A stretch of 64,000 nucleotides of DNA from positions 62,001 through 126,000 of the forward strand of contig BJGQ01000005.1 of NCBI GenBank assembly GCA_014190575.1, read 5' to 3'. Made by a program: the position numbers and the translations under genes. Positions 1-64,000 of the stretch are shown here, in pieces. A model generated the notes under the pieces. That model did not search any database. It was not told the origin of the DNA and was given only the letters and a program-made list of their open reading frames with translations. Numbering within the stretch: the stretch's first letter is position 1; every line of letters begins with the position of its first letter. The DNA is from Bacteroidota bacterium. GTDB taxonomy: Bacteria; Bacteroidota; Bacteroidia; Chitinophagales; UBA10324.

Positions 1-170
1 AACAAATCGCCAAGAATAAAAATGCACTGCGCGTCTTTCGAAACTTCGTCGAGCCACTGAATAAATAATTTCTCGCGCTGCAAACTTTTCTCGCGCGTGG
101 GCACACCGAGATGCAGATCAGAAGCAAAATAAATTTTCTTTCCGCTGTCAACGGAGATGGGGAACTGCAT
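1..170 (-). CDS. Metallophosphoesterase, UDP-2,3-diacylglucosamine hydrolase-like (5' part only, runs off window)
   Basis: Reverse-strand reading from CAT at 168-170: MQFPISVDSGKKIYFASDLHLGVPTREKS...FILGDL; DLHLG and GDL metallophosphoesterase motifs; start overlaps the stop of the upstream LUD gene. Confidence 0.8.
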   Translation of the reverse strand, partial: MQFPISVDSGKKIYFASDLHLGVPTREKSLQREKLFIQWLDEVSKDAQCIFILGDL

Positions 171-814
171 CAGCGAACCGGATCGTCAATCAAAAAAACA
201 TAAACTTCTTTCGGACCATGCGCACCGAGCACTAAAGTTTTTTCAATATCCGCCGTACGGCTCGGACCCGTTGCAATCGAAATCATACTCGGCAGATTGC
301 CTTCATATTTCTGTAACACTAATTGCACTGCATCCTTAATATCAAAAACCAGTTGCGAAGTATAAGCCACCACAATATGAATGGGCGGAAAGATAGTCAA
401 ACTGCGACCGCTCTGCTGCCGGCTCGTGAGCAAAATGCTGCCAGTGCGCGCCACTAAGCACTCGCACAAAGTAATTCCGGCATCGGCTTTATCAATTGTT
501 TTTCCCACGCGGCATTTATTAAAATCGAATCGCTGAAATAAATCCTGCAGCGGTTTTTCCCAGCAGTACAAATGATTCCAGCCCTTCTCGTTCGCCACCG
601 CTGAAATGGATTGAATGAACTCAGCAATGTTTTCGCAGTAAATAAAATTGCCCTGAATTTTTGTGAACTGCTCTGCAAAAACCACATCCAGTGTATCGGT
701 AGGCGCCGGATAAACCGAAGCCGTCTGGTAAATATTCGGAAAAGGAATGTTGGTGGAATGAATGAGCGCCTTCCGAATTTTTTTCAGCACGCGCTCTTTA
801 CTGGTTGGCTCCAT
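170..814 (-). CDS. LUD domain protein (LutC/YkgG-like, lactate utilization)
   Basis: 214 aa ORF; ITLCECLVARTGSILLTSRQQSGRSLTIFPPIHIVVA resembles LUD-family core. Confidence 0.8.
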   Translation of the reverse strand: MEPTSKERVLKKIRKALIHSTNIPFPNIYQTASVYPAPTDTLDVVFAEQFTKIQGNFIYCENIAEFIQSISAVANEKGWNHLYCWEKPLQDLFQRFDFNKCRVGKTIDKADAGITLCECLVARTGSILLTSRQQSGRSLTIFPPIHIVVAYTSQLVFDIKDAVQLVLQKYEGNLPSMISIATGPSRTADIEKTLVLGAHGPKEVYVFLIDDPVR

Positions 815-999
815 AGTTTTTATTAGTGAAGCAAAAGTAGAAATAAGCGTTTAACAATTTAATTTCTTCATTTTCATTTAACCACAATGACAATAAGAGA
901 CACTTGTTTCAAAAATTTTCCCTCAATCAGTAAGAACAATTTTCTAAATACAATCAGGATTAATACGCCTTTCTATATTTGTTTCGTTCAATCATCAAA

Positions 1000-2841
1000 A
1001 TGTTTTCGCGCTTCGTTTTTATTCTCTCCGTATCATTTCTTTTTTCATGTCAACATGAAAACACATCGCAAACCGCTGTTCCGGATAACCGCGTGCTCAC
1101 CAATGCCGATGGCGATTACATTCAGTTGCCCGATGCGCTGAAATTTTTGAGCGACTGGAAAAAAGAAAATAACTTAACGGTGCAGTGGATGCAGGAACCC
1201 GACAATCTGCATCCGTGTAACGGTCGCACACTTTCGCGCGCCATTGTTTTTACACTGATACACCGCTCACTGCTTTCGATTGACCCAATGACGCGCAAAC
1301 TGAAAGCTGACCTGGTAAAAGAAATTCCGGTCTCGCACGACGGACTCACTTATCGTTTTGAACTGAAAGACGAACCCGCGTTTGATGATGGCGCTCAACT
1401 GACTGTGGACGATGTGATTTTTTCTTTCAAGGCATATACCTGTCCGCTGGTGAATGTGTCGGGCAGAAGCGCGCTGAATAATTTGCTGAATATTGTAAAA
1501 GATAATTCGAATGCGCGCGCGTTTACGGTGACGATGAAGAAGGTTCTGGCGCAAAACCTGTTTATACTCACCGACTTTCCGATACTGGAAAAGAAATTTT
1601 ATGATGCGGATGATGCTTTGAAAAATTATCCGGTGAATTGGGTGAATGTGGAAGACCAGCCCGGCATGAATAAAACTTTTCCGACTGCGTGGGCTGCTGC
1701 GTTTAATGATGGCAAGTACGGCAATGACCCAGCGCTGATTAACGGGCTTGGTGCTTACAAAGTGAAAAGCTGGGAGCGCGGACAAACTCTGACACTGGAA
1801 ATGAAAAAAAATCACTGGACAGAAAAATTGTCTGCCGAAATTTTAAATCAGTTTTATCCGAAGCAAATCAATTTTAAAATTATCACGGACGAAAACGCGA
1901 TTCTGTTGGCGGCGCGCAATCAGGAATTTGATGCGAGCTTCTGGCTGCCATCGAAGGTGTTGCTCGAATTGCATAAGGATTCGTCGTTCACCAAAAATTA
2001 TAATTCGTGTTACACGGCGAGTTACGATTTCTCGTACATCGGTTTCAACCTGAAGCCGCAGGAAAGCAAGCGCACCGATTTTTTTTCGGACCTGAATGTA
2101 CGCAAGGCATTTGCGATGCTCACGCCCGTTGACCTTATGATTCAGAATTTGTTCAGCGATAAAGCGCTGCGCATGTCGGGCATTGTGTCGCCATTGAAGA
2201 AAGATATTTTCAATGATGATTTGAAATCGTATTCGTTCAATATTGATGAAGCAAAAAAATTACTGAGCGATGCGGGCTGGAAGGATTTGGACGGCGATAA
2301 AATTTTAGATAAAATAATTAATGGAAAGAAAACGGATTTGAAAGTGGAATTGATTTTTCCGCTCGGTCCTTCTGTGATACAGGACATGGCGCTGATGCTG
2401 AAAGATGTGTATGCAAAAGCGGGAATTGATTTGCAGCCGCAGGTGCTCGACCCCAATGCGCTGGGAGGAAAAATGGTGTCGCACGATTTTGATTTGTTCA
2501 TGAGCGGACTCAGTTCGAGTTCGGCGCCGAGCGATTACACCGGCACCTGGAGCACTGCCGCGTGGCTCAATCACGAAAATAATTTTACCGGATTCGGAAG
2601 CGCAGCGAGCGATGCGCTCATTGATTCCATTAATGTAACACTCGATGAAGCGAAGCGCGCGCAACTCGAAAAAGCGTTTCAGAAAATGGTGTACGATAAT
2701 TATCCCATCATTCCGCTTTACTTCAATGTGAAAAAAATTGTAGTGCACAAGCGCTGGGTAAATGCCATTGTATGTTTCGACAAGCCGTACATTTTATTCG
2801 GTCAACTGGAATTGCTCAATGAAAAAAAACAACCGGAGTAA
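1000..2841 (+). CDS. ABC transporter substrate-binding lipoprotein, family 5 (peptide/oligopeptide type)
   Basis: ORF track starts at TTG 979; ATG at 1000 gives lipoprotein signal MFSRFVFILSVSFLFSC; SBP_bac_5-like body. Confidence 0.85.
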   Translation: MFSRFVFILSVSFLFSCQHENTSQTAVPDNRVLTNADGDYIQLPDALKFLSDWKKENNLTVQWMQEPDNLHPCNGRTLSRAIVFTLIHRSLLSIDPMTRKLKADLVKEIPVSHDGLTYRFELKDEPAFDDGAQLTVDDVIFSFKAYTCPLVNVSGRSALNNLLNIVKDNSNARAFTVTMKKVLAQNLFILTDFPILEKKFYDADDALKNYPVNWVNVEDQPGMNKTFPTAWAAAFNDGKYGNDPALINGLGAYKVKSWERGQTLTLEMKKNHWTEKLSAEILNQFYPKQINFKIITDENAILLAARNQEFDASFWLPSKVLLELHKDSSFTKNYNSCYTASYDFSYIGFNLKPQESKRTDFFSDLNVRKAFAMLTPVDLMIQNLFSDKALRMSGIVSPLKKDIFNDDLKSYSFNIDEAKKLLSDAGWKDLDGDKILDKIINGKKTDLKVELIFPLGPSVIQDMALMLKDVYAKAGIDLQPQVLDPNALGGKMVSHDFDLFMSGLSSSSAPSDYTGTWSTAAWLNHENNFTGFGSAASDALIDSINVTLDEAKRAQLEKAFQKMVYDNYPIIPLYFNVKKIVVHKRWVNAIVCFDKPYILFGQLELLNEKKQPE

Positions 2842-2843
2842 TT
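2822..2843 (+). repeat. Left copy of flanking duplication: aaaaaaaacaaccggagtaatt
   Basis: Matches 3779-3800 at 21/22 positions; contains the stop codon of the SBP gene. Confidence 0.85.
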
Positions 2844-2850
2844 GAAACCT

Positions 2851-2890
2851 CAAAGTCCCAGCAGGGTTACACGAAGTGAACCCTGCGTTT
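2851..2890 (+). repeat. REP copy 1 (caaagtcccaGCAGGGTTaCACgaaGTGAACCCTGCgttt)
   Basis: Hairpin 2861-2886, 11-bp stem with one bulged A. Confidence 0.85.
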
Positions 2891-2929
2891 ATTACAAGAG
2901 GTCACGAATTAAGGAAATTTTAAAACTAA

Positions 2930-2966
2930 GTCTCAGCAGGGTTACTGTATTCAGAACCCTGCGTTT
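2930..2966 (+). repeat. REP copy 2 (GCAGGGTTaCTGtattCAGAACCCTGC)
   Basis: Hairpin 2936-2962; inner CTG/CAG replaces CAC/GTG of copy 1. Confidence 0.85.
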
Positions 2967-3000
2967 GATATAGATAAAGATGATTGATTAAGTTTGTTTC

Positions 3001-3594
3001 ATGAGCACAAGAACAGAGATTGAAAACCTGACAGGTTTTTATTACATCACTTTTACTTGTTACAAATGGATTCCGATGTTCAGTGAATTAAATTTTTATG
3101 ACAGGATATATCACTACTTCACAAAGTTGATTGAGAAAGGGGAAACGATTTCTGCTTATGTTATTATGCCTAACCATTTGCACTTTATCATGTTTCATGA
3201 AGAAGAAACTGGAAAATTAAAATCACTCGTTTCAAACCTGAAACGATTTCTTGCTTATGAAATAGTTGAAAAGTATAAATCAACTTTTAATCATTCACGA
3301 TTAGCGCAATTGTCTGAAGCAATTACTGAAGTTGAAAGAAAAAAAAATCAACTGCATCGAGTGTTTGAAAATTCATTTGATGTGAAGTGGTGCGCAAGTG
3401 AAAAGTTCATAATTCAAAAACTGAATTACATTCATAACAATCCGATTCAACCAAAATGGAATTTAGCAACTATTCCTTCTGAGTATTTTCACTCTTCAGC
3501 ATTATTTTATGAAACAGGAAATCTTGAATCGGCTAAAATTCCATTAGTTCATTGGCAACAAAGACGCTGGCAGGAGTATGATAAAGAACATTGA
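3001..3594 (+). CDS. REP-associated tyrosine transposase (RAYT), Y1/IS200-like HUH family
   Basis: MPNHLHFIMF (HUH motif) and KLNYIHNNPIQ (catalytic Tyr region); flanked on both sides by REP palindromes. Confidence 0.9.
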   Translation: MSTRTEIENLTGFYYITFTCYKWIPMFSELNFYDRIYHYFTKLIEKGETISAYVIMPNHLHFIMFHEEETGKLKSLVSNLKRFLAYEIVEKYKSTFNHSRLAQLSEAITEVERKKNQLHRVFENSFDVKWCASEKFIIQKLNYIHNNPIQPKWNLATIPSEYFHSSALFYETGNLESAKIPLVHWQQRRWQEYDKEH

Positions 3595-3602
3595 TACGCT
3601 TA

Positions 3603-3637
3603 TGTCGCAGGGTTCTGATTACAGTAACCCTGCTTGG
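3603..3637 (-). repeat. REP copy 3, reverse orientation
   Basis: gcagggttctgattacagtaaccctgc at 3607-3633. Confidence 0.8.
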
Positions 3638-3646
3638 ACACCTCCA

Positions 3647-3682
3647 GTCTCAGCAGGGTTACACGAAGTGAACCCTGCGTTT
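3647..3682 (+). repeat. REP copy 4
   Basis: gcagggttacacgaagtgaaccctgc at 3653-3678, identical to copy 1 hairpin. Confidence 0.85.
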
Positions 3683-3693
3683 ATAGCGCCAAT

Positions 3694-3733
3694 AGCGCAG
3701 GGCTCTGAATACAGTAACCCTGCTGGGACTTTG
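3694..3733 (-). repeat. REP copy 5, reverse orientation
   Basis: gcagggctctgaatacagtaaccctgctgggactttg; hairpin 3697-3723. Confidence 0.8.
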
Positions 3734-3737
3734 GGTG

Positions 3738-3777
3738 AACGCAGGGTTCTGATTACAGTAACCCTGCTGGGACTTTG
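3738..3777 (-). repeat. REP copy 6, reverse orientation
   Basis: aacgcagggttctgattacagtaaccctgctgggactttg; hairpin 3741-3767. Confidence 0.85.
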
Positions 3778-3778
3778 T

Positions 3779-3800
3779 AAAAAAATCAACCGGAGTAATT
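3779..3800 (+). repeat. Right copy of flanking duplication: aaaaaaatcaaccggagtaatt
   Basis: 21/22 match to 2822-2843; abuts the permease start codon. Confidence 0.85.
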
Positions 3801-3801
3801 A

Positions 3802-4917
3802 ATGCGCCGCCGGATTCTCACTCGATTGCTTTGGATGGTGCCGGCGCTGTTTGTGGTTTCGTTGCTGGTTTTTTTTATCAATGCCTCCGGAAATCAGCAG
3901 GGGAATTTTATGGATACGCAATCGGAGAATATTTCGTCCGGCGATTTCTCTCAGCAAAAAATTAAAAATCAACTCCCTGTTTTTTATTTCAGTGTTACAT
4001 CGCTCAGTGAACCTGATACCATATGGAAAATGAATGACGATGAAAAAGAATTGCTTTACAAAAATGCTTCCTGGAAAAAATTTATACCGGTCATTCATTT
4101 CTATGGCGACAATCAATATCACCGCTGGCTTTTCGGCGACAACAGCGATGGAAAAAATTACAAAGGAATTCTCAGAGGAGATTTTGGTGTGTCAACAGAA
4201 ACCGGATTGCAGGTTTCACAATTATTATATCCGAGATTTTTTCGCTCGTTCATTTTGGTTTTCATTTCGATGATGCTTGCTTTCTTTCTCAGCATTCCAT
4301 TATCTGTTTTCTTAGTGTTGAATGAACAGAAAATTATTTCAAAAATCATTCGCGGAATTTTATTGATGTTGTACATCATTCCGGTTTTCTGGCTGGCGAT
4401 TTTGTTGCTGATGTTGTTTGCCAATTCTAAAATGATTTCCATTTTTCCATTGAGCGGCTGGCCCGACAGTGGCGAAGGATTTTTCAGTTATGTGCATCAT
4501 CTTTTTCTTCCGGTGATGTGTTACACGCTTGGTGCTATTGCCTACTTCACACGAGCATTGGAAACAAATCTGAAGGAAGTGTTACACAAAGAATTTTTAT
4601 TGACCGCAAGAGCAAAAGGATTTGACAATACGCAATCATTATTGAAACACGCATTGCCGCACGCCATTATTCCTGTGCTGACAGTACTCGGCTATTTATT
4701 TCCGATGGCAGTTGGCGGCAGTGTCATCATTGAAACCATTTTCGGAATCCCCGGAATGAGTAATGCTTTGTTTCATGCAGCACTCACAAAGGATGTTCCG
4801 GTGTTGGCAGCAATCAGCACACTTTCATGCTTGCTGACATTGGTTGGTTTTTTACTCACTGAAATTTTGCAGGCATTTATTGATCCTCGGCTTCGTCAAA
4901 CTCAACAACTTTCATGA
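3802..4917 (+). CDS. ABC transporter permease (DppB/OppB family)
   Basis: Multi-TM; LTARAKGFDNTQSLLKHALPHAIIPVLTVLGYLFPMAVGGSVIIETIFGIPGM EAA-loop region. Confidence 0.9.
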   Translation: MRRRILTRLLWMVPALFVVSLLVFFINASGNQQGNFMDTQSENISSGDFSQQKIKNQLPVFYFSVTSLSEPDTIWKMNDDEKELLYKNASWKKFIPVIHFYGDNQYHRWLFGDNSDGKNYKGILRGDFGVSTETGLQVSQLLYPRFFRSFILVFISMMLAFFLSIPLSVFLVLNEQKIISKIIRGILLMLYIIPVFWLAILLLMLFANSKMISIFPLSGWPDSGEGFFSYVHHLFLPVMCYTLGAIAYFTRALETNLKEVLHKEFLLTARAKGFDNTQSLLKHALPHAIIPVLTVLGYLFPMAVGGSVIIETIFGIPGMSNALFHAALTKDVPVLAAISTLSCLLTLVGFLLTEILQAFIDPRLRQTQQLS

Positions 4918-5972
4918 ATAAGATTTTAGAAAACTTATTCAGAAAAAATTCTTCGCTCAGTTGGGGCGCAGGAATTTTATTGGCGATTGTGTTGCTGAGT
5001 TTTATTTCTGTTCTGTTGCCAGAAACATTTTTTGAAAATGACTGGGGCGCATTATTACAATCACCTTCAACTAATCATTTACTCGGAACAGGTTCACGCG
5101 GAAATGATATTGCCGCCGGAATTATTTCAGGATTAAAAATTTCATTAACAGTTGCATTACTCAGTGTAATTTTTGCAACACTGATTGGTTTGCCTTCAGG
5201 TTTGATAGCAGCAACTTTCGGGAACAAAGGCAAAGCAGGAATCAAACAATTGATTTTCTTTTTTATTTTTTTAGTGCTTGCCTGGTTCTATGCTTTTTAT
5301 CTGCGAAGATTTGAAATTGCTGATGCCTCATCGGATTCTTTCAGTATGATTTCAGAAATCCTGTTTTCATTTTTTTTGTTCATTGTCATTCTGATGATTG
5401 GATATTTTTTCGCGGCAAAAATTCTTTCTCCACTTAAAAATTTCATTCCGGTGCAATTACCGATTGATACTTTGCTCTCCACACTTGCTGATATTATTAC
5501 TTCGTTTCCGTTGCTGATGATTATTCTCACGCTTACTGCCATTGCAAAACCATCGTTGTGGTTGGTGGTTGTAATAATTGGATGCACTACATGGACAGGA
5601 ATTTTTCGGGTGGTTCGTTCAGTTGCATTGCAAACTTTACAACTCGATTTCATCACCGCCGCAAAAGCAATGGGAATGAAAACACGAACAATCATTCTAA
5701 AACATGTGATGAGTTCAGTGCTGCCGATGTTGTTTGTTCATCTCGCATTTACTTTTTCAGCCGCGATAGTTTTGGAATCTGCTTTAACTTTTCTCGGCGC
5801 CGGATTGCCGGTGGGCACTGTTACACTTGGCTCACTTTTGTCGGATGCAAAATCAAATTTTACTGCGTGGTGGCTGGTGCTTTTTCCGGGAGTGGTTTTG
5901 TTTTTATTGTTGCTGAGTCTGCAATTAATCGCAAGCGGACTGCAGAAAAAATTCAATCCTCGATTGAGATAA
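4914..5972 (+). CDS. ABC transporter permease (DppC/OppC family)
   Basis: DFITAAKAMGMKTRTIILKHVMSSVLPMLFVHLAFTFSAAIVLESALTFLGAGLP; ATGA overlap with upstream permease. Confidence 0.9.
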   Translation: MNKILENLFRKNSSLSWGAGILLAIVLLSFISVLLPETFFENDWGALLQSPSTNHLLGTGSRGNDIAAGIISGLKISLTVALLSVIFATLIGLPSGLIAATFGNKGKAGIKQLIFFFIFLVLAWFYAFYLRRFEIADASSDSFSMISEILFSFFLFIVILMIGYFFAAKILSPLKNFIPVQLPIDTLLSTLADIITSFPLLMIILTLTAIAKPSLWLVVVIIGCTTWTGIFRVVRSVALQTLQLDFITAAKAMGMKTRTIILKHVMSSVLPMLFVHLAFTFSAAIVLESALTFLGAGLPVGTVTLGSLLSDAKSNFTAWWLVLFPGVVLFLLLLSLQLIASGLQKKFNPRLR

Positions 5973-6006
5973 ATCCTCGATTATTTTCGCATCCAAATTT
6001 TCCAAG

Positions 6007-6327
6007 ATGATAATTTATAATGTGACAGTGAAATTGGATGCGATGATTGCTACTGAGTGGCTCGAATACATGCAGGAAATTCATATTCCCGATGTGATGA
6101 ATACCGGATGTTTTTCTTCCTACCGAATCAGTCGCCTGATTGAAGACACAACTGAAGATGATAGCCCGACTTACATAATTCAATATCATTGCCCTTCCAT
6201 GGAAGTATTTGAAAAGTATGAACAGAATTTTGCAACCGAATTGAGAGAAGATGTTATAAAAAGATATAAAGACCGCTTTGTTTCTTTCAGAACATTGATG
6301 GAAGAAATATCAAATAGTGAAAACTGA
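6007..6327 (+). CDS. DUF4286 family protein
   Basis: MIIYNVTVKLDAMIATEWLEYMQEIHIPDVMNTGCFSSYRISRL. Confidence 0.75.
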   Translation: MIIYNVTVKLDAMIATEWLEYMQEIHIPDVMNTGCFSSYRISRLIEDTTEDDSPTYIIQYHCPSMEVFEKYEQNFATELREDVIKRYKDRFVSFRTLMEEISNSEN

Positions 6328-8450
<2,123 letters not shown>

Positions 8451-8451
<1 letters not shown>

Positions 8452-9470
8452 TGGTGCAACGATTATCAGTTGAAGAATTTTTAGCAAAATCGAAAGGCAA
8501 AACAATTATTGATGTTCGTTCGCCAAAAGAATTTTTACACGCTCATATTCCGAATGCAATTTCACTTCCGCTTTTTTCAGATGAAGAAAGAGCAGAAGTA
8601 GGAACTGCATACAAACAAAAAGGTCGCGAAGAAGCTATGCTAATTGGTTTGAAACATTATGGCGTTAACATGCAGCGCATCATCAGTGGAATAAAAGAGA
8701 ATGGAAATCCGAAGGAGTTGTATGTGCATTGCTGGCGCGGTGGAATGCGCAGTGGCGTGGTGAGTTGGATGCTCGATTTATTCGGCTACAAAGTCTTCAC
8801 TTTAGAAAAAGGATATAAATCATTCCGGCATTTTGTACTCGCACAGTTCGAAAAAAAATATCCGCTGCAGATTCTTGGTGGAAGAACCGGTTCTGCAAAA
8901 ACTTTAGTGCTAATAGAACTGCAGAAAAAAAATCAGCAGGTGATTGACTTGGAAGGGAAGGCAAATCATAAAGGTTCTGCATTTGGTGCGTTGGGTGAAG
9001 CACCACCACCCTCGCAAGAGCAGTTTGAAAATTTTTTAGCGCTTGAATTATTGAATTGTGATTCAGCAAAACCAATCTGGCTCGAAGATGAAAGTCAGCG
9101 AATCGGTTGGGTGAATATTCCAAATAATATGTGGGCGCAGATGCGTGAAGCAAAAGTTTTTTATCTCGATGTGCCGTTTGAAGAACGATTGGAATACATC
9201 GTAGAAAATTATGGAGTGTTTGATGTTGAACATTTAAAAGATGCCACAAACAGAATTTCACAAAAGTTAGGCGGACTGAATACCAAACTCACCTTGCAGT
9301 TTCTTGACGAGAAAAATTTCACGGAAGCATTCCGCATACTGTTACACTACTACGATAAGTTTTATGACAGAGCAACTGATAAGCGGGAAGTTTCTTCAGT
9401 TCAAAAAATTGGGTGCGAAGAAATTTCACCTGAAAAAAATGCACAAAAAATATTGGAAACAGTATTGTAA
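8451..9470 (+). CDS. mnmH: tRNA 2-selenouridine synthase MnmH/SelU
   Basis: Rhodanese HCWRGGMRSG plus P-loop GGRTGSAKT. Confidence 0.92.
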
Positions 9471-9610
9471 TTCGACCACCCCATTTCGTCTCAGTGTTCT
9501 TGCCGAGATGAAAAAAATATTCTGAATTGTAGTCGGCTCACGAGCGCAATATTTAAGGTTTGCTTATATGGAAACCTTGATGTATCCTTGCATAGAAACC
9601 GCAAAGAGTA

Positions 9611-9949
9611 ATGCAGTCAAAGTTCGAAGTGCTATTTATGGAAGATACAAGAGCATTTATTGCTTCGCTCGATGCAAAAACCAGAAACAAAATCATTTTC
9701 AATATTGACCGGGCTAAGATTCATAATGACAAAGAACTTTTTAAAAAACTCACAGAAAACATTTGGGAATTCAGAACGCTATTCAACAAAACTCATTACC
9801 GCCTTTTTGCTTTTTGGGATAAAAGAAGTAAAACAGAAACACTGGTACTCACTACTCACGGAATAATTAAGAAGACAGGTAAAACACCGGAAAAGGAAAT
9901 CGATAAAGCAGAAAAATTAAGAGCAGATTATTTCAGAATAAAAAAATAG
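9611..9949 (+). CDS. Toxin, HigB/RelE-like (Gp49/DUF891 family)
   Basis: KLTENIWEFRTLFNKTHYRLFAFWDKRSKTETLVLTTHGIIKKTGKTPEKEIDKAEKLRADY. Confidence 0.85.
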   Translation: MQSKFEVLFMEDTRAFIASLDAKTRNKIIFNIDRAKIHNDKELFKKLTENIWEFRTLFNKTHYRLFAFWDKRSKTETLVLTTHGIIKKTGKTPEKEIDKAEKLRADYFRIKK

Positions 9950-9955
9950 GACACA

Positions 9956-10285
9956 ATGGCAGCAAACAACAAAATGAAACTCTATCAATTCAATGAAATC
10001 AAGGATGAGTTTATTGGTAAGCGAGGAACAGAAGCGCGTGAACTTTACGAGCAAGAACTTCAACTAGAAATATTGGGAGATATGATAAAGCAGGTGCGCA
10101 TTCATCGCAACCTTACACAAGAGCAGTTAGGAAAATTAATTGGTGTGCAGAAGGCGCAAATATCAAAACTCGAAAACCATGCAACCAATGTCACGATTGA
10201 TACTGTGCTGAAAGTGTTCAATGCACTTAAAGCAAAAATCAGTTTCAAAGTGGAGTTGCAAAACCAACGGATAAAAATTGCTTAA
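9956..10285 (+). CDS. Antitoxin, HigA-like XRE-family HTH
   Basis: HTH VRIHRNLTQEQLGKLIGVQKAQISKLENH directly downstream of toxin. Confidence 0.88.
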   Translation: MAANNKMKLYQFNEIKDEFIGKRGTEARELYEQELQLEILGDMIKQVRIHRNLTQEQLGKLIGVQKAQISKLENHATNVTIDTVLKVFNALKAKISFKVELQNQRIKIA

Positions 10286-10302
10286 AGTATTTTGGTATCA
10301 AG

Positions 10303-10329
10303 TACAGCGCGGCTTGCAGCCGCGTTGTA
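10303..10329. repeat. 12-bp-stem palindrome tacagcgcggct-tgc-agccgcgttgta
   Basis: Read directly; one G-T pair in stem, TGC loop. Confidence 0.7.
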
Positions 10330-10409
10330 AAAATTATTCAGATTGAAAATCCAGGACCTCAAAATCGGGACTTGCAGTCGGCTTTTCTCGAACTCCTGAA
10401 ATAATAAAG

Positions 10410-11450
10410 ATGGAAGAAAAAATACGATTAACACAGCACAGTCACGGTGCAGGATGCGGATGCAAAATTGCTCCCGAAGTTTTGCAAAACATTCTGGCAA
10501 ACAGCGGGAAAAACGAAAAAGTATTTCGCGAATTATTAGTCGGCTTCGATTCAGCAGATGATGCAGCGGTGTGGGATTTGGGAAACGAAAATGTGTTAAT
10601 CACCACCACCGATTTTTTTCTGCCGATTGTGGACGATGCATTCACCTTCGGAAGAATTGCTGCAGCAAATGCACTGAGCGATGTCTATGCAATGGGCGGT
10701 AAACCGATTTTTGCTCTAGCACTTCTTGGTTTTCCAGTTGAGAAATTACCCATTGAATTAGCAAGTGAAATTTTAAAAGGCGCACGAAGTGTAACAGACG
10801 AAGCAGGAATTCCGATAGCTGGCGGACACACCATTGATAATGTGGAGCCGCTGTTTGGTTTGGTAGTGAACGGAACTGCTTCGAAAAAAAACATTCGTCA
10901 AAATAATTCAGCACAAGAAGGAGATTTTTTATTCCTCACAAAATCAATCGGCACCGGAATTTTAACAACCGCACTGAAGCGCGGATTGATAACTGAAGAA
11001 GCCATTCAACCCGCAGTGGAAAGTATGTGCAAGTTGAATTCAGCCGGAGAAATTTTCGGAACCATGAATTCTGTTCATGCAATGACTGATGTAACAGGTT
11101 TCGGATTGATTGGTCACTTGCTTGAAATGTGCAGCGAAAGAATTTCAGCAGAAATATATTACGATAAGATTCAACTGATTGAAGGTGCAAAGGAATTAGC
11201 GCAAAAATTTGTTGCACCCGATAACACTTACCGAAACTGGAAAAGTTATGATGGAAAAGTAATCGGCATCACAGGCGAATCGCTCATCACACTCTGCGAC
11301 CCGCAAACAAGTGGTGGGCTGATGGTTGCTGTTGCAGAAGAAAACAAAACAGAATTTTCAGAATGGCTCAAAAAAAATGGGTTCGAAAAATATTCCGAAC
11401 CCATTGGAAGAATTTTAAAAAGAAATGAAAATGTAATTCTTATAAAATAA
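10410..11450 (+). CDS. selD: Selenide, water dikinase SelD (Cys form)
   Basis: HGAGCGCKIAPEVL, DDAAVWDLG, AGGHTIDN. Confidence 0.95.
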   Translation: MEEKIRLTQHSHGAGCGCKIAPEVLQNILANSGKNEKVFRELLVGFDSADDAAVWDLGNENVLITTTDFFLPIVDDAFTFGRIAAANALSDVYAMGGKPIFALALLGFPVEKLPIELASEILKGARSVTDEAGIPIAGGHTIDNVEPLFGLVVNGTASKKNIRQNNSAQEGDFLFLTKSIGTGILTTALKRGLITEEAIQPAVESMCKLNSAGEIFGTMNSVHAMTDVTGFGLIGHLLEMCSERISAEIYYDKIQLIEGAKELAQKFVAPDNTYRNWKSYDGKVIGITGESLITLCDPQTSGGLMVAVAEENKTEFSEWLKKNGFEKYSEPIGRILKRNENVILIK

Positions 11451-11451
11451 T

Positions 11452-12372
11452 TCAGGGTTTATTTAACCAGTTCGGTAGAAATTTATATCCCGCTTTCAAT
11501 AAAACTTCTTTAAGTTGCAGGTTTGATTGGGCATACAATGACTCAACATGTTTTCTATCCTGTTCTGATAGACTTCTTTTATCACTTGATGCATTTAATT
11601 TTCGATAAAAAGTGCGCAACATCCTTTTAAAAAAAATATTTTTTCTCCAGAACCATTCTATGTTCATATAAAATTTATATAAAATTCCATGGAGTTTTCT
11701 GTTCTTGTATTTAAGTGTTTTGTTTTCAACAATAAAATCTTCTGGCTTATAAAATGAAAAATCAATTTCCAGCCAATCACATACATCTTTCATAAACGAT
11801 ACAGAATCGTTTTTCAGTTCTTCATAAAAAATAATTTTCAAATCATCCCCGAAAGCATCAATCCAGTATGGCAGATATTTTACATACAATCCTTCATCAA
11901 AACCACGGATGTACAATTCATTTTCTTTTGTTCGTTCCGGATTTTGAAGTTTAGAATAGTCGAAAGATTTTAAAATAAATTCATTGAACGATTCATTCAC
12001 GGGCAAAAATCCATTAGAATGCTCACTCTCAAAAAATGAATTTAATCGGTCAACCGGGTCGCGAAGAATAATAATCAGTTTAAGATTTTTTAATTCTTTT
12101 TTTAAAACAGAGCCAATCTTTTCAACTCCATACATATAGCTCGGACTTGCTTCTAACCGATACTTTTTATCTGAAGCACATTGACTGAAATATGAAGCAT
12201 ATTCATCTAATGGAGGAATAGACTTTCCATATCTCAATGGCATAAAAAATCCTATTTCTTTTCGTAATGAAGCACATATTTCCGGATGCTGAGACAGGTA
12301 GGTATAAACCGAAGTTGTTCCAGCTTTATGTACTCCACCAATAATAAGGTTAGGAAGTTTTAAATCTGACAT
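11452..12372 (-). CDS. Sulfotransferase domain protein
   Basis: NLIIGGVHKAGTTSVYTYLSQHPEI (5'-PSB loop) and ILRDPVDRLNSFF (3'-PB). Confidence 0.88.
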   Translation of the reverse strand: MSDLKLPNLIIGGVHKAGTTSVYTYLSQHPEICASLRKEIGFFMPLRYGKSIPPLDEYASYFSQCASDKKYRLEASPSYMYGVEKIGSVLKKELKNLKLIIILRDPVDRLNSFFESEHSNGFLPVNESFNEFILKSFDYSKLQNPERTKENELYIRGFDEGLYVKYLPYWIDAFGDDLKIIFYEELKNDSVSFMKDVCDWLEIDFSFYKPEDFIVENKTLKYKNRKLHGILYKFYMNIEWFWRKNIFFKRMLRTFYRKLNASSDKRSLSEQDRKHVESLYAQSNLQLKEVLLKAGYKFLPNWLNKP

Positions 12373-12427
12373 TTAACAAAACAATTATTCCCAAAAAACG
12401 AAATCAAACAAAATATTGATTTCAATA

Positions 12428-13387
12428 TCAGAGGTAATACAAATTACTAGCAATTGAATTAAGAGTTTTCTCAACTGCGGTAACTGTTTTTTGTGATGAA
12501 GACCCAACGGTGTAAAGTTCTTTCGCATAATATATTTTGAAGTGGGGTGTTGAGGCAATAACAATAATATAAACATCAGTACCGCTCGTTAAACATGGTT
12601 GAGTTAATGAAAACATGTTTGTTGCTTTATCATAATTCCAAAGGCGAATTGCGCTTTTGCCATTAACAGGTACAACATAAACAGCTGTGTTGCCTGAAGT
12701 TAAATTATGCACTCCCCATACTCTAACATTTATTCCAACTGGGTTAGAATTAGACACCGATCTTGCACAAGAAATCCAACCTAATTGGGTTGGATTTAAT
12801 TTGTAATAAAATTTCGCTGCTGCATTATCAAAATAATAAGTTACAGAGTCTGATGATGATTCTTTCCAACTAAACAATGAAGTGTTTGCAGGTGACGGAT
12901 CAGAAACATTATCTTCTGCATAATACAATTTATTTTGATTTGCATTTGTTCCCCCTGGCATTGCAATATCAATATTTTTACCTGAAGCAATTTTTAATTT
13001 ATGCCCTTGAATATCTACAGCATTTGTATAAATTGATCCTTCTGAGTTTAATGGAAGACCATCACTGTCAATTGTTGGAATGCTATTTAATGCCATGAAT
13101 CCACGAACATAATCTTCTCTTATACTAAATATAACCTTGCCTGAAAAAGCTGATCCATCTTCGTTCGTAAATGTATTTGGAGCAATGGTAAGGAGTCCCT
13201 TTTTTAATAAAGTATCATTGGATATACCTGTAGTATTTTCAAATGAAATTTGCTGAAACGAAATCGCATCGTTTCTACTGAAATAGTTAATACCCTTCAT
13301 TTGACCAAAATCTTCCTGATCATTTTTACAAGAAAAAAGAAGAATGCTGGAGATAACTACTAAAGAAAAAATGTTAAAAATTTTCAT
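12428..13387 (-). CDS. Uncharacterised lipoprotein
   Basis: MKIFNIFSLVVISSILLFSCKNDQEDFG lipobox; start moved from 13411 to ATG at 13387. Confidence 0.7.
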   Translation of the reverse strand: MKIFNIFSLVVISSILLFSCKNDQEDFGQMKGINYFSRNDAISFQQISFENTTGISNDTLLKKGLLTIAPNTFTNEDGSAFSGKVIFSIREDYVRGFMALNSIPTIDSDGLPLNSEGSIYTNAVDIQGHKLKIASGKNIDIAMPGGTNANQNKLYYAEDNVSDPSPANTSLFSWKESSSDSVTYYFDNAAAKFYYKLNPTQLGWISCARSVSNSNPVGINVRVWGVHNLTSGNTAVYVVPVNGKSAIRLWNYDKATNMFSLTQPCLTSGTDVYIIVIASTPHFKIYYAKELYTVGSSSQKTVTAVEKTLNSIASNLYYL

Positions 13388-13490
13388 CGTTAAAAAATTA
13401 TTCGCTGGCAAATTAAGAAAACTCTTTGTTATGAATCAAACATCCTTTAAATTGATTTAATCTTTATAAATTTTCCATCTTTGCCACACT

Positions 13491-14078
13491 ATGATAGTTA
13501 TAGAAAAAACCATTGTTTCAGAAGACTTACTTGATAAGCAATTTGTTTGCAATCTGGAAAAATGTAAAGGTGGCTGTTGTGTTGAAGGGGAATCCGGCGC
13601 GCCATTGGAGCAAGAAGAAATTGAAATAATTGAAAAGGTTTTTGATAAAGTTAAACCCTTTATGGTTGCTGATGGTATCAAAACCGTAGAAGAGTTTGGA
13701 AAATGGGTAATAGACTCAGATGGTGATTTTGTAACTCCTCTTGTTGGAGGAAGAGGAAGATGCGCTTATGTTTTTTTTGATAACAGGATTGCAAAATGCG
13801 CATTTGAAAAAGCGCATAAAGAAGGCAAGATTGATTTCCAAAAACCTGTTTCTTGTCATTTATATCCTGTTCGAATAACAACGCACAAAGATTATGATGC
13901 AGTGAATTATAGCAAGTGGGAAATATGTTCTCCTGCATGTATAAATGGAAAAAAGTTGGGTGTGCCTGTTTATCAATTTGTAAAAACTGCTTTGATGAGA
14001 AAATACGGAAAGGATTGGTATGACCAATTAGAAGGAGCTGCAATATTTAAAGAAGAATCAAAGATTGAAAAAAAATAA
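13491..14078 (+). CDS. DUF3109 family protein (Cys-rich)
   Basis: CNLEKCKGGCCVEGESGAPLEQEEI...CHLYPVRI...CSPAC. Confidence 0.85.
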   Translation: MIVIEKTIVSEDLLDKQFVCNLEKCKGGCCVEGESGAPLEQEEIEIIEKVFDKVKPFMVADGIKTVEEFGKWVIDSDGDFVTPLVGGRGRCAYVFFDNRIAKCAFEKAHKEGKIDFQKPVSCHLYPVRITTHKDYDAVNYSKWEICSPACINGKKLGVPVYQFVKTALMRKYGKDWYDQLEGAAIFKEESKIEKK

Positions 14079-14227
14079 TTGCACGATTAAAACAAAAATT
14101 AATCTGTCAATAAATGCAGCAATTGGTTAGGCTTTAAAATCGCATTTAATTACACGAATTGCAAAATCAAAACAATTATTTGAAGTTAGGTTTCAAAATA
14201 GTCAACTGCTAATTTCGCACATCTTTT

Positions 14228-15202
14228 ATGAAGCCAACTCTTGAAGAAATACGCAAACCAATTGAAAGCGAGTTAAAATTATTCGAAGAAAAATTTCGTT
14301 CTTCAATGAAAACCAAAACTCCTTTGCTTGATGCGGTAATGAAATATATAGTAAGGCAAAAAGGGAAGCGGGTAAGGCCAATGTTTGTTTTTTTATCTGC
14401 TTCAGTTTGTGGCGAAATTACAGAGGCAACATATCGAGGTGCATCACTAATTGAATTATTACATACAGCGACTTTGGTTCATGATGATGTGGTTGACGAT
14501 TCTGATGAACGAAGAGGATTCTTTTCGATTAATGCAATATGGAAAAATAAAATCGCTGTTTTGGTTGGAGATTATTTACTATCGAAAGGATTGTTGCTTG
14601 CAATTGGCAATAAAGATTTTCGGTTGCTTGAAATTGTTTCGGATGCAGTTCGTGATATGAGTGAAGGTGAATTACTTCAAATTGAAAAGACCCGCAAATT
14701 AAATATTACTGAAGAAATTTATTTTGAAATCATTCGCCAAAAAACTGCATCACTAATTTCATCTGCATGTGCTGTTGGTGCTGCTTCCTCAAATGTATCT
14801 GAAGTATTGATTTCAAAAATGAAATTATTTGGTGAAAAAGTTGGAATTGCTTTTCAAATTAAAGATGACTTGCTTGATTTCGGAATTGAAAATACTGGCA
14901 AACCACAAGGAATAGATTTGAAAGAAAAAAAAATAACTCTTCCTCTTATTTATTCTTTAAATAATTGTTCTTTAGTAGATAAAAAACGCATCATAAACAT
15001 TATTCGCAATCAAAACGATGACCCAATAAAAGTTGACGAAGTAATTTCTTTTATTCATCAAAATGGAGGAATGAAGTATGCAATTGAGCGAATGAATGTT
15101 TTTCGTGATGAAGCTATTTCGCTACTTGATGAATTCACTGAAAAAAAATCCTTACGGTCGTTAAAAGATCTAGTTTATTTTACCACTGAACGAACTAAAT
15201 AA
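14228..15202 (+). CDS. Polyprenyl synthetase family protein
   Basis: LLHTATLVHDDVVDDSDERRG and FQIKDDLLDF Asp-rich motifs. Confidence 0.93.
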   Translation: MKPTLEEIRKPIESELKLFEEKFRSSMKTKTPLLDAVMKYIVRQKGKRVRPMFVFLSASVCGEITEATYRGASLIELLHTATLVHDDVVDDSDERRGFFSINAIWKNKIAVLVGDYLLSKGLLLAIGNKDFRLLEIVSDAVRDMSEGELLQIEKTRKLNITEEIYFEIIRQKTASLISSACAVGAASSNVSEVLISKMKLFGEKVGIAFQIKDDLLDFGIENTGKPQGIDLKEKKITLPLIYSLNNCSLVDKKRIINIIRNQNDDPIKVDEVISFIHQNGGMKYAIERMNVFRDEAISLLDEFTEKKSLRSLKDLVYFTTERTK

Positions 15203-15261
15203 GACTCCTGGCTTTAAAAATATATATTTTAACATTTCATTTTCTATTAAAATATATCGCA

Positions 15262-15292
15262 TTTGCTATTGTCAAAAGTAATTTTACCTTTG
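15262..15292 (+). promoter_or_regulatory. Bacteroidota-type promoter TTTG-N19-TACCTTTG upstream of OmpA-family gene
   Basis: -33 TTTG 15262-15265 and -7 TACCTTTG (TAnnTTTG) 15285-15292. Confidence 0.65.
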
Positions 15293-15342
15293 AAACCAAA
15301 GCTAATCCAATCAATTTAGCAATTTCATTTCAATCATTCATC

Positions 15343-17097
15343 ATGAAAAAAATTTACCTATTATCATTCTTTTTAGGGTTAGGTTTTCTTAGTCTTAATT
15401 TGAAGGCGCAAAATCCTTATGATACTGCAGCCTATAAGCCTATTTTACCCCTATACCGCGATGTTCTCGGAGATACAACTGTTATATCGAAAAAGAACAT
15501 GCCACAGGAAAAACAATTTGAGAAAGGTCAATATATTTTTCCTGCAAAACCAAAAAATAAATGGGAAATAGCTTTGAATGGCGGAGGATTATTTGTTAGT
15601 GGTGATGTTTCAACCAAAGGTGGTTGGGGCTTAGGGCTTGATGTTCGCAAATCTCTTGGGTATGCAGTAAGCTTAAAAGGTCAGGTTTTACATGGTACAA
15701 CTTATGGACTTAACTGGCAAGGAAGTACAGGTCTTGCAAATAATCCAATGTTAACAAGAGCTCATCCTGCAACAGATTATTATAGTAACGGTGGAATATT
15801 TTATTACAACTATAAAACAGACATTGATGAAATAAATATGCAGGCAATTCTTACACTCAACAACATCGGTTATCATAAAGTTGGTCGTGAAAGAAAAGTT
15901 AATCTTTATGGCGGAATTGGAGGTGGTGCTATGATTTACAGAACCAATATGGATGCACTTGACGCAAATAATAATCGTTATGATTTTGTTTCGATTTTTA
16001 CAAATGGTTCTTTTACTGATAGAAAAACTACTACAGCTGCCCTTAAAAAAATTATGGATGGAACCTATGAAACCGCTGCTGAAGGTCAACCCGATCAACC
16101 AAAATTTTTTGAACGAGTAACCAAACCTGTAGTTACTGGAAGTATTGGATTAGGATTTCATTTGAGTCGTAAATTTCAATTGTCTCTATCTGAAAAAATT
16201 TCAATTGTAAATGATGATTTGCTGGATGGTCAGCGTTGGCAAGAACACCCAGGACTTGATCCAGTATTAACAGGAAATTTTGATACTTATCATTATATCA
16301 GTGCCTCATTAGGGTATTTCATTGGAGGGAAAAGTCGTGTTGAACCATTGTATTGGCAAAATCCTAATGATTATACTTACGATGCAATACAAACACTTAT
16401 TAAAAAGAATGTTGATGATTTAGTTGATACTGATGATGATGGTGTTGTAAATAAATTGGACAAAGAACCAAACTCAGAAGCAGGTGCTATTGTTGATACA
16501 CATGGTGTAACTCAAGATTCCGATAAAGATGGAATACCCGATGTAAAAGACAAGGATCCATTTTCACCAATAGGTGCAAAAGTTGATGGAGATGGAATTC
16601 CAACCGATGCCGATAAAGATGGTGTCCCCGATTATTATGATAAAGAAGCAAATACTAACCCAACCGGTTTAGTTGATGCTAATGGAAAAACAATTTTAGG
16701 TGGAGGTGGAGGTGGAGGTGGATTTTGGTGGTTACCAATGATTTTTTATGATCTTGATAAAGATTATATCAAACCTGAAATGTTTGAAAGAATGAAATAT
16801 GTTGCTACTGTAATGAAAATGTATCCGGAATTAAAAATTGTTGCAACAGGTCATACTGATATTCGTGCGTCAAATAATTATAATGACAATCTTTCTTTAC
16901 GCAGAGTAAATAATGCGAAAAAATACCTTGCGGATGTTTATGGAATTGATGCTTCCCGAATTATTACTGGTCAGAAAGGAGAAACAGATAACCTGATTAA
17001 AAACCTTCCTGATGGATACAACGAAAAATTCGAAGGTCAACAATATTATAATCGTCGTGTAGAATTTAAAGTTTACGACCCTAAAACAGATAAATAA
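15343..17097 (+). CDS. OmpA-family outer-membrane protein with thrombospondin type 3-like Asp-rich repeats
   Basis: DTDDDGVVNKLDKEPNSE, DSDKDGIPDVKDKDPFSPIG; C-terminal OmpA domain. Confidence 0.9.
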   Translation: MKKIYLLSFFLGLGFLSLNLKAQNPYDTAAYKPILPLYRDVLGDTTVISKKNMPQEKQFEKGQYIFPAKPKNKWEIALNGGGLFVSGDVSTKGGWGLGLDVRKSLGYAVSLKGQVLHGTTYGLNWQGSTGLANNPMLTRAHPATDYYSNGGIFYYNYKTDIDEINMQAILTLNNIGYHKVGRERKVNLYGGIGGGAMIYRTNMDALDANNNRYDFVSIFTNGSFTDRKTTTAALKKIMDGTYETAAEGQPDQPKFFERVTKPVVTGSIGLGFHLSRKFQLSLSEKISIVNDDLLDGQRWQEHPGLDPVLTGNFDTYHYISASLGYFIGGKSRVEPLYWQNPNDYTYDAIQTLIKKNVDDLVDTDDDGVVNKLDKEPNSEAGAIVDTHGVTQDSDKDGIPDVKDKDPFSPIGAKVDGDGIPTDADKDGVPDYYDKEANTNPTGLVDANGKTILGGGGGGGGFWWLPMIFYDLDKDYIKPEMFERMKYVATVMKMYPELKIVATGHTDIRASNNYNDNLSLRRVNNAKKYLADVYGIDASRIITGQKGETDNLIKNLPDGYNEKFEGQQYYNRRVEFKVYDPKTDK

Positions 17098-17116
17098 CTT
17101 TTTCTTTAAAATATTT

Positions 17117-17147
17117 AAAAGGCTCGCAATTATGTGAGCCTTTTTTG
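17117..17147. terminator. Hairpin terminator after OmpA-family gene
   Basis: aaaaggctcgcaattatgtgagcctttttt. Confidence 0.75.
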
Positions 17148-17380
17148 TTTCTGATTCGATAATTTAATTAATAAAGCAGCTTTAAATATTGTTAAATAAC
17201 ACTATCCAAATAGTTGAATAAAATATACGAATCATGAAAAGATTCTTTCTTGAATTAATAACAATTTTGCGCTTTGATTCTAAATGACAATTGCTTGAAA
17301 TTATATTTATTAAAATGATTCTCTACTCCCCTATTTTAAGTGTTCGATGAGTCACTTGAAATTGCTTTAACAGTCAAAAT

Positions 17381-17893
17381 TTACTTCCTTTTCATCAATG
17401 GAACATTTGAACAGGCCTCACCATACATGAGGCTTTTAACCACGGGCAGCAATATCCTTGATATTTCAACATAAACTGAAACATCCACTTCCTTATCACT
17501 GCAACCCTTCACCAATAATTTTTTATCGCGATAATCTTCTGCATTAATCTTTTTTAATGATTGAAAAAATAAATCTTCTATCAAATCCCTTTCAGTTCCA
17601 AAACGATAATAAGCAGCAATTGAATTCAAGTTTACTGCAACTAATATAAAAGCCCATATTGGTACTATAGCATCCGCAGAACAAGTGATGGCAACTGATT
17701 TATTCAGGTACTGATTCCAGTTTATACCTTTTAATGATTCACGAAATTCCTTTTCTTTTAATACTAATCCTTTATAAAGAAAATCTTTTAAATCAAATAT
17801 TGCTATTTCACTTTTAGGGTAAAAGTCTTCGAGATTAAAAGTAATAAGGTCGCTTGAGGCGACCTTATTTATGATAGGTTTTTCGTTTTCCAT
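17381..17893 (-). CDS. DUF2480 family protein
   Basis: SVAITCSADAIVPIWAFILVAVNL ... KSLMYGEACSNVPLMKRK. Confidence 0.8.
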   Translation of the reverse strand: MENEKPIINKVASSDLITFNLEDFYPKSEIAIFDLKDFLYKGLVLKEKEFRESLKGINWNQYLNKSVAITCSADAIVPIWAFILVAVNLNSIAAYYRFGTERDLIEDLFFQSLKKINAEDYRDKKLLVKGCSDKEVDVSVYVEISRILLPVVKSLMYGEACSNVPLMKRK

Positions 17894-17941
17894 TTTTACC
17901 GCTGTATAACATTAACACAGCATAAAATTTTCAGTTCATTA

Positions 17942-20065
17942 TCAGAAGAACATATAACGATCGTCAATTATTGTAATTGTTTTCTTTAAAGCTTCAGAAA
18001 AACCATACTCAAATCGTGGAGCAACTGCCTGAGTAATTTGTTGTTTATATTGATTATAATCAGCAATCGGTTGTGGTTTTGTAGATGCTGTAAGTTTTAA
18101 AACAAAGACTGCATTTCGTCCAATAATAGGTTTTGAAATAACTCCTTCTTTTAAAGAAGAAAGTGCGCCGTTAATTTTTGGTTCAAAACCAATGTTATTA
18201 AAATATCCATCCGCAAAAGCCATATTATCTCCATTGCCTACTTCTTTGCTAAATTTTTGTGCCAATGACTCCAATGTTGCATTTAATGCAACCGAAGCGT
18301 TAACCTGGCCAGCTAATGCAGCACCTTTTAATTCATTTCGAACAAGCGGTTCAATTTGTGTTCGTAAAACTTCAACTGTTCCTGTTCCCTCAGGAGAAAT
18401 TGAAACTAAATGAGCTACAGCATAATTATCACCAAGGGTAAACACAGATGATATTGCATCTTTTTCAGCCCCGTAGGACCACTTCACTACCTCGCGTGCA
18501 CTGTTTAAACCCGGAATCTGAAAATCATTTTTCTTAGTTTGTTCATTTATTTGTTTATTCAGATTCGGTTCCTGCATTGCTTTTGAAAATAGCTCAGGTG
18601 TTGAATGATCATTTAAAAATTTTGTTGCTATATCATATACAGAATTGGTAGTCGCGCTGCTGTAATCAACATGTCTTGTTACCGTTGCTATTTGAACCTG
18701 TGGTGTTGAGGCAGGTGCTTCTGTGATACGGATAATGTGATAACCAAATTCTGTTTTAACCATCGATACTTCACCAACTTTTCCTGTTTCAAATAAATAG
18801 TCATTGAATTTTTTTACGGTCATACCATACTTTATGTATCCCAAGTCACCACCTTTTGCACCTGAACCTTTATCATCACTATATTTTGAAGCCAATGTTT
18901 CGAAAGCCGCACCACTTTTAATTGCATTAAAAACACTATCAGCTTTAGCTTTTACTTTAATACTGTCTGTACCATTTTGAGTAGAGAAAAGTATATGACT
19001 TGCCTTTACTGAATCAGGCATCATCTTACGATCAATAAGCACCGCAGTTTTAAAAGAACCATCTTCAAAATAAACAGGCAACACACTTCCAACTGCTATT
19101 TTAGAAAGAGTATCCTTTAAAACTTTACTGTCTAATTTTGAAGGACTGTAATACATTTTATCATAAGCACGGTCAGAATATCTGCGGAAGTAATCGGTAT
19201 CGTTTGGAGAAGCGGCAAAGTGTTGGTATGAATCATTTACATATTTAAATGCTTTTGCTGTATCTGAAGCAGATGGTTGAACACTAAAAATCACATATTC
19301 AATCTTTCGGGTTTCATCCTGCTTGTATTGTTCCTTGTGTTTATTTATATATTCCTGTATATTGCCATCAGTCACTTTAATAGTTGAATCAGCTATATCG
19401 GAAAGAGGGATTTTTAAATATTGAAGTGAATATTTGGTTTCTTTATCGTTGTACTCCATTTCTGCTTGCCATTTCGGAACATAAACCGCATTTTTTAAAA
19501 GTGCTTTGTACTTCCCTGTAATCACATCGTTTAATACATATTTTTGAAAACTTGCCCAACGAGTTTGTTTCTCAGCCACATCTTCGCCTTGCACACTTTT
19601 GTCAAGATTATCCAAATAATTTTTAACAGCCATCGGATCAAACTGACCGGTGTTTGGATTGGTAAAAGATTTTTTTAATTCCGGATAAGGATCTGCACCA
19701 AAAAACAAATCCTGCATTTGATCCTTCGGAAGTGTAATTCCTAATGCATCAAATTCCCGTTGATTCAGATATTCATTAATCATCTGATTCCAGGTTTGAT
19801 CGCGAAGAGTGAAGATGGTGTTATCATCCAAATTTTTACTGTTGCTGTTAATTTTATAAGCTTCAACTGAGGTATCCACCTTTGCCTGAAATTCTCTGAT
19901 ATTTATTTTTTTGCCATCAATAGAACCAACACTGTCACCCTTTCCACCCAATAATCCGGTATTTGAATTCAATGCTGTTTGCAATACAAAAAGACCGAGA
20001 CTCAGTCCAATAATAATTACAATTGCAGGTCCTAATTTGTTTCTTATAATCTGAATCATTGCCAT
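17942..20065 (-). CDS. SurA N-terminal/PpiD-like peptidylprolyl isomerase
   Basis: N-terminal TM then SurA_N-like region; parvulin-like KASHILFSTQNGTDSIKVKAKADSV...GGDLGYIKYG. Confidence 0.88.
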   Translation of the reverse strand: MAMIQIIRNKLGPAIVIIIGLSLGLFVLQTALNSNTGLLGGKGDSVGSIDGKKINIREFQAKVDTSVEAYKINSNSKNLDDNTIFTLRDQTWNQMINEYLNQREFDALGITLPKDQMQDLFFGADPYPELKKSFTNPNTGQFDPMAVKNYLDNLDKSVQGEDVAEKQTRWASFQKYVLNDVITGKYKALLKNAVYVPKWQAEMEYNDKETKYSLQYLKIPLSDIADSTIKVTDGNIQEYINKHKEQYKQDETRKIEYVIFSVQPSASDTAKAFKYVNDSYQHFAASPNDTDYFRRYSDRAYDKMYYSPSKLDSKVLKDTLSKIAVGSVLPVYFEDGSFKTAVLIDRKMMPDSVKASHILFSTQNGTDSIKVKAKADSVFNAIKSGAAFETLASKYSDDKGSGAKGGDLGYIKYGMTVKKFNDYLFETGKVGEVSMVKTEFGYHIIRITEAPASTPQVQIATVTRHVDYSSATTNSVYDIATKFLNDHSTPELFSKAMQEPNLNKQINEQTKKNDFQIPGLNSAREVVKWSYGAEKDAISSVFTLGDNYAVAHLVSISPEGTGTVEVLRTQIEPLVRNELKGAALAGQVNASVALNATLESLAQKFSKEVGNGDNMAFADGYFNNIGFEPKINGALSSLKEGVISKPIIGRNAVFVLKLTASTKPQPIADYNQYKQQITQAVAPRFEYGFSEALKKTITIIDDRYMFF

Positions 20066-20382
20066 TTAAATAGAGCTTCAATTTTTTTTGAAGGAGTGCA
20101 AAGAAAAAAGTAAACGGCTGAATATCCAAATGAAGAATAAATACTTGTTTTAGAACTGCTAATCGGTAAATAAATGCTGTTTAACATATGAGAAAAACAT
20201 AGAAATTAATAACCGGAGCAATTCATTAAAATGAATAAATACAAAAAATTATTGATGCGCTTTTCACTAAATATTTTTGAGAAAAAAATTTTTCAAGACT
20301 ATACAATTCATTCTGTTGAAAACCGTTGGTTGTAACACAAAGTGCCATTCTATTTTTGAGCACTTCAAAAAAAACATTCAGC

Positions 20383-21807
20383 GTGGATAGTGATAAACCA
20401 TTGCAGCATTCATTCAGGCTGATATTATTTGTTGCCATTATTGTTTCGTGCTTATCATTTATCAAGACTGATTTTTCAATAGGAAATTTCAAAGCAAAAA
20501 AAATTGACTTCTTCAGCGATTTGAAAACAAAGCCGGTGAAGAAGATTAAAAAGATTGCACCATTACCCGCACCGCCAGCAAAAGATTCACTTGCCAAAAA
20601 AGCCGGTGTGCTCATGTTCGAACAATATGAAGGTGATACTTCTACTGAGTGGAAACATTTTTTTGCGAAGCTGCAACGGGCAGAGAAAGGAGATAAAACT
20701 GTGGTGCGCATTGCATGGTTTGGTGATTCATTAATTGAAGGTGACATCATCACGCAGGATGTGCGAAATGAATTGCAGAAAAAATTCGGAGGCAAAGGAG
20801 TTGGGTTTGTTCCAATCACCACGCATGTTCCCGGCTTCCGCCAAACAATCGGATGGACTTTTTCTGAGAACTGGAAAACTTATTCGCTCACCGATTCTAT
20901 AAAGCACAAAGTTCCTTATGGTCTGTACGGACAGGTTTATGTTCCGCGAAATATGAGAGGTGTAACAGATTCTGTTGCGATTGAAAAGGAAGCGAGCAAA
21001 ATAAAATACAGTGGTGTGTATTCAACCACATTGAATGGATTGAGTCCGCTTTACAATGTGTCGTTGTTATATAGTCGTGCTGATTCGAGTGATTATATTT
21101 TATACAAACTGAACAATGGTGCGGAACAAAAAATGGAATTGAAATCGGGTGACAAAATCAATCGCTTAACTATCAATCAGAATAATCCAATCAATTCCAT
21201 TGAAGTTCGGTTTGTGCCGCAGGATACTTTGTTTGTTTATGGTTTCTCCATTGAATCTGGCAAAGGAATTTTAGTTGACAATTATTCCTTGCGTGGTTCT
21301 TCTGGCATTCATTTATCAGGAGTAAAAAACAATGTGTTAAGTCAGATACAACAGCAACTCGATTATGATTTGATAGTGTTACAGTATGGAGTGAATGTGG
21401 CGAGTGAGAAAACAGATGACTACAGTTGGTATTCAAGAAGCATTACGAAAACCATTAATTACCTCGAAACAATTTTCACCAACACTCCGATTTTAATTGT
21501 TGGTTGCAGCGACAGAAGCATTAAGCAGGATGGAAATTATGTAACGATGCCAACCATTCCTTCCTTCATTGCATCACAAAGAGAAACTGCATCGAACACC
21601 CATTCTTCTTTCTGGGATTTATTTACTGCCATGGGTGGTGAAGGCTCAATGATAAAAATGGCGGATGCAAAACCTGCATTGGCAAATAAAGATTACACAC
21701 ACTTTAAAGCAAGCGGCGGAAAAGTGATTGCAAATCTTTTCGTGCAATCATTGTTGTTTGAATATGATTGGTATTTATCTCAGCAGGAAAATAAGAAACC
21801 ACTTTGA
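20383..21807 (+). CDS. SGNH/GDSL-like protein, exported
   Basis: RIAWFGDSLIEGDIITQDVRNELQKKFGGKGVGFV; ORF track start 20326 (TTG), likely start near GTG 20383. Confidence 0.75.
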   Translation: MDSDKPLQHSFRLILFVAIIVSCLSFIKTDFSIGNFKAKKIDFFSDLKTKPVKKIKKIAPLPAPPAKDSLAKKAGVLMFEQYEGDTSTEWKHFFAKLQRAEKGDKTVVRIAWFGDSLIEGDIITQDVRNELQKKFGGKGVGFVPITTHVPGFRQTIGWTFSENWKTYSLTDSIKHKVPYGLYGQVYVPRNMRGVTDSVAIEKEASKIKYSGVYSTTLNGLSPLYNVSLLYSRADSSDYILYKLNNGAEQKMELKSGDKINRLTINQNNPINSIEVRFVPQDTLFVYGFSIESGKGILVDNYSLRGSSGIHLSGVKNNVLSQIQQQLDYDLIVLQYGVNVASEKTDDYSWYSRSITKTINYLETIFTNTPILIVGCSDRSIKQDGNYVTMPTIPSFIASQRETASNTHSSFWDLFTAMGGEGSMIKMADAKPALANKDYTHFKASGGKVIANLFVQSLLFEYDWYLSQQENKKPL

Positions 21808-23036
21808 GAAAACTTCTAATCATCTCTCTACTCATTTTTATTTTCATTCGTGTTGATTCAAAAGCGCAAACCACTGAAGAAATAACTCGTCCTTATACTT
21901 TCATTCGCGATACTTTAAATTACCTGATTAACGATTCGGCATTGAGCGGTTTTTATAAAAAACTTGATGAATTGCAAAACGGAACACGCGATAAAGTTGT
22001 GGTGGTTCAAATCGGCGACTCACACATTCAGGCAGATTATTTTTCAGGAATGATGCGCGAACAGTTGCAGCGGAAATTCGGTAATGCCGGAAGAGGTTTA
22101 GTGTTTCCGTATCGTGCTGCAAAAACAAACGAGCCAAGAAATTACACAACCAGAACAAATGTGACATGGGAAGCCAAACGAAATGTTTTTCCGAAACTGC
22201 CATTGCCCATTGGCATCAGCGGCATCACCATCCGCACTTATGATTCATCGGCATATCTCGATTTTTATATTCAGGATGCGGACAGTCTGAATTATGCGTT
22301 CAATAAAATAAAAGTGTTTCACTACAAAGCGCCCGATGCTTTTGATTTAGCTGTAACAGACGAAACACAAACCAATCTCGCTTACATCAATTCACGCATC
22401 ACGACTCCAGATTTTTTCACCACTGAAATTTCGTTGCACGATACCACGCACAGTTTTCAATTGCACATGATTAAAAGCGACAGCACACAATTTCAATCCA
22501 TGATTTACGGAGTGGAGTTGGAAAATTCGCAAAAAGGTTTGGTGTACGATATGATTGGTGTGAACGGAGCCATGTTCGCACACTACGATAGTTCGGTGTA
22601 CTTTGTTGATCAGTTGGTTTCACTCAAACCTGATTTAATTATTGTTTCACTAGGTACTAATGAAGCTTTCACAAAATACTTTAACGAAACAGAGTTTGCA
22701 GATAATATCACCAATGTGATTACAAAAATCCGTGCGGTGCTGCCAGATGCAAATTTCCTGCTCACCTCTCCACCTGATGGTTATCGTTATCGTAAGTACA
22801 AAAATGCAAGTGTGGCAAAAGCAGTTGCTGTTCAAAAATATTTCTGCGAGCACAACAATGCTGCCTTCTGGGATTTTTATCACCTCATGGGTGGCTATGG
22901 TTCAATCTACAAATGGTATCTGAAAGGTTTGGCGCAACGGGATTACCTGCACTTAACCAAGGCAGGATATGAAATTGAAGGGCAATTGTTGTTCAACGCA
23001 TTGATGGAATCATATAATAAGAATAGAGTTCAGTAA
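21804..23036 (+). CDS. SGNH/GDSL-like hydrolase, exported
   Basis: VVVQIGDSHIQADYFSGMMREQLQRKFG; LIIVSLGTNEAF; TTG start overlapping upstream TGA. Confidence 0.8.
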   Translation: MRKLLIISLLIFIFIRVDSKAQTTEEITRPYTFIRDTLNYLINDSALSGFYKKLDELQNGTRDKVVVVQIGDSHIQADYFSGMMREQLQRKFGNAGRGLVFPYRAAKTNEPRNYTTRTNVTWEAKRNVFPKLPLPIGISGITIRTYDSSAYLDFYIQDADSLNYAFNKIKVFHYKAPDAFDLAVTDETQTNLAYINSRITTPDFFTTEISLHDTTHSFQLHMIKSDSTQFQSMIYGVELENSQKGLVYDMIGVNGAMFAHYDSSVYFVDQLVSLKPDLIIVSLGTNEAFTKYFNETEFADNITNVITKIRAVLPDANFLLTSPPDGYRYRKYKNASVAKAVAVQKYFCEHNNAAFWDFYHLMGGYGSIYKWYLKGLAQRDYLHLTKAGYEIEGQLLFNALMESYNKNRVQ

Positions 23037-23039
23037 AAG

Positions 23040-24497
23040 ATGTTCGATAAAATTCTGCACGAGCTTACTTATCACAAGAGCGAACCCATGCTCTTCAACA
23101 CCGGAATATTTCTGTTCCTGTTTCTGGTGCTGTTGTTCTTTTATCAATTCGTTTACAAAAAAGAAAATGCGCGCATCACTTACCTCACACTCTTCTCGCT
23201 TTACTTTTATTACAAGTGTGGCGGATTGTTTTTTCTGCTGCTCATTCTTTCCACCGTTATTGATTATACCATTGCCAATTTCATTTACAAATCAAATTCG
23301 AAACGCGACCGCACAGCGTGGCTCGTACTGAGTCTCGTTATCAATCTCGGATTTCTTGCTTACTTCAAGTACACTAATTTTTTACTCGGCATTGCAAATG
23401 ATTTGCAACTCGGAAATTTTCAGGTGGTGGATATTGTGCTGCCCGTCGGCATTTCATTTTACACTTTTCAGGTGCTCAGTTACACCATTGATGTATATCG
23501 CGGATTGCTGAAGCCCGCAAAAAATATTTTCGACTTTGGTTTTTACATCAGCTTCTTTCCGCACCTCGTGGCGGGACCCATTGTGCGCGCTTCGCTTTTT
23601 CTTCCGCAGATTCATACCGATATTAAAATCACGAAGGACGACCGCGCCGCTGCCGTGTTCCTCATTCTCACCGGACTTTTTAAGAAAGCAGTTATCAGCG
23701 ATTATATCAGCGTCAATTTTGTTGACCGTGTGTTCGATGCGCCCGCACTTTACACCGGCTTCGAAAACCTGATGGCTGTGTATGGTTATGCCATGCAGAT
23801 TTACTGCGATTTCAGCGGTTACAGCGACATGGCAATTGGAGTGGCTTTGTTGCTCGGTTATCGGTTGGGAATAAATTTCAATCAGCCGTATCAGAGCTCG
23901 AGCATCACCGAGTTCTGGCGGCGGTGGCACATTTCGCTCAGCAGCTGGCTGCGCGATTATTTATATGTGCCGCTCGGCGGGAACCGCAAAGGCAAACTGC
24001 GGCAGTATGTAAACCTGTTCATCACCATGCTGCTCGGCGGCTTGTGGCATGGCGCTTCGTGGAACTTTGTGTTCTGGGGATTTCTGCACGGCGTGGCGCT
24101 CGCCATTGATAAACTCTTCCGCACCATTGTGAATGTGCCGAAAACATTTCTGATGCGCGCACTCGGTGTGCTGCTCACTTTTCATTTTGTTTCTTTTTGC
24201 TGGATATTTTTTCGCGCGCAGGATTTTGCCACAGCAACCGAAATGCTCTCGCGCATTTTTGGAAACTTTGAAGGAGCCATTGCGACGCAGTGGATGCGTG
24301 GTTATGCATTTGTGTTTGCACTCATCGTGTTCGGATACCTCACACATTTTATTCCCGCAAAGTGGAACAGCAAATCAGAAATTATTTTATCGCGCGCACC
24401 CATCATTGCGCAATCACTCGCGCTGGTGTTTGTGATTTGGATGGTGATACAAGTGAAGAGCGCGGAGATACAGCCGTTTATTTATTTTCAGTTTTAG
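23040..24497 (+). CDS. MBOAT family O-acyltransferase (AlgI/DltB-like)
   Basis: YCDFSGYSDMAIGVALLLGY, EFWRRWHISLSSWLRDYLYVPLGGNRKG, LLGGLWHGASWNFVFWG. Confidence 0.95.
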   Translation: MFDKILHELTYHKSEPMLFNTGIFLFLFLVLLFFYQFVYKKENARITYLTLFSLYFYYKCGGLFFLLLILSTVIDYTIANFIYKSNSKRDRTAWLVLSLVINLGFLAYFKYTNFLLGIANDLQLGNFQVVDIVLPVGISFYTFQVLSYTIDVYRGLLKPAKNIFDFGFYISFFPHLVAGPIVRASLFLPQIHTDIKITKDDRAAAVFLILTGLFKKAVISDYISVNFVDRVFDAPALYTGFENLMAVYGYAMQIYCDFSGYSDMAIGVALLLGYRLGINFNQPYQSSSITEFWRRWHISLSSWLRDYLYVPLGGNRKGKLRQYVNLFITMLLGGLWHGASWNFVFWGFLHGVALAIDKLFRTIVNVPKTFLMRALGVLLTFHFVSFCWIFFRAQDFATATEMLSRIFGNFEGAIATQWMRGYAFVFALIVFGYLTHFIPAKWNSKSEIILSRAPIIAQSLALVFVIWMVIQVKSAEIQPFIYFQF

Positions 24498-24529
24498 TTC
24501 TGAAGGGAAAAAAGTTTACTTTTATCTGG

Positions 24530-25999
24530 ATGAAAAAGATTTTTATTTTATTCTGTATCAGTTTTTTTGCTGCGAATCTTTCTTCCGCACAACATCAGGG
24601 AAATAATTGGGCTATCAGCGATTCAATAATGCTAAACTTTACGGCTGATAGCATCATTGTTTCGAATTCTGTTTTACATGCAACGGACTTGGCGCATTCT
24701 CCTGATGAACCAATGGCGACTATTTCTGATACTTCAGGTCAACTTCTTTTTTATACAAATGGCTTTACGGTTTGGAATAGAAGTCATCAAGTGATAATGA
24801 ACGGTGATAGTTTGCTCTGTAATTCTTCTGTTACAAATGGAGTTGTCATTCTTCCTATGCCTGATAGTTTGTTCTTGTATTATATTTTTTATATCAATAG
24901 ACTGATTGGTCAAGGCACTGATGGAATCAATTATTCAGTAGTTAATATGAATTTAGATGGTGGACTTGGTGGATTAACAATGAAAAATGTTAGCTTAATT
25001 CCTGATATAACGATGGAAAAACTTACAGCCGTTAAGCATGGAAATGGCAGGGACTGGTGGCTCATAACACATGATGCAGGTTATCGTTTTATTAAATTTT
25101 TAATTACACCTTTTGGAATAAGCGATTCTTCTTCGCAAAAAATTGGAATTATTCAGGATGAGATTCCAGGAGAAATCTGCTTTTCAAATAGTGGCAATAA
25201 TTTAGGATTGGTCAGTGCGAAATCTGTTGAAGTTTATGATTTTAATAGATGCAATGGCGTACTCTCAAATCGTATTCAATTAGATTCTGTATCCAACTTA
25301 AATGCTATTGGCTATTATGGCTGTTCCTTTTCACCAGATGAAACTAAATTCTATGTTTCATCTTTTTGGGGTGCATCTCCGCAATCTAATTTGTATCAAT
25401 ATAATTTAAGCGATGCAAATCCTCCTTCAACAAAAACTTTGATTTGGAATTCACCAACCAATAACTATGTGCTTGCTCAGCATGAATTAGCCCCTGATGG
25501 AAAAATATATTGCGCAATGGCTTATAGTTATTGGCCTGATTCGTCCCATTATGCTGCACCAAATTTGAATTTATCTGTAATAAATAAACCCGACAGTTTA
25601 GGATTAGCGTGTGATTTCCAGCAATGGGTTTTTTATCTTGGGGGGAAAAGGTCAACTGGTGGCTTGCCTAACATGCCTATCTATAACCTTAGCGCTTTAG
25701 ACGGAAGCGCCTGTGATACACTAACTTCCATTCAAAATGAAAATTTGAAAACAAAAAAAATTGTAAGCATTTACCCCAACCCCGCCACCAACCAGTTAAC
25801 AGTTGAGTCAGTAGGCAGTAAACAGTATGCAATGAGCAGAATTGAGATTACAAATTCTCTTGGTGTAACAGTTTATGCAGAGTCAGTAAATCTCAAATCT
25901 AAAATCATCAATCTTCAATCTTTCCCTTCCGGCATTTACTTCATCAAACTTTATTTTGGTGATGGTACAATGGAGGTTAAGAAGTTTGTGAAGGAATAA
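24530..25999 (+). CDS. Secreted protein with T9SS type A C-terminal sorting domain
   Basis: Signal peptide MKKIFILFCISFFAANLSSAQ; tail IYPNPATNQLTVES...FPSGIYFIKLYFGDGTMEVKKFVKE; ORF-track start 24290 overlaps MBOAT gene and is unlikely. Confidence 0.88.
   Translation: MKKIFILFCISFFAANLSSAQHQGNNWAISDSIMLNFTADSIIVSNSVLHATDLAHSPDEPMATISDTSGQLLFYTNGFTVWNRSHQVIMNGDSLLCNSSVTNGVVILPMPDSLFLYYIFYINRLIGQGTDGINYSVVNMNLDGGLGGLTMKNVSLIPDITMEKLTAVKHGNGRDWWLITHDAGYRFIKFLITPFGISDSSSQKIGIIQDEIPGEICFSNSGNNLGLVSAKSVEVYDFNRCNGVLSNRIQLDSVSNLNAIGYYGCSFSPDETKFYVSSFWGASPQSNLYQYNLSDANPPSTKTLIWNSPTNNYVLAQHELAPDGKIYCAMAYSYWPDSSHYAAPNLNLSVINKPDSLGLACDFQQWVFYLGGKRSTGGLPNMPIYNLSALDGSACDTLTSIQNENLKTKKIVSIYPNPATNQLTVESVGSKQYAMSRIEITNSLGVTVYAESVNLKSKIINLQSFPSGIYFIKLYFGDGTMEVKKFVKE
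25944..25999 (+). repeat. First copy of duplicated T9SS-tail fragment
   Basis: 51/56 identity to 26260-26315. Confidence 0.88.
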
Positions 26000-26011
26000 C
26001 TCACACGCGCA

Positions 26012-26261
26012 GACTCACCCGTTTAAAGCATGCAGTCAGACTTAACTCGCATCCACCCTCTCTTTTTTCAAACTCAATTCAGAAGTAAAAGTTAAGCAGA
26101 AAAAAAAGAGGGAGACAACCTTGAGTTGGAGTTTTTATTTCTCTCAATTGTTTATTCTGCTCCCTCTTTGATTTCCTGAATGACTCCGATTAATATTTCA
26201 CTTTGAAATCAGAGAGGGTGTGTTTATCTGACTCCGACTGCTAGTTGTGCGTGGGTGAGTC
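26012..26261. repeat. ~250-bp nested imperfect inverted repeat
   Basis: Arms: gactcaccc/gggtgagtc (26012-26020, 26253-26261); gcagtc/gactgc (26032-26037, 26236-26241); caccctctct/agagagggtg (26054-26063, 26211-26220); aaagagggag/ctccctcttt (26105-26114, 26160-26169). Confidence 0.75.
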
Positions 26262-26315
26262 AAACTTTATTTTGGTGATTGCGAAATGGAGGTGAAGAAG
26301 TTTGTGAAGGAATAA
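26260..26315 (+). repeat. Second, orphan copy of T9SS-tail fragment (encodes KLYFGDCEMEVKKFVKE*)
   Basis: 51/56 identity to 25944-25999; no associated upstream gene body. Confidence 0.88.
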
Positions 26316-26372
26316 TCCTTTCTTTCCCCTGTTTTATCAAAAAACACCTTCAGCAGACATAAATCGCTGATT

Positions 26373-26750
26373 TGCAACTATGCAGACGGCCTCATCAATA
26401 CCGCGCACATACCTGTGAACATTGACAGCGGCTTCCGCACTTTTCCGCAGGGGTCTGTCAACATTATCAATGGCTAAAACACCATTCCTTTGCTATCTGT
26501 AAACATTGCTGATGGCTTCCGCAAATTTTCTGAGGTGATTGTCAATAATAACAGATGCTTCCGCACAATTACTTCGTGGTCTGTGAACATTGCTGATGGC
26601 TTCCGCAAATTTTCTGAGGTGTCTGTCAATAGTAACGGATACCTCTGCACAATTACTTTGTGGGCTGTGAACATTGTTGATGGCTTCCGCAAATCTGCGC
26701 AGGTGATTATCAGAACTGCCAATGGCTTTGGCAATAAAAATATTTTTGTT
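26373..26750. repeat. Degenerate tandem array, nine 42-bp units
   Basis: Unit starts 26373, 26415, 26457, 26499, 26541, 26583, 26625, 26667, 26709; type unit gtgaacattgctgatggcttccgcaaattttctgaggtgtct. Confidence 0.88.
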
Positions 26751-26786
26751 AAAAGAAATGCTGCTATCAATAATGCAACAGATACA

Positions 26787-27809
26787 TCACTCCGCCGAAT
26801 AAGCAGCAGCTAAAACACGCTCGGGAGTTACACCTTCGTACTTCACAATAATTTCTTCCAGCACTTTATTTATTTCTTCATAAGTAGTAAGCACCACCAA
26901 GCGGTCGCGAAAATGCTTGATGTATGGAAAACCTTTGAAATAATTAGTGTAGTGCCGGCGCATTTCTAAAATGCCCAACATATCGCCCTTCCATTTCATG
27001 CTGTGTGTTAAGTGTGTGCGACAAACATCCACACGCTCACTCACAGTTGGCGGCGCAAGCATTTCGCCCGTTGCCATAAAATGTTTTGCCTCACGAAAGA
27101 ACCATGGATAACCAATGGCGGCGCGGCCAATCATAGCGCCATCGAGTCCGAGCGAATTTTTTACAAAGCGCACTTTCTCCACTGTATCAATATCGCCATT
27201 GCAGAACACCGGAATTTTCATGCGCTGATTGTTCTTTACTTTTTCAATCAAGGTCCAATCTGCATTTCCTTTATACAACTGTGCGCGTGTGCGGCCGTGA
27301 ATGCTGATGGCAGCAATGCCAATATCCTGTAATCGCTCCGCAACCTCCACTACATTCTTTGTGTTATCGTCCCAACCCAATCGGGTTTTTACAGTAACAG
27401 GCAGCGTTGCGCGTTTAATAATTTCTGATGTCATGCGCACCATTTTCGGTACATCCTGCAAGATGGCAGCACCCGCACCGCGACACGCAACTTTCTTTAC
27501 AGGGCATCCATAATTAATATCAATCAAATCGGGTTTGGCTTCTTCAATTATTTCAACACAACCCACCATCGTATCTATTTCTCCCCCGAAAAACTGAATT
27601 CCAATCGGGCGCTCTTCATCATAAATATCCAGCTTCATCACACTCTTTTGCGCATGACGAATCAACCCCTCCGACGAAATAAATTCGGTGTACATCAAAT
27701 CGGCGCCGTTTTGCTTGCACACCATTCTGAACGGCGGGTCGCTCACATCTTCCATAGGAGCGAGCAACAATGGAAATTCTCCTAATTCTATTTTATCTAT
27801 CCGTACCAT
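26787..27809 (-). CDS. dusB: tRNA-dihydrouridine synthase, DusB family
   Basis: LLAPMEDVSDPPFRMVCKQNGADLMYTEFISSEG; DINYGCPVKKV. Confidence 0.92.
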   Translation of the reverse strand: MVRIDKIELGEFPLLLAPMEDVSDPPFRMVCKQNGADLMYTEFISSEGLIRHAQKSVMKLDIYDEERPIGIQFFGGEIDTMVGCVEIIEEAKPDLIDINYGCPVKKVACRGAGAAILQDVPKMVRMTSEIIKRATLPVTVKTRLGWDDNTKNVVEVAERLQDIGIAAISIHGRTRAQLYKGNADWTLIEKVKNNQRMKIPVFCNGDIDTVEKVRFVKNSLGLDGAMIGRAAIGYPWFFREAKHFMATGEMLAPPTVSERVDVCRTHLTHSMKWKGDMLGILEMRRHYTNYFKGFPYIKHFRDRLVVLTTYEEINKVLEEIIVKYEGVTPERVLAAAYSAE

Positions 27810-27846
27810 TTGAATTGTGGGTGTAAATTTACCCCATTCTTATTTT

Positions 27847-28833
27847 ATGATTGAACAAAAAGGATTTTTAAATCGGCAGCCGGTATTCATGCAATTGACC
27901 ATACTGGTTTTTCTGGTATTTGCCTGCACATTTATTTTCACCATTGCATCCATGATGCTGGTGGGGCCACTTTATGGAATTGATGGTGCCGATACTTTGA
28001 TTTTGAAAGCAACTGAAAACCCGGATGCTTTAAAAGGAAATAGGAATGAAGTGAATGCCATAAAACTCATTCAGCTTTTTTCAACCATCGGAACATTTTT
28101 AATTCCTGCATTGATATTCGGATTTACTAAAGGAATGGGAAGTGATTATCTGAAACTGAAAACCAAAACTTCACTGCTCATGGTGGTGTTGGGAATGGCG
28201 ACCATCTTTTTATCAGCACCATTGGTAAATGAAATTTATAACCTGAATAAAATGGCAAACCCCGAATGGTTCGGAAGTTTTGGCAAAGGGTTTCTGGAAT
28301 CGGAAAAGAAAAATGCGCTGCTCACCGGTTTATTTTTATTCATGCCCAAGGCACAGGATTTCATGATTAATATTTTTGTTATCGCATTGCTACCAGCAAT
28401 TGCAGAAGAACTTTTTTTCAGGGGCGTGATTCAACAATTGTTTAAAGAATGGTTTAAGAATATTCATGTCGCCGTCTGGTCCACTGCAATGCTTTTCAGT
28501 TTTATACACTTGGATTTTTATGGATTTATTCCGCGCGTTTTTCTCGGCGCACTCCTCGGATATTTATTTGTATGGGGAAATAGTTTGTGGGTGAACATTG
28601 GTGCACACTTCATAAATAATGCTTCACAGGTTGTGATGGTTTATCTTTTTCAAAGCGGAATAACTTCATACGATGCACAGCAGGATGAAAGCATGCCCTG
28701 GTACATCACCATAATATTTTCGTTATTGATGATTGGCTTGCTTATAATTGTTTACCTTAAACGAGTAATTGAGAAGGAACCTGAACCTCAAATAATTCCT
28801 GATAACATTTTCCCGGATAATAATTATGGATAA
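27847..28833 (+). CDS. CPBP family intramembrane metalloprotease
   Basis: AIAEELFFRGVIQQLF and FSFIHLDF motifs; ATG at 27847 preferred to GTG 27817. Confidence 0.88.
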   Translation: MIEQKGFLNRQPVFMQLTILVFLVFACTFIFTIASMMLVGPLYGIDGADTLILKATENPDALKGNRNEVNAIKLIQLFSTIGTFLIPALIFGFTKGMGSDYLKLKTKTSLLMVVLGMATIFLSAPLVNEIYNLNKMANPEWFGSFGKGFLESEKKNALLTGLFLFMPKAQDFMINIFVIALLPAIAEELFFRGVIQQLFKEWFKNIHVAVWSTAMLFSFIHLDFYGFIPRVFLGALLGYLFVWGNSLWVNIGAHFINNASQVVMVYLFQSGITSYDAQQDESMPWYITIIFSLLMIGLLIIVYLKRVIEKEPEPQIIPDNIFPDNNYG

Positions 28834-29677
28834 AAAAGTTTTTGCAACCCGTACTATCAGTGCCATTGTTTTCGGAATAATTATGCTCGTTGGTTTATTG
28901 TGGAATCAATTCAGCTTTATTGTTTTAACAACTATAATTTGCGGAGGCTGTTTATGGGAATATTTTGGAGTGGTAAGCGCTGTTCAAACCTATCCGGAAA
29001 ACAAGAAAAAAATATTTCGAATTAGTTCAACTGCAGTCGGGTTGATTGCATTTTTATTTTTTACTGTTCCTGCATACAACATTTTTTTAGCCGGATACTT
29101 TGTTCTCGCTGTTCCTCTGCTTTTCTTAATGGTTAGTCTTGAATTTTTTTCTGGTGAGAACAGAAATTTTCAAAACACTGCGTTGAATTTGTTAGGTATA
29201 TTTTACATCTCCATTCCGTTGGGATTACTGCACCTTCTTTTGTTTTTACAATCAAATGTTCACTGGGGATGGTTTCCCGGAAATGTAAATTCTGTACTTG
29301 GTCTGCTGCTTTTAATATGGGCCAATGATTCATTCGCCTACATTATTGGTTCTGTAATAGGAAAACATAAACTATTTCCATCCATTTCACCTAAAAAAAG
29401 CTGGGAAGGATTTTTTGGTGGAATGATAATGGCCCTCATTACTGCATGGCTGTTATCTATGTGGCTCGATACTATTCGATTGCAGGATTGGATAGTGATT
29501 GCCCTAATCGCTTCTATAATTGGAACAATAGGAGATTTGTTTGAGAGCATGATTAAAAGAAACCTTGGCATTAAAGATTCAGGAAGTATAATGCCCGGAC
29601 ACGGTGGTTTCTTAGACCGGTTCGATGCTTTTATATTCTGTATCCCTTTTGTTTTTGCGTACTTGTTTTTGAAATAG
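28826..29677 (+). CDS. cdsA: Phosphatidate cytidylyltransferase
   Basis: SPKKSWEGFFGG and GDLFESMIKRNLGIKDSGSIMPGHGGFLDRFDA. Confidence 0.95.
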   Translation: MDKKVFATRTISAIVFGIIMLVGLLWNQFSFIVLTTIICGGCLWEYFGVVSAVQTYPENKKKIFRISSTAVGLIAFLFFTVPAYNIFLAGYFVLAVPLLFLMVSLEFFSGENRNFQNTALNLLGIFYISIPLGLLHLLLFLQSNVHWGWFPGNVNSVLGLLLLIWANDSFAYIIGSVIGKHKLFPSISPKKSWEGFFGGMIMALITAWLLSMWLDTIRLQDWIVIALIASIIGTIGDLFESMIKRNLGIKDSGSIMPGHGGFLDRFDAFIFCIPFVFAYLFLK

Positions 29678-29756
29678 AAAATTAAATCTGTTTACTTAAA
29701 ATCATTTCTTTCTTCACCATAATCTTATTTTAAATTTGTGAAAGAAATTATCGCCG

Positions 29757-30416
29757 ATGTACATTCATAAAGAAGGATTCACCACACTTTTAATTCTTGC
29801 TGTTGTTCTTGTTGCTATAAACTTCGGGGCTTATTGCGCGTTGTGTGATGAAGATGTAATTCAGATTTGTTTAGCAAGTGCATCAATCATTTTCTTTTTA
29901 ATGGTTACTTCATTTTTCCGGAATCCAAAAAGAAATTTAATTCAGAATGATGATCTGATTGTTTCACCATGCGATGGAAAAGTAGTAGTGATAGAAGAAA
30001 CCGAAGAGCGCGAATATTTTAAAGACAGGCGGATTCAGATTTCAATTTTCATGTCACCAGCCAATGTGCACATCAACCGGAATCCAATAAAAGGGAAAGT
30101 AGAATATGTAAAATACCATCCCGGAAAATATTTAGTAGCGTGGCATCCGAAATCTTCTACTGAAAATGAACGCAATACTGTTGTAATAAATAATGGAACC
30201 ACTTCAGTTTTATTCCGTCAGATTGCAGGCAAGGTTGCGCGCAAAATTGTTTGCTATTTTAAAGGCGGCGAAACTGTTTTACAGGGAAGTGAAATGGGGT
30301 TTATAAAATTCGGTTCGCGTGTAGATTTGTTTCTGCCATTGGATTCTAAAGTGGAAGTTAATCTTCAACAAAAAGTAAAAGGAGGCGAAAGCATTATTGC
30401 TCAAATAAAAAAATAA
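29757..30416 (+). CDS. psd: Phosphatidylserine decarboxylase family protein
   Basis: FFRNPKRNL, SPCDGKVV, FMSPANVHINRNPIKG, GSEMGFIKFGSRVDLFLP. Confidence 0.92.
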   Translation: MYIHKEGFTTLLILAVVLVAINFGAYCALCDEDVIQICLASASIIFFLMVTSFFRNPKRNLIQNDDLIVSPCDGKVVVIEETEEREYFKDRRIQISIFMSPANVHINRNPIKGKVEYVKYHPGKYLVAWHPKSSTENERNTVVINNGTTSVLFRQIAGKVARKIVCYFKGGETVLQGSEMGFIKFGSRVDLFLPLDSKVEVNLQQKVKGGESIIAQIKK

Positions 30417-30479
30417 TATTGGGAAATCTGAACCAAAATACTTTACATTTGATTTGAAATAAAACAAAAACAATAAACC

Positions 30480-30857
30480 ATGAAAAAACTCATTTATCTC
30501 GCAGTGATGCTTTGCTTTATCCAGGTTGGAATTTCAAAAGCACAATCTTCAGTTAATTCTGATAAACAAAAAAAGGAAACAGTAGCGCCTAAAAAGAATC
30601 TGAATGTTAATACTTCAGATGTTAATTCTTCAAGCGTTAGTCCAACTACTACAAAGAAACCAGTTGTGAATTCAACTTCAAGTACCTGTACTCCAACAAA
30701 AGAAAACCCATCTTGTTGCCAGAAAAAAACCAGTTCATCTTGTTGTTCAGGAACAAAAACTCCTGAAAAAACTTCATCAGTAAAAAATAATGACAAAAAA
30801 GTTGTTGTTCAAAATGATGTAACAGGAAAACAAAATTTAGGAACAACTCCTAAATAA
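30480..30857 (+). CDS. Small exported Ser/Thr/Lys-rich protein with paired cysteines
   Basis: Signal peptide then STCTPTKENPSCCQKKTSSSCCSGTKTP; TACATTTG -7 element at 30444-30451. Confidence 0.65.
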   Translation: MKKLIYLAVMLCFIQVGISKAQSSVNSDKQKKETVAPKKNLNVNTSDVNSSSVSPTTTKKPVVNSTSSTCTPTKENPSCCQKKTSSSCCSGTKTPEKTSSVKNNDKKVVVQNDVTGKQNLGTTPK

Positions 30858-30877
30858 ATATTTCAGAATTTCATTTA

Positions 30878-30914
30878 CAAAACCCTGGTTCATTCGAATC
30901 GGGGTTTTGTTTTT
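30878..30914. terminator. Bidirectional hairpin terminator between convergent genes
   Basis: caaaaccc (30878-30885) / gggttttg (30902-30909) followed by T-rich tract. Confidence 0.65.
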
Positions 30915-30935
30915 TATAATAATACTATTTTATAA

Positions 30936-31646
30936 TTAAAAACTGATTAAGCCCTCATCTGCAAAACTGTAATATCCTTTTTCAGACACGATGATGTGGT
31001 CGAGCACTTTTATATCGAGCATTTTTCCCGCCTCAACTGTTTTTTTTGTCATGTCAATATCCTGATCACTTGGTTTTAAATTTCCTGATGGATGATTGTG
31101 ACACAGTATGATTGAAACTGCATTGTATCGAATGGCGAAGTTGAAAATAACTCGTGAGTCAGCAACCGTTCCTGTAATTCCTCCTATACTTATTCGTTCG
31201 GTCTGAATTATTTTATTTGCACGGTTCATAAACAACACATGAAATTCTTCATGTGCTAATTCACCAATAGTCGGTTGCATGAAATTAAAAACATCGCGAC
31301 TTGCTGTTACCTTATTTAGTTCAATCGCTTCTGATTTCTGACGCCGCCGCCCGAGTTCAAGCGCTGCAACAATTGTGATTGCCTTTGTTTCACCAATGCC
31401 TTTAATATTTTTTTTAAGCAATTCCTGAACTGATAATTTTCCAAGCAAATTCAAATCATTGTTTACAGCATTCAATATTTTTTTTGATACTTCAGTTACC
31501 GGTTCATTGCGCACTCCGCTTCGCAATAAAATTGCAATGAGTTCTGCATCACTAAGCGCTTGTTTTCCCTTCAACAATAATTTTTCCCTGGGTTGATCTT
31601 CCTCCGCCCAATGTTTTACTGTGAAATTTTCAGGATATGAATTCAT
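30936..31646 (-). CDS. radC: RadC family protein (JAB/MPN domain)
   Basis: LAHEEFHVLFMNRANKIIQTERIS; CHNHPSGNLKPSDQDI. Confidence 0.95.
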   Translation of the reverse strand: MNSYPENFTVKHWAEEDQPREKLLLKGKQALSDAELIAILLRSGVRNEPVTEVSKKILNAVNNDLNLLGKLSVQELLKKNIKGIGETKAITIVAALELGRRRQKSEAIELNKVTASRDVFNFMQPTIGELAHEEFHVLFMNRANKIIQTERISIGGITGTVADSRVIFNFAIRYNAVSIILCHNHPSGNLKPSDQDIDMTKKTVEAGKMLDIKVLDHIIVSEKGYYSFADEGLISF

Positions 31647-31829
31647 ACTTTAAAAGTTTAGAATGTAAGGTAAATAAATATTTCATACATAAAATTCATA
31701 CTGAAAACCGGCAAAGAATAAAAGACCTCAATGTCTTAAAATATGATAATTGTCAACCCCCTCACATGATTTTTTTCATTAGCTACAAAATTCGATAAAG
31801 CCATATTTGACCAATAAATATTTAAAATA

Positions 31830-32405
31830 ATGAAAAAGAAAATTTCATTTTTACTAGTGGGTTGCATGATGCTATTCACTTTCGCATGTAACAATGCAGA
31901 CACTGCCTCAAACGAAAACACCTCTGGAACAGCCGATGCACAAGTTGCACCGACGGGAGGTCAGGAAAGTGTTGCTGACAATGACTCACAAAAAGATGTA
32001 GTGAAAGTGGCGGTTGGTTCTCCCGACCATACAACATTAGTTGCCGCACTTAAAGCGGCTGACCTAGTAACTGCTTTGTCGAATGCAGGTCCTTTTACAG
32101 TGTTTGCCCCAACCAATGCAGCATTCGATAAACTTCCAAAAGGAACGGTTGAAGATTTATTGAAACCTGAAAACATAGGTAAACTTCAGGATATTTTACA
32201 ACATCATGTAATGACATCTGCATTGGAGGCTTCCTTCTTTCAGGATGGTCAAACAATGGGAATGGTAGATGGCACCAATGTAACTTTTCATATAAAAGAT
32301 GGTGCTACTTATATTGACAATGCGAAAATAATTGGATCAGTGCGTGCCTCAAATGGTTGGGTGCATGTAGTGGATGCAGTTATTTTGCCTCCTGCAAAAA
32401 AATAA
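31830..32405 (+). CDS. Fasciclin-domain lipoprotein
   Basis: LFTFACNNAD lipobox; TLVAALKAADLVTALSNAGPFTVFAPTNAAFDKLP...GWVHVVDAVILPP. Confidence 0.93.
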   Translation: MKKKISFLLVGCMMLFTFACNNADTASNENTSGTADAQVAPTGGQESVADNDSQKDVVKVAVGSPDHTTLVAALKAADLVTALSNAGPFTVFAPTNAAFDKLPKGTVEDLLKPENIGKLQDILQHHVMTSALEASFFQDGQTMGMVDGTNVTFHIKDGATYIDNAKIIGSVRASNGWVHVVDAVILPPAKK

Positions 32406-32423
32406 TTGGTAGGTTAATTAGGA

Positions 32424-32465
32424 AAAAAGGGTTGATAGAAAAATGATTTCTATCAACCCTTTTTA
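32424..32465. terminator. Long hairpin terminator after fasciclin gene
   Basis: aaaaagggttgatagaaa / tttctatcaacccttttt. Confidence 0.8.
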
Positions 32466-32517
32466 TTCTAAAATGGTTTGGAAATAAATTTAACTTCAAC
32501 ATCTAAAAAAAATTTCC

Positions 32518-33024
32518 ATGAAAAACATTTTGATTCTGTTTCTCATTTTATCCCCCTTTCTTTTTATTCCTTCGTGTTGCTGTAAAGATGATAATGATTG
32601 TTCCTATCCCTATAAACTTGATGACGATTGTAATTGTAAAATCGATCCAAATTATATGATGGGTTTGTTGCAAGCCCAAGTAAATAACGGAAGCGGAGCA
32701 CAAATCGAACAAAGTACTGATGCAACAGTTACTTTCTCCAATGACTCCACTGAAATTGATGCGAGCTTTGATAACAACAAGTGGTTATGGTTCAGTATTT
32801 ATGGTCAGGCTGTTGGAACTTATCCGCTTGCTCAATCAGGAAATATTTCCATTTACAACAGCAGTACCAACACAGAATATTTTGCCACCAATGGCACCAT
32901 TATTTTTTCTACTTTGGATAAAGCTGCAAAAAAAATTACCGGCACTTTCGATAACATGAAATTGGTTTCGCAAACCGGTGATTCAGTCATTATCACCAAC
33001 GGAACTTTTAATATTGATAATTGA
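32518..33024 (+). CDS. Uncharacterised Cys-rich lipoprotein
   Basis: MKNILILFLILSPFLFIPSCCCKDDNDCSYPYKLDDDCNCKIDP. Confidence 0.6.
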   Translation: MKNILILFLILSPFLFIPSCCCKDDNDCSYPYKLDDDCNCKIDPNYMMGLLQAQVNNGSGAQIEQSTDATVTFSNDSTEIDASFDNNKWLWFSIYGQAVGTYPLAQSGNISIYNSSTNTEYFATNGTIIFSTLDKAAKKITGTFDNMKLVSQTGDSVIITNGTFNIDN

Positions 33025-33058
33025 AAATTATTATCATAAAAATTTTGTGTTGGACAAA

Positions 33059-33091
33059 AGATTTGACAACTTTTGAAGAGGGGTCAAATCT
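33059..33091. repeat. Palindrome agatttgac...gtcaaatct
   Basis: 9-bp arms; left half shared with hairpin at 48083-48114. Confidence 0.65.
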
Positions 33092-33209
33092 CAACAGGCA
33101 ATAAAACCGAAGACAAGTCAAAAAAATTATTTGAAGGCGGCTGCAAGCTTCGCTGAACGGAAAAAATTATTGAATTGGTTCTTGACACAACTGTAACAGA
33201 TTCATAAAA

Positions 33210-34673
33210 TCAGTTTTTTAAAACCTTGATCTTATAAAAACCTGATTCAGTTTTTATTGATACAAAATAAATTCCCTTACTGATATTAGCTAAATTCATT
33301 GCTGAAATCAGGTACCCATTTGAAAATGAAACCGAAGATTGCGATACAATTTTTCCAAGAATATTCACAACAGAAATAATCGCCGTGCTTCCGGAAATCC
33401 CTGTTGCACGAAGAAATAAATAATCTGTAAATGGATTTGGAAGAGCTTCAATTGAATAAGATTTTCTATGAGCTATTAGTAAGGTGTCGTTAATTGATGG
33501 AGGAAAATTTCCTGATTCATCTGTTGAAACTATAAATGAAGAGTATGGGGAAAAGCCGCCGACCCCACCATAAGTTCCACTAAAAGCATAAGTATTATTT
33601 TGAGTTTCTATAAAGGAACAAATATTCGGATCATCATTAGTACCTGTTGAATCAACAAAATATTTTTGCCAAAGAAAATTTCCTGCACTATCAAATCTTG
33701 AGAAGAATGAACCCCAGAGATTATTTGGGAAATTATTATAAGATCGTCCTGCAATTAAGTATTCATAGTTGCTGCCGAAGTTAAATGAAAACGGAAGTTC
33801 ATTTGTTGAATAAGCTTTTCCCCACTCTCTGTTTCCTGAAGATGAAATTTTTATTAAAACGATAGAATCAACAAATGGAATTTCATCTTTATAAAGAATT
33901 GTGGTGTTGCCAAAATCATCAATTAAACTAAACATGAAATAATCCGAACCAAGATCAAGATATGTTTCAGAATAATTATGAGTCCATACGGTATCCCCTA
34001 ATGAGTTTGTTCGAACCATTTTATAATATTTATGATAATTTGGTAAATCAAAAGATGCAAAAGCAGTATATCCTCCGTTAATATTTTTTCTTGCACTCAT
34101 TATATTGCCTGAGCTATCAAAAGCAAAACGCTTTACCCATTGAATGCCGCCACTATTAAATTTCATTATTGATGGAATTTTATTTCCAGTAACAGAGTCA
34201 ATAGTAAAGGGCTGTAAAAAATCGCCATTGTTTTCAGATAAGTTTTTGAGTGTAACATGGTTTGCACTTACCGGGAAAAAACTATTGCTTATTTCAATTC
34301 CGCCTTGATCGTACTTCATCCAATGAATCCCCCAATAACTATTTAGCGAATCAGAAAAAGTTAAATTAATAGTTCCATCAAAGTCGGAACTACTTATAAA
34401 AGGCAAATAATTATCGAAACAATATCGAGGTAAAATATTTTGCCAGACACTATCGCCGAACATGCTAAATTTTATAACACTAAAACCACTTAGTGGATAA
34501 TTGTTTGGATAGATGGTTGCATATTCGCCATCTGAAGTCTTTACTAATGATGTTTCAAAATCAAGGTAATTATACTGAATATTAAATGGGGTTTGTGTGT
34601 AAGCAGTTGAAAGAATGCAGATGAATAAAAGAGTTATAGTATTTTTTTTTATTCTCTGATTTTTTCTGTTCAA
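33210..34673 (-). CDS. Secreted protein with T9SS type A sorting domain
   Basis: Signal peptide ...LLFICILSTAYTQ; tail IEALPNPFTDYLFLRA...NISKGIYFVSIKTESGFYKIKVLKN. Confidence 0.82.
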   Translation of the reverse strand: MNRKNQRIKKNTITLLFICILSTAYTQTPFNIQYNYLDFETSLVKTSDGEYATIYPNNYPLSGFSVIKFSMFGDSVWQNILPRYCFDNYLPFISSSDFDGTINLTFSDSLNSYWGIHWMKYDQGGIEISNSFFPVSANHVTLKNLSENNGDFLQPFTIDSVTGNKIPSIMKFNSGGIQWVKRFAFDSSGNIMSARKNINGGYTAFASFDLPNYHKYYKMVRTNSLGDTVWTHNYSETYLDLGSDYFMFSLIDDFGNTTILYKDEIPFVDSIVLIKISSSGNREWGKAYSTNELPFSFNFGSNYEYLIAGRSYNNFPNNLWGSFFSRFDSAGNFLWQKYFVDSTGTNDDPNICSFIETQNNTYAFSGTYGGVGGFSPYSSFIVSTDESGNFPPSINDTLLIAHRKSYSIEALPNPFTDYLFLRATGISGSTAIISVVNILGKIVSQSSVSFSNGYLISAMNLANISKGIYFVSIKTESGFYKIKVLKN

Positions 34674-34718
34674 CGAAATTAATTTTAGTTAAGTATTTAA
34701 ACCCTATACAACAACAAA

Positions 34719-37670
34719 TCAAATCCCTTCCACCTCTTCTCTCTCCTCTATTTTTTCTTTCTTCTCCTTCTTTTTTATGATGAAAGAAGTTTTAGCTGTT
34801 ACACCATCAGAAGTTGTAAATTGAATGGTGTACTTGCCGGGAGTGAGATAATAATTTTCATCATCGCCTTTCACAAAATTGTTTTTGTCTTTTGTGCTGA
34901 GCGAATTTTTAAATACATCAACTGCACTAGCATCAACCGCTAAATTGTATTTCGCGAAATTGATTCCGGCTTCGCTGGTGTCTTTTAGTGTTGCAACCAC
35001 AATGCCACTGTCAGATTTTATCTGAAGTGTGGTGATTCCTTTTTGCTTCACATAAAACGGAATGGAAATTTTCATTTGCATTGGTTCGTAGAACGAAGAA
35101 AATTTCTTCCCGAGATTTTTGTTGTAGTTAAAATCATTGACGGTGAACGGATGAATATTTTTATTCACCACACTGTCCGTGAGTTGCTGAATCAAACCCA
35201 GATTTGCTTTATAAAGTGAGCGACCATGAGTGCCGAGCACAATTTCATTTGCTGTGGTTTGAATCGCAATATCATGAATCGCCACTCTCGGTAGCGCGCC
35301 ATTCATTGCCATAAAATTTTTTCCGCTATTGAGTGATACATACAATCCGTTATCGGTGCCTACATAAATAATGTTTTCATTCTTTGGGTCTTCCTTGAAC
35401 ACATTGATTGGCTCGAATGGTAAATCAGTTCCGATTGGCTTCCATGTTTTTCCAAAATCGTCACTCATAAATAAGTAAGGAGAAAAATTATCGAACCGAT
35501 AACCATTCATCGAAACATAAACTCTGCTTTCAGAAAATGCAGAAGCAGTCACGCGACTCACATACAAATTTTGCGGAAGTGTAACAGAAAGTTTTGTCCA
35601 TGTGTTGCCGCCATCTTTTGTGAGCTGAACATTTCCATCATCAGTGCCGACATAAATTTCCCCGAAGCGAAATGGCGATTCGCAAATGGTGGTGATGGTG
35701 TTGTAAGGCACATCACCGCTTTTGTCATGGTTGGTTAAGTCAGCAGAAATGGGTTCAAACGATTTTCCCTGATTCATGCTGCGATATAATTTGTTCGTGC
35801 CGAAGTAGAGAATATCCTGATTGAATTTCGAAAGAAGAATCGGAGTCTGCCAGTTGTAGCGCAACGGACTTTCACCCAAATCTATTGTTGGTCGCACATC
35901 TTCTGATTCAGTTGTGGTCTTATTTATTTTTCCGTAGTAACCAAACTGCGAACCTGCATACACGGTGTTGTTGTCGCGCGTGTCCACCTGCACCTGCATG
36001 CCATCACCACCATAAATAAATTTGTAAGGATATTGTCCTTCCTGCATCCAGTTAGTTGACGGGGTGAAATCGGATGAACCCGTCCACACACCATTATCCT
36101 GCAAGCCGCCATACACATTGTAAGGTTTGTCGTTGTCAACTGTTACACTATAAAACTGTCCGACCGCCGGAGTGTTACAATTGAACCAATTCTCGCCAAA
36201 ATCATAAGAGATATTTACTCCACCATCGTTGCCGATAATCATGTGTCCATCCTTCTTCGCATCGAACCACACCGCATGATGGTCGCCGTGTGTGTTATCG
36301 CCGTCAATGGTTTTGAAAGTGGTGCCACCATCTTTCGACATTATCATCGGCACGCCACACAACACAATTTTTTTATCATCGAACGGCGAGAGAAATATTT
36401 TTCCGAAGTAATAGCCATAAGTGTAAACGAGTCCTGTGAGTTTTGCGGTGTCAATTTTTTTCCATGTTGCGCCTGCATCATCACTGCGATATAGTTCTGC
36501 GCCGATGATGGGCGTATTGAAGAGCGAGTTGTTTGCATCGTTGAGATAATCAATGAGCGCACTCGGTTTTATTTTTTCCTTCTTCACCATGTCCTTCACT
36601 TTCTCCGCCGAATATTTTTCGGGGAAGCCGTTGTCATCTAAAAAATTTTGCATCTTTTCATTATTGAGCGAAAGAAAATTTTCTTTCGTTATGTCTTTCA
36701 AATCATCAACAGTGTAAGTGGTGGTGTCTTCATTCTTTTCTTTCGCTCTGTGATTCTGATTATCAAGAATCGCATACAACACATTTGAATTCTGAAATGA
36801 AACCGCCACACCAATTCTTCCCACTCCCGCATCGTGCGGAAATCCATTTGATGAAGTTGTAATCAGTTTCCATGTATCACCACCATCAACAGATTTATAA
36901 AGTCCGCTGCCTTCGCCACTCTCCGAAAAATTCCACGCACGACGGTCGCGCTGCCACATACACGCATAAATGATTTGCGCATTTGCAGGGTCAGTAATCA
37001 AATCAGCGCCGCCTGTTAAATCGTTTACATACAAAACTTGTTTCCATGTTTTTCCGCCGTCGGTGGTTTTATAAATTCCTCTTTCTTTATTGGAGGAATA
37101 CAAGTGCCCCATCGCAGCAATGAGAACTGTATTCGTATCTGTTACACTCAATAAAATTTTTCCGATGTGGTGCGATTCCGGCAAACCCTTCCACTGCCAG
37201 CTTTGGCCGCCATCACTGCTTTTATAAACTCCTATTCCGGAGTAAGATGAACGGCTGCTGTTTGCTTCGCCTGTTCCCACCCAAATCTGTTTGTTGTGAT
37301 TCCAGTCCACTGCAAAATCACCGATTGAAAAAACATTTTCATTATCAAAAATCGGGGTGAATGACTGACCATTATTTGTGGTGTGCCACAATCCGCCACT
37401 TGCATACGCCACATAAAATTCTGTCGGGTCGGTGGGATTCACATCCAAGTCAACACATCGTCCGCTCATGATGCTCGGACCAATGTTGGTGAACAGAATA
37501 TTTTTCACCAATGAATATTCTTCGAGCGATTTTCTTTTTTCAATTCCGTCAATTCGGTCGGTGGCGGGAGTTGGAGAAATTGTTTGTGCATCGCACTTCG
37601 ACGAGCTCAGTGTGACAGCTAAGAATGAGAAATTAAAAACAAGAGGGAGATGAAGGAAAAATTTCTTCAT
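34719..37670 (-). CDS. Exported BNR/sortilin-type beta-propeller protein (glycosyl-hydrolase-like annotation)
   Basis: Many BNR motifs: SSDGGQSWQWKG, TTDGGKTWKQV, SVDGGDTWKLI, SDDAGATWKKI, TKDGGNTWTKL. Confidence 0.9.
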   Translation of the reverse strand: MKKFFLHLPLVFNFSFLAVTLSSSKCDAQTISPTPATDRIDGIEKRKSLEEYSLVKNILFTNIGPSIMSGRCVDLDVNPTDPTEFYVAYASGGLWHTTNNGQSFTPIFDNENVFSIGDFAVDWNHNKQIWVGTGEANSSRSSYSGIGVYKSSDGGQSWQWKGLPESHHIGKILLSVTDTNTVLIAAMGHLYSSNKERGIYKTTDGGKTWKQVLYVNDLTGGADLITDPANAQIIYACMWQRDRRAWNFSESGEGSGLYKSVDGGDTWKLITTSSNGFPHDAGVGRIGVAVSFQNSNVLYAILDNQNHRAKEKNEDTTTYTVDDLKDITKENFLSLNNEKMQNFLDDNGFPEKYSAEKVKDMVKKEKIKPSALIDYLNDANNSLFNTPIIGAELYRSDDAGATWKKIDTAKLTGLVYTYGYYFGKIFLSPFDDKKIVLCGVPMIMSKDGGTTFKTIDGDNTHGDHHAVWFDAKKDGHMIIGNDGGVNISYDFGENWFNCNTPAVGQFYSVTVDNDKPYNVYGGLQDNGVWTGSSDFTPSTNWMQEGQYPYKFIYGGDGMQVQVDTRDNNTVYAGSQFGYYGKINKTTTESEDVRPTIDLGESPLRYNWQTPILLSKFNQDILYFGTNKLYRSMNQGKSFEPISADLTNHDKSGDVPYNTITTICESPFRFGEIYVGTDDGNVQLTKDGGNTWTKLSVTLPQNLYVSRVTASAFSESRVYVSMNGYRFDNFSPYLFMSDDFGKTWKPIGTDLPFEPINVFKEDPKNENIIYVGTDNGLYVSLNSGKNFMAMNGALPRVAIHDIAIQTTANEIVLGTHGRSLYKANLGLIQQLTDSVVNKNIHPFTVNDFNYNKNLGKKFSSFYEPMQMKISIPFYVKQKGITTLQIKSDSGIVVATLKDTSEAGINFAKYNLAVDASAVDVFKNSLSTKDKNNFVKGDDENYYLTPGKYTIQFTTSDGVTAKTSFIIKKKEKKEKIEEREEVEGI

Positions 37671-37803
37671 GAGTTGTTGGTATTTTGGCGAAAGATAAAA
37701 TAGTGATTGAATTAACTCAGATGCAACTAAATATTAATTGATTTAAATCAAGACACTTGCATCCATTTTTGGTTTTCTTTGCTTTATCAAAAAAACAATT
37801 CAC

Positions 37804-38511
37804 ATGAAAAACATTTTTTCCTTTTTAGCTACTCTTCTTTTAGTAGTTGCTTTACAGCAACATCTTTTTGCACAAAACTCTCCTAAATTCATGAATACGG
37901 GAGACGAAGATGGACCATTAAAAAATGCAGTAAAAATGAATTTAATGAATGCCGCATTTTCCTATCCGTCATTTGCTTATGAAAGAAGATTGAACGAACA
38001 TGTGGCATTTCAATTGGAAGGTGCTTTTAGAATGGGGAGCAAAGCCAATACGGCTTCAACCAGTATATCCAGTGATTCAAAATCTGTTTCATCTTATGTT
38101 TTATATCCTTCAATGCGCTATTATTTCTTTGAGAGTAAAAAAATGAAACTTGAAAACTATTTCAGTTTGTTTTACAAGTTCAGAAGATTTCAATCAAAAA
38201 ATGATCATTCATCTGATTATGATTCATATAACAACCCAAATTATATTGATTACAGCAATACTTATACTGAAATTACCAATGGTGCGGGTTTATTGTTAGG
38301 GTTACAAACTGCAAATACTTCACATTTTGTTTTTGATTTATACTTTGGAACACAATTACAAAGCAGTACCGGAAGCTGGGATTTTTATGATAAGGATGCT
38401 AGTTTATCCGGTTTCAAACAAAACTATTCTTTGGGTTCTGCAGCTGATGTCTTTTCAGTTATGAATTCTTCCAGCTTGAGGGCCGGGTTTACTATAGGAG
38501 TTCGTTTCTGA
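37804..38511 (+). CDS. Exported probable outer-membrane beta-barrel protein
   Basis: Signal peptide, alternating aromatic strands, terminal ...RAGFTIGVRF. Confidence 0.6.
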   Translation: MKNIFSFLATLLLVVALQQHLFAQNSPKFMNTGDEDGPLKNAVKMNLMNAAFSYPSFAYERRLNEHVAFQLEGAFRMGSKANTASTSISSDSKSVSSYVLYPSMRYYFFESKKMKLENYFSLFYKFRRFQSKNDHSSDYDSYNNPNYIDYSNTYTEITNGAGLLLGLQTANTSHFVFDLYFGTQLQSSTGSWDFYDKDASLSGFKQNYSLGSAADVFSVMNSSSLRAGFTIGVRF

Positions 38512-38515
38512 TAAT

Positions 38516-38745
38516 TTATTGTTTAAGAATTTTTGCAACGCAAACTGTTCCGTCATTCCATCGAATGTGCATCAGATAAATTCCTGAGGGAAATATTTCG
38601 GCGTAACAGTTAAATTATTTTTGTTGATGAAAGCGGTTTGTTAAACTGTTACACCTTTATTGATCATCAACTGCGCATCCCCTCATTTCAGTACATTATT
38701 TTCGAAATGAATGTCGCTGTAATCTGTAACCGAATTTTTAAAAAC
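38516..38745 (-). pseudogene. Decayed T9SS sorting-domain gene remnant
   Basis: Minus strand 38590-38516 reads PSGIYLMHIRWNDGTVCVAKILKQ*; upstream reading contains in-frame stops (NNVLK*GDAQLMINKGVTV*) and a frame change. Confidence 0.7.
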
Positions 38746-38805
38746 AGGAATTGTGTTATTGCAAATTTGAACAATTGAAACTCTAGTGGTAAGATATTAA
38801 TGAAA

Positions 38806-38835
38806 TTTGAATGACAGTATAAAAATCTACTTTTG
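38806..38835 (+). promoter_or_regulatory. Bacteroidota-type promoter TTTG-N18-TACTTTTG before sigma factor gene
   Basis: -33 TTTG 38806-38809; -7 TACTTTTG 38828-38835; ATG at 38840. Confidence 0.65.
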
Positions 38836-38839
38836 ATTC

Positions 38840-39415
38840 ATGCAAGAATCCGAGAGTGGAACAAAGTCAACCGCAAGCATAAGCAAGTGGGTTCAGTTGT
38901 ATTCCGATAATTTATTCTCGTGGGCGCTGCACAAAACATCTTCGAAAGAAACTGCCGAAGATTTAGTGCAGGAAACTTTTCTTGCCGCGGTTCAGTCATT
39001 TGAAAAATTTAAAGGCAACAGCAATCCGAAAACATGGTTATTCGCTATTCTCAATAATAAAATAATTGATTTCTATCGCAGCAGTTATCGCAAACAATAT
39101 GCGAATGAAGAATTAATAGTCGAACATTTTTTTGGCGACACAGACCACTGGAAAAAAGAAGAAGCACCCAAAGAGTGGGCTGATGAAACAGGGCATCTTT
39201 TTGACGACTCGGAATTTCAAAAGGCATTTCATCATTGCATGAAAAAATTGCCGGGCAATTGGTTCTCTGCCATTCAATTAAAATTTATGGAAGAAAAAAG
39301 TGGAGAACACATTTGTCAGGAATTGGACATTACTCCGACTAACTTTTGGCAGATGCTTCATCGGGCAAAATTGCAATTGCGAAAATGTTTGGAATTAAAC
39401 TGGTTTAAAAAATAG
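38840..39415 (+). CDS. RNA polymerase sigma-70/ECF family sigma factor
   Basis: ETAEDLVQETFLAAVQSFEKFKGNSNPKTWLFAILNNKIIDFYRS; ITPTNFWQMLHRAKLQLRKCLE. Confidence 0.93.
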   Translation: MQESESGTKSTASISKWVQLYSDNLFSWALHKTSSKETAEDLVQETFLAAVQSFEKFKGNSNPKTWLFAILNNKIIDFYRSSYRKQYANEELIVEHFFGDTDHWKKEEAPKEWADETGHLFDDSEFQKAFHHCMKKLPGNWFSAIQLKFMEEKSGEHICQELDITPTNFWQMLHRAKLQLRKCLELNWFKK

Positions 39416-39416
39416 A

Positions 39417-39683
39417 GTGATGTATAAATTGAAGAACCTGATTACACTCTCCTGCAAAAGGGCAACCGAATTGATTGACAAAAAATCTATCGTAAAACTT
39501 TCAATTACCGAAACTGTTCAGATGCACATGCACACTGCAATCTGCGATGGCTGCACGCAATACAAAAAGCAAAGTATCATTTTAGATAAACTGCTTCGCA
39601 AACACATTCATATCAAAAACGAAAACGATGTTCCGCAAATCGAGAACAACCCATTGAAACAATTGATTATTTCCAAGCTTTAA
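39417..39683 (+). CDS. Small zf-HC2-like anti-sigma protein
   Basis: ITLSCKRATELIDKK...MHMHTAICDGCTQY: CxxxATELI, HxxxC, C pattern, directly after sigma gene. Confidence 0.75.
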   Translation: MMYKLKNLITLSCKRATELIDKKSIVKLSITETVQMHMHTAICDGCTQYKKQSIILDKLLRKHIHIKNENDVPQIENNPLKQLIISKL

Positions 39684-39798
39684 TTTTTATACCGGCATCG
39701 TCTAAAAAATATTTTTTCATTCGCTTGTCAGGTTTCATCAACTGCTTCGACTGTTTGAATGTTAAACAAATTTTTAAACAAAAAACAAATTCAAACAA

Positions 39799-40341
39799 AT
39801 GAAAAAAATATTTTCCGCAACCGGCTTCTTCACCATCATCGCATTGCTCTTCAGTAGCTGCGGCGATGCGCAATCGAACAATATGAAAAAAGGTTCGATG
39901 TCAATGACAAAGGAAAAATCTGCGTATCCGATTCAACTCACCGATGAACAATGGAAAGAAAAACTGACATCGGAACAATACTACATACTGCGCGAGAACG
40001 GAACCGAGCGACCGGGCACCGGAAAGTATGACCACTTTTATGAGAAAGGAACTTACTATTCTGCTGCAACATTGCAACCGCTCTTCAGCTCCGATGCAAA
40101 GTTTAATTCAGGCACAGGTTGGCCAAGTTTCTATCAGCCCATTAGTCCCGATGCGGTGATAATGATAACCGACAGCAGCGATGGAATGGTGCGCACCGAA
40201 GTAGTAGATAGCAAAAGCGGCTCGCATCTCGGTCATGTGTTTGATGATGGACCTGCTCCAACGGGAAAAAGATTTTGTATGAATTCTGCTGCATTAATTT
40301 TTGTTCCGGAAGGTGGTGCTGCACCTGTTTCTTCAAAATAA
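39799..40341 (+). CDS. msrB: Peptide-methionine (R)-S-oxide reductase MsrB, lipoprotein
   Basis: LLFSSCGDAQ lipobox; GTGWPSFYQPI; GSHLGHVFDDGPAPTGKRFCMNSAALIF. Confidence 0.95.
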   Translation: MKKIFSATGFFTIIALLFSSCGDAQSNNMKKGSMSMTKEKSAYPIQLTDEQWKEKLTSEQYYILRENGTERPGTGKYDHFYEKGTYYSAATLQPLFSSDAKFNSGTGWPSFYQPISPDAVIMITDSSDGMVRTEVVDSKSGSHLGHVFDDGPAPTGKRFCMNSAALIFVPEGGAAPVSSK

Positions 40342-40358
40342 ATTTTTCTAAACAAAAG

Positions 40359-40391
40359 AGAAGTTCCACTTTTTTAAAAAGTGGAACTTCT
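40359..40391. terminator. Perfect palindromic hairpin between msrB and msrA
   Basis: agaagttccactttttt / aaaaagtggaacttct. Confidence 0.75.
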
Positions 40392-40417
40392 AAATCAAAC
40401 GATAAAAAAATATCAAA

Positions 40418-41056
40418 ATGAAATCACTACTTGTTTCTCTGCTGCTCGCCACAGTTCTTACATCGTGTGCGCAAACGCAAACCAAAACTTCCGATATGAA
40501 AATGGACTCGTCAACTCCTTCTACATATGAAGCAGTGGCAACATTTTCAGAAGGTTGTTTCTGGCATGCTGAAATTGTGTTTCAAAGTTTAGTGGGAGTG
40601 CGCGATGCGGTGTCGGGTTATAGCGGCGGCACTGATACCAATCCTTCTTACGAAAAAGTTTGCACCGGCACTACTGGTCATGCGGAATCGGTGCAGGTGT
40701 ATTACGACCCAAAAAAAATTTCTTATCAGGAATTAGTGAAAGCATTTTTTGCAAGCATGGACCCGACGCAACTGAATCGCCAGGGAAATGATGAGGGCAC
40801 GCAATACCGCTCAGTTGTTTTTTACAGAAGCGAAAATGAAAAACAAATTATTGAAGCGGAGATTAAACAGTTGACCGATTCAAAAAAGTATTCGGAAAAA
40901 ATTGTGACGGAAGTGGTTCCGTTCCAAAAATTTTATCCTGCAGAAGATTATCATCAGGAATACATTGCCAATCATCCCGACAATGGATATGTGCGCAATG
41001 TTTCTATTCCTGAATTCGAAGAATTTAAAAAAGAGTTTAAAGGAAATTTTAAGTAG
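40418..41056 (+). CDS. msrA: Peptide-methionine (S)-S-oxide reductase MsrA, lipoprotein
   Basis: LTSCAQTQ lipobox; FSEGCFWHAEIVFQSLVGVRDAVSGYSGG; AEDYHQEYI. Confidence 0.95.
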   Translation: MKSLLVSLLLATVLTSCAQTQTKTSDMKMDSSTPSTYEAVATFSEGCFWHAEIVFQSLVGVRDAVSGYSGGTDTNPSYEKVCTGTTGHAESVQVYYDPKKISYQELVKAFFASMDPTQLNRQGNDEGTQYRSVVFYRSENEKQIIEAEIKQLTDSKKYSEKIVTEVVPFQKFYPAEDYHQEYIANHPDNGYVRNVSIPEFEEFKKEFKGNFK

Positions 41057-41069
41057 CAAAAAACTTTTC

Positions 41070-41816
41070 ATGAAAAAAATTGCGCTTGCATTTTTAATTC
41101 TCTCTGTGATTCTGATAACGAATAGTTTTAAAACTCCACCGCAGTTTGAACCGGTGGCGGTGGTAGAATTATTCACTTCGCAGGGATGTTCGAGTTGCCC
41201 ACCTGCGGACAAACTGCTTGCGCAAACAATTGCAGAAGCGAAGAAGGATGGAAAGAAAATTTTTGCGCTCTCGTTTCATGTTGATTATTGGAATCGGTTG
41301 GGATGGACTGACCCGTTCAGTGATAAAAAATATTCGGACCGACAGAGTGAATATGCAAATGCAATCAGCGGCAGTTCGGTTTACACCCCGCAAATGGTAA
41401 TGAATGGCAGCACACAATTTGTTGGCTCCGATGAAAGTGGTTTAAACAATGCGCTCACAAAAGCACTGAACACCAAAACGGAAGCAACATTCAAAAGTTT
41501 ATCAGCATCAATGGAAGATGGAAAAGCGCCGCAGGTGCAGTTTACACTCGATGGAAATTTTACAGGATGCAAAATAAATTTTGCGCTCGTGTCATTGAGC
41601 GAAACCACCATTATCAAGCGCGGAGAAAACGGCGGGCATACGCTGGTAAATGAAAATGTGGTGCGACAGTTTATTACCCAACCTGCAACTGTTACAGGTC
41701 AAGTCAATTTTGAAGCAGAACCACTTCCGCTAAAAAATAATGCCGCAATCGTTGCATTCATTCAGCACACCGGTGATTATAAAATTATCGGAGTTGCAAT
41801 GGCTCATTTAAATTGA
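41070..41816 (+). CDS. DUF1223 family thioredoxin-like exported protein
   Basis: VELFTSQGCSSCPPADKLLAQ; VDYWNRLGWTDPFSD; start at ATG 41070 gives signal peptide. Confidence 0.88.
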   Translation: MKKIALAFLILSVILITNSFKTPPQFEPVAVVELFTSQGCSSCPPADKLLAQTIAEAKKDGKKIFALSFHVDYWNRLGWTDPFSDKKYSDRQSEYANAISGSSVYTPQMVMNGSTQFVGSDESGLNNALTKALNTKTEATFKSLSASMEDGKAPQVQFTLDGNFTGCKINFALVSLSETTIIKRGENGGHTLVNENVVRQFITQPATVTGQVNFEAEPLPLKNNAAIVAFIQHTGDYKIIGVAMAHLN

Positions 41817-41868
41817 AATAAAAATTTCGTTACACTTCATTCAAAAAAATCAATCAAAAAAAATTCCT

Positions 41869-42879
41869 ATGAAAAAACTTTTCTTTCTACTTATCATTTT
41901 CACCGTACACTTTTCATCTTTCAATTCTTCGGCGCAGGTTCCGAAAAAAATTGTGGTGGAACATTTCACCAATACAAAGTGCAGCATTTGTGCATCGCGC
42001 AATCCGGGTTTCTACACTAATCTCTTTTCGCAAACCGATGTATTGCATTTATCCATTCATCCGAGTGCGCCTTACAGTGGCTGTTTGCTTTACCAACAAA
42101 ACGCAACCGACAACGATGCACGCACCAACTATTACGGTGTGTATGGTGGCACTCCGAGATTGGTGATTAACGGAAATGTTATTTCAAACTCTGCAGATTA
42201 TTCTAATAGCAACATCTTCCTTCCATATCAACTACTCACCACGCCGGCAAGTATTCGCATTGTGCAGGAAAAATTCGGCAGCGATTCTATCCACTCCACT
42301 GTGATAATTAAAGCAGAAGCCACACACTCGCTCGGAAATCTTTCGCTATTTGTATCGCTTGCTGAAGACACTGTTTTTTATACTGGCACTAATGGCGAAT
42401 CGTTGCACTACAATGTTTTTCGAAAATCATTAACTGCTCCTATAGGTATGAGTGTTACACTGCCCGCGGCTGTTGGCGATTCGGTGATGTATGTTTTTTC
42501 ATCAGCATCAAATCCGCTTTGGGATTTCTCAAGAATTTATACGCTCGCAATTTTGCAGGATAGTGCAACAAAAGATTTAGTGCAAGCAGAGCGGGCTTCG
42601 GTGAATGACACAGCAGTTGCAAATGGAATTTGGGAATTCGATTCTGATTGTATGCTTCAGCTTTATCCAAATCCTGTTAGTAGTTGGCTTACAGTTCCGT
42701 TCAGCGGAGCAAGCACTGCGTTGGTTTCCATTTACAGTTTAAATGGCGAATTGGTTTTTCAAAAAGAAGTTTCATCTGCACAGCCGCATATTTTTTTGCA
42801 GGAGTTACCAAGTGCAACTTATGTGCTTACTATTCTTGATGGAGAAAAAAAATATTCGGTAAAATTTGTTAAACAATAA
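41869..42879 (+). CDS. Omp28-like secreted protein with T9SS sorting domain
   Basis: VVEHFTNTKCSICASRNPGFY; tail LYPNPVSSWLTV...YVLTILDGEKKYSVKFVKQ. Confidence 0.85.
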   Translation: MKKLFFLLIIFTVHFSSFNSSAQVPKKIVVEHFTNTKCSICASRNPGFYTNLFSQTDVLHLSIHPSAPYSGCLLYQQNATDNDARTNYYGVYGGTPRLVINGNVISNSADYSNSNIFLPYQLLTTPASIRIVQEKFGSDSIHSTVIIKAEATHSLGNLSLFVSLAEDTVFYTGTNGESLHYNVFRKSLTAPIGMSVTLPAAVGDSVMYVFSSASNPLWDFSRIYTLAILQDSATKDLVQAERASVNDTAVANGIWEFDSDCMLQLYPNPVSSWLTVPFSGASTALVSIYSLNGELVFQKEVSSAQPHIFLQELPSATYVLTILDGEKKYSVKFVKQ

Positions 42880-42935
42880 AGTTGGTTGAACAGAAATTAT
42901 TTTCATTGGTTGTGCTGTCGTTAAGATTTAACAAC

Positions 42936-43541
42936 ATGAAATTTTTTTTCGGACTAATAGCCGTTTTTATTTTTTATCAATCGAGTGCGCAAATACCTGC
43001 ACACAAATACAAAACCGGGTATGCGTTGCCGCATTTAGTTCTCGCTGATGCGTTTGGTAATATCACCGATACCGATTCGCTGCGCGGTCATAAAATTCTC
43101 ATCACCTTCAACCGATATGTCAATTGTCCGCTTTGTAATTTCAGAACACACGAGTTGCTTGAGTATTATGATTCACTGAAGCGGGCGGGATTTATTTTTA
43201 TTTCCATCTATGAATCCGGGAAAGAAACTTTGACCGAATACACCACCAAGGAAGAAATTCCGTTCATCATGATTCCCAATCCTGATTTATCGTTATACAA
43301 ATTATTTAAAGTGAAACGAAGCTGGCTCAAATCCTTTACCGGATTGTTTCATCACTTCAGTGCAAAACATAAACCCGGAATAAAATTATTCAAGCAGCGA
43401 TACAAACGCGATGGACATCTCAATCAAATAGGCGCAGATTTTCTGATAGATGAAGAAGGAATCGTTCACATTGCCTACTACGGAAAATATGTCGGCGACC
43501 ATTATCCGGTGAATGAAATTGTCAAGTGGGTGATGGAATGA
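42936..43541 (+). CDS. Exported AhpC/TSA-like (peroxiredoxin/thioredoxin-fold) protein
   Basis: Signal peptide MKFFFGLIAVFIFYQSSAQ from ATG 42936; ITFNRYVNCPLCNFRTHELLEYYDSLKRAG. Confidence 0.8.
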   Translation: MKFFFGLIAVFIFYQSSAQIPAHKYKTGYALPHLVLADAFGNITDTDSLRGHKILITFNRYVNCPLCNFRTHELLEYYDSLKRAGFIFISIYESGKETLTEYTTKEEIPFIMIPNPDLSLYKLFKVKRSWLKSFTGLFHHFSAKHKPGIKLFKQRYKRDGHLNQIGADFLIDEEGIVHIAYYGKYVGDHYPVNEIVKWVME

Positions 43542-43584
43542 AATATTTTGTTTACCCCAGTTTCAAATTAATTGTCAAACGAAA

Positions 43585-44391
43585 TCAAAGTGCGGCATCG
43601 TAATCATACCCGCGCTCGAACCAATAATCTTTTGGTCGTGTATCACTGAATCGGATAGTGCCGATCCATTTAAGATTTTTTATTCCGTACTTGAGCGGTA
43701 TGATCAGCCGCAATGGATAACCCTGATTGTCGGGCAATTGTTTTTCATTCATTTCATAAGCAAGTAAAGTTTGCGAATGAATCATGCTCTTCATATCAAT
43801 TCCCACATAGTATGCACCATCGGGAGTTTCGAGTGAAACATATTTATATAAATCTTCGGGATTATTTTTATCTGGTGCATTTCCACTGTGTGTGCCGAGA
43901 TTATATTTAGAAATGAAATCGAAAAACCGGCACCCGCCCCAGAATGAAATCTGGCTCCAGCCTTCCACGCATTTGAAATTGAAACACTCTTCCTGTTTCG
44001 GAATTTGCAAAATATCATTGAGACATAAAATCAAAACAGAGTCGCCGGGGTTTTTCGGATTGGAGTGTAACACCCGCAATCGCCAAACTGAAGTGTCGTG
44101 CGACCCTTTGTTTCCGTAGTATCCGTTTGCCCGAACATTTTTTGCTCCTTCCGATTTCGAATATGTTTTTACCAAATCATTTTCACTGAAAAAAAAGTTG
44201 TTGACTTTTTCATTTGTATTCAAGACTGTGCGAAGCGGTTTATACTGACCATCTGATTTCTCTGAATTGCGAACCCACATCCACACACCAATTGCAACGC
44301 TGATGAGCAGAAAAAAAACACCGAAAGAAATCAGCGACTTTTTTCTGATTTTTTTATTCATTAATTGTTCTTCGGTTAATTTTTCTTTCAT
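43585..44391 (-). CDS. Membrane-anchored molybdopterin-dependent oxidoreductase (sulfite-oxidase-like)
   Basis: N-terminal TM; CVEGWSQISFWGGCRFFDFI; GYPLRLIIPLKYGIKNLKWIGTIRF. Confidence 0.88.
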   Translation of the reverse strand: MKEKLTEEQLMNKKIRKKSLISFGVFFLLISVAIGVWMWVRNSEKSDGQYKPLRTVLNTNEKVNNFFFSENDLVKTYSKSEGAKNVRANGYYGNKGSHDTSVWRLRVLHSNPKNPGDSVLILCLNDILQIPKQEECFNFKCVEGWSQISFWGGCRFFDFISKYNLGTHSGNAPDKNNPEDLYKYVSLETPDGAYYVGIDMKSMIHSQTLLAYEMNEKQLPDNQGYPLRLIIPLKYGIKNLKWIGTIRFSDTRPKDYWFERGYDYDAAL

Positions 44392-45170
44392 TGTTCAGTA
44401 GAATTTTCATCAGCAATATTTTCAGGAGTAATTTTTTCAATCTCAGTTTTTGATTCTGTAATTTTTTCTTTTTGAAAGGGTTTGGATTCCTGTGGACTTT
44501 CAACTGCCAACTGCTTTAAAGAACCAACAACTTCCCACCCTGTCACCATAGCTCTGAAATTATTCCATCCTGCCCGAATCACCTGCATAATGTGCACGAG
44601 AAAAAACAACACATATCCGATGGTTAAAATAAAATGAATTATGCGCGCGCTTTCGTATCCGCCAAGTAGAAATGTAACAGTTTGCCATTGCACTGGTTTG
44701 TAAATCGCAATTCCGCTTAGCACCGAAAAAATTCCCATGATGATGATAGCAGTGTATGCAATTTGTTGCGCGCCGTTAAATTTTTTTTCCGGCAATGGTT
44801 TTCTAGAAATAAATAAATCGTGTAGCAAAACCTGCCAGGCTTCTTTAAATGATTTTTTATTTGGCAACAGGTAGCGCCACTCTCCTGAGAAAATGGTGTA
44901 AAGAATATAGAACAAACCATTGAGCATAAACAACCACATAAATGTAAAATGGTAAGCCATGCCTTCGGAAAGCCGGTGCTCAACATTCAATGATTTATAA
45001 ACAGGATCGGGGAAAAATTTAAAAACTAAAAAATCACCAAGCGAGATTTTATAAATATCATTTGCCCAGTAAATCAAAAGCCCACTCCAAATCATCACGG
45101 CAAGCACCGGAAAATTTACCCAGTGAGTCCAGCGAATAACAAATGGATGTTTCGGAATAATTTTTTTCAT
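44388..45170 (-). CDS. Cytochrome b/b561-type membrane subunit
   Basis: HPFVIRWTHWVNFPVLAVMIWSGLLIYW; multiple TM His; ATG overlaps next gene. Confidence 0.88.
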   Translation of the reverse strand: MKKIIPKHPFVIRWTHWVNFPVLAVMIWSGLLIYWANDIYKISLGDFLVFKFFPDPVYKSLNVEHRLSEGMAYHFTFMWLFMLNGLFYILYTIFSGEWRYLLPNKKSFKEAWQVLLHDLFISRKPLPEKKFNGAQQIAYTAIIIMGIFSVLSGIAIYKPVQWQTVTFLLGGYESARIIHFILTIGYVLFFLVHIMQVIRAGWNNFRAMVTGWEVVGSLKQLAVESPQESKPFQKEKITESKTEIEKITPENIADENSTEQ

Positions 45171-45255
45171 CGGGTGATTGTGAGACGAAACTTACGAATA
45201 AAATTCTCTCGTAGTTTTAAAAGCCAGGAAAGATTCCGGAAAATTTTAGCAATCA

Positions 45256-45966
45256 TTAACTCATCGGCAAATCCATAATCAAAACTTCAGCATCAGCAGT
45301 TGCCATAAGGCTGAATAAATTAGTTTCTGAAATTCCCATTCCATCGCGGCGGTTTAGTTGTTGCCCTTCAACTATTACACTTCCTTCAATCACAAAAATG
45401 TAGGCTCCGTTTCCTTCGCGCTGAAGTTTATAATGTGTCTCTTCTCCTTTATCAAACTGACCCACATGAAACCACGCATCTTGCTGAATCCACATTCCTT
45501 TATCTACTGGTCCGGGCTCTATAATTTTCTGCCAGCGGTTTTTCCGTTCGCTCAGTTCAAGTGCCATCTGATCGTATCGAGGTGTAACATTCCGCTTATT
45601 CGGGAACACCCAGATTTGTAAAAGTTTAGCCGCATCATCTTTACTGTGATTGTACTCACTGTGATGAATTCCTGTGCCCGCACTCATTACCTGAATTTCC
45701 CCTGGTTTTATCACACCAATATTTCCCATACTGTCCTTGTGTTCAAGCGCCCCTTCAAGCATGATGGTGATGATTTCCATATTGTCGTGTGGGTGCATTC
45801 CGAATCCTGTATCGCCATCTATGGCATCATCATTCAAAACACGCAGCACACCAAAATGCATTCTGTCAGAAGCATAATAATTCGCAAAACTGAAAGTGTG
45901 ATAGGTATTCAGCCAGCCATGACTTGCATGACCACGCGATTCAGCTTTGTGATAAATGGTTTTCAT
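45256..45966 (-). CDS. Pirin family protein
   Basis: RGHASHGWLNTYHTFSFANYY; GMHPHDNMEIITIMLEGALEHKDSMGN. Confidence 0.95.
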   Translation of the reverse strand: MKTIYHKAESRGHASHGWLNTYHTFSFANYYASDRMHFGVLRVLNDDAIDGDTGFGMHPHDNMEIITIMLEGALEHKDSMGNIGVIKPGEIQVMSAGTGIHHSEYNHSKDDAAKLLQIWVFPNKRNVTPRYDQMALELSERKNRWQKIIEPGPVDKGMWIQQDAWFHVGQFDKGEETHYKLQREGNGAYIFVIEGSVIVEGQQLNRRDGMGISETNLFSLMATADAEVLIMDLPMS

Positions 45967-46043
45967 TTTTCGTAATTATTTTCATGAAGAACAATGATAA
46001 AGAAAAATGATTCCATTAAAATTGTTGTCTGAAAGAAACAGAA

Positions 46044-46571
46044 ATGATAAATACTGAGCGACTTGTTCTTCGCAGTTCAACTCCGAATGATTTGTATTCG
46101 TTGATGAAATATGGAAATAACATAAACATTGCAAGAAATATGCGTGATCGGTTTCCGCATCCTTATACCAATGAGGCCGGTCTTCATTTTATAAAATTAT
46201 TTGAAAAAGAAAATCCGCAGAAAGTTTTTGTCATTGAATACAATGGAGAAGTAATTGGGGCTACCGGAATATTTCCGCAAGAAGATGTTTATCACAAAAA
46301 TGCTGAATTCGGTTACTGGGTTGCCGAACCATTTTGGAATAAAGGTTTTGGAACCGAAGCTGCAAAAGCAATGATTGATTATGGATTTAAAACTTTTGCA
46401 ATAGAACGCATTTATGCAAGTGTGTTCAGTGGAAATGATGCTTCAAAAAAAATAATGTCGAAACTCGGATTGAAACACGAAGCAACTTTTCATCATTCAG
46501 TTTTCAAGTTTGGCGAATTCAGAGATGAAGATTTTTATGTCGTGTGGAGAGATGAATGGACGAAAAACTAA
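46044..46571 (+). CDS. GNAT family N-acetyltransferase (RimJ/RimL-like)
   Basis: [43 protein letters not shown]. Confidence 0.93.
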
Positions 46572-47971
46572 TCGGGCAATTTACCGCACATCTCTTCCGG
46601 CTTCACCCACTCATCAAATTGTTCTGCAGTTAAGTAGCCAAGTTTGATGGCAGTTTCTTTCAGCGTGCTTCCGTTTTTGTGTGCAGTTTGTGCAATCTCT
46701 GCAGCTTTGTAGTAACCGATTTTTGTATTGAGTGCAGTCACGAGCATCAACGAATTATTTACATGTGCCCGAATATTTTCTTCAATTGGTCTTAATCCCA
46801 CCGCGCACTTGTCATTGAACGAAACACATACATCGCCAATCAATCGTGCTGAGTGAAGGAAATTATAAATCATTACTGGCTTGAAAACATTCAATTCAAA
46901 ATGACCGTTGCTGCCACCAATATTTATTGCCACATCATTTCCCATCACTTGTGCTGCCACCATTGTCATGGCTTCGCATTGAGTTGGATTTACTTTGCCT
47001 GGCATAATGGAAGAGCCGGGTTCATTATCAGGAATAAATAATTCTCCGATTCCACTTCGAGGTCCCGATGCAAGCAACCGAATATCATTTGCAATTTTCA
47101 TCATGCTCACCGCCACAGTTTTCAAAGCGCCGTGTGCTTCCACAATTCCATCATGCGAAGCGAGTGATTCAAATTTATTTTCTGCAGTGATGAATGGAAT
47201 ACCGGTGAGTGATGCAATCTGTTTCGCAACTTTCACATCATAACCTTCGGGTGTGTTAATGCCTGTGCCAACAGCAGTTCCGCCGAGTGCGAGTTCAGAA
47301 AGATGGGCGAGCGTATTTTTTATGGCGCGCATTCCGTGGTCGAGTTGCGAAACATATCCGCTTATTTCCTGACCGAGTGTGAGTGGAGTTGCATCCATTA
47401 AATGTGTGCGTCCAATCTTCACCACTTTCATAAACTCTTTTGATTTTGCGTGCAGTGTGTCGCGTAGCTTCTGAATTCCGGGAAGCGTTACTTCCAATAA
47501 AATTTTATATGCCGCAATATGCATCGCAGTTGGAAAAGTATCGTTGCTCGATTGCGATTTGTTTACATCATCATTCGGATGCAGGAATTTTTTTTCGTCC
47601 ATCAGACTTCCGCCCTGCAACACATGACCACGATATGCAATCACTTCATTCACATTCATGTTGCTTTGTGTTCCGCTTCCGGTTTGCCAAACCACCAATG
47701 GAAATTCAGCATCTAATTTTCCTTCCAGAATTTCATCGCAAACTTTTCCAATCAGTTCTGCCTTTTCTTTTGCCAACACTTCGCAATCAAGATTAGTTAA
47801 CGCCGCAGCTTTTTTCAAATATGCAAATGCACGGATAATTTCTTTCGGCATACGATTAATGTCTTGCGCGATTTTAAAATTCTCGATGGAGCGTTGTGTT
47901 TGAGCGCCATAATATTTATCAGCCGGAACCTGCACAGTTCCCATTGTATCTTTCTCAGTTCTGAATTGCAT
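46568..47971 (-). CDS. fumC: Class II fumarate hydratase
   Basis: [53 protein letters not shown]. Confidence 0.97.
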
Positions 47972-48082
47972 GATTTAAAAATGTGTGTGCGAAAATAACA
48001 AGTCGCACTTTAGATTTTTTATGACAACTATTTTTTGCAAATAAAAAAAGGCAACCATTGCTAATTGCCTTTCCAAGATTTA

Positions 48083-48114
48083 AGATTTGACAACTTTTTT
48101 AAGTTGTCAAATCT
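48083..48114. terminator. Hairpin agatttgacaactt-tttt-aagttgtcaaatct
   Basis: 14-bp perfect stem abutting enoyl-CoA hydratase stop codon. Confidence 0.75.
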
Positions 48115-48892
48115 ATTTACCCATAAAATTCGCTTTCCGTTTTTCTAAAAAAGCATTGGTGCCTTCTTTAAAATCATCGGTATCGAAACAGTTTCCGAAT
48201 TCATCAATCTCCAATTCAAATCCATCTTCATTTTTATTGTAGTACGAATTTGCGCAGGCAATAATCTGATCAACCACCAATGGAGATTTGCTCATAATCT
48301 TTTGAAGAATCTGTTTGCACTTAGGAATTAATTCTTCCAATGTTGTTACATGATTTACCAAACCTAAACGCAATGCTTCTTCAGCATTAATCATATCGGC
48401 AGTGAGCAGCAACTCAATTCCTTTTCCCATTCCAACATAACGAAGCAATCGTTGTGTGCCGCCATATCCAGGAATCACACCAAGCGTAACTTCGGGCTGA
48501 CCGAATTTTGAATTCTCACTCGCGAGGCGCATGTGACAACTCATTGCCAGTTCGCAACCTCCTCCCAATGCAAATCCATTCACCGCAGCAATCACGGGTT
48601 TTGAACACGATTCTATTTTATTAAAAATGCGATGACCATTCGCGCTCATTTCTTTTGCTTTTTCCGAAGTGAAATTGCTGAACTCTGCAATGTCTGCACC
48701 CGCAGCAAATGCTTTTGCACCTGAACCTGTTATGATGACTCCGCGCACTTCATCGTTATCATACACATCATCAAATGCTTTATCAATTTCGCTGAGCAAC
48801 TGAATATTCAGCGCATTCATTTTGTCGGGACGATTGATGGTGATGGTGGTAATTCCATCTTCAGTACTTACTGTAATTAATGAGAAATCCAT
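48113..48892 (-). CDS. Enoyl-CoA hydratase/isomerase family protein
   Basis: GSGAKAFAAGADIAEF; AAVNGFALGGGCELAMSCHMRLAS. Confidence 0.95.
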   Translation of the reverse strand: MDFSLITVSTEDGITTITINRPDKMNALNIQLLSEIDKAFDDVYDNDEVRGVIITGSGAKAFAAGADIAEFSNFTSEKAKEMSANGHRIFNKIESCSKPVIAAVNGFALGGGCELAMSCHMRLASENSKFGQPEVTLGVIPGYGGTQRLLRYVGMGKGIELLLTADMINAEEALRLGLVNHVTTLEELIPKCKQILQKIMSKSPLVVDQIIACANSYYNKNEDGFELEIDEFGNCFDTDDFKEGTNAFLEKRKANFMGK

Positions 48893-48940
48893 TTCTGTTT
48901 TTATGATTTTATTTTTTGAATTAAAACTTGAAAGGTGATT

Positions 48941-49345
48941 TTAAAAACTTCTGTTCTGCTTCACCCAATCTTTTATGTAGCTGACAATATCATTAGTGTG
49001 GGCACCGGGAGGGAATAACTTTCCAACGCCCATTTCATTTAAAATATTCATGTCTTCGCCTGGAATAATTCCTCCCCCTGTTACTAATACATCATTCATC
49101 TCTTTTTCTTTCATCAATTTCATGATTTTCGGGAACACAGTCATGTGAGCTCCTGACAATATGCTGATGCCAATTGCATCAACATCTTCCTGCAACGCAC
49201 TGTTCACTACCATTTCAGGGGTCTGACGCAAGCCTGTATAAATAACTTCCATGCCTGCATCGCGCAATGCACTTGCAATAAATTTTGCTCCACGGTCGTG
49301 ACCATCTAAACCAACTTTTGCAACAAGAACTCTTACAGGACGCAT
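48941..49345 (-). CDS. Stand-alone cobalamin B12-binding domain (methylmalonyl-CoA mutase C-terminal type)
   Basis: [39 protein letters not shown]. Confidence 0.92.
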
Positions 49346-49365
49346 GAAATTATTTTTTAATAAAA

Positions 49366-49863
49366 TTATTTAATTGAAAAGGTAACGGGTAAATTATATT
49401 GAACAGGAACATTTTTTCCAAGTTGGCTTCCCGGAATCCATTTTGGCATCAGTTTAACAACGCGAATTACCTCTTCAGATAATCCACCAGGTAACCCTCT
49501 TAATATTTCAATATCTCTCAATTCTCCGGTTTCACTAATAACAAATCGAACAACTACTTTCCCTTGAATATTTTTTTTCATTGCCACCTTCGGATATCGA
49601 ATTGAATCAGCTAAAAATTTTAACATGGCCGCTTCGCCTCCCGGAAATTGTGGTAACACTTCCTGAAAGCCATCAAGTTTTGAACTATCTGAGGTGCCAG
49701 CAGGGTTTGAAATATTATTTCCAGATGAATCACTTGATTGCGCAAATAAATAGGTTGCATTCAATATGTAACAAAAAAACAGAAGTGAAAATATTTTAAT
49801 CAAAATGAATTTATTTTTTCTTTTTTGTTTTTGAATCAGGTGTTTGACTTTTTTCTTTCTCAA
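49366..49863 (-). CDS. TonB family energy transducer-like protein
   Basis: [43 protein letters not shown]. Confidence 0.88.
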
Positions 49864-50032
49864 ATTTCTCTTCCAACTTTCTGTCCTTCACATTTTTATT
49901 TAAGAAACCATTCAACTCATCAAGCGACACACTTGAAATCAATTGTCCGAATTTATTGAAGCGAATATCTAATCCCTGCAATTCAGGATTCACTTTAGCA
50001 ATGTCTTCTTTCTTTTTTGATTTCTTTTTCAT
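49811..50032 (-). CDS. Small Lys-rich conserved-looking protein
   Basis: MKKKSKKKEDIAKVNPELQGLDIRFNKFGQLISSVSLDELNGFLNKNVKDRKL; start overlaps gltX stop. Confidence 0.55.
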   Translation of the reverse strand: MKKKSKKKEDIAKVNPELQGLDIRFNKFGQLISSVSLDELNGFLNKNVKDRKLEEKFEKEKSQTPDSKTKKKK

Positions 50033-51585
50033 GCTGAAACCATTTTATCAAATTCCATTTCTGCTTTAGCAATTCGTTCAATACTTTTATCTTTTCCGAG
50101 TAATGATGCTAATTCAAAAACTGCAGGTCCATTCTTTGTTCCGCTCAGCATGATTCGCAAAACAGGTAGCACATCGCCGGTATTAAGTTTTTTTTCTTTC
50201 ACAAATGAATGTAAAAATGTATCAAGCCCTGAAAATGAAAAATCAGTTTGTCCAACAAGTTCGGTAGTTAGTTCTTTTATTATAGCTTTTGTTTTTTCGT
50301 TCCACTTCTTTTTCACAATCTGTTCGTCATAATCAGTCGGTTCGGTGAAAAAATAAAAACTATTGTCCCAGAATTCTGAAATGAAAGTGCACCGCTGTTT
50401 TAATGATTCACAAATAGCAGTGATGTGTTCATCTGAATCAGTGATTCCTTTTTCGCTTAATACCTTTTTGAATTCAGCAGCAAGAATTTTGCTGTCTGCC
50501 TTTTTCATGTATTCATGATTGAACCACTTTGCTTTTTCGAAATCGAATTTGGCTCCTGATTTTCCAATGTGTTCAATGGTGAATAGTTGAATCATTTCTT
50601 CCATTGAAAATAATTCCTGCTGCACACTTCCAGGATGCCATCCGAGCAATGCAATCATGTTTGCAAATGCTTCCGGAAAAAATCCGCGTTCGCGAAAACC
50701 AATGCTGTTTTCTTTTGTTTCAGGGTCGGTCCAATTTAGGGGGAAAACAGGAAATCCCAATCGGTCGCCATCGCGCTTACTTAATTTTCCATTTCCATCG
50801 GGTCGTAGTATCAATGGCAAGTGCGCAAAGTGTGGCATCACCTCTTCCCATCCTAAACATTTATATAACAACACATGCAGCGGAGCGGAAGGCAACCATT
50901 CTTCGCCACGAATAACATGTGTGATTTTCATTAAGTAATCATCCACCACATTTGCCAAGTGATAAGTTGGCATTCCATCACTCTTGAATAAAACTTTATC
51001 GTCTAATTGCGATGATTGAAATACTACCCAGCCACGAATTAAATCTTGCAACTTAATTTCTTCCTTGCGGGGCATCTTCATTCGAATCACAAACTGTTCT
51101 CCGTTTGCCAATCTTGTTTTCACTTCATCGTGCGGAAGCACCAATGAGTTCTTCATGTAATCACGGGTTGCCGCACCATACTGCGGATTCGGAATGCCCG
51201 ATGCTTTCATTCGCTCGCGCATGACTTCCAATTCTTCAGGTGTATCAAATGCATAATATGCATGACCGCTTTCAATCAACTGGTCAGCATATTGACGATA
51301 TAAATGTTTGCGTTCACTTTGTTTATAAGGACCATAATCACCACCAACACCCGGACCTTCATCATAGGTGATGCCACACCACTTCAATGATTCGAGCATG
51401 TAATTTTCTGCACCTTCTACAAATCTTGTTTGGTCAGTGTCTTCAATTCTAATAATGAAAGTTCCTTTTTGTTTTTTGGCAAAAAGAAAATTGTACAATG
51501 CTGTGCGAACACCACCAAGGTGCTGCGGTCCCGTAGGACTTGGTGCATAACGAACTCTAACTGGTCTATCCATAATGAGCGACAA
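50029..51585 (-). CDS. gltX: Glutamate--tRNA ligase
   Basis: RVRYAPSPTGPQHLGGVRTALYNFLFAK; KLSKRDGD. Confidence 0.97.
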   Translation of the reverse strand: MSLIMDRPVRVRYAPSPTGPQHLGGVRTALYNFLFAKKQKGTFIIRIEDTDQTRFVEGAENYMLESLKWCGITYDEGPGVGGDYGPYKQSERKHLYRQYADQLIESGHAYYAFDTPEELEVMRERMKASGIPNPQYGAATRDYMKNSLVLPHDEVKTRLANGEQFVIRMKMPRKEEIKLQDLIRGWVVFQSSQLDDKVLFKSDGMPTYHLANVVDDYLMKITHVIRGEEWLPSAPLHVLLYKCLGWEEVMPHFAHLPLILRPDGNGKLSKRDGDRLGFPVFPLNWTDPETKENSIGFRERGFFPEAFANMIALLGWHPGSVQQELFSMEEMIQLFTIEHIGKSGAKFDFEKAKWFNHEYMKKADSKILAAEFKKVLSEKGITDSDEHITAICESLKQRCTFISEFWDNSFYFFTEPTDYDEQIVKKKWNEKTKAIIKELTTELVGQTDFSFSGLDTFLHSFVKEKKLNTGDVLPVLRIMLSGTKNGPAVFELASLLGKDKSIERIAKAEMEFDKMVSA

Positions 51586-51652
51586 AAATAACTAAAGGTG
51601 AAGTATAGGCAATTGAATGAAAAACTATTTGAGAAAGATTGTATCTTTCGAT

Positions 51653-52420
51653 TTAGTCAGGTAAAAATTCTACCTCTTTAAAACCATAAGCATTCCATCC
51701 GGTTTCTGTTTCGAGTAGTAATTTTCCTTCAGGATTTAAACCAACAATTTTCGCTTTAATTTTTCCTTCTGAAGTTTTGTATAAATGTTCTTCTTCCAAA
51801 CGATATAGTGCTGACATATAATCGTGTTGCAATTGTTGAATTTCATTTCTTCGTAATTGCAGGTAACGCACTTCAACCTGCTCGGCAATTTTTTCTAAAA
51901 CACCTTCGATAAAATATTCCTTCTTCGTAATCGCCTTAAGAGAAATTGGATTTCCAATTCCTTCCTGAAAATCGATTTGATTTACATTAATACCAATACC
52001 AATGATTGAATGTTGTAACCAGTTTCCAGAAACTGAATTTTCAATTAACATTCCGCACAATTTTTTTCCTTTAAATACAATGTCATTTGGCCATTTAAGT
52101 TTTAAATCTTTTTCAGTAAAAATTTTTAATGCATCATAAACTCCCAATGAAACAGCCTGATTTAAAAAGAATTGATTTTTTGCTTTGATGAAGTGAGGTT
52201 TGTAAATGATACTTGCCAGCAAATTTTTTCCGGGTTCACTTTGCCAAGCATCACCCGAGTAACCGCGACCGGCAGTTTGATTTTCGGCAATGACAATAGT
52301 GCCTTCAGCCACATTTTTTTGCTGCAACAAAAGTGAAGCATACATGTTGGTCGAAAGTGTTTCATCTAACCGATGAATTACTTTTCCGGTGAAAAGAGTG
52401 TTGCGAAATGAGGCAATCAA
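51653..52420 (-). CDS. birA: Biotin--[acetyl-CoA-carboxylase] ligase
   Basis: ENQTAGRGYSGDAWQSEPGKNLLASI; KWPNDIVFKGKKLCGMLIEN. Confidence 0.93.
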   Translation of the reverse strand: MIASFRNTLFTGKVIHRLDETLSTNMYASLLLQQKNVAEGTIVIAENQTAGRGYSGDAWQSEPGKNLLASIIYKPHFIKAKNQFFLNQAVSLGVYDALKIFTEKDLKLKWPNDIVFKGKKLCGMLIENSVSGNWLQHSIIGIGINVNQIDFQEGIGNPISLKAITKKEYFIEGVLEKIAEQVEVRYLQLRRNEIQQLQHDYMSALYRLEEEHLYKTSEGKIKAKIVGLNPEGKLLLETETGWNAYGFKEVEFLPD

Positions 52421-52426
52421 TTTGGA

Positions 52427-52948
52427 ATGATTAATTTTGTTATCAAGTCACCAAAAATAAAGCAAATAGAAGTTTTGAAAGTAGCAAAAAAAACAATCCC
52501 TAAAAAAACAGCGAAGAAGGCTGTTGAGAAAAAGACAGCGAAAAAGAAAACGACAACAAAAAAGGTAGCAGCAAAACGGCAGACAAAAACAAAACCTGCT
52601 ACTTTATCAGTCAATGATGTCATTATCGAAAGTATCCTGGAAAAAAAAGGAGAAAAAATTACAAGCATAGATTTTAAAAAAATTCCGGATACGGCAGCAC
52701 GGTTTTTCATCATTTGCGAAGCAGATTCAACCACACAAGTTCGAGCCATTGCGCACAATGTAACTGCAAAAACAAAAGAAACCCTCAATGAAATTGCCTG
52801 GCACACGGAAGGAATCGCACAATCGGAATGGGTATTGATAGACTATGTGACAACCGTGGTTCACATATTCTTAAAATCGAAAAGAGAATTTTATCAATTG
52901 GAAGATTTGTGGAGTGATGCAATAGTTCAGGAACATAATGACAGATAA
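52427..52948 (+). CDS. rsfS: Ribosome silencing factor RsfS with Lys/Ala/Thr-rich N-terminal tail
   Basis: FFIICEADSTTQVRAIAHNVTAKTKE...VLIDYVTTVVHIFLKSKREFYQLEDLWSDA; tail KKTIPKKTAKKAVEKKTAKKKTTTKKVAAKRQTKTKP; true start may be TTG 52475. Confidence 0.92.
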   Translation: MINFVIKSPKIKQIEVLKVAKKTIPKKTAKKAVEKKTAKKKTTTKKVAAKRQTKTKPATLSVNDVIIESILEKKGEKITSIDFKKIPDTAARFFIICEADSTTQVRAIAHNVTAKTKETLNEIAWHTEGIAQSEWVLIDYVTTVVHIFLKSKREFYQLEDLWSDAIVQEHNDR

Positions 52949-52981
52949 TTTTTAAAAAGAAAAACACACAACAGACAGCTC

Positions 52982-55030
52982 ATGGCAGACAATCAGAACG
53001 AGGATATTGAAAAGCAAAAAGGAAAACTAAATGTGAAACCACCCAAGATTAATATTTACTGGGTGTACGGAATCATTGCCGTAATACTTTTAGGAATGCA
53101 GTTTATTGGTTATAAACCAGCATCGGTTCCTATCAGCTGGGAAAAGTTTAACACCGAAATGTTACAAACACATGATGTAGAAAAATTAGAAGTTGTAAAC
53201 GGAAAAACTGTTGAGATTTATATTAAGAAAGACCGTTTGACTGATGAAAAATATAAAGCCGTTTCAAAAACAAATATTAATACTGTTAATGATGGCCCGC
53301 ATTATTCTTTCAATATTTTAAGCCCCGATGATTTCTCAAAAAAATTAGATGCAGCGCAACAAACATTTGCAGAAGCTGATAGAATTCCTGTGTATCCTGT
53401 TGAACGCGCAAACTGGGGCGATTGGGTTGGAATCGTTCTTCCGATAATTGTGATTATTGGTTTGTGGTTGTTTGTAATGCGTCGTGTTGCAGGTGGTATG
53501 GGCGGTGGCGGCGGTCAGATTTTCAATTTCGGAAAATCGAAAGCAACACTTTTCGATAAAGGAACGAAAGTGAATGTCACCTTCAACGATGTGGCAGGTT
53601 TGGATGAAGCGAAGGAAGAAGTAATGGAAATTGTTGACTTCCTGAAAAATCCTAAAAAATATACAGCGCTCGGTGGAAAAATTCCAAAAGGAGTTTTGTT
53701 AGTTGGTTCGCCAGGAACAGGAAAAACTTTATTGGCAAAAGCAATGGCTGGTGAAGCGCAGGTTCCGTTCTTTTCTATTTCAGGTTCTGATTTTGTGGAA
53801 TTGTTTGTTGGTATCGGAGCATCGCGTGTTCGTGATTTATTTAAGCAGGCAAGAGAGAAAGCACCGTGTGTAATATTCATGGATGAGATAGATGCGATTG
53901 GTCGTGCGCGTGGACGCAATGTGATGCAGGGAGGAAATGATGAACGGGAAAATACTTTGAATGCATTGTTGGTTGAGATGGATGGATTTGCAACTGACGC
54001 AGGAGTAATTATTCTTGCAGCAACAAATCGCCCTGATGTATTGGACCCTGCGTTAATGCGTCCAGGAAGATTCGACCGTCAGATTTCTATTGACAAACCA
54101 GACATCGTTGGTCGCGAGCAGATATTTAAAGTGCATGTGAAAAATGTGAAAACTCCAAAAGATATTGATGTTAAAGGTTTGGCAGAACAAACTCCCGGAT
54201 TTGTGGGAGCAGATATTGCCAATGTTTGTAACGAAGCTGCATTGATAGCAGCGCGCCGCGGAAAAAAAGAAGTAGAGCTTGCAGATTTTCAGGATGCAAT
54301 TGATAGAGTGATTGGCGGATTGGAAAAGAAAAATAAAATCATCAGTCCCGAAGAGAAAAAAATTGTGGCGTATCACGAAGCCGGTCATGCTATATGTGGT
54401 TGGTTTTTAGAGCATGCTGACCCGTTAGTGAAGGTGAGTATTATTCCACGCGGTGTTGCTGCGCTTGGTTATGCGCAGTACAATCCAAAAGAACAATACC
54501 TGTACACCACTGAGCAAATGCAGGATATGTTGTGCATGACATTGGGCGGTCGTGCAGCAGAAGAAATTTCTTTCGGTCGCATTTCAACCGGTGCGCAAAA
54601 TGATTTAGAGAAAATAACGAAGATGACTTATGCCATGATTACCATTTATGGTATGAATGATAAAATCGGAAACATCTCGTACTACGACCCTCATAATGAA
54701 TATGGATTTACAAAACCATACTCTGAAGAAACCGCCAAGATGATTGATCAGGAAGTGCGCAAGCTGATTGATGATATGTATGTGCGCACTAAAAAAATAT
54801 TAATGGAACACCGCGAACAGTTAGAAGCGCTTGCACAAGAATTATTGAAAAAAGAAGTTTTGTTCATGGCAGATTTGGAAAGGTTGATTGGCAAACGCCA
54901 ATGGGAAATAAAGCAACCACCAGTTGTTGAAACTGCAAAAGAAGAAGTGGAGGAAAAGAAAACTGAAACTGCTATAGAATCTTCCACTCAATCAAAAATT
55001 GAGTGGAAACCTGATTTACCACTAGCTTAA
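52982..55030 (+). CDS. ftsH: ATP-dependent zinc metalloprotease FtsH
   Basis: [34 protein letters not shown]. Confidence 0.98.
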
Positions 55031-55071
55031 TTTATTTAAATTGAGTCGTCCTAAAATAAGTTGACGGTTAT

Positions 55072-55848
55072 TTAAAGTAAGTGCGAAGAAAAAAAATCCT
55101 CCAAACCCTCCAAAGGTTTGGAGGATTTTTTTTCTGTTCGATTATTTTGTGTGTGAAGTTTTTTAGGTGTTTTCATTTGTAATGAAGTGTGCGGACGCAT
55201 GGAGTTATAAATTCGAATACTTTGTTCAATTACTTTTTCTGCCTGATTAATATCTTCATAAGTGTGGAGCAGGAATTCAGTTTTTAAGATACCATTGATT
55301 CTTTCTGCTAATGCATTTTGATAGCAGTCGTATCCATCAGTCATACTGGTAATCAAATTATTTCTTTGAAGTAATTGCTGATATTCATCTGCACAGTATT
55401 GTAATCCCCGGTCGGAATGATGGATGAGCGGATGCTGATAGGTTCTGTTGCGCAATGCCATTTGCAATGCACGCATAACTCCTTCTGTTTTTAAATCTGA
55501 ACTTAAATGATAGCCCATTATTTTTCTGCTCACTGCATCGGTGACTAACGACAGATAACTATTGCCTTGTTTGGTTTTCAAATAAGTAATGTCGCTCACC
55601 CACAAGCGTTCGACTGCTTGCGCATGTCTGCCTTTTACCAAATTGGGATGCTTGTGCAACCAGTGTTTGGAGAAAGTTGTTTTCGTATAGTTCTTCAATG
55701 GTTTTATCAGTAAGTGTTCGTGTCGAAGAAAACTGAAAAGTTTATCGCGTCCGACTTTGAGTTGTTGTTGCTTGAATTCTTTTTCCAGCAGATAGTAAAG
55801 TTTTCGTGTGCCTAAGCGAGGCATGAACTTTCGTTTGTTCATCACCAA
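55072..55848 (-). CDS. IS3-family transposase OrfB (DDE integrase core)
   Basis: RLWVSDITYLKTKQGNSYLSLVTDAVSRKIMGYH; HHSDRGLQYCADEYQ; AERINGILKTEF. OrfB reading frame extends upstream to the frameshift site near 56000. Confidence 0.95.
   Translation of the reverse strand: MVMNKRKFMPRLGTRKLYYLLEKEFKQQQLKVGRDKLFSFLRHEHLLIKPLKNYTKTTFSKHWLHKHPNLVKGRHAQAVERLWVSDITYLKTKQGNSYLSLVTDAVSRKIMGYHLSSDLKTEGVMRALQMALRNRTYQHPLIHHSDRGLQYCADEYQQLLQRNNLITSMTDGYDCYQNALAERINGILKTEFLLHTYEDINQAEKVIEQSIRIYNSMRPHTSLQMKTPKKLHTQNNRTEKKSSKPLEGLEDFFSSHLL
55089..55133. terminator. Perfect 19-bp hairpin inside OrfB 3' end
   Basis: aaaaaaaatcctccaaacc-ctccaaa-ggtttggaggatttttttt. Confidence 0.85.
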
Positions 55849-55952
55849 TTGTTTTACTTCCGCACGAATTTTTATTTGCGCGCATTGTCGTTTTTGTTTT
55901 TGATAATGCGATTGTCTGCTTACCCCAAACAGCTGACAGGATTTACTCAGAC

Positions 55953-56348
55953 TTAGTTTTCCTGTTTGCTGGAGTTGCTCTGCTGCCTGGGGGAAGATTT
56001 TTTTCGGATGTTGATTCCGTATTGCTTCTCTGCAATTGCTACAATCGTGTTGAGCAATAAATTTTTGTCGCGCTCTTGCTGCAGAGCTGCCTCCAACTCT
56101 TTGATTCGTTGGTCCGGTGTTTTTTGTTTTGGTGTTGACACAAAGTGTACTTTAGGTTTTGACCAATCTAAAGTACCTAATTTTCTGAGCCATACCAATA
56201 CAGTGCTGCGACCCTGAATGCCATACTTTATTTGCGCTCGCTTGTAGGTTAGTTCGCCTTTTTCTACTTCGTCAACCACTGCCAATTTAAAGCCCAGTGT
56301 GTAATCGCGTTGACTTCGTCGTTTCGCTTGTTGTTCTTCTTGTTCCAT
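55953..56348 (-). CDS. IS3-family transposase OrfA (HTH)
   Basis: RDYTLGFKLAVVDEVEKGELTYKRAQIKYGIQGRSTVLVWLRKLG plus coiled-coil region. Confidence 0.93.
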   Translation of the reverse strand: MEQEEQQAKRRSQRDYTLGFKLAVVDEVEKGELTYKRAQIKYGIQGRSTVLVWLRKLGTLDWSKPKVHFVSTPKQKTPDQRIKELEAALQQERDKNLLLNTIVAIAEKQYGINIRKKSSPRQQSNSSKQEN

Positions 56349-56409
56349 TTGATAAGTTGTTTTTGTGTCAACTTATTTCAGGACGAGACATCATTTATTA
56401 TTTGTCTAA

Positions 56410-57711
56410 TTATTCAAGCATTTTTTCCAATTTATTAATTCTGGATCCCTTCAACAAAAAGTAATACCCTGAAAATTTTTGTTGTTGAAAGTATTTTTTC
56501 AGTTCATCAACATCAATAAAAAGTTTGATTCTGGGTATAGGGGGCTTTAGTTTTTTTGCTGCTTCTGAAAATTCTTTTCCAACTAACCACAATTCCTTTA
56601 AAGGGATAGTTGTTAGTTGTTTTAATATCAGTTCATGTCCTGAGGCAGAATATTCCCCCAATTCAGCCATGTCACCTAGTACAGCAATTTTATTTAAAAC
56701 AGGAAACTCTTTAAAATTTTCAATCGCGAGTTTCATGCTGCTTGGATTTGCATTGTAAGCATCAAGAATAAATGAATTGCCATCTTTTAATTGTTGCTGT
56801 GAACGATTGTTTGCTGGTTTATAATTTTCAATGGCTTTTTTAATTTTTTCTTTACTCACTTTAAAATGAACCCCAATTGCAGCGGCAGCAAGAATGTTTT
56901 CAATGTTATACTTTCCAACCAATTGAGTTTGTACTTCAAAAATTTCCCCATCAAAAAATGAAAGTTTTATTTTAAGATATGGAAATGAATTCAGTGCTTC
57001 TCCCCATACAATTGCATCTTTATAATTTCCATAAATAATACGATTCATTCCTTCTGATTGTTGAATCAAATCATCCTGAAAAGCTGAAACAAATGCAGTT
57101 GAATTATTTGTTTTCAGAAATTCATATACCTCGCCGTTTCCTTTTCTGACACCTTCAATACTTCCATAACCTTCCAGATGATCCATGCCATTATTGGTTA
57201 TAATTCCATAATCAGGTTCTGCAATTTCACATAAAAATTTATTTTCTAAAAGATGATTCGCACCTAATTCAATTACAACCATTTCTGCTGTTGCTGGAAT
57301 AGAAAGAAGAGTCAGCGGGACTCCGATGTGATTGTTCAGATTTCCATGCGTACAAAAGGTTTTAAATGATAATGACAGAACTGCGTATGCCAATTCTTTT
57401 GTTGTGGTTTTTCCATTGCTACCGGTTATTGAAATTACAGGGCATTTTAGTTGTCGGCGATGATGCTTCGCTAATTCCTGAAGAGTAACAAGCACATCAT
57501 TTGCTAAAAATGTTTTCCCTTCAATAAAAAATTGCTGTTCATCAATTATTGCTATAATAGCTCCTTGTTCAATTGCATATTTAGAAAAACTATTTCCATT
57601 AAAGTTTGGGCCTTTCAAAGCAAAGAACAAACATCCTTTAGTAATTTTTCTTGTGTCTGTACAGATTCCTGTTGAATAAATATATAATTGATAAAGTTCA
57701 TTGATTGTCAT
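56410..57711 (-). CDS. murF: UDP-N-acetylmuramoyl-tripeptide--D-alanyl-D-alanine ligase
   Basis: ITGSNGKTTTKELAYAVLS; IIELGANH-like VVIELGANHLLE; DAYNANPSSMKLAIENF. Confidence 0.95.
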   Translation of the reverse strand: MTINELYQLYIYSTGICTDTRKITKGCLFFALKGPNFNGNSFSKYAIEQGAIIAIIDEQQFFIEGKTFLANDVLVTLQELAKHHRRQLKCPVISITGSNGKTTTKELAYAVLSLSFKTFCTHGNLNNHIGVPLTLLSIPATAEMVVIELGANHLLENKFLCEIAEPDYGIITNNGMDHLEGYGSIEGVRKGNGEVYEFLKTNNSTAFVSAFQDDLIQQSEGMNRIIYGNYKDAIVWGEALNSFPYLKIKLSFFDGEIFEVQTQLVGKYNIENILAAAAIGVHFKVSKEKIKKAIENYKPANNRSQQQLKDGNSFILDAYNANPSSMKLAIENFKEFPVLNKIAVLGDMAELGEYSASGHELILKQLTTIPLKELWLVGKEFSEAAKKLKPPIPRIKLFIDVDELKKYFQQQKFSGYYFLLKGSRINKLEKMLE

Positions 57712-57736
57712 GGATCATTTTTGGCCTAAAAGTAAA

Positions 57737-57774
57737 AGTCCTCCGAAAAAAGAAATTGCTTTTTTCGGAGGACT
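57737..57774. terminator. Perfect 16-bp hairpin between murF and gldJ-like genes
   Basis: agtcctccgaaaaaag-aaattg-cttttttcggaggact. Confidence 0.85.
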
Positions 57775-57795
57775 AAAAGTTTTTTCTTATCGAAA

Positions 57796-59304
57796 TTATT
57801 TATTTGCTTTCTTATATCCTTTGCTATCTAATTTTTTATTTGTTTTAACTTTAAAATAATTTCCGGCTTTGGTTTCATTTCCCATTGGGCTACCCAAACG
57901 CGCCATTGCGCAACGGAACCCTAAAGTAGCCAAATCCTGATTTTCATCTAAGTATCGGCGTGTTCCAGGTGACATCCAATAAGCACGATCAGACCATGAT
58001 GCTCCTTTGTAAACTCTTGCCTTGTTATTTATCAAGGAAGAAACACCATATTGATATTCGTTCCACGATGAGCTATCACCATCAAGATAATCAATCACGT
58101 TTGATTTTTTGTAATTCAAGCGATTGATGTTTTCCTGTTCTGTAACTGGAATTTTAACAACACGACCAAGAGAATCTTTGTCAACATGGGCAAAGTCTTC
58201 ATCCAAACTATCTTTATCAAACACATTACCACGGAAAGAATTAAAATCAACATCATCATAAAAAGTATAAGGACGATAAACATCCATGCACCACTCACTT
58301 ACATTACCAGCCATATTATATAAACCATAATCGTTTGGCATGTATGAATATATAGGCGCAGTAATGTCAGCAGCATCGTTTAATCCACCTGCAATACCCA
58401 TGTTATCACCGCGATCGCGTTTGTAGTTAGCTAAGAAATCTCCCTGCCATGAACCATGTTTCGAATCTCTTAGAACATCATTATTCCAAGGGTAAATTTT
58501 ACGATCAGTAATTGTTTCTTCTCCTGCATAAGGATTGTTTCCAATCAAAGAAAGTGAAGCATATTCCCATTCAGCTTCAGTTGGCAAACGATATTCAGGT
58601 AAAAGAATACCATCCTCAATTCTAACTTTTCTTCTTCCTGAACCATTCGGACTTAAGTCTTTCAAATTCTTATTTACAATTCCTTCATATTGACCTACTA
58701 TATAAGCGCCTGTATTGAAGTTATCCTGACCAATCTGATTATTATTTTTATCTAAAACGCCTTTCTCAACCATGATTCCTTCATTTACACGGTCAGTTCT
58801 CCACTTGCAATATTCATTTGCCTGTACCCATGTTACACCTACCACTGGATAAAAATCGTACGCAGGATAACGGAAATAATATTCAACATAAGGCTCATTA
58901 TATGCTAACTCACGACGCCAAGATAAACTATCAGGTAAAGCATTTCGATACACTTCAGGAAAATCAGCTCCGAAAACACGGTTTACCCAGTATAAATATT
59001 CACGGTAATGAACATTGGCAACTTCGGTTTCATCCATATAAAATGAGGGGACTGAAACTGTGCGTGGAATATTATCATTGCTGAAAATCACATTCTGCTC
59101 AGTACTTCCCATAGTGAAACGACCTCCCTGAACTAAAACAAGGTTTGGTCCGGTTTGTTGGCCTCTGAATTTCAGTGATACCTGAAAACCACCCCACTTG
59201 GAGTCGTTATAATTCCAACCTGTGGTTGCAGATTTGTCTTTTTTACAAGAGGTTAAAAACAAAGCACCTAATGTAACGAGTACTAAAGGAATTCTTTTAA
59301 GCAT
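57796..59304 (-). CDS. gldJ: Gliding motility lipoprotein GldJ-like (formylglycine-generating-enzyme fold)
   Basis: LFLTSCKKDKS lipobox; VLVQGGRFTMGSTEQNVIFSNDNIPRTVSVPSFYMDETEVANVHYREYLYW; adjacent to T9SS genes. Confidence 0.88.
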   Translation of the reverse strand: MLKRIPLVLVTLGALFLTSCKKDKSATTGWNYNDSKWGGFQVSLKFRGQQTGPNLVLVQGGRFTMGSTEQNVIFSNDNIPRTVSVPSFYMDETEVANVHYREYLYWVNRVFGADFPEVYRNALPDSLSWRRELAYNEPYVEYYFRYPAYDFYPVVGVTWVQANEYCKWRTDRVNEGIMVEKGVLDKNNNQIGQDNFNTGAYIVGQYEGIVNKNLKDLSPNGSGRRKVRIEDGILLPEYRLPTEAEWEYASLSLIGNNPYAGEETITDRKIYPWNNDVLRDSKHGSWQGDFLANYKRDRGDNMGIAGGLNDAADITAPIYSYMPNDYGLYNMAGNVSEWCMDVYRPYTFYDDVDFNSFRGNVFDKDSLDEDFAHVDKDSLGRVVKIPVTEQENINRLNYKKSNVIDYLDGDSSSWNEYQYGVSSLINNKARVYKGASWSDRAYWMSPGTRRYLDENQDLATLGFRCAMARLGSPMGNETKAGNYFKVKTNKKLDSKGYKKANK

Positions 59305-59364
59305 CTGATTGAATTTGGATGTGTAAAATTGGTTAAACGCAAATGTAGCTAAAGTATTGTTTCA

Positions 59365-60354
59365 TCAAAGTATGTCGGGACATTCAGTGTATCTCTTTTG
59401 TCGTCTTTCTTTCTCTCTGTTTTTTTGATCGCCGAGATTTACTGTTATTGAAATTTCATGGGTGCCTCCACTGTTTCCTCTTAATCCGGAAGTTGTGATG
59501 TCGTAACTGTATGCGGTTTTAAAAACACCTTTTTTTACTCCAAAAATTAATGACAAAGCATCGGGGTTTTTAACTGTGTATCTATAATTGAGGCCTGCAA
59601 TTAATACTCCTGCTCCCGTCATTATGCCTGCATTTATTTGTCGGAATCTGCCTTGCTGAACCAACAAAAAATTAGGCGCGAAGAAAGATTTTGATCTTTT
59701 ATTCTTTTTAAATTCATAACCAAAGTGAACAGCATATCTTACAGGAAGCGTTGATTTTGTTCCGGAATAAAATGAAATGTTAGGTTGAGTGATGTGCTTG
59801 ATACCAACGCCGAAAAAAAGTTTTTTACTGAATATTAAAAAGCCCGCCCCAAAATCAACATAGCTTTTTGTTTGATAGAATGGAGCGTCTTCACCTGTTG
59901 CTTGCGTAACAGAAACCGAGTTCGGATCAATCATGTCAGTAAAAATAAATTTAGCATAATCAATTTTCAATTGAGAATATGAAGTGCTGAATCCGGCTTT
60001 CAATGCATAATTTTTATTCATTTTAAATTGATAGGAATAAAAACCAGTGAATTGTAAATTTGAATATAGACCATTTCCTTGCTGATCTGAAAAAGCAGAT
60101 AAACCGATTCCGCCATTTATTTTTTCAATATCCTGATCATAACAAACCGAGTAGGTGGTATATGCATTATTTAATGATGGCCATTCATTCCGGAAGTTGG
60201 CAATAAATCTTGGCCCGATACCAACGCCTGCAAATGCCGGATTGAGATACAGAGGATTATTCAGAAACTGACTGAACTCTGCATCCTGTGCTTTTGTTAT
60301 TTCACAAAATGTTAGTATGATTGACAAGATTAAGAGGTGTTTAAAGTGGCGCAA
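59365..60354 (-). CDS. PorP/SprF family type IX secretion membrane protein
   Basis: QDAEFSQFLNNPLYLNPAFAGVGIGPRFIANFRNEWPSLNNAYTTYSVCYDQ. Confidence 0.93.
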   Translation of the reverse strand: MRHFKHLLILSIILTFCEITKAQDAEFSQFLNNPLYLNPAFAGVGIGPRFIANFRNEWPSLNNAYTTYSVCYDQDIEKINGGIGLSAFSDQQGNGLYSNLQFTGFYSYQFKMNKNYALKAGFSTSYSQLKIDYAKFIFTDMIDPNSVSVTQATGEDAPFYQTKSYVDFGAGFLIFSKKLFFGVGIKHITQPNISFYSGTKSTLPVRYAVHFGYEFKKNKRSKSFFAPNFLLVQQGRFRQINAGIMTGAGVLIAGLNYRYTVKNPDALSLIFGVKKGVFKTAYSYDITTSGLRGNSGGTHEISITVNLGDQKNREKERRQKRYTECPDIL

Positions 60355-60470
60355 CCGAATGAAGAATTTATTTTTTGAATCAACGCAATATCACTTCTTT
60401 TATTCCGTTGTGCAACAAAAATCTTAAATCCGGAAGACCGTTTATACTTTTAAACCTCCAATTTTGTTTC

Positions 60471-63400
60471 ATGAAAAAAGGCTTTTTTTTATTTATCTCG
60501 TTTTATTTATTGAATGGTTCGCTTGAATCATCAGCACAAACTATCACCTCACCTGTTGTTATTTTGAATTGGGTTGATACGAGTAAACAAGTGGAATTAC
60601 CAGATTTGAAAAAACATGATACTTATTATTTCAGTGGGGCGCAGTATGATTTAACGCGAACAGGAGTAATTCCTCTTTATGCCACCACAATAAAACTTCC
60701 TTTGAATTCATCTCCTGATATTAAAGTAGTAAATGCTATTTATGAATTAACCAATGAAAATATCACAATTGATTTCTCCAATGATATTAAAGCATCTTAT
60801 TATTCAATTGGATACGAAAAAGGAAAACCTGTTGCAGATATTTATATCCCTGCGCTGAAAAAAAATAACCAGAACGGAAGCATTGAACGGTTAAAATCAT
60901 TTCAACTTGAATATTCATTTATCTCTGATAATAAGGATAAGGATTTAGGAAATACCCCGAAATCATTTGCTGCAAATTCAGTTTTAGCAACTGGAAGTTG
61001 GTATAAAATAGGTGTAAATAAAGATGGAGTATATAAAATTGATAAATCTTTCTTGACCTCTCTAGGTTTAAATGCTAATCAGTTAAATCCTAAACATTTG
61101 AAAATATTTTTTTCAGGTGCAGGAATGATTCCTGAAAGTAACAGCACTGTACGAACTGATGATTTAAAAGAAATTGCATTATCGGTTGTAGGAGAGAGTG
61201 ATGGAAAATTTGATGATGGAGATTTTATTTTATTTTATGGTCAAAACCCTAACCGCTGGTATCTTGATACATCAACTAATATGTTTTATCATGTTCAACA
61301 TTTGTATTCTGATTTCACTTATTACTATTTAACAGTTGCGGCAAGTAATGGAAAAAGAATTTCGACAGTTGCCAGCGAACCTTTAACGCCAACTCAAACT
61401 TTCAATTACTTTGATGATTATGCTTATCATGAAGCCGATACAGCTAACTTATTATTAAGTGGACGAGATTGGTATGGTGAATCATTTAAATACATTCTCT
61501 CACAAGATTTTAATTTCAGTTTTCCTAATCATTTGATAGAAACAACTGCTCAGTTAAAAGCGGCCGTTGCTTCTCATACAATTACTGGTCAAGGAACAAG
61601 AAATTTTAACATCACTTTTAATGGCAGTCCACTTGGAAATATTATTGTTCCCGAAACATGTGGTGATTATACCTGTCCGGTTGCAACTGCAGTTTCACAA
61701 TCATTTTCTTTTCTTCCAAGTTCAGATCAACTTAATGTAAACCTAACATATAGTAGTAATGCAGACGATGCTAATGGATGGTTAAATTATTTAGAACTGA
61801 ATGTTAAACGATCGTTAATAATGAGCAGCGATCAAATGCCGTTCAGAGTTGCTGCTTCTGTTGGGGTTGGAAATATTTCAGAATTTGATCTCACAACTTC
61901 AACAGCTATTTCGGTTTGGGATGTTGCAAATCCTTGGGTGGTAAAATCAATTTCACTTATTGATAATGGAAGTACAAAATCATTTGTTGCGAAGACTGAT
62001 GATTTGCATGAATATGTTTCTTTCAACGGAAATTCTTTTCTGACTCCAAATAATAATGGCAAAATAAAAAATCAAAATCTTCATGCAACACCTACCTCTG
62101 ATTATATAATTGTTGTTCCATCAGATTTAAAATCGAGTGCCGATGATTTAGCTGCCTTTCATCAGCAAAATGATAATTTAAAAGTTCGCGTTTTTACAAC
62201 CGATCAGATATACAATGAGTTTGGGGGTGGAATTGGTGACCCATCTGCCATTCGTGATTTTATGAAAATGCTTTATGACCGTGCAAATGGTGACACCACA
62301 TTAATGCCGAAATACTTATTGCTTTTTGGTGATGGTTCTTTCGATTATAAAAACAGAATTGCAAACAACACCAACTTGGTTCCAACTTATGAAAGTTATG
62401 AATCGTTAAGCCCGATTAGTTCATTTAACTCCGATGACTTTTTTGGATTCTTAGATAATAATGAAGGAGGAAACTTACTATCTTCCAATTTTAAAATGGA
62501 TGTTGCAGTTGGGCGCATTCCAGCAAAAAATGAAGCTGAAGCTGCTGATGTAGTAAATAAAATAAAATTTTATAAATCAGCCTCTTCACTCGGACCATGG
62601 CAAAATGTTTTAACTTTTTGTGCCGACGATGAAGATGGTAATACACATATTAATGATGCTGATGCTATAGCAAACTATGTTTCAACCAATAGTCCTGAAT
62701 TCAATATTGATAAAATTTATTTAGATGCTTTTCAACAAATTTCTACCCCTGGTGGGGCGAGATATCCAGATGTAAATACCGCAATCAGTAACCGGATATA
62801 TGCTGGTACTCTTATATTTAATTATATGGGACACGGTGGTTATACCGGATTAGCACATGAACGGATTTTAAGTAATGTTGATTTTGATGGCTGGACAAAC
62901 ATGTGCAAACTTCCGTTATTTATTACCGCCACATGCGACTTCAGTAATTTTGATGATGCAGAAATTGTTTCTGCCGGCGAACGGTTATTATTAAATCCGA
63001 ATGGCGGAGCAATAGGTTTGGTTACTACTGTTCGACTTGTTTATTCGTATGCTAATTATGATTTGAATCTTAATTTTATGAAACAGGTTTTCAGAGTTAT
63101 TAACGATAAACCAATTTCGGTGGGTGAAGCATTGCGCATTGGAAAAAATAATGTAACATCTGATGCAACTAACAATCGTAAGTTTACTTTCCTAGGTGAC
63201 CCTGCTATTTCATTAATCAATTCTTCAAATCAGGTTTTAACTTCTACAATAAAATCACATCCGGTTAATAGTATTCCCGATACATTAAAAGCATTGGAAA
63301 AAATTACCATCACCGGATTTGTAGCGGATAAAAGCGGAACAAAAATTTCGTCTTACAATGGAATTGTTTATCCGATTGTGTATGACAAAGCTGTTACCTA

Positions 63401-64000
63401 TCAAACATTACACAATGATCCTGAAAGCCCGGTTAAACAATTTCAGTTGCAGAAGAATGCAATATTTAATGGAAAAGCAAGTGTGAAGAATGGCAATTTC
63501 TCTTTCACTTTTATTGTACCAAAAGATATTTCGTATCAATATGGTTTCGGTAAATTAAGTTACTATGCACAGGATGGAAATTCAAGTGCGAGCGGATATA
63601 AAAAAGATGTTGTGGTGGGTGGTTCAGCCGATAGCTTTGATTTAGACAACACAGGTCCGCACATTGATATTTACATGAACGACGAAAAATTTGTTTTTGG
63701 TGGCATGACTGATGAGAATCCAACTTTGTATGTGAAACTAAAAGATGAAAGTGGCATTAATACAGTAGGAAATGGAATTGGTCATGATGTTACGGGAATG
63801 AAAGATGAAGATTCAAAAAGCACTTTTTTAATGAATGAATTTTATGAGGCAAACCTTGATGATTATCAAACAGGAACCATTCGCTATCCATTAAAAAATC
63901 TTTCTGACGGACGACACAACATCACCGTAAAAGCCTGGGATGTTTACAATAATTCCAAAGAAAGTTATACTGAATTTATTGTTGCATCGTCAGCGCAAGC
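60471..64000 (+). CDS. porU: Type IX secretion system sortase PorU-like (3' end beyond window)
   Basis: Open frame to window end from ATG 60471: MKKGFFLFISFYLLNGSLESSAQ...GSWYKIGVNKDGVYKIDKSFL; C25-type core LFNYMGHGGYTGLAHERIL, LPLFITATCDFSNFDDAEIVSAGERLLLNPNGGAIGLVTTVR. Confidence 0.9.
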   Translation, partial: MKKGFFLFISFYLLNGSLESSAQTITSPVVILNWVDTSKQVELPDLKKHDTYYFSGAQYDLTRTGVIPLYATTIKLPLNSSPDIKVVNAIYELTNENITIDFSNDIKASYYSIGYEKGKPVADIYIPALKKNNQNGSIERLKSFQLEYSFISDNKDKDLGNTPKSFAANSVLATGSWYKIGVNKDGVYKIDKSFLTSLGLNANQLNPKHLKIFFSGAGMIPESNSTVRTDDLKEIALSVVGESDGKFDDGDFILFYGQNPNRWYLDTSTNMFYHVQHLYSDFTYYYLTVAASNGKRISTVASEPLTPTQTFNYFDDYAYHEADTANLLLSGRDWYGESFKYILSQDFNFSFPNHLIETTAQLKAAVASHTITGQGTRNFNITFNGSPLGNIIVPETCGDYTCPVATAVSQSFSFLPSSDQLNVNLTYSSNADDANGWLNYLELNVKRSLIMSSDQMPFRVAASVGVGNISEFDLTTSTAISVWDVANPWVVKSISLIDNGSTKSFVAKTDDLHEYVSFNGNSFLTPNNNGKIKNQNLHATPTSDYIIVVPSDLKSSADDLAAFHQQNDNLKVRVFTTDQIYNEFGGGIGDPSAIRDFMKMLYDRANGDTTLMPKYLLLFGDGSFDYKNRIANNTNLVPTYESYESLSPISSFNSDDFFGFLDNNEGGNLLSSNFKMDVAVGRIPAKNEAEAADVVNKIKFYKSASSLGPWQNVLTFCADDEDGNTHINDADAIANYVSTNSPEFNIDKIYLDAFQQISTPGGARYPDVNTAISNRIYAGTLIFNYMGHGGYTGLAHERILSNVDFDGWTNMCKLPLFITATCDFSNFDDAEIVSAGERLLLNPNGGAIGLVTTVRLVYSYANYDLNLNFMKQVFRVINDKPISVGEALRIGKNNVTSDATNNRKFTFLGDPAISLINSSNQVLTSTIKSHPVNSIPDTLKALEKITITGFVADKSGTKISSYNGIVYPIVYDKAVTYQTLHNDPESPVKQFQLQKNAIFNGKASVKNGNFSFTFIVPKDISYQYGFGKLSYYAQDGNSSASGYKKDVVVGGSADSFDLDNTGPHIDIYMNDEKFVFGGMTDENPTLYVKLKDESGINTVGNGIGHDVTGMKDEDSKSTFLMNEFYEANLDDYQTGTIRYPLKNLSDGRHNITVKAWDVYNNSKESYTEFIVASSAQ

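Follow-up and report, generated by a model that had tools for sequence, protein, structure and literature searches.

The window examined in the current study (64,000 nucleotides, contig C5:62001-126000 of the draft genome G000, 3.19 Mb in size) was compared with five genus mates (G011 to G015) and contains a cassette which is very probably a REPtron, i.e. cognate REPs accompanied by a RAYT gene whose product would bind and nick REPs as single-stranded DNA and move doublets of two REP arms in trans. An earlier note on this DNA had described six palindromes around one Y1/HUH gene, two upstream and four downstream and in both orientations, with a stem head of CAC/GTG in two copies and CTG/CAG in the others and with loops of different length; the coordinates (table 1) and the single-stranded DNA folds agreed with this description, the loops being 3 and 4 nt long, respectively. 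The spread of REPs is an open question, and biochemistry is limited to a few Proteobacterial systems.

Table 1. Coordinates of the cassette and its neighbours within the window
Feature	Position	Strand	Remarks
oppA-like oligopeptide-binding protein gene	979..2841	+	From the ORF list, named by inspection; syntenic in G011, G012 and G014
Direct repeat AAAAAAAACAACCGGAGTAATT, 22 nt, left copy	2822..2843		Contains the oppA stop codon
REP unit 1	2861..2886	+	S arm, CAC-GAA-GTG; tag gtccca at 2855-2860
REP unit 2	2936..2962	+	L arm, CTG-TATT-CAG; tag gtctca
RAYT / TnpAREP-like Y1 HUH transposase gene	3001..3594	+	197 aa; from domain models, AlphaFold, Foldseek and profile alignment
REP unit 3	3607..3633	-	L arm, CTG-TAAT-CAG; tag gtccaa
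REP unit 4	3653..3678	+	S arm, CAC-GAA-GTG; tag gtctca
REP unit 5	3697..3723	-	L arm; one G-T wobble in the foot; tag gtccca
REP unit 6	3741..3767	-	L arm; tag gtccca, pointing outward; outermost downstream REP
Direct repeat AAAAAAATCAACCGGAGTAATT, right copy	3779..3800		Just ahead of the oppB start; junction single copy in G012
oppB-like permease gene	3802..4917	+	From the ORF list, named by inspection; syntenic in G011-G014

The RAYT protein and its REP units

The HUH motif of the window protein is NHLH (residues 58-61) and the catalytic Tyr143 lies within YIHNNP (Y143-P148); in the protein alignment, the columns of Y143, H145 and N147 were invariant across 34 relatives. Sequence models from NCBIfam and Pfam detected the protein weakly. 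REP_Tyr_transpos (equivalog NF047646) gave an E value of 2.8e-17 and 62.9 bits, below an 80-bit cut-off that bounds this equivalog model and not the whole RAYT family, and Y1_Tnp gave an E value of 0.0057, also below its cut-off. On these scores the window RAYT is clearly related to NF047646 but outside the equivalog.

The AlphaFold model of the protein had a pLDDT of 91.7, and its top PDB match in Foldseek was 4er8, the E. coli RAYT with a bound REP hairpin (E 7e-7), followed by IS200/IS605 transposase structures as the next best matches. When the protein alone was searched against PDB sequences no match was returned, and 4er8 was reached by sequence only through a profile of the RAYT family, for which it was again the best PDB match (hmmsearch, E 6.5e-10). 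Judged by its modelled fold and its motifs, the window protein is a RAYT. The alignment of this profile with 4er8 placed F122, E123, V128, K129 and A132 of the window RAYT at the positions of W94, Q95, E100, H101 and R104 of the E. coli RAYT, a region involved in GTAG recognition, although the role of W94 itself is unclear (PMC6006769, PMC8266576).

Each REP unit is built of an 8-bp foot (GCAGGGTT/AACCCTGC), a bulged A on the 5' side, a 3-bp head and a loop of 3-4 nt. Folded as single-stranded DNA, the six units reached -8.5 to -11 kcal/mol (z -4.2 to -6.6, with no shuffle equally good); for the unit at 3697, the foot lost its innermost pair, which adjoins the wobble, in the minimum-energy fold. 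Rfam gave no match in window positions 1-10000 at E values up to 1. The 5' foot is preceded by GTCYCA or a near variant, the GT being invariant in 14 aligned units, which confirms the strand polarity that had been noted earlier; the canonical GTAG/GTGG tetranucleotide was absent from this position.

Dispersal and heterotypic doublets

The exact pattern GCAGGGTT-N4-20-AACCCTGC was matched at 13 places in the genome (3.19 Mb), and the reversed control had no match. A covariance model, which was trained on L arms only because MAFFT misplaced the S/L loop gap when all 14 units were aligned, found 18 matches, 15 of them at E < 1e-6. Matches on C8 and C35 (E 0.002-0.004) were left out of the REP count. 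By inspection 16 units were clear, of which six belong to the cassette and the other ten are spread over eight loci; this number is below the more than 100 copies usual for REPs.

The same model gave 45 matches in G011, 25 in G013, 12 in G014, 27 in G015 and one in G012. In G011 an intact RAYT, 94% identical to that of the window, lies at the same oppA/oppB junction, and both REP subtypes are present. The RAYTs of G014 and G015 are 47-50% identical and adjoin a second REP family, GCAGGGTC-T-TCC...GGA-GACCCTGC, in which the last foot pair and the head are altered in a compensated fashion and the bulged architecture is retained. Across the genus, foot position 8 is T-A or C-G, and the head pairs vary as C-G/T-A, T-A/A-T/C-G and G-C/C-G. 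Support for the compensatory stem changes claimed in the earlier note comes from these relatives; the window alone offers a single two-state contrast in the head. A further system of this kind is carried by Mucilaginibacter gossypii Gh-67, with 27 exact units including several inverted doublets, and this organism could serve for experiments.

The proposal of a RAYT cassette with cognate REPs is therefore borne out by the dispersal, by the shared pairing in G011 and by the compensated REPs beside the more distant RAYTs. The earlier note had listed observations that would speak against it (no REPs elsewhere in the genome together with a different cognate REP for the RAYT clade in relatives, or local terminator duplications), and neither of these was found.

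The 91 genus units of the first REP family comprise 24 S arms (CAC, 3-nt loop) and 67 L arms (CTG, 4-nt loop). Sixteen tight inverted doublets, with a gap of 9-12 nt, were found in the genus, and 15 of them paired an S with an L arm, compared with 39% expected (p 7e-6; 0 of 100000 permutations). Outside the cassettes, 15 of 21 S arms and 15 of 56 L arms belonged to doublets (p 5.5e-4). Both of the covarying subtypes proposed earlier are therefore present, not as two REP families but as the two arms of one heterotypic doublet, and two inverse REPs form the repeated unit, as in BIMEs and REPINs.

Energies were computed for the doublets with DNA parameters, as nearest-neighbour estimates at 37 C for DNA free of proteins. 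In seven heterotypic doublets the two-hairpin state and the best structure differed by 0.3-2.5 kcal/mol, mostly about 0.5, whereas the sole homotypic doublet favoured the long hairpin by 11.7 kcal/mol. These values give a physical reason for the pairing of unlike arms: mismatched heads would weaken cross-arm pairing and bring twin RAYT-ready hairpins close to the long hairpin in energy, and heterotypy may in this way keep such hairpins available.

From homology and genomics we infer that the RAYT would bind the REP most likely as single-stranded DNA only, e.g. on the lagging-strand template, and would recognise it by its 5' GTCYCA tag together with the bulged hairpin. Tyr143 would nick beside the hairpin, and REP doublets would then be moved or copied to new sites in trans. 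The mobile doublet would consist of an S arm and an L arm, inverted, with their 3' ends facing and about 10 nt apart.

Two individual doublets were also recorded. A 191-aa ORF with a signal-peptide-like stretch on contig C33 of the window genome (L010, 1479-2051) carries an in-frame REP doublet directly behind its start codon, and G011 has no doublet there. In G011 (L036, 2567-2830) a small ORF and a homotypic REP doublet with perfect 28-bp arms, both missing in the window, lie between oppA and the RAYT gene.

A Bacteroidota clade of RAYTs and known systems

In a tree of 82 RAYTs (quick search, midpoint root), 50 sequences including the window RAYT formed one group (SH-aLRT 99) apart from the 32 others. 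Most members of this group, hereafter the F clade, have F in place of the W of the published W motif, and the window RAYT has F122-E123. Bulged REPs, counted where at least two hairpins had a common foot, adjoined 22 of the 50 F-clade RAYTs and none of the 32 sister RAYTs, while unbulged hairpins of at least 9 bp adjoined 0 of 50 and 12 of 32, respectively. Shuffled flanks gave 0 of 82 under the strict hairpin rule, by which 28 of the 50 F-clade RAYTs had no bulged REP pair. The feet seen across the clade include CAGGGT, CAGAGT, CATCGT, CAACGT, CGGGGT, CCGAGT and CCGTGT, and GT precedes the innermost pair in all; as the units were found by pairing, their near-complete pairing is by construction, and only the variety of compensated pairs counts as evidence. 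These results support the assignment of the window RAYT to a Bacteroidota clade in which the GTAG-reading residues are replaced and the tag is GTCYCA instead. The F clade is thus a natural swap experiment, in which the tag and the residues expected to read it are altered together and the bulge is kept.

Some single loci bear on neighbouring subjects. At L089, where the RAYT gene lies at 395-916, units on the plus strand have 4-bp heads and those on the minus strand 3-bp heads, i.e. heterotypic arms in another lineage. The RAYT frame of Fulvivirga sp. M361 (L102:3001-3474) has one in-frame stop, yet bulged REPs lie around it. The window genome holds a second RAYT of the W type, 35% identical (L017, C41:26502-26966), with unbulged hairpins around it, and two genes on C36 and C62 (L001 and L002) with strong Y1_Tnp matches that are possibly ordinary IS200-type transposases.

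The cassette resembles the E. coli REPtron (TnpAREP 4er8; y/z1/z2 REPs, BIMEs; PMC8266576, PMC6006769) in its Y1 HUH fold, its inverted REP arrays around the gene, a stem irregularity, a tag on one strand, and two related arm types that alternate in inverted pairs, the S/L doublets being similar to the y/z arrangement of BIMEs. It differs in its tag (GTCYCA instead of GTAG), in the replacement of the residues of GTAG recognition, in having one bulged base where E. coli has an AA/GC mismatch, and in copy number (16 compared with about 600).

REP/RAYT pairs had been described in the earlier note as established mainly in Proteobacteria, which is only partly right, since RAYTs from Bacteroidetes that have non-GTAG palindromes were already described as TnpAREP subclass 2.6, or Bertels group 5 (Quentin et al. 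2018, PMC6006769). The window system is like that subclass in its Bacteroidota host, its NH[LIV]H and YIH[QN]NP motifs and its flanking palindromes without GT[AG]G and with copies elsewhere in the genome. However, the published motif is WQ, in contrast to F-E here, and the structures of subclass 2.6, compared by their published description only, have been called weaker and atypical, whereas strong bulged hairpins were found here. The sister clade, unlike the F clade, keeps the W and has unbulged hairpins. The F clade thus shares its taxon and two motifs with subclass 2.6 and differs in WQ and apparently in REP strength, and some of its members may fall inside that subclass.

Pseudomonas REPINs (PMC3116915) are comparable in that an inverted doublet is the presumed mobile unit, a RAYT acts in trans and singlets also occur. 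The heterotypic arms and the 9-12 nt spacer are differences, as are flanking direct repeats (see below), of which no description was found in the portion of the REPIN account drawn on here.

Gain, loss and flanking repeats

At the oppA-oppB locus G012 has an empty junction, where oppA directly adjoins oppB. G013 and G014 have one REP and the RAYT leader left at this site, and the RAYT is gone. These scars upstream of oppB (L286 in G013, L287 in G014) consist of a REP and the leader GATTAAGTTTGTTTCATGAG, and in G014 another gene is in place. G013 has REPs without an F-clade RAYT, which fits the decay scar at its oppA/oppB junction, and with its 25 REP matches it shows that REPs can persist without the enzyme. 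Dispersed sites were polymorphic too. For the C444 doublet of G011, G015 shows a clean empty site. At C33 the doublet is present in G000 but missing in G011, and the C22, C258 and C189 sites are occupied in G011 and miss the REP in G000 and G015, all of these being occupied/empty comparisons unpolarised by any species tree.

Transcription terminators or mRNA-stability hairpins, multiplied locally beside a RAYT that is an incidental neighbour, would fit the stability of the hairpins and the position of the dispersed copies, which are mostly intergenic or directly after stop codons. We nevertheless regard this explanation as extremely improbable: the stem is not followed by a T-run but by GTTT or other bases, both orientations occur and the 5' tag is conserved, the foot, bulge and head are common to the cassette and the dispersed copies, one doublet lies in frame at a gene start, and the architecture accompanies one RAYT clade across Bacteroidota and is absent at the sister clade. 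That the cassette is an ordinary insertion sequence of the IS200/IS605 family, which scattered its end hairpins through its own past transposition, is also very improbable. The window RAYT has the same Y1 HUH fold as such elements (IS608, ISDra2), which are the next best fold matches, and by homology it would share their single-strand, hairpin-guided chemistry. Its Y motif, however, is YIHNNP (YxxxNP) and not the YxxxQ of subclass 1.1 (PMC6006769), many REPs lie away from the gene and are frequently inverted doublets, and the gene is not multiplied, no second close copy being found in the window genome (next match 35% identical).

It is also unlikely, on the present data, that the REPs are relics and that the RAYT, domesticated for another single-stranded DNA task, no longer moves them. 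The loss of the RAYT in G013 and G014 with persistence of REPs, the many imperfect units and the general behaviour of RAYTs as vertically inherited genes (PMC6006769) are consistent with this explanation, but the clean empty site opposite the C444 doublet, the perfect units kept in several genomes and the intact 94%-identical ortholog argue against it.

The direct repeats around the cassette (table 1) suggest a possible mode of insertion. Direct repeats scoring at least 14 were found at six sites among 26 doublets and the cassette, compared with 0.57% when flanks were cross-paired and none in 100 displaced windows, the numbers being small, the flank length and score having been picked after the first cases, and most genus genomes being drafts. 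The repeats at C203b of G011 measured 65 nt and those at C22, which are diverged, about 60 nt; the cassette has repeats of 22 nt, C46 of 15 nt and C444 of 13-17 nt; that of 17 nt at C57 of the window genome is doubtful and may be a dispersed simple repeat. Several of these repeats abut REP tags. A single repeat copy was present at the empty site of a relative for C22, C444 and the cassette, and for the flanks of C203b and C46 no counterpart was found in the five genus mates. Deletion between repeats could also yield the single-copy sites. In M. gossypii Gh-67, which has a different REP foot, exact repeats of 20 and 16 nt were found at two of 21 clusters, compared with 0.5% in the control. Around other F-clade REPtrons direct repeats were not general, and the matches at L089 were the REP arrays themselves.

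We tentatively suggest, as a possibility only, that REP doublets and the whole cassette duplicate 13-65 nt of their target on insertion. A nascent strand might switch to a RAYT-cut doublet and re-join its template at an earlier point, the heterotypic arms would provide a built-in two-state hairpin, and the REPtron would have moved as a unit into oppA-oppB. IS200/IS605 elements make no larger target duplications (PMC2817692), REPtrons reportedly do not transpose as whole units (PMC6006769), and no mention of target duplications in RAYT systems was found in the limited literature consulted. Insertion footprints are something that any copy mechanism must explain. It was also found that two doublets of G011 (L172 and L173 on C203), which lie 7.5 kb apart, have identical linkers and unrelated flanks, and that one of them is inside the 65-nt direct repeats.
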